A DNA stretch of 37,844 nt. It comes from Micrococcales bacterium. Lineage in GTDB: Bacteria; Actinomycetota; Actinomycetes; Actinomycetales; WQXJ01. Under the pieces are notes generated by a model that saw only the letters and a program-made list of their open reading frames with translations, had not been told where the DNA came from and did no database searches. The stretch is from NCBI GenBank assembly GCA_009784895.1, contig WQXJ01000022.1, positions 1-37,844 of the forward strand, given 5' to 3'. Positions 1-37,844 of the stretch are shown piece by piece (the stretch's first letter is position 1; every line of letters starts with the position of its first letter). The position numbers and the translations under genes were made by a program.

Positions 1-30
1 GATCCGCTCAATCGGATCGTCAGATGTCAT
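1..30 (-). CDS. Start of a leftward gene (partial; product unknown, HflX possible by position)
   Basis: Only the first ten codons are in the window (MTSDDPIERI). They are preceded by a strong ribosome binding site, AGGGGAGAAA, directly before the ATG at 30. The start codon lies 25 bases from the divergent methyltransferase start. In many actinobacteria the GTPase gene hflX sits beside dapF and a small methyltransferase, so HflX is a candidate by synteny only; ten residues cannot establish it. The start itself is well supported by the ribosome binding site. Confidence 0.6.
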   Translation of the reverse strand, partial: MTSDDPIERI

Positions 31-55
31 TTTCTCCCCTGGTACGGTTGCCTGC

Positions 56-781
56 GTGTTGACCCCGGACTCACCACACTACTTCGCCTCCGGCGCCGAT
101 GGCGAGCTTGACGCCAGTTCGGTGACATGGCGAAATGTCACCCTGGCCGGGCAAAAGTGGCGGGTCGCAACGGCGCCGGGCGTGTTTTCCGCTGCCAGGG
201 TCGACTTGGGCACTCAGGTGCTGCTGCGCACGGTGGCCGGGTCTGGACTGGACCTACCGGCCGGCTACCGGCTGCTTGACCTTGGCTGCGGCTGGGGACC
301 TCTGGCTTTGGTTATGGCCAAGGCGGCACCATCTGCCGAAGTTTGGGCAGTTGACGTCAACCGGGTCGCCCTCCAACTAGTTGCTTTGACGGCCCAGGCA
401 GCCGGGCTTGACAACCTCCGTGTCGCCACCCCAGATCAGGCCGCTGAGCTGCGGCCCAACGTGATTTGGTCGAATCCGCCAATCAGAATTGGCAAGGCAG
501 CTCTGCACAACTTGCTGACCACCTGGCTGGGCCGTCTAGAACCCGGCGGCTGGGCCGATTTGGTGGTTCAACGCCACCTTGGGGCCGATTCCTTGCTGGC
601 TTGGTTGAACCACCAAGGCTGGCCCACCTCCAAACTGGCCAGTGCCAAGGGCTATCGCGTCCTCCGCGTCCTCAGCGCCGCCGACCCGCTCCACTCCCCT
701 ACACGCACCCCGCTCCCCAACCCTCTTCCCAACCCGCTCCACTCCCCTACACGCACCCCGCCCCCTTCCCCGCGAGATTGA
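56..781 (+). CDS. Class I SAM-dependent methyltransferase, RsmC/MTS-like small domain
   Basis: A 241-residue methyltransferase. The SAM-binding motif I is LLDLGCGWGPLAL near residue 73, and the substrate-site motif NPPIRIGK near residue 140 is typical of the RsmC/RlmG-like MTS family, which methylates guanine N2 in rRNA; the real substrate here is unknown. The N-terminal HYF and GVFSAARVDLGT segments match the actinobacterial single-domain homologues that lie next to dapF and hflX. The start is GTG at 56, or the adjoining TTG at 59. No Shine-Dalgarno is visible and the divergent start is only 25 bases away, so a leaderless transcript is plausible. The last ~30 residues are an abnormal Pro-rich tail made from a 30-bp direct repeat, and the TGA stop is supplied by a copy of the dispersed element (766-792), so the original C-terminus has probably been overwritten. 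Confidence 0.85.
   Translation: MLTPDSPHYFASGADGELDASSVTWRNVTLAGQKWRVATAPGVFSAARVDLGTQVLLRTVAGSGLDLPAGYRLLDLGCGWGPLALVMAKAAPSAEVWAVDVNRVALQLVALTAQAAGLDNLRVATPDQAAELRPNVIWSNPPIRIGKAALHNLLTTWLGRLEPGGWADLVVQRHLGADSLLAWLNHQGWPTSKLASAKGYRVLRVLSAADPLHSPTRTPLPNPLPNPLHSPTRTPPPSPRD
684..761 (+). repeat. Exact 30-bp direct repeat, period 48, in the methyltransferase tail
   Basis: The 30-base unit beginning ACCCGCTCCACTCCCCTAC occurs at 684-713 and exactly again at 732-761. The 48-base period equals 16 codons, so the frame is kept. Both copies encode PLHSPTRTP. The array abuts a dispersed element copy. Confidence 0.9.
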
Positions 782-792
782 GCCTTCGCACA
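766..792 (-). repeat. Dispersed element, copy 1 (reverse)
   Basis: Reverse-strand copy; on the plus strand it reads CGCGAGATTGAGCCTTCGCA after TTCCC. The methyltransferase is read into it as CCG CGA GAT TGA, so the element provides the stop. Confidence 0.85.
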
Positions 793-831
793 AGACCGGA
801 TCTGACCAGCCCCATTTCCCGCGCGTCCCAT

Positions 832-857
832 TTCCCGCGAGATTGAGCCTTCGCACA
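832..857 (-). repeat. Dispersed element, copy 2 (reverse)
   Basis: Nearly identical to copy 1, about 66 bp downstream in the same orientation. A partial extra start of the unit (CCCATTTCCCGCG) lies at 811-823. The 782-926 spacer holds little else: no clear promoter was recognised for the next gene. Confidence 0.85.
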
Positions 858-926
858 GAGTCCTCCTTGACCTGCGCCTTCATCCCGGCAGGGGGTGATG
901 TCCGTGGTTGGGTGAAGACTAACGGC

Positions 927-1982
927 ATGACGATGGCAACGGCGTTGGACAGGCAATTGGCGGCAGGCGGGACAGGTACCAGTGGCGCTGCAGGTGGGGT
1001 GTTTTCCCGGATGGAGCTGTTTCGCCAGGGCCTAACCCGCGGCCAGGTGACATATGGGGTCAGAAAAGGTCGCGTGGTCAAAGCCGCTGGAAAGGCCCTG
1101 ATCCAGCCGGCCGGCGACTTGACCATACCTCGCTGGGCCAAGGCCGCCTCCCTGACTTGGCCTGACGGCGTGGTCTGGGGCTGTTCAGCCTTGAAGCTGC
1201 ACCTGCCCAATGCTCCAATTCCCAACCGGGACCGCCTGCAAGTGGCTGTGCCGGTGGCTCGCCGCCACCAGACCAACCTTCAAGCCCTAAAAATCAAGGT
1301 CCCAAAGGACGAGCAAACCATCGCGTTTGGCGAGGTCAGGGTCCAGACCTTGGACGCCGCCATCGTCGATGCGCTGCGTTACCTGCCGGAAGACCAGGCC
1401 GATCCTCTACTGTCTTGGCTCATCTCCCGCCGCATAGTTGACCCGCGCACCTTTAGGCGGATCGCCAACCGACGACGCGGTTACCGAGGGGCGCGGCGCC
1501 TGCACTGGTACAAGGACATGGTCGAATCCAACGCCGCCTCCCTGGCCGAGCTGGACTGCCATTTGTTGATTCGGCAGTCGCTTGGCCTGCCGGACCAGGC
1601 TTGGCGGGCCAACGCTCCAATTCGTCTGGTCAACCGGGAATTGGTCTCTGTCGATGTACTGGTTGAAGGACTCAGAAAAGTAGTTGAAGTGGATGGCGCC
1701 CGGTACCACCGGGATCCCAATAAGGACCACGAAAGGGACAGGCTACTTGGCCAAACTGGCTTCGAGGTGCTGCGGCTTGACGCGGTTACGGTGATGTTCG
1801 ACAAGGTCAGAGCCATAAAGCTACTGCACCAATATCTGTTCCCAGACCGCGCACTCTTGGCTGAGCCGGGTGAACCCGGTGGGCCCCAACTGCCCAAGGC
1901 CCCGGCCTGGCAGCGCTACTGCCGGCAGCGGCGCGAGAAGACCATCCAGCCAGCCCGGCGCCGCCGCCGCCCGCGCGACTGA
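927..1982 (+). CDS. AbiEi-like winged-helix / DUF559 (VSR-fold nuclease-like) protein
   Basis: A 351-residue protein of a type very common in actinobacteria and usually annotated as type IV toxin-antitoxin AbiEi-like or DUF559. The N-terminal part (SRMELFRQGLTRGQVTYGV) resembles the AbiEi winged helix-turn-helix. The C-terminal part has the DUF559/VSR PD-(D/E)XK-like pattern: SVDVLVEG, then KVVEVDGARYHRD, then DRLLGQTGFEVLRLDA. The D in VDVL and the E-x-D in VEVDG are candidate metal ligands. The ATG at 927 is chosen because upstream codons run through dispersed repeats; GGGTGAAG lies about 9 bases before it. There is no AbiEii toxin beside it, so a toxin-antitoxin role is not supported by context. 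The tail is Arg/Pro-rich. The biochemical function is unknown. Confidence 0.75.
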   Translation: MTMATALDRQLAAGGTGTSGAAGGVFSRMELFRQGLTRGQVTYGVRKGRVVKAAGKALIQPAGDLTIPRWAKAASLTWPDGVVWGCSALKLHLPNAPIPNRDRLQVAVPVARRHQTNLQALKIKVPKDEQTIAFGEVRVQTLDAAIVDALRYLPEDQADPLLSWLISRRIVDPRTFRRIANRRRGYRGARRLHWYKDMVESNAASLAELDCHLLIRQSLGLPDQAWRANAPIRLVNRELVSVDVLVEGLRKVVEVDGARYHRDPNKDHERDRLLGQTGFEVLRLDAVTVMFDKVRAIKLLHQYLFPDRALLAEPGEPGGPQLPKAPAWQRYCRQRREKTIQPARRRRRPRD

Positions 1983-2028
1983 TACCCGAGCCGGAGAGTC
2001 GCACCTGATTCAAGCGACTCCAGGGTAT
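1982..2028. terminator. Imperfect hairpin between convergent genes, possible terminator
   Basis: ATACCC at 1982-1987 pairs with GGGTAT at 2023-2028, and GGAG(AG)TCGC pairs with GCGACTCC inside it. It overlaps the stop of the DUF559-type gene and lies between convergent transcripts. There is no U-tract. The rest of the 1983-2215 spacer holds dispersed element copy 3 and nothing else recognised. Confidence 0.45.
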
Positions 2029-2150
2029 GTATTTACCAGCCCAAGCTGGGCTGGCGACCAAAAACCGCTGCCCTTTGCCGCCAGCGGACTATTCGACGGG
2101 TCGATTTGGCGCGCAGTCTGTTAGCCGATGCCGCTACTTCGGTCGGCGTG

Positions 2151-2176
2151 TTAGCCGAGGCTCGACCTCGCGGGAA
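2151..2176 (+). repeat. Dispersed element, copy 3 (forward)
   Basis: Forward copy reading CTCGACCTCGCGGGAA after GCCGAGG. It lies in the spacer just past the dapF stop. Confidence 0.85.
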
Positions 2177-2215
2177 GTGGGGAGTTGCGGGCGGGCCGGG
2201 GTGGGAAACAGGCGC

Positions 2216-3199
2216 CTACAAAATGGTGCCTTCGGCCACCAGTTGCGCCGGACCGGTCAATAGGATCCAGTTCTCGCTTTGTTCAGGTTCCCTTATCTGG
2301 TTGTCAGTTGTGCCAAAGCTCGACCTCGCGGGAAGAGGGGGGGTTGGGAGGGGGGGGTGGGTCGGGTCGAAGACTAGGCGCAGACCCAGGTGGCCGCCGG
2401 GCAGTTTGACCGACCAGGCCGCAGGCCCATTTGGCCCGGACCAGGCCCAAGCGGCGGCGGCGGCCGCCGCCGCGCCGGTGCCACAGGACTGCGTTTCGCC
2501 CGAGCCGCGTTCGTAGACTCGCATTTCGATTGAGCCAGCTTGATCGATCACCACGAATTCGACGTTGACGCCGTCCGCCGGGGCCGGCGTCACCTCCGGC
2601 GCTTGGCTCAAGTCCAAGGCGGCCAGCTCCGATTGAGTTACGGCCGCCACTGCGTGGGGGTTGGACAGCAACACCGACAACCCCTGCAAAGGACGATCAA
2701 TACCCCGGGCCCTGATTTGGCAATCCCAGCCCTGTGCGAACGCCTCACTGCCACCGGGAAAGGACCATCCCCCCAGGTCAACCGCATACTCAGCGCCCAG
2801 CCGGGCCACCCGTACGGCACCAGCCCTGGTTCCAACCACGACTGATGCACCCTTGGGCAGCGCCAGCAACCCTCCAGCCACCAAGAAGGCCACGAAGACC
2901 CGAACCCCATTGCCGCACATTTCTGCCAGTGACCCATCGGCGTTGCGGTAGTCCATGAACCATTCGGCCCCAGGCTCAGCCTTGAGCACCGACTGACCTT
3001 CTACTAGCGCCGCAGATCGCACCGCCCGGATGACCCCGTCGCCGCCAACGCCGTGACGCCTGTCGGCCAGCAGACGGGCCATTTCGGAGCCAAAGTCGAT
3101 TCGGTCATCAGGATCGGCGAACAGCACAAAGTCGTTACCCGTGCCATGCCCTTTGACATAACGCAGGCCACTAAGTGCACCTGACCGACCCGAATCCAC
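2216..3199 (-). CDS. dapF: Diaminopimelate epimerase with an in-frame repeat insertion
   Basis: DapF interconverts LL- and meso-diaminopimelate for lysine and peptidoglycan synthesis in the cytosol. The two catalytic cysteines are present: C95 in MCGNGVRVF and C239 in SCGTGAAAA. The conserved GHGTGNDF motif is near residue 18. The GTG at 3199, 9 bases after the miaA stop, is the only start that keeps the N-terminus. The oddity is at the C-terminus. Normally the LPGG strand is followed after a few residues by the LTGPA-LVAEG strand. Here about 30 extra residues (roughly 279-309, Pro-rich, then LPARSSFGTT) separate LGLRLVFD from NWILLTGPAQLVAEGTIL. The insertion contains dispersed element copy 4. 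Because both flanking conserved strands are intact, the enzyme may still fold, with an enlarged surface loop. Confidence 0.95.
   Translation of the reverse strand: MDSGRSGALSGLRYVKGHGTGNDFVLFADPDDRIDFGSEMARLLADRRHGVGGDGVIRAVRSAALVEGQSVLKAEPGAEWFMDYRNADGSLAEMCGNGVRVFVAFLVAGGLLALPKGASVVVGTRAGAVRVARLGAEYAVDLGGWSFPGGSEAFAQGWDCQIRARGIDRPLQGLSVLLSNPHAVAAVTQSELAALDLSQAPEVTPAPADGVNVEFVVIDQAGSIEMRVYERGSGETQSCGTGAAAAAAAAWAWSGPNGPAAWSVKLPGGHLGLRLVFDPTHPPLPTPPLPARSSFGTTDNQIREPEQSENWILLTGPAQLVAEGTIL
2309..2334 (+). repeat. Dispersed element, copy 4, inside the dapF coding region
   Basis: Forward copy (TGCCAAAGCTCGACCTCGCG then GGAA) lying inside dapF, which is read on the other strand. DapF translates it as LPARSSFGT, an open frame of the element. 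Confidence 0.9.
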
Positions 3200-3208
3200 C
3201 AGCCCAGA

Positions 3209-4120
3209 CTAGCCGCTCAGCCAGGTGATGGCTTGCCTGGTCACGTCAGGACCGGCTCGAAGCCAGTTGATGCGGGAGTCGCGTTTGAACCACTTGCGTT
3301 GGCGCCGCGCCAGCTGCCGGGTGGCTTGCCCGATGCCGTCCCTGGCCTCAGCCGCGCCAACTTCACCATCCAGCAGGGCCAGGCACTGGGCGTAGCCGAT
3401 GGCCCGCGGTGCGGTTCGCCCGCGGCGCAGCCCTTGGCGCTCTAAGGCCACCACCTCATCGACTAGTCCGGCCTGCCACATCCAGTCGACTCGCCGATTG
3501 ATGCGGTGGTCGAGCTGTTCACCAGGCAAATCGATGCCAATGTAGGTGACTGGTCGCCAAGAATCAGGGCGTGGCAGCTGGGCGATGAACGGGCCGCCGG
3601 TTAGCTCGATCACCTCAAGCGCTCTGACCAGGCGCCGGGTGTTTTCCGGCGCAATGACCCTGGCTGCGGCCGGGTCTCGCGCCGCCAGTTCGCCGTGTAG
3701 GTAGTCGGAGCCGCGCGCCGCAGCTAACTCCTCCCATTTGCGCCTGATCACCGGGTCGGTACCGGGGAAGTCGATTAGGTCCAAGGCCGCCCTGACGTAT
3801 AGACCGGAACCACCAACCATGATGGCGGCTTTTCCCCTGGACCAGACCGAGTCAATTGCCGCCCGGGCTTGGCGCTGATAGGCCGCCACCGAGGCCTCCT
3901 CGGTCACATCAAGAACGTCGATTTGGTGGTGCACCACACCGCGTCGGAGGTTCTTGGGGGTTTTGGCCGTGCCAATGTCCATGCCGCGGTACAACGCCAT
4001 GGCATCGGCCCCGATGATTTCGCCGTCGAAGTGTTGGGCCAGGTCAAGGCCTAGAGCTGATTTGCCGGTGGCGGTGGGACCGACCACCGCGATCAGGCGG
4101 CCACAGTTAGTTGGCGGCAC
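3209..4120 (-). CDS. miaA: tRNA dimethylallyltransferase
   Basis: MiaA transfers a dimethylallyl group to N6 of A37 in tRNAs that read UNN codons, giving i6A, the substrate of MiaB encoded further along. The 303-residue protein has the P-loop VGPTATGKSALG near residue 13, the motif GEIIGADAMALYRGMDIGTAK, and IMVGGSGLYVRA. The C-terminal RQLARRQRKWFKRD is the usual tRNA-contacting segment. The GTG start at 4120 overlaps the end of the upstream FAD/Fe-S gene by 14 bases, so the two are probably co-translated. The order miaA-dapF is the standard actinobacterial order. Confidence 0.96.
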   Translation of the reverse strand: MPPTNCGRLIAVVGPTATGKSALGLDLAQHFDGEIIGADAMALYRGMDIGTAKTPKNLRRGVVHHQIDVLDVTEEASVAAYQRQARAAIDSVWSRGKAAIMVGGSGLYVRAALDLIDFPGTDPVIRRKWEELAAARGSDYLHGELAARDPAAARVIAPENTRRLVRALEVIELTGGPFIAQLPRPDSWRPVTYIGIDLPGEQLDHRINRRVDWMWQAGLVDEVVALERQGLRRGRTAPRAIGYAQCLALLDGEVGAAEARDGIGQATRQLARRQRKWFKRDSRINWLRAGPDVTRQAITWLSG

Positions 4121-6926
4121 GGGCCTGCAGCAGTACCTGAGCTAGGTGAAGCCCTTCGATTCCGGCCAGATCGGCGGCTTGTGTGCGGCAGGAAAAGCCG
4201 TCCGCCAGCAAAGTCACCGGGTCATCTTCGCTGGCCAAGGCTGGCAGCATTTGGCGCCCGGCGACTTTGACCGAAATGTCGTAGTGGGCTTTTTCCATGC
4301 CAAAGTTGCCGGCCATGCCGCAGCAACCCTCTAACAGTGTTAGCTCGGCCCCGGCTGATCGCAGTAGGGCCAGGTCAGCCTGGTAGCCCATAACCGAATG
4401 GTGATGGCAGTGCGGCTGAACCACAATCCGCTGGCCGTCCAAACGCGGCGGGGTCCAGTGTCCAGCGGCTTGATCGGCTGCCAGCACCTGGGCCAAGGTT
4501 TTGGTCTGGGCCGCCACTGCCGCTGCCCGGGGGTCGCCCGGCAAAAGATCCGGCAGGTCACCGCGCAGCACAGCCATGCAGCTCGGCTCGACCCCGACAA
4601 TGTCAACGCCATTGACGGCAAACGGCCCCAAGACCTCGAGCAGGCCAAGTAGCTTTTGCTTGGCCGAGCCCAGCTGACCGGTGGTGATCCAAGTCAACCC
4701 GCAGCAGACCGACGGCGGCGCCAGGTAGACGTCGTGCCCGGCGGTCCGCAAAACCTCAACAATGGCCAAATCAACCGCCGGCACCAACGAACTCGAAAAC
4801 GAGTCCGCCCACAAAATGACTGGCCGTTGACCAGCAACTTTAGCGTCGACATCGGGCAAGGGGCTGGCCAAGTCAAACTTGGCGGCCTGGTGGTGGAAGG
4901 TTTCCGGGGCGAAGCGCGGCAGCGAACGACGGCGGTCAATTCCGGCCGCGCCCAAGGCCAGTTTGGCCAGGCCGGGCAGGCGCAAAACCAGGTTGGCCAG
5001 ACCCGGCGCCTTGGCCGCCAAGCGGGTCCAGCGTGGCAGCCATCCCAACAAGTAGTGGTTGGGTGGGCGCAGGCGACCCTTGTAACGCCGGTGCAAGGTC
5101 TCCGACTTGAGCCTGGCCATGTCGACGCCGGCCGGGCAGTCCGAGGAGCAGGCCTTGCAAGCCAAGCAGTTCTCCAGAACCTGGGCCAGTTCGCCGGATC
5201 CAAAACCTCCACCAATCAACGAACCGTTGGCCAGCTCCTGCAAAACCCGGGCGCGGCCGCGGGTCGAATCCTCTTCCCGGCCGGTGGCCAGGAACGATGG
5301 GCACATGAAACCGGCGGTGTCGGTCCGGCACCGGGCCACGCCGGTGCAGCGGTGGGCGGCTCGGGTGATGTCGCCGCCGTCCTCGGCGAACTGGAAGCCA
5401 CCGGCGGCTGGCTGGGACCTGGCGGCGGGGCGGCGCAGGTCTTGGTCCAACGGTGCCGGATCAACTTTGACTCCGGGGTTCATCAAGTTATCCGGGTCGA
5501 ATAGGGCCTTGAACTGGCCCATCAACTCAATCGCGGCAGTCGAGTACATCTTGGGTAACAGTTCTGAGCGGGCTCGGCCGTCACCGTGCTCGCCGCTAAG
5601 TGAACCACCATGGGCCACCACCAGGTCAGCCGCTTGTTCCATGAACTGACGCAGGACCGTACCGTCGTTTTCCAGGGGAAAGTCGAGCCTGATATGAAGG
5701 CAGCCGTCGCCAAGGTGGCCATAGGGGATGCCCTCAAGGCCAAACTCGTTCATCAGCCGGTCGAATTGGCGCAGGTAGGCCCCCAGCTGGGCCGGCGGCA
5801 CGGCGGCGTCTTCGAATCCGGCCGAGCCTTGGTGGCCGCTGGGCGTGCGGCTGGCCAAGCCGGCGCCGTCTTCGCGGATTTTCCAGATCTGAGCCGCCTC
5901 CGGGCCGGATGGCAGGACCCGGCTGGACAGGGCGCCAGACGCATCCACCAGCTCTTTGACGGCTGAATCGTCTGCCATTTCGGCCATCAGCCAGGCGCCA
6001 CCGGCCGGCAGTTCCGGCACGGCGGCAGGCCCGCGGCGTAACCGCAGAACGTCGACCAGCTTCGAGTCGAGCCCCTCTAGGGCCAGCGGCTTGAAACCGA
6101 GCAGACCGGGTACTGCATCGCCCGCCTCCGGCAGCGAGTCGTAGGCCAACAGCACCAAATACGGCGAAGTGGCCAGGTCAACCAGCTTGACTGTGGCCTC
6201 AGTGACGATGCCGCAGGTGCCCTCTGACCCGACTAGAGCCCGGGCCAGGCGGGTGCCGTGCTCCGGCAAGAGGTGCTCTAAGCCATAGCCGCTAATCTGC
6301 CGGCCAAAGCGGCCGAATTCGGTGCGAATCGTGGCCAGGTGTTGCTCGACCAACGCACCCAGTCCGTCCACGACCGAAAGGTCGCAGTCCGCCTTGATGA
6401 CACGGCCTTTGCCGTCAATCAACTCCAAGGCCTCGACGTTGTCCGCCGTGCGGCCGTATGCCACGGCGTGGTTTCCGCAGGCGTTATTGCCAATCATCCC
6501 ACCAAAGGTGCAGCGAGAATGGGTTGAGGGATCTGGCCCAAAACGCAAACCATGCGGCTTGGCGGCGGCCTGGAGCACATCCATTACCAGGCCCGGCTGA
6601 ACCCTGGCCGTGCGGGCATCAGGGTCCAGCTCCAAGATCTGGTTCAAATGGGCCGAACAGTCAACCACAATGCCTGGGCCTATCGAATTGCCGGCGCAAC
6701 TGGTGCCCGCCCCGCGTGAGGTGAGGGGCACGGATAGGCTCCGCGCGACATCGGCCACCGCCGCAACCTCGTCGCTGTCTCTGGGGAAGACCACGACTTG
6801 CGGCACTACCCGGTAGTTCGAGGCGTCGGTCGAATATAGCCCTCTGGTCAGGGCCGAGCTATCGATCCGGCCGCCCATGGCCCGCCCCAGGGCGGCCACC
6901 AATTGGTCAGTGTCCACGGGTTTCAT
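4107..6926 (-). CDS. FAD-linked and Fe-S oxidoreductase (D-lactate/D-2-hydroxyacid dehydrogenase type)
   Basis: A fused enzyme of about 940 residues. The N-terminal half is a VAO/PCMH-type FAD domain (VPLTSRGAGTSCAG, GPDPSTHSRCTFGGMIGNNA), followed by the FAD-oxidase C-terminal domain with YGHLGDGCLHIRL and GEHGDGRARS. The C-terminal half carries an iron-sulfur binding segment (CTGVARC, FMCPS, NCLACKACSSDCPAGVD) and two cysteine-rich CCG motifs (SVCCGLTW, LEGCCGMAGNFG), as in GlpC/LldE-type proteins. This layout is shared by Dld-type D-lactate dehydrogenases and YdiJ-type D-2-hydroxyglutarate dehydrogenases, so the substrate is not certain. It probably passes electrons to the membrane chain. 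ATG at 6926 is preferred; an in-frame GTG at 6956 is possible, and neither has a good ribosome binding site. Its position upstream of miaA interrupts the usual miaB-miaA linkage. Confidence 0.88.
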   Translation of the reverse strand: MKPVDTDQLVAALGRAMGGRIDSSALTRGLYSTDASNYRVVPQVVVFPRDSDEVAAVADVARSLSVPLTSRGAGTSCAGNSIGPGIVVDCSAHLNQILELDPDARTARVQPGLVMDVLQAAAKPHGLRFGPDPSTHSRCTFGGMIGNNACGNHAVAYGRTADNVEALELIDGKGRVIKADCDLSVVDGLGALVEQHLATIRTEFGRFGRQISGYGLEHLLPEHGTRLARALVGSEGTCGIVTEATVKLVDLATSPYLVLLAYDSLPEAGDAVPGLLGFKPLALEGLDSKLVDVLRLRRGPAAVPELPAGGAWLMAEMADDSAVKELVDASGALSSRVLPSGPEAAQIWKIREDGAGLASRTPSGHQGSAGFEDAAVPPAQLGAYLRQFDRLMNEFGLEGIPYGHLGDGCLHIRLDFPLENDGTVLRQFMEQAADLVVAHGGSLSGEHGDGRARSELLPKMYSTAAIELMGQFKALFDPDNLMNPGVKVDPAPLDQDLRRPAARSQPAAGGFQFAEDGGDITRAAHRCTGVARCRTDTAGFMCPSFLATGREEDSTRGRARVLQELANGSLIGGGFGSGELAQVLENCLACKACSSDCPAGVDMARLKSETLHRRYKGRLRPPNHYLLGWLPRWTRLAAKAPGLANLVLRLPGLAKLALGAAGIDRRRSLPRFAPETFHHQAAKFDLASPLPDVDAKVAGQRPVILWADSFSSSLVPAVDLAIVEVLRTAGHDVYLAPPSVCCGLTWITTGQLGSAKQKLLGLLEVLGPFAVNGVDIVGVEPSCMAVLRGDLPDLLPGDPRAAAVAAQTKTLAQVLAADQAAGHWTPPRLDGQRIVVQPHCHHHSVMGYQADLALLRSAGAELTLLEGCCGMAGNFGMEKAHYDISVKVAGRQMLPALASEDDPVTLLADGFSCRTQAADLAGIEGLHLAQVLLQARAAN

Positions 6927-6970
6927 CCTAGGGCGTTCATCTGACCCCCACCTCACAGGTCCAGGTTAAC

Positions 6971-6995
6971 CGCCGCGAGAGCGAGGATTGGCTAA
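6971..6995 (-). repeat. Dispersed element, copy 5 (reverse)
   Basis: Diverged reverse copy (CCGCGAGAGCGAGGATTGGC). It forms the left arm of the hairpin at 6975-7017. Confidence 0.7.
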
Positions 6996-7017
6996 CGACG
7001 CCAAGCCTCACTCTCGC
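6975..7017. terminator. 18-bp-arm hairpin formed by two inverted element copies
   Basis: Arm 6975-6992 pairs with 7000-7017 over 18 bases with two mismatches, around the 7-base loop TAACGAC. It lies between the small Cys-rich gene (ending 7079) and the FAD/Fe-S gene, both leftward, so it could act as a terminator or transcript-stabilising structure. There is no U-run. Confidence 0.6.
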
Positions 7018-7020
7018 GAA
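6998..7020 (+). repeat. Dispersed element, copy 6 (forward)
   Basis: Forward copy (CCAAGCCTCACTCTCGCGAA) followed by the purine run GGAGGGGGG. It forms the right arm of the hairpin with copy 5. Confidence 0.7.
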
Positions 7021-7078
7021 GGAGGGGGGATAGTCCTGTTGGGCCCTGACCGCCTTGACGGCCACGGCAGGGAACAGA

Positions 7079-7255
7079 CTAGCCGAATAGCTTCCCCAAG
7101 AAGCCCTTTGGCTTGGCCGCATCGACCTCAGCCTGGCTGTGTTTGCCGCCGCACCATTGGTCGGCCGGCACTGTGGCTTTGACCTGGGCGATGTGCTGGC
7201 CGCAGCCAGCCCAAGTGGTCTTGCCGCAGACGCGGCATTTGGTGGGAGAGCACAT
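7079..7255 (-). CDS. Small Cys-rich (zinc-ribbon-like) protein, 58 aa
   Basis: A 58-residue protein beginning MCSPTKCRVCGKTTWAGCG, with a later DQWCGGKH and a C-terminal GFLGKLFG. The spacing C-x2-C-x7-C ... C-x3-H suggests one bound zinc ion. Small proteins with the same CGKTTWAGCG-H signature are widespread in actinobacteria and lack a known function. ATG at 7255 is preceded by GAAAGG about 9 bases upstream. It lies 62 bases downstream of the CstR-like gene on the same strand, so it probably belongs to the sulfur-stress unit; a link to persulfide or metal handling is inference. Confidence 0.75.
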   Translation of the reverse strand: MCSPTKCRVCGKTTWAGCGQHIAQVKATVPADQWCGGKHSQAEVDAAKPKGFLGKLFG

Positions 7256-7317
7256 AAGGATTGCCTTTCGGTTGGGTTTGTTGGTTCTGTTTTTCTCAGC
7301 AGGCCAGGGGACAGACC

Positions 7318-7659
7318 CTAGGCCAGCATCATGAACATTTTCTCGAGTTCTTGGATGGACGGTCCGTTCGAACCGTTCGCCGCCGGGGCCAGGCATTGCT
7401 TCATGCCTGAAGCCACGATGGCAAAACCGGCGCGGTCCACCGCTGCGGAGACTGCGGACAGCTGCGTGATAACCGCGCGGCATTCGGTGCCGGACTCAAC
7501 CGCCCTAATTAGCGCGCCGAGTTGGCCATAGGCCCGGTTTAGGCGGTTAAGGACCTGGCGGCGGACCTCTTCAGGTACCGGTTGGGCCGATGCCGCCGCG
7601 GGGCCACCTTGGCCAGGCCGGTTCACCTTGACCTGGGGTTGGAGTCTGGTGGTGGTCAC
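7318..7659 (-). CDS. cstR: CsoR-family repressor, CstR-like persulfide sensor
   Basis: A 113-residue DUF156/CsoR-family protein. The segment VLNRLNRAYGQLGALIRAVE and then C60-RAVITQLSAV match the family helix bundle closely. C60 and C89 (MKQCL) match the two sensing cysteines. The histidine that completes the copper site of true CsoR proteins four residues before the second cysteine is a glycine here. CstR proteins keep only the two cysteines and respond to persulfides and polysulfides by forming a Cys-Cys link. The GTG start at 7659 overlaps the TGA of the upstream reductase-rhodanese gene (GTGA), implying translational coupling. Target: most likely the palindrome at 9347-9362. A copper role is unlikely because the His is missing and no copper gene is nearby. 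Confidence 0.85.
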   Translation of the reverse strand: MTTTRLQPQVKVNRPGQGGPAAASAQPVPEEVRRQVLNRLNRAYGQLGALIRAVESGTECRAVITQLSAVSAAVDRAGFAIVASGMKQCLAPAANGSNGPSIQELEKMFMMLA

Positions 7660-9335
7660 TTCACCAACACGCTTTCGGCATCTTTGCCCAGGTAGGCACG
7701 CAGCGTCAGCATGCCACCGCTCAGGGTCGAGGAGTCGAAGCCGGCGCCCACCAGGATTCGGTGCGCAATGTAGCTGCGAACACCCGACTGGCACATTACG
7801 GCGATAGGCCGTCCTTCCGCGGCGGCCCGGACCTCGTCCAGCCGGCCCCGCAGCTTGGTGTGGGGGATGTTGGTGGCTTCCGGCAGGTGACCGGTGGCGA
7901 ACTCGGCCGGACTGCGTACGTCAAGAAGAAGCGTCTCGTCAGACCTGGCCCAGGCCAATTGCTCGGGCTGCCACAAGGTGGTTTGGCCGGTCATGACATT
8001 GTCCGCCAGTAGACCGACCATGGTGATGGCGTCGCGGGCAGAACCATAAGGCGGGGAATAGCACAGGTCCAGATCCATCAAATCGGCAGCCTTCAGCCCG
8101 CCGCGCATGGCCGTGGCAATCACGTCAATCCGCTTGTCGGCGCCGTTCTGGCCAACGCATTGAGCACCCAGCAACTCGCCGCTGACCGGATCAAAGTGGA
8201 CCATCAAGTCGAGCCGTTTGGCCCCGGGGAAGTAGCCGGCGTGATTGAGCGGGTGGAGATGAACGGTGGTGAACTGCCGACCGGCGCGGACTAGGGCAGC
8301 CCGGTTTGCGCCGGTTAATGCGCAGGTCAACTCGCCGATTCGGACTATGGCCGTACCCAATGGCTGCGGCTGGGGGCGGGCCGATGGCGCCGCAATGGCG
8401 TCTGCTATCAGCCTTCCGGCCCGGTTGGCTGGCCCGGCCAGCGGTACTGGGCGCTTGGCCCCAGTGACGGCTTCCTGCGAGACCACGGCATCGCCGGCGG
8501 CGAACACGTCTGGCAGGTTGGTGCGTCCGTGTTGATCGACCACAATGGCGCCTTTGTCACAGGCCAGCCCGGTCGCCTCGAAGACAGCCGTGGCCGGACG
8601 GATGCCGGTCGAGACTACTACCAGGTCAGCCGGGACGGCCTCGCCGTTCGACAGATGCACCAGGCAACCATCGCTCTGGTCCTCGATCCGCTTGGCCAAG
8701 ATGCCTTCACGCAGAACCAGGCCCATGCCGCGTAGTTCGTCCGCCAGCAAATTGGCCATTTCGATTTCCGCTGGCGGCAGGATGTGGTCAGTCGCCTCGA
8801 CCACGGTTACTTCCAGGCCTCTATGCCGTAAGGCTTCCGCCGCTTCGAGCCCAATGAAACCGGCCCCAAGCACCACTGCCTGGCTAGCGGTCCCGTCAAC
8901 CTTGTCCCTAACTCTGACAGCGTCATCGACAGTCCGCAGGTAATGACAACGGGGGCTGTCGAGGCCCTCGATTGGCGGTGCCACTGGGTCGGCCCCTGGC
9001 GCCAGTATTAGTTGGTCGTACGGCATTGCGATTTCGCCCTCAGGCGTGGCCACTTGGACGGTTTTGGCCAGCGGCGCCAGGCCAATCACTTCGTGATTGA
9101 TTCGCACGTCGAGGTCGAAACCGGCCCGCAGCGACTGCGGGGTTTGCAGTAGTAGGGCGTCCGTGTCTTCGATTTCGCCGCCTACAAAGTAGGGCAGGCC
9201 GCAGTTGGCGAATGAGACATATGGGCCGCGTTCTAGCACCGTGATTTGGGCATTCTCGTCAAGTCGACGCAGTCGAGCGGCGGCCGACATACCAGCGGCC
9301 ACTCCCCCGACAATTACCACTCTTTGTTGGTCCAT
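7656..9335 (-). CDS. CoA-disulfide reductase / persulfide reductase fused to rhodanese
   Basis: A 559-residue flavoprotein. It has an N-terminal FAD Rossmann motif VVIVGGVAAGMSAAARLRR, the CoADR active-site segment SFANCGLPYF with C45, an NAD(P)H-binding motif VVLGAGFIGLEAAEALRHRG, the FAD-binding FAAGDAV, and a C-terminal rhodanese domain (LLLDVRSPAEFATGHLPEA; active-site C515 in MCQSGVRS). This CoADR-Rhd architecture reduces CoA disulfide, CoA persulfide or polysulfide with NAD(P)H, and the rhodanese domain passes sulfane sulfur. The ATG at 9335 directly precedes MDQQRVVIVGG; the frame stays open further upstream, but only through operator and repeat sequence. It is the first gene of a unit with the CstR-like repressor and probably the small Cys-rich protein. 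Confidence 0.92.
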   Translation of the reverse strand: MDQQRVVIVGGVAAGMSAAARLRRLDENAQITVLERGPYVSFANCGLPYFVGGEIEDTDALLLQTPQSLRAGFDLDVRINHEVIGLAPLAKTVQVATPEGEIAMPYDQLILAPGADPVAPPIEGLDSPRCHYLRTVDDAVRVRDKVDGTASQAVVLGAGFIGLEAAEALRHRGLEVTVVEATDHILPPAEIEMANLLADELRGMGLVLREGILAKRIEDQSDGCLVHLSNGEAVPADLVVVSTGIRPATAVFEATGLACDKGAIVVDQHGRTNLPDVFAAGDAVVSQEAVTGAKRPVPLAGPANRAGRLIADAIAAPSARPQPQPLGTAIVRIGELTCALTGANRAALVRAGRQFTTVHLHPLNHAGYFPGAKRLDLMVHFDPVSGELLGAQCVGQNGADKRIDVIATAMRGGLKAADLMDLDLCYSPPYGSARDAITMVGLLADNVMTGQTTLWQPEQLAWARSDETLLLDVRSPAEFATGHLPEATNIPHTKLRGRLDEVRAAAEGRPIAVMCQSGVRSYIAHRILVGAGFDSSTLSGGMLTLRAYLGKDAESVLVK

Positions 9336-9343
9336 GCCTTCAC

Positions 9344-9349
9344 AATATA
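9344..9349 (-). promoter_or_regulatory. Candidate -10 element of the reductase-rhodanese unit
   Basis: On the minus strand TATATT overlaps the operator edge, with TTGCGG 15 bases upstream (17 if TATTGT is the -10). The transcript would begin almost at the ATG, so it may be leaderless or have a very short leader. Confidence 0.45.
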
Positions 9350-9362
9350 CCCCCAGGGGTAT
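9347..9362. promoter_or_regulatory. CstR/CsoR-type operator palindrome
   Basis: The sequence ATACCCCCAGGGGTAT is a perfect 7-2-7 palindrome, ATACCCC-N2-GGGGTAT. This is the classical form of CsoR/CstR-family operators. It overlaps the likely -10 region 11 bases before the reductase-rhodanese start, where a bound repressor would block RNA polymerase. Confidence 0.88.
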
Positions 9363-9404
9363 CTCCGCAACCCCCAAGGTCCACTTCCCCCGCCAGCTCC
9401 CAAA

Positions 9405-9429
9405 CCGCGAAGTTGAGCATTCGCACAAC
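9405..9429 (-). repeat. Dispersed element, copy 7 (reverse; outer left arm of a nested array)
   Basis: Plus-strand reading CCGCGAAGTTGAGCATTCGC then ACAAC. First of four copies arranged R-R-F-F between the operator and the miaB 3' end. Confidence 0.8.
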
Positions 9430-9447
9430 GGTCGGCTCAGTCCAGAC

Positions 9448-9472
9448 ACCCGCGAGGTCGAGTTTCGGCAAA
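9448..9472 (-). repeat. Dispersed element, copy 8 (reverse; inner left arm)
   Basis: Plus-strand reading CCCGCGAGGTCGAGTTTCGG then CAAA. It can pair with copy 9 across about 9 bases. Confidence 0.8.
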
Positions 9473-9481
9473 GACCGTGGA

Positions 9482-9507
9482 TTATGCCAAGGCTCAATCT
9501 CGCGGGT
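9482..9507 (+). repeat. Dispersed element, copy 9 (forward; inner right arm)
   Basis: Reads TTATGCCAAGGCTCAATCTC then GCGGGT. It is the inverted partner of copy 8. Confidence 0.85.
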
Positions 9508-9529
9508 GAAAAGACTGGCTAAGCAGGGT

Positions 9530-9555
9530 TTATGCGAAAGCTCAAGGTCGCGGAA
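9530..9555 (+). repeat. Dispersed element, copy 10 (forward; overlaps the miaB stop)
   Basis: Reads TTATGCGAAAGCTCAAGGTC then GCGGAA. miaB, read on the other strand, enters it as CCG CGA CCT TGA, so the element gives miaB its stop codon, at the same element position as in the methyltransferase. Confidence 0.85.
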
Positions 9556-11098
9556 TTGGGGGGTTTTGGCTCCGGTCCCAGGCGTCACCTGCTGGGGTCC
9601 GGCTGACCTCGAACAATCCACCCTGAGGCGCCGCGTCAGCCAACAGGTGATGAGGCGCCGAACCTGTCACCACGGTCCGCACAATGTCACCCGGTCTGGG
9701 GTGCAGGGGGTGGGAGGCGGCGTCCGGCAGGCCAATGTCACCCGGTCTGGGATGCAGAGGGTGGGAGGCGGCGTCCGGCAGGCCAATGTCGCCCGGTCTG
9801 GGATCCAGAGGGTGGGAGCCGGCATCGGGCAAGGAAACGTGAACCAGGCGGCCATCGAAGGCCCGCCCACTCACACGCAAGGTGGCGGCATCCTTGCGGC
9901 CCTCACCCTCGGCTACCAGGACCTCGACCACGCGGCCCACCTGCTTGGCGCTTTGGACCTCGGCGATCCGGTTTTGCAGGGCGACGAGCCGGTCGAAGCG
10001 CTCCGTCATCACCTCAGTAGGCATTTGACCAGCCATTGTGGCGGCCGGCGTGCCAGGGCGAGGCGAGAAGAGAAAAGTGTAGGCAGAGGCAAACTGGGCG
10101 GCCTCGACCACTTCGAGGGTTTGACGGAAATCGGCCTCGGTCTCGCCCGGGAAGCCAACAATCAGGTCGCTTGAAATGGCCGCCTCAGGAATCGCCGCCC
10201 GAACGCCGGCTACCAACTCGAGGAACCGAGCGGCCCGGTAGGAGCGGCGCATGGCCTTGAGAACCCTGTCCGACCCGGACTGCAACGGCAGGTGCAGTTG
10301 CGGCGCCACCGCCGGCACGGCGGCCATGGCCTCGATGACGTCCTCGGAAAACGCGGCCGGATGGGGTGAGGTGAAGCGCAGGCGTTCGAGCCCATCGGTG
10401 GCACCGACCCGGCGCAGCAGCTTGGCGAAAGCACCCTTGTCGCCAAAACCGGCGCCATAAGAGTTGACATTCTGACCCAGCAAGGTGACCTCGATGGCCC
10501 CGGCCGCCACCGCCGCCTCGACCTCGCGCTGAATCTCGGCCGGCCGCCGGTCGCGTTCGCGCCCGCGCAGCTGCGGCACAATGCAGAAGGTACAAGTGTT
10601 GTTGCAGCCCACCGAAATCGACACCCAGGCGGCATAAACCGATTCACGCCTGGCCGGCAGGGCGGAAGGAAACACTGCCAGCTCTTCGGCGATCTCGACC
10701 TGAGCCCGATTGGTGGCCTGGGCTTGCTCCAAGAGTCCAGGCAGCGAGCCGAGGTTGTGGGTGCCAAAGACAACATCAACCCACGGCGCCTTGTCGACAA
10801 TCAGGTTCCGTTCGTGCTGCGCCAAGCAGCCGCCAACGGCGATGCGCATTCCTGGTCGCTGCTTCTTTAGTTCGCGCAATTGGCCCAGGTTGCCGTATAG
10901 CCTGGTGGCGGCGTTTTCCCGGACGGCGCAGGTGTTGATAACCACCACATCCGCCTCCGGGATACCCTGGGTCCGGATACCGCCCTGGCCTGGGACTGGC
11001 ACGTAGCCGGCCTCTTCGAGCAGCCCGGCCATCCGCTCGGCGTCGTGCAGGTTCATTTGGCAGCCGAGCGTGCGTATGGCGTAGGTTGGCGCGTTCAT
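9542..11098 (-). CDS. miaB: tRNA-2-methylthio-N6-dimethylallyladenosine synthase with an expanded TRAM domain
   Basis: MiaB is a radical-SAM enzyme that methylthiolates i6A37 of tRNA, acting after MiaA. Cysteines C13, C57 and C91 are placed as for the auxiliary 4Fe-4S cluster, and the radical-SAM motif is C165-NNT-C169-TF-C172 in [11 protein letters not shown]. The ATG at 11098 ([16 protein letters not shown]) is clear. At 518 residues it carries extra sequence at the C-terminus. The TRAM domain ([14 protein letters not shown] ... [20 protein letters not shown]) is interrupted by an in-frame expansion of a 17-residue unit, [17 protein letters not shown], covering three copies (about residues 421-471). 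The final ~25 residues after HHLLAD end in PPIPRP, and the stop lies in a dispersed element copy. The TRAM domain binds tRNA, so the expansion could alter RNA contact. Confidence 0.95.
9683..9835 (-). repeat. Three tandem 51-bp units inside miaB
   Basis: Unit starts AATGTCACCCGGTCTGGG at 9683 and 9734, and with one change at 9785. The period is exactly 51 bases (17 codons), so the reading frame is kept. The first two units are nearly identical and the third is more diverged, which points to a fairly recent expansion. Confidence 0.92.
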
Positions 11099-11109
11099 CG
11101 GGGTACAGG
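11083..11109 (+). repeat. 27-bp direct repeat, left copy, containing the miaB start codon
   Basis: The 27 bases beginning AGGTTGGCGCGTTCATCGGG cover the miaB ATG, its first five codons and upstream bases. They recur exactly at 12204-12230, 1.1 kb away in the same orientation. Confidence 0.92.
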
Positions 11110-11123
11110 ATAGTGATCTTGCC

Positions 11124-11222
11124 CTGCTGCCTGGTGCCAGCCCTCGCCCCGGGGCTTATGCGAAACCTCAACCTCGCGAGAAAACGGGAGTGACGCTGTG
11201 CTTTGGTCTGCTGCCCGGTGCC
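11124..11222 (+). repeat. 99-bp repeat unit A (contains element copy)
   Basis: Begins CTGCTGCCTGGTGCCAGCCC and ends at the next CTGCTGCCCGGTGCC. It differs from unit B (12055-12153) at only four of 99 positions. Upstream of miaB, so it probably lies in or near the miaB promoter/leader. Confidence 0.9.
11156..11183 (+). repeat. Dispersed element, copy 11 (forward)
   Basis: TTATGCGAAACCTCAACCTC then GCGAGAAA, within 99-bp unit A. Confidence 0.9.
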
Positions 11223-11298
11223 GCCGCCGTCGCCCGATGCCGCCGCCCACCGTTGACCGGTCCACTCGCCCACGCCCGGCCAGGCAACCAAGCAACCA

Positions 11299-11910
11299 CT
11301 AAAAGCCAGGTCTGAAGGTGGAGCTGGGCAAAGGCAGCTCGGGGCAATTGGTTGTCAACCAATCGATGAACTCAATGTATCCAAGGCACGTCCCACGGGC
11401 TTTGAACAGCTTGCGACCCTTGGCATTCTTACCAACCAGACCGACTTCAGTGTTGGCGTAAAGCGGCGTCCCCAGCGCCTCAATCTGACTGGCAGCCACC
11501 CGGCGGGGCGGCTTGCGAAGACGGTGTACCACCAGGTAGGACTCGAAAACCTCGATTCGGTGGGCCTTTGAGGCTCTTGAAATCACCAACAAGACCAACC
11601 CTGCGACCAGCACAGTTATGCCGCCGGCTTTCGTTTCCCAGGCATGGCCAAAAACAAAGCCCAGGGGCACAAGAATCAGCCCCAACACAATCACAAAGGC
11701 GCTAAGGACCAACTGCGCCGCCGCATCCGACTGGTGTTGTGATACCGCGAATAGCACTCCGGCTTTCGGATTCGCTCCCGGCAATTGTCCGGGGTGCTTG
11801 GCCTTCCATTTGGCGTCTCTCCGCCGAGCGATGGCAAACCCTCTCGCGGCCGCCGCCATTCCTAGGCCCGTGCCTAACCCAATCCCTAAGCCGGAAAAGA
11901 ACGATGACAC
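11299..11910 (-). CDS. Membrane protein, two TM segments plus a cytosolic PH-like C-terminal region (unknown)
   Basis: A 203-residue protein I cannot assign to a named family. It begins with a Gly-rich hydrophobic stretch (SSFFSGLGIGLGTGLGMAAAA), then a basic linker. Two strong membrane spans follow (LVLSAFVIVLGLILVPLGFV and GITVLVAGLVLLVI). The soluble tail starts HRIEVFESYLVVHRLRKPPRR and contains IEALGTPLYANTEVGLVGKN; alternating strands of this kind resemble small bacterial PH-like (bPH) domains, which is only an impression. It ends with an aromatic/Cys helix, YIEFIDWLTTNCPELP. The GTG at 11910 is the first start and has no strong ribosome binding site. The gene is enclosed by the 99-bp and 27-bp repeats on both sides, suggesting it arrived or was duplicated together with them. 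Confidence 0.65.
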   Translation of the reverse strand: MSSFFSGLGIGLGTGLGMAAAARGFAIARRRDAKWKAKHPGQLPGANPKAGVLFAVSQHQSDAAAQLVLSAFVIVLGLILVPLGFVFGHAWETKAGGITVLVAGLVLLVISRASKAHRIEVFESYLVVHRLRKPPRRVAASQIEALGTPLYANTEVGLVGKNAKGRKLFKARGTCLGYIEFIDWLTTNCPELPLPSSTFRPGF

Positions 11911-12054
11911 TGTCTACAACCCGGTCTCTCAGGCGGCACGCCGGCTGCCACCTGCGGCGACACGCCGCAAGAAGCCCGGGCCAATTGGCGGAATCAACAT
12001 CACTCAACGGTAACAGCCAGGCTACCGACCAGCCTTGAGGGATCGTCTCCAAGG

Positions 12055-12153
12055 CTGCTGCCCGGTGCCAGCCCTCGCCCCAGGGCTTATGCGAAACCTC
12101 AACCTCGCGGGAAAACGGGAGTGACGCTGTGCTTTGGGCTGCTGCCCGGTGCC
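12055..12153 (+). repeat. 99-bp repeat unit B
   Basis: Matches unit A (11124-11222) at 95 of 99 positions, same orientation. It overlaps unit C with a period of 84 bases. Confidence 0.9.
12087..12114 (+). repeat. Dispersed element, copy 12 (forward)
   Basis: TTATGCGAAACCTCAACCTC then GCGGGAAA, in unit B. Confidence 0.9.
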
Positions 12154-12198
12154 AGCCCTCGCCCTAGGGCATATGCGGAACCTCAACCTCGCGAGAAA
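12139..12198 (+). repeat. Partial repeat unit C, tandem to unit B
   Basis: Sixty bases beginning CTGCTGCCCGGTGCCAGCCC, with four differences from unit B. It ends at the element copy. Confidence 0.88.
12171..12198 (+). repeat. Dispersed element, copy 13 (forward)
   Basis: ATATGCGGAACCTCAACCTC then GCGAGAAA, in unit C. This is the rightmost clear copy of the cluster. Confidence 0.88.
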
Positions 12199-12203
12199 TG
12201 TGA

Positions 12204-12230
12204 AGGTTGGCGCGTTCATCGGGGTACAGG
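12204..12230 (+). repeat. 27-bp direct repeat, right copy (miaB-start duplicate)
   Basis: Exact copy of 11083-11109. It carries an orphan ATG and the codons for NAPT of miaB with no coding continuation. Confidence 0.92.
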
Positions 12231-12304
12231 TTTGCGATGTGGATCATGGTAGGGGAGGTCGACTTGGCTTTCCCTTATTGTGCCCGGTCGCTAGGGTGAG
12301 CCTC

Positions 12305-13606
12305 ATGGTCACACGCTCTGGAAAGCTTCGCACCACAATAACCACCGGAGCGTTGGCGACCGGGCTGCTGTTTGCCCTGACAGCCTGCGGCTCCAGCCCT
12401 GCCAGGACCCTAAACACAGCCATCCCACACGGCACTGACCGGCCCACGTCGACCGGCGGAATCGGCACCATGGTCAAAGGCCCCCTCCCCACCAACTCCG
12501 GCCAGCAAATGGCCCAGCTGAGCGAGCCATTGTTCCCGCTGGTCTTGGCGGCGGCTGATCCCTCCCCGGCCAACCCAAGCTATTCGCCAGTCTCGGTCTA
12601 CCTGGCCTTGGCTTTGACCGGCAACGGCGCCCGAGGCAATACCGCCAGCCAATTTGAACAGCTCCTGGGCGGCGGAATAGAGCAGATCAACGAAATCGCC
12701 ACCGGCATGATGACCGAATACGTCACCGCTGCCGATGGCCCCACCTTGTCAGTGGCCAATTCAATTTGGCTCAATACCGGCTTCGAGCTGGATCCTGCCT
12801 TCTTCGAGACAGCCCGTTCGGTTTTCCGGACTGAACCCACCGTGCTTGACCTCCAGGCCGAGGGCAAAGACAAGATCAACGCCTGGGTCTATGACAAGAC
12901 CAACCACCTGATCCAGCAGATCGTCGACCGGGTCACGCCCGATGCCGTCGCTTTCCTGGTCAATGCCCTTTACTTCAAAGGGGCTTGGGTCACGCCATTC
13001 GACGAAGCTGCCACCACCGATGAACCATTCGCTCTGCTAGACGGCTCGACGGTGCAGGCACCAACAATGGTGGCTAGCGACTTGGCTTTGCCTTACTTCA
13101 AGTCTGATTCAGGCGAGGGCCTGGTCTTGCCTTATGAAGGTGGGCGCTTTGCCATGCTTTTGGTCATGCCGGCCGGTGGCCCCGGTAACGTCGCCTGGGA
13201 CGGCCAGGCCATAGCCAGCTGGTTGACGGCAGCACAGGAACGCGATGGCGTCGAACTGCACCTGCCAAAGTGGGAATCGGAAACATCGGCCAAGCTGGCC
13301 GGGCCGCTGATGGATTTGGGGCTGATCGACGCCTTCACCGATGCCGCCGATCTGACCGGTCTTGGCCAGGCGGCCCCTGACGCGCCGCTGGTCATCTCCG
13401 AGGTAGCCCACAAGGCCGTGGTCAAGGTCGACGAAGCCGGCACCGAGGCGGCCGCTGCCACATCGGTCGGAGTCAGGGCCGGAGCCGCCTTGCCCGGCGC
13501 CGAGCCGGTAGTGGTCCGCTTCGATAAGCCCTATGTCTTCGCCATTGTCGACCTTGACAGTGGGGTGCCACTCTTCTTGGGCCAGGTCACCAACCCAACT
13601 GCCTAA
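12305..13606 (+). CDS. Serpin, secreted lipoprotein (inhibitory-type hinge)
   Basis: A 433-residue serine/cysteine protease inhibitor of the serpin fold. A lipoprotein signal peptide (TTGALATGLLFALTAC, lipobox LTAC, lipid-anchored C28) places it on the outer face of the membrane. Serpin signatures include SPVSVYLALALTGNGARG, FLVNALYFKGAW, and the C-terminal VVRFDKPYVFAIVD followed by PLFLGQVTNP. The reactive-loop hinge EAGTEAAAATSV (G379 onward) has the small residues needed for loop insertion, so it should be inhibitory. The loop between hinge and FDKP is about five residues longer than in alpha-1-antitrypsin, so the P1 residue cannot be named safely; the candidate region is VGVRAGAALPG. ATG at 12305 is chosen because the signal peptide starts there. 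Its stop overlaps the convergent recX stop. Bacterial serpins are sporadic; gut bifidobacteria use theirs against host elastase, a possible but unproven parallel. Confidence 0.93.
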   Translation: MVTRSGKLRTTITTGALATGLLFALTACGSSPARTLNTAIPHGTDRPTSTGGIGTMVKGPLPTNSGQQMAQLSEPLFPLVLAAADPSPANPSYSPVSVYLALALTGNGARGNTASQFEQLLGGGIEQINEIATGMMTEYVTAADGPTLSVANSIWLNTGFELDPAFFETARSVFRTEPTVLDLQAEGKDKINAWVYDKTNHLIQQIVDRVTPDAVAFLVNALYFKGAWVTPFDEAATTDEPFALLDGSTVQAPTMVASDLALPYFKSDSGEGLVLPYEGGRFAMLLVMPAGGPGNVAWDGQAIASWLTAAQERDGVELHLPKWESETSAKLAGPLMDLGLIDAFTDAADLTGLGQAAPDAPLVISEVAHKAVVKVDEAGTEAAAATSVGVRAGAALPGAEPVVVRFDKPYVFAIVDLDSGVPLFLGQVTNPTA

Positions 13607-14160
13607 TCACCGATCTCCTCTTGTTCCAACAAACGCCTGGTCACCTCCGTGGCCAGACCTGGCGGATAACCCTTGCGGGCCAGCATCGAAACAGTCCGGC
13701 GTAGCCGCGCCTGCGGCTCGACCCCACGGGTTGAAGCCAGTTTTTTCGCCGCCAGGGCCTCGGCCTTGGTGGCCTGGTCATCCGGGCTGACTTGGGCCAT
13801 GGCCGCCACCGCGGTTTCGTCATCGACGCCGCGCCGGCGCAATTCCTGGGCCAAGGCCAGGCCCACCAGACCTCGCTCGGAGTGCCGGGTGCGTACCAGC
13901 ATGTCGGCATAGGCTTGGTCATCGACCAGGCCAACCTCCTCAAAGCGGTCCAACACCCGCTCGGCTACTTCAGGTGGTACACCGCGTTTGGTCATTGCCA
14001 CGTCCAGCTGAGACCTGGACCTGGGAGCAGCGGTCAATAACCGCAACCCAATAGAGCGGGCAAGTCCTTCTGCCTGGGCCGGCGTCAGCACCCTAGGCTC
14101 ATGCCCGTCCTGGTCACGGCCAAAGGACCGCCGGGCAGTCCCCTGCTTTGGCACCATCAC
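13603..14160 (-). CDS. recX: Regulatory protein RecX
   Basis: A 185-residue RecX-family protein, which modulates RecA filament extension. The family's helical repeats are visible: RSRSQLDVAMTKRGVPPEVAERVLDRFEEVGLVDDQAYA, then LAQELRRRGVDDE, then RRTVSMLARKGYPPGLA. The start is GTG at 14160 or the next codon ATG at 14157, 17 bases after the recA stop, so it is cotranscribed with recA. The stop overlaps that of the convergent serpin (13603-13606), leaving no room for a terminator between them. Confidence 0.94.
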   Translation of the reverse strand: MMVPKQGTARRSFGRDQDGHEPRVLTPAQAEGLARSIGLRLLTAAPRSRSQLDVAMTKRGVPPEVAERVLDRFEEVGLVDDQAYADMLVRTRHSERGLVGLALAQELRRRGVDDETAVAAMAQVSPDDQATKAEALAAKKLASTRGVEPQARLRRTVSMLARKGYPPGLATEVTRRLLEQEEIGD

Positions 14161-14177
14161 CCGGCCAGGCCGCTCAG

Positions 14178-15257
14178 CTAGGAGACCTCCGGGCCGGCCG
14201 GCCCAGATGCGGTGGCCTTGGCCGCCTCGACCTGGCCGGGCGCGCCAGCGCCCGGCTCACTGGCCTCTGTGATTCCCAGCTCAGTCAGGATCTGTTCTTC
14301 GATCTGCGCCGCTAGGTCAGGATTGTCTCGTAGGAAGCTGCGGGCGTTCTCCTTGCCTTGACCTAGTTGGTCACCCTGGTAGGTGTACCAGGCGCCGGAT
14401 TTGCGAACCAAACCGTGTTCAACACCCAGGTCAATTAGCCCGCCCTCGCGCGAGATGCCCTGGCCGTAAAGGATGTCGAACTCGGCCTGTTTGAACGGGG
14501 CCGCCACCTTGTTTTTGACCACTTTGACCCGAGTGCGGTTGCCAACCGGTTCGGTGCCCTCTTTCAGGGTTTCGATCCGGCGCACATCTAGACGCACCGA
14601 GGCATAGAACTTCAAGGCCCGGCCGCCAGAGGTTGTCTCAGGCGAGCCGAAGAAAACGCCCACCTTTTCTCGCAGCTGGTTGATGAACACAGCCGTGGTG
14701 CCGGAAGCCGCCAGTGCACCGGTGATTTTGCGCATGGCCTGCGACATTAGCCGGGCTTGCAAGCCCACATGCGAATCGCCCATTTCGCCTTCGATTTCCG
14801 CCTTGGGCACCAAGGCCGCCACCGAGTCGATCACCACAATGTCCAGCGCCCCCGACCGGACCAGCATGTCGGCAATCTCAAGGGCTTGTTCGCCGGTGTC
14901 TGGCTGGGAAACCAGCAGGTCATCAGTGTTGACACCTAACCTGGCGGCGTATTCCGGGTCAAGGGCATGTTCGGCGTCGATGAAGGCAGCGATACCGCCG
15001 TTCTTCTGGGCGTTGGCCACAGCGTGTAGAGCTACTGTGGTTTTGCCAGAAGCCTCCGGCCCGTAGACCTCAACGATCCGCCCGCGCGGCAGCCCGCCAA
15101 TGCCCAAAGCCACGTCAAGCGCAATTGAACCAGTGGGGATGACCTCGATGGGAGCGTGCGTCTCATCCCCCAGCCGCATGATTGAACCTTTGCCGTACTG
15201 GCGGTCGATCTGTGCCAAAGCACTGGCCAGCGCCTTGTCTCTGTCCTGTGCTGCCAT
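14178..15257 (-). CDS. recA: Recombinase RecA
   Basis: RecA catalyses ATP-dependent homologous strand exchange and stimulates LexA self-cleavage. The 359-residue protein has Walker [10 protein letters not shown] near residue 65, the Walker B-like segment [12 protein letters not shown], loop motifs [12 protein letters not shown] and [18 protein letters not shown], and the C-terminal domain with a Gly/Ala/Pro-rich acidic tail. No intein is present. ATG at 15257 follows a good ribosome binding site, AGGAG, about 9 bases upstream. Confidence 0.98.
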
Positions 15258-15380
15258 TTGGCGGCTCCTAACCTGAGTACTTCAAAACCCGACGCCTAAA
15301 CGGTAGACCGAGGTACCGACATCGGGCGCATAAGCCAGACCGGCCTGTGGACGACCGCCTGGTCTTCACAAATCCTACCG

Positions 15381-15394
15381 CGTACAAATGTACC
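15381..15394. promoter_or_regulatory. Palindrome upstream of recA, possible divergent LexA/SOS box
   Basis: CGTACAAATGTACC contains the palindrome GTACA-N2-TGTAC. It has the layout of an actinobacterial LexA site (CGAAC-N4-GTTCG) with one changed base per half site. It lies about 125 bases upstream of recA and just downstream of the DUF3046 gene. No better SOS box was found in 15258-15416. Confidence 0.35.
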
Positions 15395-15416
15395 AGGACG
15401 CATCGACACGCCGCGC

Positions 15417-15659
15417 TCACCTCGCCTGACGCCGCCGCTTGGGCGGAACCGGTGCGCGGTAAGCCCAGCGCAAATCGTCGCCAACCTCCATCGCGTCGCA
15501 GAGCGCGTCCCAAACTTGGCGCGGCGGCGTACCACCGGCCAAGGCCTCCTCGGCCGTTCGACCGCCGAGCGCGCCAATCACCAAATCACTGGCCAACGAC
15601 TTGGCGTAGGTGGCGCCGAAGGCTCGGTCCATCGACTCGGTAAATTCGCTGTGCCGCAC
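15417..15659 (-). CDS. DUF3046 protein
   Basis: An 80-residue protein typical of the short DUF3046 family encoded upstream of recA in actinobacteria; its function is unknown. Family features seen are HSEFTESMDRAFGATYAKSLA, LGGRTAEEALAGGTPPRQVWDALCDAMEV and a basic tail. The GTG at 15659 gives the usual N-terminus (MRHSEF). It is divergent from lhr, with 63 bases between the starts. Confidence 0.85.
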   Translation of the reverse strand: MRHSEFTESMDRAFGATYAKSLASDLVIGALGGRTAEEALAGGTPPRQVWDALCDAMEVGDDLRWAYRAPVPPKRRRQAR

Positions 15660-15722
15660 CTCGACATTGTTCCATCCTCACCCGGCGGCGGTCGTGTCGT
15701 AGGTCCGTGGCAGAGTTGATCC

Positions 15723-18700
15723 ATGACCAAATCCGGCCTGGAGCATTTCAGTCCCGCCACGCGGGCCTGGTTCCAGGCTGCCTTCGAGGCTCCAACGGCC
15801 GCCCAGGTTGGCGCCTGGGACGCCATTGCTGCTGGCCATCACGCCTTGGTGGTGGCACCAACCGGTTCGGGCAAGACCTTGGCGGCCTTCCTCAGCGCCA
15901 TCGACCATTTGATGACTTCGCCGCCCCCGGCCGAACGCCAAGCCCGCTGCCGGGTGGTCTACGTCTCACCGCTAAAAGCCCTGGCCACCGATGTGGAGAG
16001 AAACCTCCGGGCGCCGTTGACCGGCGTCTCGAACCAGCTGGCGGCGGCCGGCCGGCCGGTACCGGAGGTAGCAGTGGGCCTCCGCACCGGCGACACACCC
16101 ACCTCGGAACGCCGCAAGTTTGCCACTAAGCCGCCAGATGTGCTTATCACCACACCAGAATCGCTTTTCCTGGTGCTAACCAGCGGCGCCAGGGCTGGTC
16201 TGGCCGGGGTCGAAACCGTCATCATTGACGAGATCCACGCCCTGGCCGCGACCAAACGCGGTGCTCATTTGGCCCTGTCGCTTGAACGGCTCGACGCCCT
16301 GCTGGCTACCCCGGCCCAACGCGTTGCCTTGTCTGCCACCGTCAAACCAGTGGCGGAGGTGGCCAGGTTCATTCGCGGCGCGGCCGAGCGACCAGCTGAC
16401 CAGCCCCGGCCCTTGGACTTTGGGGCCGGCGACGGCGACGGGGTGGCCACTGGGACAGGCACCTCAGCCAAAACCCCTGACCAGGAAGCTCAGGCCAGGC
16501 CACCCACGGATCCACCTATTAAGGACGCCAAGGCCAGGCCTCCACCAAGGCCGCCAGGCCGGGAGGTAGTGATTGTCCAGCCGCCAGCCAACAAGGTGAT
16601 CGACATTGAGGTCCGCCTACCGGTCGAGGACCTGGCCGATCTGGCCGCCAACACCTTGCCAGAGGTTATCGAAGGCGACCTGACCGGCGACGCGGCCGGC
16701 GCCATGCGCGGGGCCTCGATTTGGCCTCACGTCCACCAAGCCGTGCTCGACGAGATCGAGTCGCACCGCTCAACGCTGGTCTTCGCCAACGCCCGTCGCG
16801 GGGCGGAACGCCTGGCGGCGCGGCTAAACGAGGAGCACTACCAGCAGGTCACAGGCGAAACCCCAAGAACCACTGCGCTGACCCACACCGAGCAACACGC
16901 CCAGGCCAACTCGGTGGCCTCTCTCGAAGCAACTGTGGCCTTGGCCCACCACGGTTCAATGAGCCGTGAGCGCCGCACTGAAATCGAAAACCAGCTCAAG
17001 GCCGGGTTGTTGCCGGCGGTGGTGGCGACCAGTTCGTTGGAGCTGGGCATCGACATGGGGGCAATCGATCTGGTGATCCAGGTTGGGGCACCACCGTCGG
17101 TGGCCTCGGCTATGCAGCGCATTGGCCGGGCCGGGCATCAGGTCGGGGCGGTCTCTCACGGTGTGATGTATCCGCTGTTCCTGGGAGATTTGGTGCCCGC
17201 CGCGGTGGTGGCTGGTCGCATGGTAGCCGGCCAAATCGAGTCGATCTCACTGCCGCAGAACCCGTTAGACGTACTGGCCCAGCAAATCGTGGCGGCAGTG
17301 GCCATGGACAACTGGCAGCTGGGCGATTTGCTGGACTTGGTGCGCGGGGCGGCTAACTTCGAGCATCTTGGACAACTGACCTACGAGGCCGTCCTCGACA
17401 TGTTGGCCGGGCGCTACCCTTCGGCCGATTTTGGCGAGCTGCGCCCTCGTCTGGTTTGGGACAGGGCCACCGGAGAACTTAGTCCAAGACCAGGGGCGGC
17501 CCATCTGGCTCAGGTGTCCGGCGGAACCATCCCGGATCGCGGCATGTACGGGGTCTTTCTGGCCGGGGAAAACCCAGCCTCCAAAGGCGCCAAACGAGTG
17601 GGCGAACTCGATGAGGAAATGGTCTATGAATCCCGCGTTGGCGACACCTTTACTCTGGGCTCGTCGACCTGGCGAATTATGCAGATCACGCCCAACGCGG
17701 TCTACGTCTTGCCGGCGCCGGGCATTCCCGGCCGTCTGCCCTTCTGGCGGGGAGACGGGCCGGGGCGGCCGGCCGAGTTGGGGGCCAGCATTGGGCAATT
17801 CGTCCGCCAAACCCACGCCGCTGGGCCGGGCGCGGTAGGCGATCTCAGGGCGCTGGGACTGGATGCTTCAGCCGCAGCCAATCTGATAGCTCACCTTGAC
17901 GACCAGGCCCAGGCCACCGGCCAGTTGCCGGACGACCAAACTTTGGTATTCGAAACCTTTCTCGATGAGCTCGGCGACCGACGGGTGATGATCCATTCGG
18001 TTTGGGGCGGCCAGGTCAACGGGGCCTGGGCGGCGGTACTGGCTCAGCGGCTGCAGCAACGCTACGGGCTGGATGCGCAGGTCATGCACAATGACGATGG
18101 CATCATGCTGCGGCTGCCGGAAACGGTCGAGGATGAGGCGGCCACACCCGTAGGCGATCTGCTGCTGGACCCGGACCAAGTCAGCGCCCAGGTGACCGAG
18201 GCGATTAGTTCGACCGCACACTTTGCCGCCCGTTTTCGTGAGGCGGCGGCTCGTTCACTGACCTTGCCGCGCCGGGCCGGCAAACGCCAACCTTTGTGGC
18301 AGCAGCGTCACCGAGCCCACCAGTTATTGCAGGTGGCCGCCAAATTCGATGACTTCCCCATTGTTCTTGAGGCGGTCCGCGAATGCCTCCAAGACGACTT
18401 CGACGTACCAGCGCTGGAACGGCTGATGCGGGCGGTCGACGACCGCTCGGTCCGGGTGGTTGAGGTCCAGACCGACACTGCCTCGCCTTTTGCCAAGTCG
18501 ATGACCTTTGGTTACACCGCGCAGTTCCTCTATGACGGTGACGCGCCTCTGGCTGAACGCCGGGCAGCGGCCCTATCACTTGACCCGAACTTACTGGCCG
18601 AATTGCTGGGCCGCGGGGAGGCCAGCGACCCGGCCGATCTGCTCGACGCGGATGTGATCCTGGCTTTGGATGGCGAACTGGCCTACCGGAGCGATGACCG

Positions 18701-20495
18701 GCGCCTTAGTACGGCTGAGGGCCTGGTCGATTTGCTGCGCGGGCTTGGTCCGCAGGATTCAGACCAGTTGGAGGCGGCTTGCGAAGGGTCCTGGTCTGCT
18801 TGGATAACCAGCCTGGTGGCCGAGCGGCGGGTGATCGAGGTTAGGATCGGGGCCCACCAGCGCTGGGCGGTGGTCGAAGACGCCGCCGCCCTACGCGATG
18901 GCCTTGGCGTGGCCTTGCCTGCCGGGCTGGCCGAGGCATTCCTTGAACCGGTCAGCGACCCTCTGGGTGGCTTGTTGCGGCGCTACTTGCGCCATCATGG
19001 CCCGTTCACGGCAGCCCAAGTAGCCAGCGAGTTTGGCCTTGGCCTGGCAGTGGCCGAGCGTGAACTCGAAGCCCTGGTCAGGGCGGGTAAGGCGGTGGCC
19101 GGCCGGCTGCGGCCGGTTGAAGCCGGCGGTGGCGGCGGCCGGGACTATTGCGATCCGGAAATCATGGCCCGCGCCAGGCGGCGCTCCTTGGCCGTTTTGC
19201 GCCGGCAAGTCGAGCCGGTGCAAGGCCCGGCCTTGGCCCAGTTCGCGGCAGTTTGGCACAAGTTGGGGCGGCTGCGCGGGGCCGATGGCGTGCTGCAGGC
19301 CATCAACACCCTGGCCGGGGCGCCCCTGCCGGCCAGTTCAATCGAAACCGTGGTTTTGACCGCTCGGGTGACGGATTATGAACCGGCCATGTTGGACGAG
19401 TTGATTACTTCTGGCGAGGTCGCCTGGGTCGGCCAGGGTAAAACCACCGGCACCGACGGCACCATTAGATTGCTGGCGACCAGCACTGACGACGCCTACC
19501 TGGCAGATGTTGAACCGGCTGAGGACCCCACAGCCCAGGCCTTGCTTGGACTTTTAGGCCACGGTGGCGCCTTTACTGCCCACGAGCTGGCTCGCCGCCT
19601 AGAGATCGACTCGAACCAGTTGCGCTCGGTTTTGTGGGATTTGGTTTGGGGCGGCTGGCTCACCGGTGACTCATTCGCACCGGTCAGGGCGTTCCTGGCC
19701 GGTGGCAAGACGGCCCACCGAACCAAGCGCCGGCCGCGCAGCCGGACGCTACTGACCCGGCGCGCTCTGGGCCAGGCGGCGCAGGGCGCTTCGAGTTCGC
19801 TTGAACCCGCCCACCTCGGTGATCCCAGGCTGGTTGGCCGTTGGTCGTTGGCGCCAACCCCGGCCGGCCAGTCCTTGGCAATCACCGCTGAGGAAGGACT
19901 GGCGGCCACCGCGACCAGCCTGCTCGAGCGCCACGGCGTGCTGACCCGCGGCGCGGTCAAATTGGAGACTTCGTTTGCCCAGCTTTATCCGGTGTTGGCA
20001 GCGATGGAGCAGGCTGGTTCGGTTCGGCGGGGCTACTTTGTCGAGCACCTGGGCGGCTCACAGTTCGCCCTGCCGCCTTGCCCGGATCAGTTGCGAGCCT
20101 CGGCCGAATCGGGTGGAGTCATCATTGTGGCCTCGGCTGACCCGGCCAACCCATACGGGGCGGCCTTGCCATGGACGGAAGCGGCTGGTGGCCACCGGCC
20201 CAGCCGGACGGCTGGGGCTTTGGTGGTTTTGGTCGATGGCCAACTGTCGTTGTATTTGGAGCGCGGCGGCAAAACTGCGCTCAGTTTTGGCCAAGCTGAA
20301 ACGGTTTCCAAGGCGGCACTGGCCCTGGTCCAGGCGGTCAAGGCAGGCCGGTTACCCACGCTGAAGGTGGCCAGGCTTGATGGCGAAGACGCGCTGGCGG
20401 CCTACGCCGAACGCCAAGACTCAGTCTTGGCCCTGGTCCATGCCGGGTTTGCCGTCACCCCGGCCGGCCTGACCCTAAGGTCTGGCCGTGCCTGA
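15723..20495 (+). CDS. lhr: Lhr-type ATP-dependent DNA helicase (long form)
   Basis: A 1590-residue SF2 helicase. Walker A is APTGSGKTLAAF (A45-K51-T52), the DEIH box is D169-H172, motif Ia/III segments include YVSPLKALATDVERNL and LSATVKPV, and motif VI is MQRIGRAGHQVG. The Lhr core is followed by winged-helix domains and the long C-terminal region, as in Mycobacterium Lhr (about 1500 residues), a 3'-5' translocase that prefers RNA:DNA hybrids and has been linked to DNA repair. A low-complexity Pro/Ala linker (about residues 235-290) follows motif III. The ATG at 15723 has only a weak ribosome binding site. It overlaps nei by 8 bases, so the two are probably translated together. Confidence 0.95.
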   Translation: MTKSGLEHFSPATRAWFQAAFEAPTAAQVGAWDAIAAGHHALVVAPTGSGKTLAAFLSAIDHLMTSPPPAERQARCRVVYVSPLKALATDVERNLRAPLTGVSNQLAAAGRPVPEVAVGLRTGDTPTSERRKFATKPPDVLITTPESLFLVLTSGARAGLAGVETVIIDEIHALAATKRGAHLALSLERLDALLATPAQRVALSATVKPVAEVARFIRGAAERPADQPRPLDFGAGDGDGVATGTGTSAKTPDQEAQARPPTDPPIKDAKARPPPRPPGREVVIVQPPANKVIDIEVRLPVEDLADLAANTLPEVIEGDLTGDAAGAMRGASIWPHVHQAVLDEIESHRSTLVFANARRGAERLAARLNEEHYQQVTGETPRTTALTHTEQHAQANSVASLEATVALAHHGSMSRERRTEIENQLKAGLLPAVVATSSLELGIDMGAIDLVIQVGAPPSVASAMQRIGRAGHQVGAVSHGVMYPLFLGDLVPAAVVAGRMVAGQIESISLPQNPLDVLAQQIVAAVAMDNWQLGDLLDLVRGAANFEHLGQLTYEAVLDMLAGRYPSADFGELRPRLVWDRATGELSPRPGAAHLAQVSGGTIPDRGMYGVFLAGENPASKGAKRVGELDEEMVYESRVGDTFTLGSSTWRIMQITPNAVYVLPAPGIPGRLPFWRGDGPGRPAELGASIGQFVRQTHAAGPGAVGDLRALGLDASAAANLIAHLDDQAQATGQLPDDQTLVFETFLDELGDRRVMIHSVWGGQVNGAWAAVLAQRLQQRYGLDAQVMHNDDGIMLRLPETVEDEAATPVGDLLLDPDQVSAQVTEAISSTAHFAARFREAAARSLTLPRRAGKRQPLWQQRHRAHQLLQVAAKFDDFPIVLEAVRECLQDDFDVPALERLMRAVDDRSVRVVEVQTDTASPFAKSMTFGYTAQFLYDGDAPLAERRAAALSLDPNLLAELLGRGEASDPADLLDADVILALDGELAYRSDDRRLSTAEGLVDLLRGLGPQDSDQLEAACEGSWSAWITSLVAERRVIEVRIGAHQRWAVVEDAAALRDGLGVALPAGLAEAFLEPVSDPLGGLLRRYLRHHGPFTAAQVASEFGLGLAVAERELEALVRAGKAVAGRLRPVEAGGGGGRDYCDPEIMARARRRSLAVLRRQVEPVQGPALAQFAAVWHKLGRLRGADGVLQAINTLAGAPLPASSIETVVLTARVTDYEPAMLDELITSGEVAWVGQGKTTGTDGTIRLLATSTDDAYLADVEPAEDPTAQALLGLLGHGGAFTAHELARRLEIDSNQLRSVLWDLVWGGWLTGDSFAPVRAFLAGGKTAHRTKRRPRSRTLLTRRALGQAAQGASSSLEPAHLGDPRLVGRWSLAPTPAGQSLAITAEEGLAATATSLLERHGVLTRGAVKLETSFAQLYPVLAAMEQAGSVRRGYFVEHLGGSQFALPPCPDQLRASAESGGVIIVASADPANPYGAALPWTEAAGGHRPSRTAGALVVLVDGQLSLYLERGGKTALSFGQAETVSKAALALVQAVKAGRLPTLKVARLDGEDALAAYAERQDSVLALVHAGFAVTPAGLTLRSGRA

Positions 20496-21285
20496 AGGCG
20501 ATATTCTGCGCCGGGTAGCCGCCCGTTTGGGCCAGGCCATGGTGGACCGCGAAGTGATCTACTGTCTACTGCGCTGGCCCACACTGGGTGGGGTCGACCT
20601 GGCCGGGCGCACCATCACCGGTATCGAGGCCTACGGCAAACACGTAATGATGCACTTTGACGACGGTTTCACCTTCCGCTCCCACCTGCGAATGGATGGT
20701 TCTTGGCGAATCGAGCGGGCTGTTTCCGGGCGACCGAATCCGACCGGGCGAGCCAAGTCCTGGCAGGCCAGGGCCGTAATCGGCAATCAGGATTGGGTGG
20801 CTATTGGCTGGCGCCTGGGTATGGCTGACCTGCTGCGAACTCGTGACGTTGATCGTCTCCTCAAGCCGCTGGGGCCGGATGTCATGGCTAGCGATTTCGA
20901 TCCGACCCAGGCGGCCAAAAGGCTGTCGAGCCAGGGCCAGCGCTGGATTGGTGCGGCGTTGTTGGATCAAAGCTTGGTGGCTGGAATTGGCACCATTTAC
21001 ATGGCTGAGTCGCTCTTCAAATGGCAAGTCAGGCCCAACCGGCCGGCCAATCAAGTCGAGGATTTGGCCGGTTTGTTGAGTTACGCGGGGCGGATCTTGA
21101 ACCGTTCGGTTGCGGCCGTTTCTCCCACCGCTACCGGCCAAACTCGAGCCGGCTGGATCACAATGGTCCACGGCCGTGAACACTTGCCCTGCCGGTTGTG
21201 CGGCACGGGTATCGAAGTCATGATGGTGGGTTCGGCGCCATTTGACCGCCCGGCTTTCTACTGCCCCACCTGCCAGGAACGGTAG
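20488..21285 (+). CDS. nei: Endonuclease VIII-like DNA glycosylase (Fpg/Nei family)
   Basis: A 265-residue base-excision-repair glycosylase/AP lyase that removes oxidised bases. After removal of the initiator (GTG at 20488), the protein begins PEGDILRR, giving the catalytic N-terminal proline and the following glutamate; the PEGD start is typical of Nei rather than Fpg. The helix-two-turn-helix region contains LLDQSLVAGIGTIYMAE, and a C4 zinc finger is at the C-terminus (CRLCGTG ... FYCPTC). The gene overlaps lhr by 8 bases. This lhr-nei pair is conserved in actinobacteria and suggests linked roles in repair. Confidence 0.93.
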   Translation: MPEGDILRRVAARLGQAMVDREVIYCLLRWPTLGGVDLAGRTITGIEAYGKHVMMHFDDGFTFRSHLRMDGSWRIERAVSGRPNPTGRAKSWQARAVIGNQDWVAIGWRLGMADLLRTRDVDRLLKPLGPDVMASDFDPTQAAKRLSSQGQRWIGAALLDQSLVAGIGTIYMAESLFKWQVRPNRPANQVEDLAGLLSYAGRILNRSVAAVSPTATGQTRAGWITMVHGREHLPCRLCGTGIEVMMVGSAPFDRPAFYCPTCQER

Positions 21286-21458
21286 GCCTATTAGGCGCCA
21301 GCGGTTGTTGGCCACCAGGGACCAAGTGCCATTCGCCGGCCCTTGGAGACGTTTTGAGTCACCAGGCTCCGGTCGCCTTGGCGCGGTCCGCGCGAAGCGC
21401 TGGTGGGCGGAGATGCGGAGTGCGTGCCTAACGATGCGGCTGCACACTGCCTGGGCGA

Positions 21459-21485
21459 GATGCCGGCCCAGTCAGGACCGGCATC
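21459..21485. terminator. Hairpin between convergent nei and clgR, possible terminator
   Basis: GATGCCGG and CCGGCATC form a perfect 8-bp stem around an 11-base loop, within the 219-base convergent spacer 21286-21504. No U-tract. Nothing else was recognised in that spacer. Confidence 0.4.
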
Positions 21486-21504
21486 AGCTAAAAGCGCCAT
21501 GGGG

Positions 21505-21807
21505 CTAGCGCACACCAGCCATTGGACGGTTACGGGCTTCCAGCAAACCCTCTGGGGTGTCAGGAATCCAATTGTCCTCTGCCAGCGCCATCCGATCGGC
21601 GACCTCACGCAGAGTTGCCCAAAGCGGCAGCTCAAGGGCCTCGCAAATGGCGGCCAGGAGCTCTGAAGAAGCTTCCTTTTGGCCCCGCTCGACCTCAGAG
21701 AGGTAGCCCAGCGAGACCTTGGCGGCGGAAGAAACCTCGCGCAGAGTGCGGCGCTGGCTCAGCCGCACAGAACGTAGAACCTGCCCCAGTTCGTCTCTGA
21801 GCAACAT
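21505..21807 (-). CDS. clgR: ClgR-type HTH transcription regulator
   Basis: A 100-residue XRE-family regulator. In actinobacteria ClgR activates clp protease and chaperone genes and is itself a Clp substrate. The segment [43 protein letters not shown] is the highly conserved ClgR HTH. ATG at 21807 ([13 protein letters not shown]) matches the family N-terminus. The frame stays open to 21957, but those extra codons overlap a likely promoter palindrome, so the short form is preferred. It lies downstream of cinA on the same strand, as in other actinobacteria. Confidence 0.9.
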
Positions 21808-21947
21808 GGCTGGCTTGGCACCCCCTTCCACCGGGTTTCGATTCGCGACAGCTTGGCTGGTCTGCGGCCTAGCCGGCATCTTGTTGGTAATACGGTACCG
21901 CTTCACGGCGGCATGTCCATTACGGTCAGTTGTCTGGTTCGATACTA

Positions 21948-21970
21948 GTTTGTTCACATTACTAACAAAC
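21948..21970. promoter_or_regulatory. Inverted repeat and promoter-like sequence upstream of clgR
   Basis: GTTTGTT (21948-21954) and AACAAAC (21964-21970) form a perfect 7-bp inverted repeat around 9 bases. Reading leftward, TTTGTT and TAGTAT (21942-21947) are 16 bases apart and could be -35/-10. The site is 140 bases before the preferred clgR start and could be an operator for an unidentified regulator. It lacks the CGC-N5-GCG form of known ClgR boxes. Confidence 0.5.
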
Positions 21971-21984
21971 GCCGCACCGGCCGC

Positions 21985-22503
21985 CTATATTCCTTCGGTT
22001 TGCCTAATTGTGGCATCGGCCAGCTCGAGTGCCCTGGTCACGGTCAACAGCCGGACTTGAGCCCGGTCGCCTTCGACCCGCAAAGCCCGGATTGCCGGAG
22101 TGTCCTTGGCCCAGGAGCAGGCCACGAAGACCGTGCCAGGTTCAAGCCCATAGGCCGGGTCCGGCCCCGCCACGCCAGTAGTAGCAATACCCACGTCAGC
22201 CCCAAGAACGCGCCGGACACCTAGCGCCATCTGCCCCGCGGTGGTGCCGTTTACAGCGCCACGGTCCTCCAACAACTCCCCGTCAACCGCCAGCAGATGA
22301 TGTTTGACATCCGGCGAATAGGCCACCACACCACCCCGGAACACATCGCTGGCACCGGGCACATCGACAATTGACGCACTTAGCAGACCACCGGTTAGCG
22401 ATTCGGCCACGGCCACCGTCAGTGAGCGCTGCCTCAACAGTTCGATCAGCTGGTTGGCCCGGCCTTCGTTGTCAAGGCTGCCGGGCGTTCGCCAAGGTGC
22501 CAC
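21985..22503 (-). CDS. cinA: CinA C-terminal-domain protein (nicotinamide-nucleotide amidohydrolase, PncC)
   Basis: A 172-residue stand-alone CinA C-terminal domain, which deamidates NMN to NaMN in pyridine-nucleotide salvage. Family motifs: LTVAVAESLTGGLLSASIVDVPGAS, GGVVAYSPDVKHHLL, and GIATTGVAGPDP. The N-terminal MoCF-like domain of full CinA is absent, as is common in actinobacteria. GTG at 22503 has a good ribosome binding site (AAAGGA about 9 bases upstream) 13 bases after the pgsA stop, so pgsA-cinA are cotranscribed. Confidence 0.93.
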   Translation of the reverse strand: MAPWRTPGSLDNEGRANQLIELLRQRSLTVAVAESLTGGLLSASIVDVPGASDVFRGGVVAYSPDVKHHLLAVDGELLEDRGAVNGTTAGQMALGVRRVLGADVGIATTGVAGPDPAYGLEPGTVFVACSWAKDTPAIRALRVEGDRAQVRLLTVTRALELADATIRQTEGI

Positions 22504-22516
22504 TGACTTATTCCTT

Positions 22517-24172
22517 TCATTTTGGGGACTGTGAGGAATCCGGGTTCAAACCGACCCGTTGGCGCAGGCGGGCCAGCCGCTCTTCGACAGAGGGCTGGAA
22601 TCTGGCGCCCGATGCCGGCCCTTCGCCACCTGGCCCGGCCTGGCCTTGACCAGGCGGTGCGGTCCGCGCAGTCAACGGTGGGCCGGCCGGCAGATCCTCT
22701 CTTAGCTGGGTTCGCAGGGCTTCAGTTCGCCGCCGGATCTCGGCCAAAGTTGCCTGATCTGGCGCACCGGGCGGTTGGCTGGTTGGAGGTGACCCAGTGG
22801 TCTCCATCGCGGCTGGTTGACCAAAACCAGGTGCCTTTGTGGCTGGAGCCCCACCCCCAAATTGAACCGGTCCCTCAGGCCCGGCCGGCTCGGCCGGGAC
22901 CGGAGCACCAAAGGCGGGCAACTGCACTGGGGACGGCTGAGGCAGAACCGGCGGCGCTGGCCTGACAGGACGAGCTGGTCTTTGAGGTGCCGGCGTTCGG
23001 ATTGGCCTGGCCGGACGGATCGGCGTGGCTGGCCGGATCGGCGTGGCTGGCCGGATCGGCGTGGCTGGCCGCGCCGGCGAAACTGCTTCGGCTTGGCCTG
23101 GCGACTGGGCCGGGCCAGGCGTTTTCGCAGGTCGTGGTGTTTGGGCTGGTCGTGGTGTTTGGGCTGGTCGTGGTGTTTGGGCCGGGCGAGGCGTTGTCGC
23201 TGGTCGAGGCGGCTGTTCAGGTTTGACCGGGCTGGCCGGCCTGATCGGGGTGGCCGGCCTGGCCGATTCTGCCTGCCTTAGCGGCCGGGACACCTTGGCC
23301 CGCGACGCCGAACTGGCTATCCCGGCCGGCCGTTCCACTTCAGACCAGCTAGGAGCCGCAATGCCACTAGGACCGCCGCGTTCGGCCGGCGCCTTGACCG
23401 CGGCCTTGGATCCTTGGTCGTCTTCCCAGCCTTCAACTGGCCGGTCAGCCTTGACATCGGCGGTGGTGACGTCACCGGTTCCTTGTTTCTCCTCAAGTAC
23501 CTTGGCCAACGGGTCATTGGCTGCCCGCCGTTCTTGCCAAACCGTCCAGATTCGCGCCAGAATCGCAAAACCAGTCGCCACGGTCACCGCCACGGCCAGA
23601 ATCATTGTGACCGCTGCCATCGCCCAGAGCCAGGTATAGGTGGGCCAAGCCCTGGCCAATATGTACAGCGCAACGGCAGCCACCTGCAAGGCGGTCTTCA
23701 GCTTTCCGCCGGCCGTTGCCGGGATTACCTCATGGCGCACCACCACTAGTCGCGCCACGGTCACCAGCAGCTCGCGCAGCAAGATCAGCACCACCACAAC
23801 GAGCGACAGCTCTCCATTGATCGTCAAGGCAATCAGCGCCGCTGCCATCAGTGCCTTATCAGCTATCGGGTCAGCCAGTTTGCCAAAGTCAGTTTCCAAG
23901 TTCCGCGAACGTGCCAAAAAGCCGTCCAGCTTGTCGGTTGCCGCAGCCAGCAGGAAAACGCCGCATGCGATCAGGCGCCAATTCAGTTGGCCTTCGCCAC
24001 CTTTGAAGAAGACAACCAGGAAAACGGGCACCAGTACCAGCCGCAACACCGTTAGGGCATTGGCGACGTTGACTACCGGGGCTGAGGACCGGTCAACCTC
24101 AGGCACGCTGGACACGCTCTGTAGCCTACCGGCGCGCAGGTCAGTTGGGCTGCGACTGGCCACCAATACCAT
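22517..24172 (-). CDS. pgsA: CDP-diacylglycerol-glycerol-3-phosphate phosphatidyltransferase with long Pro/Ala tail
   Basis: PgsA makes phosphatidylglycerophosphate at the inner face of the membrane. The CDP-alcohol phosphotransferase motif is complete: D83-G84-x2-A87-R88-x8-G97-x3-D101-x3-D105. Hydrophobic spans occupy about residues 35-215. Most PgsA proteins stop near 200 residues. This one continues to 551 with a charged linker (about 215-290) and then a very Pro/Ala/Arg-rich tail containing PRPAQT and RPATPI hexapeptide repeats and ending LARLRQRVGLNPDSSQSPK. The tail is in frame with no break, so it is probably real and cytosolic, but its role is unknown. ATG at 24172 is used; GTG at 24115 would give an N-terminus closer to homologues. 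Confidence 0.92.
   Translation of the reverse strand: MVLVASRSPTDLRAGRLQSVSSVPEVDRSSAPVVNVANALTVLRLVLVPVFLVVFFKGGEGQLNWRLIACGVFLLAAATDKLDGFLARSRNLETDFGKLADPIADKALMAAALIALTINGELSLVVVVLILLRELLVTVARLVVVRHEVIPATAGGKLKTALQVAAVALYILARAWPTYTWLWAMAAVTMILAVAVTVATGFAILARIWTVWQERRAANDPLAKVLEEKQGTGDVTTADVKADRPVEGWEDDQGSKAAVKAPAERGGPSGIAAPSWSEVERPAGIASSASRAKVSRPLRQAESARPATPIRPASPVKPEQPPRPATTPRPAQTPRPAQTPRPAQTPRPAKTPGPAQSPGQAEAVSPARPATPIRPATPIRPATPIRPARPIRTPAPQRPARPVRPAPPVLPQPSPVQLPAFGAPVPAEPAGPEGPVQFGGGAPATKAPGFGQPAAMETTGSPPTSQPPGAPDQATLAEIRRRTEALRTQLREDLPAGPPLTARTAPPGQGQAGPGGEGPASGARFQPSVEERLARLRQRVGLNPDSSQSPK
23017..23190 (-). repeat. 18-bp tandem repeats coding for the PgsA tail
   Basis: GGATCGGCGTGGCTGGCC repeats at 23017, 23035 and 23053 (RPATPI units). 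A second 18-bp family, TGTTTGGGCTGGTCGTGG, repeats through about 23131-23190 (PRPAQT units). Both keep the frame. Confidence 0.9.
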
Positions 24173-24408
24173 CTTGACCTGCGGTGGATTGGGGCATCTG
24201 CCCCGCTCGAAGACACTTACAACAATCGATTCTTGAGGGTCACTGCCTCCTTTGCTGCTGGAGGTAGGTAGAATGACTCTTTACGGCTTGCAGGGCAGAA
24301 CAGCTCCTTTTGCCAGGTGCCCGGAGGCATTCGCGCCTGTTGGACAGGTGGTTCGCGGCGGTGTAACTGACAGATGACGCAACCTGATGCATCCCAGGGA
24401 ACAGGGGA
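24173..24408. other. Divergent promoter region between pgsA and the surface-protein gene
   Basis: This 236-base spacer separates pgsA (leftward) from the surface-protein gene (rightward). TAGAAT at 24269-24274 could be a -10 for the rightward gene, but no good -35 lies 17 bases before it. A short CCTCC/GGAGG hairpin precedes it at 24246-24265. No riboswitch was recognised. The surface gene's ribosome binding site, AGGGGA, is clear just before 24409. Confidence 0.4.
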
Positions 24409-27400
24409 ATGAGGATGATGGGTTCCAAGTTTGGGCGGCAATTATCTTTGGCTTGGGTGACGTCAGCCAGTATCGGTATTGCCCTAGTGTTCAGCGGCGT
24501 TACCCCAACTGCGAGCGCTGCCCCACCCACGCCAGACCCAGCCGCAAAGGTATCTGACCCTGCTACCTACCAAGACTATCCGGCCAAATACAACACCGAG
24601 GAGTATTTGCAGCAAGTCACCACCCCTGGCCGGATTTGGACCGACAAGTCAACGTTCAGTGATGACATCGACACTACACACGGCCACCCTGTGATGGACC
24701 CTACCGACACGTTGCCCTTGGGTGCCGATGAACTGGGCGTGGCCCTGTCGGCACTGGGCTCTACCCGGCACATCATTGAAGAGCAGCCGGTGCCGGTCGA
24801 CCTAGTCCTGGTTCTCGACAATTCGTTCTCGATGAACCAGTGCGTCGACAGCAGCCTGAACTGCAACACCGCAGCCACCTACCAAAACTCACGGGCCTAT
24901 GCCATGGTGCAGTCCGTCAATTTGGCGATAAAGACCATAATGGCCGCCAACAGTGCCAATCGGGTCGCTCTGGTGCAGTTCGGCACCGGGGCGGGGTTGC
25001 TGCTACCCCTGGCCGCACCGACTCCAATTAACGCGGCCGGTGATTACGTATTGTTTCAACCGCCAACCGGTACCGGCACCGCCATGTTTCTGCAGTTCGG
25101 CCCGGCTGCCGCCACCAACCGACTCCAGATTGGCGGCACCACAGCTCAGTCGACCAATATGCAGGCCGGTTTTGTCACCGGTATGCGGGTCTTGACGGGC
25201 CAGGCCTCGAGCAATGTATCTGGCGCAAACCAGCGGTACCCGAACGTCATCATGTTCACTGACGGTGAGCCAACTCTGTCCTATAGCGACTCGAATTGGT
25301 ACAACCCAACGTCTACTGCCACTCAAGGGCCGTCTGCGCCGCCAGCGGCCCCCAACAACGTGCCGTTTGGCAACGGTTTTAGGGCGGCATTGGCGGCGGC
25401 GCTGCTAAAGAACCAAATCACGGCGGTCTACAACAACCCAACTTTCAACCAGGCCAATGGCTTACCTCAAGTAGACGCCGCCGTCTACACCGTTGGTCTT
25501 GGCATCGATGCATTGAGCCCAAACGGTAGAGAAGTCGCCCTGGCCACCCTCGACCCGGTGCATCAGATGACCCCTGGAGCCACTGGCGCCGCGGCCAGGT
25601 TCAACACCGCCTGGACCAGTTTCGCGGCCTCGCCCACTGGCCGGGCCCACGTCCAGGTGGTCGGAACGGCCACCACCGGCGGCACCTGGGTCTACTTGGA
25701 CCAGCCAACGGCGCCTTTTGCCATCTACAACCCCAGGCAGCCCAACGTGCCGGACGTGACCTTGAGTGCAGGCATGGGCTACAACGACGCCTACTATTCG
25801 GCCAACACGGCCAGCGACCTGATCGATGCCTTCAACAAGATTATCCAGACCATTACCAACTCAACGCCACAGTATCCAACCCTGATCGAAGGCGACCAAA
25901 ACGCCACCTCCTCCGGTTTCGTTACCATGACCGACCAGCTTGGCCCGTTCATGCAGGTCAGCGATCCATCATCGATGCTGTTGACCTTCTGCTCGAACCC
26001 AGAATCCATCCCGGACCTTGATAATTGCGATCCGGTACACTTCTCGACTCCGAGCGCCACAACACCCAGCCCTGGAGTGACGAGATACACCTTCACCGGC
26101 ACCTACCAGGCGAACATCCTAGCCGGGCCCCAAAACGTGGCAGGCATTGTTATTGAGGTCAGACGTGACGCCTCGCTGGCCACTGGGGACGTGGTGACCT
26201 TCCAGGTTCCGGCCGCATTGCTGCCAATAAACGACTCAGTGGTCACCTTGAGGTCTTCGGCCAGCGGCGTCACTCCAGTGTCGATGCAACGTTACGTTTC
26301 CCGGCCGGTCCATCTCTTCTTCAAGGTGGCACCCAAACCAGGTGTGGCTGACGCTATCGCCAACCCACTGTCACTTAACACCGCCAGTGGGGCGCAGCCC
26401 GGTGACGGCACGGCCTTGGCGGCATACCTGGCCGCAAACACCGACACCAATGGGCAGGTCCGGTTCTACTCCGACGATTTCACTGTCACAGGCAGCGGCG
26501 TAAGCAGGACAGTGACACCACTCTCTATTGCCGTCTTCACTCCGGCGATGGCTAATCCGTTCTACCGTTTTGGCACCAACACTCCGCTATTCGCCGACTC
26601 GAACTTGACAGTCCCACTGACCCTGGCTGACTGGAACGCCCTGCCCAACGCGGCAACGGTTTACTACGGCAACACCGTCTACTACTACGATGATCCGCCC
26701 ACCAACAGCGTTGTGGCGGTGCGCACCGATGCGCTGGCCACAACCAAGGCACAACTGGCGGCGGCCGAGGACGCCACCCACCAGATCGCCGCCGTCGGTG
26801 GCCAGATGACAGCACCAGCTGGCCTGCTAAATTTCGCCCGTCCTGGCGACTTGGACGCAGTCAAGTGCCTGCCTGGCGACTCAGGCTGGGATACAAGCGG
26901 GCCAACCTGCGCCGATCCCACCGGCGCGTACGGCAACCTAACCGACACCGCCACCTATGCCCGGCTAACCCAGTTCACCTCCGAGGTTCCGACCAGACTA
27001 CTGGGCAACAACGCCTTCCTGGCCTACAACCTGCCCGGCCAGCTGGCCATTAGCAAGACGGTGCAGGCCGCGCCAGGGCTCAACCCCGATCCGGCCACCC
27101 CCTTCACATTCACGGTCAACCTGCGGGAGGACAACGCGGCCGGCGCCCCTATCGTGGGCGACTTCGACTACTGCATCTTTGACCAGACGGACCTGACCTT
27201 GCCTGTCAGTTGTCCCGGCACCATCGCCGATGGCGACAGCCTAACCATCACAGCTGAGCAAACAGCCATAATCTACGGCCTGCCTGATTCGACCTACTGG
27301 TCGGTCAGCGAGCAGGCGCCACTGCCACCGGGATTCACCAACACCCAGCCCGCCGGGGGCACCACCAGCGGGACTATCACCGCACCGGACACCTCTACCG

Positions 27401-30174
27401 CCAGTTTTGTCAACACCTACGCGGCCGCCCCAGTTGATATCGCGGCGAACGCCTCCAAGACTCTGACCGGGCGGCCGTGGGCGGCCGGTGACGTGTTCCA
27501 GGCCAGGATGTGCCCGTACCCCCTGCCCGGTACCGGCAGCGCCGTGCAATGCGATGTCGAGACCTTCCAGCAGATTGGCACTACAAACCAAGGCACGGTT
27601 ACGTTCCCAAGCCTGACCTTTGACACACCGGGCGTCTACACCTTTACGATCTCAGAGGTCATCGATAACCCAACACCGGGGATCTCGCATTCGGCGGCGG
27701 TCTTCCAGTGGACGGTGACGGTGACCGACAATGGCAGCGGCCAGCTGGTGGCGACGGAACAGTGGACGCAGACAGTCGACCACAATGGCCTGCCCATCAC
27801 TCCGCCCGCGCTGGTCACGGAAGCCGAATTCGAAAACACCTACGACCCGAATGCCATCAGCGAGCCGTTGACCGCCACCAAGATGATCAGCGACAACTCG
27901 CTGGCCGGAGGCAATCTGCGCACCCCAACCAGCTCCTTCGACTTCACCTTCAGCTACCTCGGGGCCGACCTCCAGTCAGGGGGCAACCCGGCGGTGCCGC
28001 CGCCACTGTTCTACCCGTCCGATCCGGGCCCGGTGACGGTGGCCTCGGCCGGCTCGGCCATCCACTCCCCGGCCGTCATCTACACCCCAGACCACATTGG
28101 GCACAGCCTCTTTTTCAACGCCGTCGAATCCGGGTCCGGCGTGCCGCCCAACGTCACCGTTTCCGATGCCGTCTGGTTCTGGCAGGTCGCTGTCGCCACC
28201 GACCCAGGCTCGGGTGATATTACGTTGGCGGTGACCAATTGCGTCACGACCCAGGCGGCTATTACCCCGGCCGCCCCGTTTGGCAGCTGCGACCCCACCG
28301 CCGCCGGTGCCTGGGCGGCTACCAGTGAGGATGACCGCCTGTTTGTCAATACCTATTCCCCTGACGACGTCGACGCCTTCTTAGAAGCAGTCAAGACTCT
28401 TCAAGGCCGTCCGTGGACCACTGCCGACTCGTTCAGCTTCACGCTAACCGCCAACGACCAGGCCACCACTGACGCGCTGACCAGCGGGGACATTGCCTTT
28501 GACACAAGCTCAGCGACTTGTCCTGGTGTCACGGTCACCGGCCAAGAAGCCACAGTCACAGTTGACTCCACCGCCCAAACCAGTAATCAGGCGCCATTCT
28601 GCTTCGCCCTTACTCTCAGCCAGCAGGGCGCCTACCAATTCGCCTTGACTGAGACCGGTCGCACCGGCCCAACCAACGGCATGACATACGACACCCACAC
28701 TGCCATTTTCGACGTGGTTGTGACCGGTGGCACCACCGCCGGCCAGCTCCAGGCTGATGTGACACTGCGCAACTCGCAGAACGCCACAGCCCAGTTTGTC
28801 AACCGCTACCAGGCGACCCATAGCTTCGCCGGGCTGAACCTGTGGAAAGACCTGACCGGCCGTGACCTGGCGATAGGTGAGTTCTCGTTCACGCTGACGG
28901 GGTTAGACCAAGCCGCCTGCGACAAAGCGTCGCTGCCGTCACCGCCGCCATGCACGGTGCCGTTTACGAACGCCAACGGCACCGGCGACCCTATCTACAC
29001 TCATTTGCCAGCCCAGTTCTCCTTCACCCAGGACGACCTAGGTGAGACCTTCACCTACACCGTGGTCGAATCGACCACTCCGGCTTTGGGCGGGGTCACC
29101 CATGACACCACGACTTTCACGGTCACACTTACCCCCCAGTTCGACCCGGCTACCGGCACCATCTACGTGTTGACGGACGTGACCAGCTCGGCCGGTGGCA
29201 CGGTCAGTTACGATTCGCGCACCGACCCCACTCCATTGCTGACCTTTGCCAACACCTACCTGGCGGCGGCGGTTCAGGCCAGACCAACGTTTACCAAGAC
29301 GCTCTCAGGCCGGGCTTGGACCCAACAAGACGAGTTCAGTTTCACCATCACTGCCTTGACACTGGGGGCGCCAATGCCCGCGCTTACTGACATCACGGTC
29401 GGTTACGCCGACCAATCAGGTAATACGGCCCCGTTCGATTTTGGTGATATCACCTTTAGCAGTACTGGCGTCTTCCAGTACGCCGTGGCAGAAGTCACCC
29501 CAAGTCCCCTACCTGGCGGGATGGTGATCGACCAGACACCTTCCATCGTCACAATTACCGTGACCGATGACGGACAGGGCAACCTTGTCGCCGCGATCGA
29601 CTATGACGGCATCGCCTTCCCCATAAACCGCGATTTCGTCAACTTCTATCAGCCAACCGCGGCCACCGTTTCGTTGTTATTCACAAAGACGCTGACGGGC
29701 CGGGCTTGGACCTCGGCAGACTCTTTCGAGTTCAGGATCACGGCAGTGACACAGACGGCACCGCTACCGCCTGCGTCGTCAGTGACTGTGACCCGGGCCA
29801 ACCGGAACTCATTCGGCTTTGGACCCATCGTCATCACCCAGGCGGGCGTTTTCCGGTACTCGGTTATGGAGACCCGGCCCTCAACTGTGACCAATGGGGT
29901 AAGCCCGGACCCGAATCCCCGCACAGCGGTGGTTACCGTGGTAGACGACGGCCAGGGCAACCTTGTGGCAAGCGTCACCTACCCAAATGGCCAGGCGTTT
30001 ATCAACACCTATTCGCTGGTCCCTGTACCCTCGCCACCGACGCCGCCGTTTGGACCACCTCTGGTCGCCACGGGCGGCCAGCTTGTGGGCCAAGGGTTGC
30101 CGTTTGCGCTGGCGGTCGGGTTGTTGCTGATGGCAGTGGCGATCAGGTTGGTTCGTCGACAGCTAAGAGCCTGA
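24409..30174 (+). CDS. Giant cell-wall surface protein: vWA domain plus seven pilin isopeptide-type repeats
   Basis: A 1921-residue secreted adhesin or pilus-like protein. A signal peptide (hydrophobic core SASIGIALVFSGV, likely cut at ASA-A) starts it. A von Willebrand A domain follows: the metal-site motif D137-NSFS in LVLVLDNSFSMNQC and T284-DG in MFTDGEPTLS. From about residue 880 there are seven repeats of the type found in streptococcal pilins, each opening with a lysine (K883, K1017, K1158, K1329, K1480, K1630, K1760; typically KTLTGRxW-DSFxFT) and closing with FxNTY. In that family the Lys and Asn form an intramolecular isopeptide bond, with an acidic residue on the neighbouring strand. 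The end is L1885-VATGG, then a hydrophobic span and RRQLRA: a sortase signal of LxxTG type rather than LPxTG. The first ATG at 24409 is followed by two more ATGs; all fit. A sortase gene follows after 4 bases. Confidence 0.9.
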   Translation: MRMMGSKFGRQLSLAWVTSASIGIALVFSGVTPTASAAPPTPDPAAKVSDPATYQDYPAKYNTEEYLQQVTTPGRIWTDKSTFSDDIDTTHGHPVMDPTDTLPLGADELGVALSALGSTRHIIEEQPVPVDLVLVLDNSFSMNQCVDSSLNCNTAATYQNSRAYAMVQSVNLAIKTIMAANSANRVALVQFGTGAGLLLPLAAPTPINAAGDYVLFQPPTGTGTAMFLQFGPAAATNRLQIGGTTAQSTNMQAGFVTGMRVLTGQASSNVSGANQRYPNVIMFTDGEPTLSYSDSNWYNPTSTATQGPSAPPAAPNNVPFGNGFRAALAAALLKNQITAVYNNPTFNQANGLPQVDAAVYTVGLGIDALSPNGREVALATLDPVHQMTPGATGAAARFNTAWTSFAASPTGRAHVQVVGTATTGGTWVYLDQPTAPFAIYNPRQPNVPDVTLSAGMGYNDAYYSANTASDLIDAFNKIIQTITNSTPQYPTLIEGDQNATSSGFVTMTDQLGPFMQVSDPSSMLLTFCSNPESIPDLDNCDPVHFSTPSATTPSPGVTRYTFTGTYQANILAGPQNVAGIVIEVRRDASLATGDVVTFQVPAALLPINDSVVTLRSSASGVTPVSMQRYVSRPVHLFFKVAPKPGVADAIANPLSLNTASGAQPGDGTALAAYLAANTDTNGQVRFYSDDFTVTGSGVSRTVTPLSIAVFTPAMANPFYRFGTNTPLFADSNLTVPLTLADWNALPNAATVYYGNTVYYYDDPPTNSVVAVRTDALATTKAQLAAAEDATHQIAAVGGQMTAPAGLLNFARPGDLDAVKCLPGDSGWDTSGPTCADPTGAYGNLTDTATYARLTQFTSEVPTRLLGNNAFLAYNLPGQLAISKTVQAAPGLNPDPATPFTFTVNLREDNAAGAPIVGDFDYCIFDQTDLTLPVSCPGTIADGDSLTITAEQTAIIYGLPDSTYWSVSEQAPLPPGFTNTQPAGGTTSGTITAPDTSTASFVNTYAAAPVDIAANASKTLTGRPWAAGDVFQARMCPYPLPGTGSAVQCDVETFQQIGTTNQGTVTFPSLTFDTPGVYTFTISEVIDNPTPGISHSAAVFQWTVTVTDNGSGQLVATEQWTQTVDHNGLPITPPALVTEAEFENTYDPNAISEPLTATKMISDNSLAGGNLRTPTSSFDFTFSYLGADLQSGGNPAVPPPLFYPSDPGPVTVASAGSAIHSPAVIYTPDHIGHSLFFNAVESGSGVPPNVTVSDAVWFWQVAVATDPGSGDITLAVTNCVTTQAAITPAAPFGSCDPTAAGAWAATSEDDRLFVNTYSPDDVDAFLEAVKTLQGRPWTTADSFSFTLTANDQATTDALTSGDIAFDTSSATCPGVTVTGQEATVTVDSTAQTSNQAPFCFALTLSQQGAYQFALTETGRTGPTNGMTYDTHTAIFDVVVTGGTTAGQLQADVTLRNSQNATAQFVNRYQATHSFAGLNLWKDLTGRDLAIGEFSFTLTGLDQAACDKASLPSPPPCTVPFTNANGTGDPIYTHLPAQFSFTQDDLGETFTYTVVESTTPALGGVTHDTTTFTVTLTPQFDPATGTIYVLTDVTSSAGGTVSYDSRTDPTPLLTFANTYLAAAVQARPTFTKTLSGRAWTQQDEFSFTITALTLGAPMPALTDITVGYADQSGNTAPFDFGDITFSSTGVFQYAVAEVTPSPLPGGMVIDQTPSIVTITVTDDGQGNLVAAIDYDGIAFPINRDFVNFYQPTAATVSLLFTKTLTGRAWTSADSFEFRITAVTQTAPLPPASSVTVTRANRNSFGFGPIVITQAGVFRYSVMETRPSTVTNGVSPDPNPRTAVVTVVDDGQGNLVASVTYPNGQAFINTYSLVPVPSPPTPPFGPPLVATGGQLVGQGLPFALAVGLLLMAVAIRLVRRQLRA

Positions 30175-30178
30175 ACCG

Positions 30179-30874
30179 GTGGACCGGCCGCCGGTGCGCA
30201 ACACCGATCAAGGGCCAAAGGATAGGCAGCCGTCGAGCAGAAACAGATCCAAGAAGCGCTTCGTCTTGTCATTGCTGTCTATCCTTTTGCTCGCCGCCGG
30301 CGGCCTAGCCTTATGGCAGTCAGACCTGTTTAGGTCAGCCCTGTCGCCGGCCGGTGCGCTCCGCGATATGCACGGCAATCTCGTCACCCCCGACCCAGAT
30401 GCCATTATCGACGACCCGACGGCCGAATCCGACATTGGCCTGCGTTTCAAGGTTCCGTCAGTCAGGCTTGACGTCCCGCTCGGTCAAACGGCAGCGGTCA
30501 AAGGACGGATCGGTCCGCCCGGCTTCACCTCCGCCTACTGGGTCTCCAATCTTGGGGTCTGGGTCGAAAACGCTACGGAGGGCACCGTCTACATCGCCGC
30601 TCACTCGCTGCGTCATGGCGGCTGGGCCCCCGGAAACGCGCTGTTCGACATTGAAACTCAGCGGTCTATGGTGTTGCCGGGCGACCAGATTGTGGTTGGC
30701 GACCAGGTCTATTCCGTGACCGAAACCAAGATTATTGCGAAACCTGAGGTTGGCAAGACCGGGCAGCTCTGGCAGAACACACCAAAGCGGCTGGTTGTCT
30801 TCACCTGTCTCCAGAACCGCCAGAACACAGCGTCAACGGACAATATGGTGATTATCGGCACCCTGGTGGAATAG
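30179..30874 (+). CDS. Sortase dedicated to the adjacent surface protein
   Basis: A 231-residue membrane-anchored transpeptidase. An N-terminal span (FVLSLLSILLLAAGGLALW) is followed by an extracellular sortase domain. Catalytic residues: H142 in YIAAHSLRHGG and C210 in LVVFTCLQ. The usual arginine sits several residues after the cysteine, just before the last strand. Here that place reads STDNMVIIG with no Arg, and the only nearby arginine is R214, four residues after C210. There is no C-terminal span, unlike class C pilus polymerases, so it more likely anchors the neighbour to the wall. The closest resemblance is to actinobacterial class E/F sortases; the exact class is unsure. GTG at 30179 lies 4 bases after the preceding stop, implying coupled translation. 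Confidence 0.88.
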   Translation: MDRPPVRNTDQGPKDRQPSSRNRSKKRFVLSLLSILLLAAGGLALWQSDLFRSALSPAGALRDMHGNLVTPDPDAIIDDPTAESDIGLRFKVPSVRLDVPLGQTAAVKGRIGPPGFTSAYWVSNLGVWVENATEGTVYIAAHSLRHGGWAPGNALFDIETQRSMVLPGDQIVVGDQVYSVTETKIIAKPEVGKTGQLWQNTPKRLVVFTCLQNRQNTASTDNMVIIGTLVE

Positions 30875-30920
30875 GTCCAGTGGGCTTGTCGACCGTCAGG
30901 CAGCCCGGTTCCCAAGCAGG

Positions 30921-33440
30921 TCAGCCCGGCTGTGGCGGGCCCTCGGACCCACCTAGGTCTGACCCAACCGGCGCCTCGGCGCGGGCCGGGCCAACTGCGG
31001 CATCGGAGGCCTCATGCGGGCCGGCCGGTGCCTCGTCTCCCCGCAACGACGCCAACACCTGTGCCAACGATTCAGGCGGCACCAACACATCGCGAGCCTT
31101 GGACCCTTCAGAGGGACCAACCACGCCGCGCGACTCGAGCAAATCCATCAGCCGGCCGGCCTTAGCGAAACCGACCCGCAGCTTTCGCTGCAGCATGGAA
31201 GTCGAACCGAATTGAGTCGAAATGACCTGCTCGGCGGCCTGCAATAGCAAATCGAGGTCGTCGCCAATATCGTCCTCGATTTGACGCCGCTTATTGGCCG
31301 GGGCCACCACATCGGGCCGGTATTCGGCCTGGGCTTGCCCCTTGACGTGGTCCACCACGGCGTGGATTTCGCTCTCCCCAACCCAGGCGCCTTGCACCCG
31401 CAGAGGGCGCGAGGAGCCGTAGGGCAAGAACAAGGCGTCGCCCTGGCCAACAAGTTTCTCCGCCCCTGGTTGATCCAAGACCACTCGCGAATCAGTCTGG
31501 GATGAGGTGGCGAAAGCCAAGCGTGAAGGGATATTTGCCTTGATGACACCGGTGACCACGTCAACTGACGGGCGCTGGGTGGCCAAGACCAGGTGGATGC
31601 CGGCCGCCCGGGCCAGCTGGGTGATGCGCTGGACTGAAGCCTCGACATCGCGGGGCGCCACCATCATTAGGTCAGCCAGTTCGTCCACTACCACCATCAG
31701 ATACGGGTAGGGCCGTAACACCCGCTTGGAGCCTTCCGGCGGGTGGATGGTGCCGGCTCTGACCGCCTTGTTGAAATCGTCAAGGTGTTTGAAGCCAAAG
31801 TTCTCCAGATCGTCGTAGCGGGCGTCCATTTCGCGCACTACCCAGTCCAGGGCCTCAGCCGCCTTTTTCGGGTCGGTGATGATGGGCGTGATCAAGTGTG
31901 GAATGCCGCCATAGATGGTCAACTCGACCCGCTTGGGGTCAATCAACACCATCCGCACCTCATCCGGGGCAGCCCGCATCAGCAGGGAGACCACCATGGC
32001 GTTGACAAATGAACTCTTGCCGGAGCCGGTGGCCCCGGCCACCAGTAAATGCGGCATCTTGGTCAAATTGGCCACGACGTAACCGCCGCCCACGTCTTTG
32101 CCCAGGCCAACCACCATGGGATGACCGTGGCGCCGGGCCGCGCCGCTGGCCAGCACGTCGCCCAGCGGCACCGTTTCGCGCACCTTGTTTGGTATTTCAA
32201 TGCCAATGGCGCTTTTGCCTGGAATAGGCGAAAGGATCCGAACTTCGGGGCTGGCCACGGCGTAGGCAATGTTGCGCTGCAACTGGGTGATCCGTTCCAC
32301 CTTCACACCCGGACCCAACTCGACTTCGAACCTGGTAACAGTTGGCCCGCAGGTGAAACCGGTGACACTGGCGTCGACCGAAAACTGTTCGAAAACCTCT
32401 TCCAGGGCGGCCACAACAATGCCGGCACCGTCAATTGATTTACCCTTTGGTAGATCCTTGACCAGTAGCTTCGGGTCCGGCAGCTCGTAGAGCACATCCC
32501 CGGTGAGCTCGCCTTGAGTGCCGGGAGGCAGGGCCTGAGGCATCAACTTGGTGCCGGCCGGTTCCGGGGCGCCAGCGCCGCCCAAGACCAACGGCCCGGC
32601 GTCGACTGCGCCGCCGTTAGTGGTTGGCAACCCTGCTCCGTCTAGTTCGCCACCGTCTTCAGGTGTCACCAGGAGATCGGTGACATCGTCTGGTTCACCC
32701 AGGGCGTCTTCAGTTTGGTCCTGTGGCGAACGGTAGGCCTCATCATGCGCGTAGCCGCCTGGCACCCGCGGGCCATCTGCACCCTTTGGCCGGCCGGCAC
32801 TGGACCCGACCCTAAGGCCGAGCGCTCTAACGCCCTGGCGCAGACGGCGCGGTATTTGGGTGACAGGTGTCTTTGTGACGATCAGGAGGCCAAACAAACC
32901 CAGCACCAAGAACAAAATGAAGGCCACCCAGCGGTTGACTAACACCGCCACACCCCATCCGAGCAGACCAACCGCGCCGCCGGCACCACGCACGGCAGCC
33001 CAACCGTCGGTGGGCGATGGCAGGCCGCGGCCAATCTCGATCAGCGAGCAGATCGCCACCGCCATCGCCAGGAAGCCAACCAGAATGCGTGAATTGTCTT
33101 CCTTCCGGTCGGGATGCCGCATCAGCCGCACGGCCATAAACACCAGCAACACTGGCACGGCTTTGCTCAAGACCCCAACCGACCCGGCTACCAGCCAGTC
33201 GATGGCCCTGCCGGCTAGGCCGCTGAGGCCAAACCAGCTTTGCGCGGCCACCACTATGGCCAGGCAAATCAGGCCCAGGGCGCCGCCGTCGCGGCGTTGT
33301 TCGGGTGACAGGGCGCGGGCGCCTTGGCCAATCCGGCGCGCCAGCGAGCCAAGGGCGTGGGCCAAGCCCAGCCAAACCGCCCTTAGTGCGCGCAGTGGCC
33401 ACGCCAGTGGCTGGTCGATGGGCTCGCCTGCCTTGGTCAA
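30921..33440 (-). CDS. ftsK: DNA translocase FtsK
   Basis: FtsK pumps chromosome ends through the division septum and activates XerCD recombination at dif. The 839-residue protein has an N-terminal membrane domain of about four spans, a short acidic/Pro linker, then the alpha-beta motor. Walker A is VAGATGSGKSSFVN (K475), Walker B is YLMVVVDELADLMM, and the downstream motif is HLVLATQRPSVDVVTGVIKANIPSR. The gamma DNA-reading domain is present (ISTQFGSTSMLQRKLRVGFAKAGRLMDLLESRGVVGPSEGSKAR). The TTG start at 33440 is chosen because AAAAGGAG lies about 10 bases upstream and no better start exists. Its order before pgsA is the usual one; the surface-protein and sortase genes split them. Confidence 0.96.
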   Translation of the reverse strand: MTKAGEPIDQPLAWPLRALRAVWLGLAHALGSLARRIGQGARALSPEQRRDGGALGLICLAIVVAAQSWFGLSGLAGRAIDWLVAGSVGVLSKAVPVLLVFMAVRLMRHPDRKEDNSRILVGFLAMAVAICSLIEIGRGLPSPTDGWAAVRGAGGAVGLLGWGVAVLVNRWVAFILFLVLGLFGLLIVTKTPVTQIPRRLRQGVRALGLRVGSSAGRPKGADGPRVPGGYAHDEAYRSPQDQTEDALGEPDDVTDLLVTPEDGGELDGAGLPTTNGGAVDAGPLVLGGAGAPEPAGTKLMPQALPPGTQGELTGDVLYELPDPKLLVKDLPKGKSIDGAGIVVAALEEVFEQFSVDASVTGFTCGPTVTRFEVELGPGVKVERITQLQRNIAYAVASPEVRILSPIPGKSAIGIEIPNKVRETVPLGDVLASGAARRHGHPMVVGLGKDVGGGYVVANLTKMPHLLVAGATGSGKSSFVNAMVVSLLMRAAPDEVRMVLIDPKRVELTIYGGIPHLITPIITDPKKAAEALDWVVREMDARYDDLENFGFKHLDDFNKAVRAGTIHPPEGSKRVLRPYPYLMVVVDELADLMMVAPRDVEASVQRITQLARAAGIHLVLATQRPSVDVVTGVIKANIPSRLAFATSSQTDSRVVLDQPGAEKLVGQGDALFLPYGSSRPLRVQGAWVGESEIHAVVDHVKGQAQAEYRPDVVAPANKRRQIEDDIGDDLDLLLQAAEQVISTQFGSTSMLQRKLRVGFAKAGRLMDLLESRGVVGPSEGSKARDVLVPPESLAQVLASLRGDEAPAGPHEASDAAVGPARAEAPVGSDLGGSEGPPQPG

Positions 33441-33541
33441 GAAGTCTTGCTCCTTTTGTTTGGGCTCGTTCAGTCGACCGGTTGGCGGTCGCGGGCGGCT
33501 TCAACGCTACCCGGCTCAGGCCACCCAACCACGCACGTCAG

Positions 33542-33566
33542 CCGCGAGTCCGAGCTTCTGCTGGCA
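33542..33566 (-). repeat. Possible degenerate copy of the dispersed element upstream of ftsK
   Basis: CCGCGAGTCCGAGCTTCTGC then TGGCA resembles the reverse form of the element with about four extra bases. It is isolated 21 kb from the others, so it may be chance. Confidence 0.3.
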
Positions 33567-33581
33567 GCGGTCTAGTTGGGT

Positions 33582-33614
33582 GCCGGGCGGGGCTGGGGCA
33601 AGCCCCTGCCCGGC
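33582..33614 (-). terminator. Strong GC hairpin terminator after the LPXTG gene
   Basis: Reading leftward, GCCGGGC-A-GGGGCT pairs with AGCCCC-GCCCGGC: 13 bp with one bulged A and a 6-base loop. It starts about 20 bases after the stop codon. There is no U-tract, as is common in high-GC actinobacteria. The remaining 33441-33633 spacer holds the ftsK ribosome binding site and no recognised promoter. Confidence 0.7.
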
Positions 33615-33633
33615 GCCACAATCAATCGCCTGG

Positions 33634-36600
33634 CTAGTCGTTGTCTTGGCGGTCCCGCCGGCGGCGGGCCGCGATCAGCAATATGCCTAACGCGACCAAC
33701 ACCGCCGCGATCGCGGCCGGTATGCCAACGTTTGAGCCGGTGAACGGCAAGCCGTTGCTGGTCGAGCCGGCGCCAGCAGCCGAACCCGAGCCGGGTGCCG
33801 GGTCGTTGCCAGGCCCGCTGCCCGGCGGCCCAGTCGAAGCTTGGGCAACCACTTGGAACTGGGCTTCAGTTGTGCCGGATAGGGCCCCGGTCAGGACAAA
33901 CTTGTGCGTGCCGGGATCTGTGCCCGCCGGAATGGCAAATGTCCAGGTGGCCTCGCCATTGGCATCGGCCGTCTGGCTGCCTAGGGCCACCGGCTTCGAA
34001 TTCATCACTGCGCTAGCCGACTCGCCAGGCTGAAGATTCTTGACCGTAACGGTTTGCTTGGCCCCGACAACCAGTTTGATCACCGCCGCCACCGCCTTGG
34101 GCAGGCCCACACGCCAGCTGGTTGTGGTCGAATTGCCAACCGGGTCGGTGAACTTGATGGTGACAATCCCACCCTCGCTTAGGGCGGCAGCCAGATTGCA
34201 TGACCAGCTGCCGCCAGTGCCAACTGTGACACTGCATAGGATTGTGCCGCTGGCGTTGGAGATCGTTACCGTGCCACCTGACTCGGCCTGACCTTTGAAG
34301 ACCTTGCCGTCAGTTGGAAGCAACTTCAAAAGTGGCGTTGTCGCCTTGACCTTGACCGCCGCCGGGGCCGAGCTGAAGGTGTGGTTGGCCACCGCCACCG
34401 GGGTGGTGTGGACCGCCGGGTCGAGGTATTGCAGGTTCTGCGACCTGGCCAGCAGCTCGGTACCATGCGCCAAAGCGGTGGCAAATTCGCAGGTCCAGTC
34501 GCCGCTGGCATTGGCGAACGTGATGCAGACGGATTCGCCCGTCGCACCGGAGACTACCTGAATTTGATGGTTCGGCTCGGCCCGTCCGCTGACGGCCCGC
34601 GGCCCGGCCACGGCTGTGGCGAAGGTCGGGGCGGCCGGCGTTGAGACAAACCTAACCGTGACGGTGCCACTGGCCGCAGTCCCGTTGACGGTGAAACCAA
34701 AGACCGCGTCCCCCGGCGAACTGGAACTGACGCTGACGCCAAAGGAGCCGTCGGCGTTTAGGGCGGCCAGGCCGGCATCGGACACCACCACGCCTGTCTT
34801 GGCGGTGCTCACCCGCACCTCGGCATCTGGCAGGTTGAGCCGGTTGCCCAAAGGCCCAAACAGGGTCACTGTCAGGCGGGCCTGGTCTACCGCGCCGCGA
34901 CCCAAGGTGTTAGCCAGATTGGCTTCGACGTAACCACGGTTGGTTTCGATGGTCGATTCGGCCAGCGAAGGACCGGATTCGATCGAGGCAAACACCAGGG
35001 TCAGCGGCGCACCGGAGACGGTTACCTCTGGGAAACCGGGCAGGGTGATGGACAGGTTGACGGTTTCGGCCGTTGCGTCAGTGACCTGGACCGTGGCCGC
35101 CCCAATGGCCGATGTCGCCACCTCGAGTTGGTTTGGTGACGCGCCTTGGGCGCCGGCGATGCGAGCCGAGCCGCTGGCCGTGAATCGAACGGTGACATCG
35201 GGCAGCGGCGCGCCGGCGGCGTCTTTGACCCAAACCACGGCGGTGTGGGCGGCCACGCCGTCACTGGGTGTGGTGCCAAGCGAAGCGGTCGCCACGGCCT
35301 GTGGCATGGAACTGCTGGCCGCGAACTCGACTTGGGCGGGCGAGTTTTCGACCGTGATTGCGCCGATGCCGGGTGGCAAGGCCGCGGTCACGTTGACTAC
35401 CTCTGCGGTCAGGTCGGTGATTTCGATCCGCGCGGTTCCCTGAGGCGAGGTCTGCACCGTCATGGTGTTGGGCGGCGTGGCCGTCGAACCGACAATCCTG
35501 GCCGCGCCGTCAACCGAGAACGACACCTCTACACCGGGGACTGGCCCACCAAGCGAATCAGTCAAAGTCACCGTGGCCGTGTGCCGGCCTATCGCATCAT
35601 TGACCACCACGCCAGACGAAACCGCCAACACGGCACTGGCCAGATCCAACGGCTCGTTGCAGCAGGCCGTGAACCGGGCCATATCAGGGCCGGGCAGATT
35701 CTCGATTTTCCAACCCTCGTCAGGCCAAGCCGAATCCAGGTTCGCCCAAACCTCAATTCGGTAGTCGCCAACCACTCTTGAAGCCACTGTCGCCACATAA
35801 ACTCCAGGCGAGGTTTCAGTGAACTCAGAGATATCTAGATTGGACCCAGTCCCGGCCGACCCAAACGCCCGCAAGTTCGCCGCCTTGCCAGTCACCGGGG
35901 AGCCAACCAGGTCAATCCAATGGGCCGTTATGGTGACCGTCTGGACACCATCCGCGGAAGCCGGTGTGCCGGAGACCTCAAACCACTCGGTGGCCGCCGG
36001 GATAATCAACTCGTAGAACGAGGCATAAACCGACGTTGCGGTCGAAGACTCCCCCGCAATTTGGGCGGTCACCGGATAGGAACCTGGATCAGCCGACCAC
36101 AATGACATCTCTGCCACACCCAGCAGGTCAACACTAGTGCCAGTAGTGACCGTGCAGGTCGCACCTGGGCCACCATCAACCGACTCAGCTTCGGTGCAAC
36201 CGGTCGCTGACGTCCCCGCCGGTACCGTAAAGGCCACATCAACCCCACCAGTCAAAACCGGTGGCGTCTCATCCGTCGACACTGTCGCCCTGATTACCTG
36301 CGGTTCAAGATGAACCAACGACGCCTCAACCGGTGCCGCCAATGACAACTCCAACGCCGCCGGGATGCTCGGCTCAAACTTCGCCTCCAAGGAAATAGAG
36401 GTCAACCAATAGTCAGAGTTGCTGTACCCGACCAGGTAATCCGCTGCCGTAGTCGCGGTCACCTTGATACTCCAGTGACCCGGCGATGTCTCGACCGGAG
36501 TGCCGAACGTCGCCCCTGCCGGTGTCGAGGTTATGGCCCTAGTGCCGGTGTTATCGAGCCTGGGCCTCTCTGGTTCCAGCACTCTCGGATGATCAAGATC

Positions 36601-37844
36601 GGCCTTCACTACGTAGCAGTCCACACCGTCAGCCAAAACCGCAGGATGGGACGCAGTGATCGGGTTGCATGGCTCGATCCACCAGGTGGGCCACCAATCG
36701 CCGTGGGGTCGGTAGAAATTGGCCACATCGTTTGGATTTGGCAAGGCCAACTCGGTCACCTGCCGCCTATTCCCGCCAGGCGTACCCGGCTCGCCAAGTT
36801 CGACAAAGGCCATGATCCGGAAAGCACCAGGCGAAAGCGACGTCACAGTAGCCACATAAACCCCAAGTGTCGCAGTCTCGGCAAATCTAGAAACCGTGGG
36901 TAAGGCCCCATTGTCTGTTAGCAGTAGAACAGTCAACCGGTCAGCTATGCCTGTAAGCGGTTTGCCGGCAGCGTCGTGCGCGGTGACCGTGATTGTGACA
37001 GTGTCCCTACCATCGTCGCGCGCCGCATCAGGCGACACCCTCAAGGTATACCGAGCCGTGGTCAGTAGTCCGTGGAGATCCGTAAAGTCAATCTGGGCGG
37101 GCGAGTTTTCGACGGTCACGGCGCCGATGCCGGGTGGCAAGGAAGCCGTAACATAGGCAAGCCCAGCCCACGGTGACGTTATCTCAATCCGGGCGACACC
37201 CAAGGCTGAAGTCTCAACCGTCAGGGAATTGGGTGGCGTCGCCTCCGAGCCCACAATCTGAGACATGACACTAACCGCGAACGACACCGCGACATCGGGC
37301 ACACCCATGCCATTCTCGTCAGTCACCGTCACCGTGGCCGTGTGAACACTCACACCATCACTCAGCACCTGGCCAGACGAAACCGTCAACACCGCGCTAG
37401 CTACCTGCGGCGGGGAACAACAAGCCACGAAATGGGCCACATCATTCAGGTCCGGTGCTTCTAGTTCGGTCAGCCGGAAACCGTCATCTCTTGAGGTGAC
37501 CGGACCGGTGTAACTGAAATAGACCTCAACCCGGTAGTTGCCAACCACGGTCGATGTCACGGCCGCCTCGTAAACCCCAGGCTCGGTCTCAACGAACTCA
37601 GAAACACTCAAATACGACTCGGTACCAGCCGGCCCGAAAGCCTTCAACTTCGCAGCCAAACCACCAGCCGGAATCTTGAAAATGTGATCCTGAGCCTTAA
37701 CCCGAACCGTCGCCGCATCATTACCCGTCGACAAACTACCTGGCGTCACCCAAACACTGAAATCCAGCCCCTCAACGCTAGGCGGCGGTTCAACAAACCT
37801 GGCTGCCAGGTTCTGCAAACCCATCGAACCTTGGTAGGCGAGCC
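33634..37844 (-). CDS. LPXTG-anchored surface protein with invasin/Big_1-like Ig repeats (5' end outside window)
   Basis: A cell-wall protein of at least 1400 residues. The frame stays open to the window edge (LAYQGS before the first Met at 37824) and no signal peptide is seen, so the true start lies beyond 37844. The C-terminus is a full sorting signal: LPFTG (codons ending at 33750), hydrophobic span and RRRRDRQ. The body is made of Ig-like beta repeats of the invasin/intimin Big_1 style, with a signature such as SDGVAAHTAVVWVKDAAGAPLPDVTVRF. A large module is duplicated: VGNYRVEVYFSY to PPGIGAVTVENSPAQIDF near the N-terminal end, and VGDYRIEVWANL to PPGIGAITVENSPAQVEF in the middle. Both carry a Cys-Cys pair (FVACC, FTACC). 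The likely role is adhesion; the ligand is unknown. The adjacent sortase may or may not process it, because its LPFTG motif differs from LVATG. Confidence 0.88.
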   Translation of the reverse strand, partial: LAYQGSMGLQNLAARFVEPPPSVEGLDFSVWVTPGSLSTGNDAATVRVKAQDHIFKIPAGGLAAKLKAFGPAGTESYLSVSEFVETEPGVYEAAVTSTVVGNYRVEVYFSYTGPVTSRDDGFRLTELEAPDLNDVAHFVACCSPPQVASAVLTVSSGQVLSDGVSVHTATVTVTDENGMGVPDVAVSFAVSVMSQIVGSEATPPNSLTVETSALGVARIEITSPWAGLAYVTASLPPGIGAVTVENSPAQIDFTDLHGLLTTARYTLRVSPDAARDDGRDTVTITVTAHDAAGKPLTGIADRLTVLLLTDNGALPTVSRFAETATLGVYVATVTSLSPGAFRIMAFVELGEPGTPGGNRRQVTELALPNPNDVANFYRPHGDWWPTWWIEPCNPITASHPAVLADGVDCYVVKADLDHPRVLEPERPRLDNTGTRAITSTPAGATFGTPVETSPGHWSIKVTATTAADYLVGYSNSDYWLTSISLEAKFEPSIPAALELSLAAPVEASLVHLEPQVIRATVSTDETPPVLTGGVDVAFTVPAGTSATGCTEAESVDGGPGATCTVTTGTSVDLLGVAEMSLWSADPGSYPVTAQIAGESSTATSVYASFYELIIPAATEWFEVSGTPASADGVQTVTITAHWIDLVGSPVTGKAANLRAFGSAGTGSNLDISEFTETSPGVYVATVASRVVGDYRIEVWANLDSAWPDEGWKIENLPGPDMARFTACCNEPLDLASAVLAVSSGVVVNDAIGRHTATVTLTDSLGGPVPGVEVSFSVDGAARIVGSTATPPNTMTVQTSPQGTARIEITDLTAEVVNVTAALPPGIGAITVENSPAQVEFAASSSMPQAVATASLGTTPSDGVAAHTAVVWVKDAAGAPLPDVTVRFTASGSARIAGAQGASPNQLEVATSAIGAATVQVTDATAETVNLSITLPGFPEVTVSGAPLTLVFASIESGPSLAESTIETNRGYVEANLANTLGRGAVDQARLTVTLFGPLGNRLNLPDAEVRVSTAKTGVVVSDAGLAALNADGSFGVSVSSSSPGDAVFGFTVNGTAASGTVTVRFVSTPAAPTFATAVAGPRAVSGRAEPNHQIQVVSGATGESVCITFANASGDWTCEFATALAHGTELLARSQNLQYLDPAVHTTPVAVANHTFSSAPAAVKVKATTPLLKLLPTDGKVFKGQAESGGTVTISNASGTILCSVTVGTGGSWSCNLAAALSEGGIVTIKFTDPVGNSTTTSWRVGLPKAVAAVIKLVVGAKQTVTVKNLQPGESASAVMNSKPVALGSQTADANGEATWTFAIPAGTDPGTHKFVLTGALSGTTEAQFQVVAQASTGPPGSGPGNDPAPGSGSAAGAGSTSNGLPFTGSNVGIPAAIAAVLVALGILLIAARRRRDRQDND

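Follow-up and report, generated by a model that had tools for sequence, protein, structure and literature searches.

Can a sortase that lacks the arginine of the His-Cys-Arg set stated for all sortase classes (PMC13257024) anchor a surface protein, and if so, what signal does it read? The question is raised by two adjacent genes, one for a giant surface protein and one for a sortase, in a 37,844-nucleotide contig (WQXJ01000022.1 of assembly GCA_009784895.1, from a Micrococcales bacterium), the whole of which is referred to here as the window.

Layout of the locus

The two genes form an insertion flanked by ftsK and pgsA; they are encoded on the other strand from these neighbours, and 4 nt separate the stop codon of the large gene from the start of the sortase gene (Table 1). 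A PgsA search over 39 genomes yields 30 loci; in 13 of 14 same-family loci ftsK and pgsA are adjacent and have no insert, the 14th being cut by a contig edge. The open reading frames and the same-family loci thus bear out what had been read from the letters of the window alone with regard to coordinates, pairing, 4-base spacing and site of insertion.

Table 1. Coordinates of features at the adhesin/sortase locus (positions in the window)
Feature	Position	Strand	Basis
pgsA, left border of insertion	22517..24172	-	TIGR00560
AGGGGA, Shine-Dalgarno-like	24403..24408	+	sequence
Giant surface protein gene	24409..30174	+	1921 aa ORF
vWA domain (aa 132-286) with MIDAS	24802..25266	+	PF13519 E 5e-6; MIDAS residues
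DUF7601 domain (aa 877-1004), Lys883/Glu968/Asn1002	27037..27420	+	
Six FctA/Spy0128-type isopeptide domains (aa 1005-1868)	27421..30012	+	PF12892 E 1.5e-80; Spy0128 3b2m E 6e-4
Sorting signal LVATGG (aa 1885-1890)	30061..30078	+	sequence; relatives SVNTGG (Aeromicrobium), RVATGG, SVHTGG, VVKTGA (Brevibacterium)
Arg-less sortase gene	30179..30874	+	231 aa ORF, GTG start, N-terminal membrane helix
His142 codon, invariant	30602..30604	+	
Thr209-Cys210 codons (oxyanion Thr, nucleophile)	30803..30808	+	Thr role from PMC9520033
Asn222 codon, column of catalytic Arg in other sortase classes	30842..30844	+	
ftsK, right border of insertion	30921..33440	-	

The sortase is found in no same-family genome among those searched, and the base composition of the pair differs only mildly from that of its flanks. 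The core group of its relatives is spread thinly over the Propionibacteriaceae, Microbacteriaceae, Dermacoccaceae, Nocardioidaceae, Bifidobacteriaceae and Brevibacteriaceae, a scatter that makes transfer between lineages likely. (Viral contigs hold no relatives, and plasmids yield a single weak match, E 0.2.) The pair is probably a two-gene surface-display cassette that was acquired horizontally.

Translation of the large gene more likely starts at ATG 24415 or 24418 than at 24409, because the Shine-Dalgarno-like AGGGGA directly abuts the latter. A promoter and terminator scan gave nothing outside the spread of shuffles, and Rfam has no match over 24-31 kb. Elsewhere in the window, a bacterial serpin is encoded at 12134-13606 (+; PF00079, E 1e-81), and PgsA has a Pro/Ala-rich C-terminal extension of more than 300 aa with RPATPIRPATPIR repeats (18-bp tandem units).

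The giant surface protein

The 1921-residue protein consists, in order, of signal peptide, vWA head, DUF7601, six FctA-like repeats and sorting signal. The PF13519 match of the vWA domain is barely above cut-off; its MIDAS is intact (D137-N-S-F-S141, T249, D284). PF12892 matches five stretches of the repeats above threshold, TIGR03786 matches as well, and the Lys/Glu/Asn isopeptide triad is kept in 7/7 repeat domains, so that profile match and triad together place the repeats among the FctA/Spy0128 isopeptide domains. The seven isopeptide-type repeats that the sequence-only reading had counted on a von Willebrand head are accordingly found as one DUF7601 and six FctA/Spy0128-like domains, each with its triad. 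Disulfides are possible too, since the 16 cysteines of the protein form eight close pairs.

Spy0128 is a polymerising pilin of two isopeptide domains. The stalk of the window protein belongs to the same domain family as this major pilin of S. pyogenes (FctA; PDB 3b2m) and differs from it in setting six FctA copies in one chain beneath a vWA head. No homologue of that head is detected at E 1e-10 in 297 genomes of the class (an AF2 prediction made without an alignment reached pLDDT 33, and the model was not used). When the loci of the sortase's relatives are searched with the FctA-repeat profile no FctA partner is found, which places the vWA-FctA adhesin outside what the sortase clade conserves.

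Fold and family of the sortase

Standard profiles do not pick up the window enzyme: it has no match at E 0.1 to any Pfam model, Sortase PF04203 included, or to any in NCBIfam, including the class F model NF033748. Core relatives score 17.7-22.5 bits with PF04203 where matched (gathering cut-off 26.6), relatives score 13-49 bits with NF033748 where matched (curated cut-off 166), and phmmer against the PDB returns chance matches only. The fold is nevertheless the beta-barrel of the sortase superfamily. An AF2 model made from an alignment with 41 relatives has pLDDT 89.8 and matches 128 chains at Z >= 8, among them SrtA (7f87; Z 15.3) and SrtE1 (5cuw; Z 14.1).

In the tree, class F and the clade of the window enzyme separate from classes C and E (support 100/98); the clade is a branch of its own (98/87) and the window's subclade is well delimited within it (100/99). 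The clade is thus sister to class F and lies outside it, and it is undescribed. Neither does the window enzyme group with the class C pilus sortases, and no LPxTG pilins lie beside it. Fold and His-Cys pair identify it as a sortase, placed by the tree as sister to class F and predicted to be of accessory type, serving one substrate.

Class F (NF033748; the C. acnes SrtF of Di Girolamo 2019, as described in PMC13251363 and PMC13257024) resembles this sister group in having asparagine in the catalytic-Arg column and adjacent substrates with P-less signals, of the form G[VA]x[TSA]G in class F. It differs at the residues that follow the cysteine (TCLQ/TCFQ in the clade, TCGG in class F); the clade is further set apart by PGRLV before the cysteine and its core subclade by a juxtamembrane DMxGN motif. 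SrtE1 of S. coelicolor (PMC5148588) is similar in fold, in its actinobacterial origin and in the non-Pro P3 of its signal (LAXTG). A sortase-family gene also closes or adjoins a pstB-type phosphate transport operon in two Arthrobacter loci (L050, L065) and in the organism's own genome (L003, contig 79).

An asparagine in the arginine column

The superfamily histidine and the TLxTC-type cysteine are both present (His142, Thr209-Cys210). In the AF2 model, beta7 comprises residues 204-211 and beta8 residues 221-229; the latter begins S-T-D-N222-M-V-I-I-G, without an arginine. N222, the second residue of beta8, takes the place that is held in SrtE1 by R329 (PMC5148588), which that enzyme retains, and the clade profile sets N222 on the arginine of SrtA (7s54) without a gap. 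A normally placed catalytic arginine was looked for and not found.

Column 222 of the joint alignment is Asn in 52/53 members of the clade and in 47/47 of class F, and Arg in 10/10 members of class E and 10/10 of class C; a second, class-wide sample has Asn in 57/60, with one Asp and two others that resemble non-F sortases. The counts rule out an arginine loss peculiar to the window gene. The sequence-only reading was therefore right that no arginine precedes the last strand, and wrong to regard this as unusual to the enzyme: class F as a whole lacks the catalytic arginine too, and the alignments indicate that the loss, with Asn in its stead, is a fixed feature of class F and its sister clade. 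Across 54 relatives His, Thr-Cys and Asn are near-invariant (the residue before Cys is Thr in 53/54 and Ser in 1/54) while identity elsewhere in the clade falls to about 30%, a pattern that argues for an active enzyme.

What the arginine does in other sortases bears on how such an enzyme could work. Its replacement by alanine abolishes the activity of SpySrtA (PMC9520033) and of F. alocis SrtA (PMC13257024). Whether it serves the oxyanion or holds the substrate is a question raised in PMC9520033, whose SpySrtA-peptide structures have it bonding to the carbonyls of P4 and P3 but not to that of P1, with the Thr before Cys as the likely oxyanion residue; the authors assign the arginine to selectivity. 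An evolved SaSrtA selective for LMVGG, as discussed in that paper, has Ser for Arg and is still efficient. Class E, with its Ala at P3 (LAXTG) and its retained arginine (PMC5148588), implies that loss of the P3 proline does not require loss of the arginine.

Sorting signals and partner genes

The giant protein ends in LVATGG, a hydrophobic stretch and the basic tail RLVRRQLRA. This is the layout of a sortase substrate with a motif other than LPXTG, and the non-canonical LVATG signal proposed for this terminus is accordingly confirmed. A V.TG[GA] match arises in the corresponding stretch in 0.8% of shuffles.

The relatives place the signal in a wider context. An LPxT[GA] tail is absent from adjacent membrane-tailed upstream genes in class F (0/38 and 0/48) and in the clade (0/43), that is, 0/129 as against 4/4 for class C; the class F loci are drawn from best matches and are partly redundant. 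Class F partners, which are partly homologous and so not independent of one another, end in GGVQTG, GGVETG, GADTG, GSVKTG, GVPSG or GVPAG. The seven partners of the core subclade are more diverse: the vWA-FctA protein, a MucBP, an HtaA and an amidase-like protein, two DUF7927 proteins and one unknown protein (Brevibacterium), with sequence similarity between the two DUF7927 proteins only. V.TG[GA] is present in 7/7 of them (shuffle chance 0.8-2.4% each); that proteins mostly unrelated to one another share it supports, independently, the view that this signal is recognised. Judged by these comparisons, the conserved unit is the enzyme with its signal rather than the enzyme with the vWA-FctA adhesin. 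The earlier suggestion of a dedicated, co-evolved pair is consequently well supported for signal and enzyme, whose match the relatives strongly favour, and not for the adhesin, in whose place the relatives have MucBP, HtaA, amidase-like or DUF7927 proteins.

The specificity of clade sortases may be broader or variable. At the loci of at least two core relatives a V.TGG partner was not found: in Microbacterium sp. 8M (L030) a class C sortase and two LPLTG proteins precede the clade sortase, which in Propionicicella (L024) adjoins an LPLTG pilin operon. In Leucobacter (L061, L069, L070, L072, L073) it follows an anchored protein of 1.2-1.3 kaa in which no TG motif was found ahead of the membrane stretch. 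These pilus loci and Leucobacter partners are the grounds for thinking that specificity may vary.

Other signals were seen in passing. Partner tails in Arthrobacter and Kocuria (L074, L075, L076) read NVDTA or NLDTA, with Ala at P1' and no Pro. Class F sortases at large (L078-L125, L198-L255) lie downstream of a gene for a CHRD or DUF4397 protein whose signal, G[VA]x[TSA]G, is P-less, and these neighbours are candidate class F substrates overlooked by LPXTG searches. Just past ftsK in the window, 33634-37824 (-) encodes a 1396-aa LPFTG surface protein with Big_1/invasin-D3 repeats, so that two types of sorting signal, LVATG and canonical LPFTG, occur inside 10 kb.

Alternative explanations

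The arginine might have moved rather than vanished, with R214 (or the C+3 arginine of relatives) reaching the active site and replacing that of beta8. The sequence-only reading had pointed to R214, and there is something to be said for it, in that most clade members have an arginine at C+3 (TC[LF]QR) and one (L013) has Leu at C+3 but Arg at N-2, as though the two had been swapped. R214 itself is not conserved, however, and at least 9/54 clade members (L023, L029, L030, L040, L050, L056, L065, L074, L076) have no arginine at all between Cys and Asn, nor do class F members such as TCGGAFDESTGHYVDN; the residue that is conserved is Asn222. This rules out R214 as a conserved substitute and leaves relocation of the arginine in general an unlikely account.

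Improbable, too, is the reading in which a different sortase encoded in the genome anchors the adhesin and the one beside it is a pseudo-enzyme, whether degenerate or regulatory. The canonical arginine is indeed absent, three other sortase-family genes are present in the genome, and the nearby LPFTG protein suggests that LPXTG sorting probably exists in the cell. But the conservation of His, Thr-Cys and Asn across the relatives is hard to square with degeneration, as is the fact that the gene remains beside its substrate; LVATG lies outside the LPXTG and LAXTG motifs of classes A and E, and the C. acnes sortase, a relative by class, is reported to be active. A role as pilus polymerase, with the giant protein as a pilin polymerised by isopeptide links, would accord with FctA domains of the kind that make up the S. 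pyogenes major pilin Spy0128 and with the pilus operons that adjoin the core relatives L030 and L024. This is very unlikely for a protein that has no pilin YPK motif, at a locus without second pilin or class C sortase, and for an enzyme that groups apart from class C.

Proposed mechanism

Taken as a whole, the locus is probably best explained by an Arg-less sortase, of the clade sister to class F, that anchors the adjacent vWA adhesin via LVATG|G. The large protein would be secreted, its seven domains probably locked by predicted intramolecular isopeptide bonds, and possibly by disulfides, into a stiff stalk bearing a MIDAS-type vWA head of predicted adhesive function. Detained in the membrane by the anchor at its C terminus, it would be recognised at LVATG|G by the adjacent membrane-bound sortase and cut at the predicted site between T and G. 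Cys210 and His142 would carry out the cleavage, Thr209 contributing to the oxyanion hole, and the predicted transpeptidase would then join the Thr to the cell wall as the presumed acceptor, without a catalytic Arg and with Asn222 in its column. Loss of the arginine and of the P3 proline may be one change of substrate recognition, common to class F enzymes.

That the arginine of SrtA holds the P4/P3 backbone, and that the evolved Arg-to-Ser SrtA prefers LMVGG, favours a natural His-Cys-Asn sortase that reads V-x-T-G. The evolved SaSrtA (as discussed in PMC9520033) resembles the window enzyme in having lost the arginine together with a non-Pro P3 signal, and differs in being a laboratory product with Ser in place of Asn. 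As a gene arrangement, the nearest likeness is the AbpA-SrtB locus of oral streptococci (PMC4974636), where a single sortase also lies beside a single adhesin with a new sorting signal; there the sortase is of class B and the adhesin is unrelated to that of the window.

Implications

The chances are about equal for and against the wider proposition that class F and its sister clade form a natural Arg-less (His-Cys-Asn) branch that truly reads V-x-T-G, with Val or Ala rather than Pro at P3, and that the window clade is a new sortase class. The one class F sortase studied, that of C. acnes, is reported to use LPXTG (work cited in PMC13257024), and quadruple deletion of the class F sortases of A. 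missouriensis gave no phenotype (PMC13251363). If true, the proposition would overturn His-Cys-Arg as the rule for all sortases, and most class F enzymes would have their missing substrates encoded by the gene next door, which is a concrete prediction of what class F sortases act on. A natural and widespread Arg-less branch with altered P3 makes the role of the arginine directly testable, and could yield an orthogonal enzyme for protein ligation.
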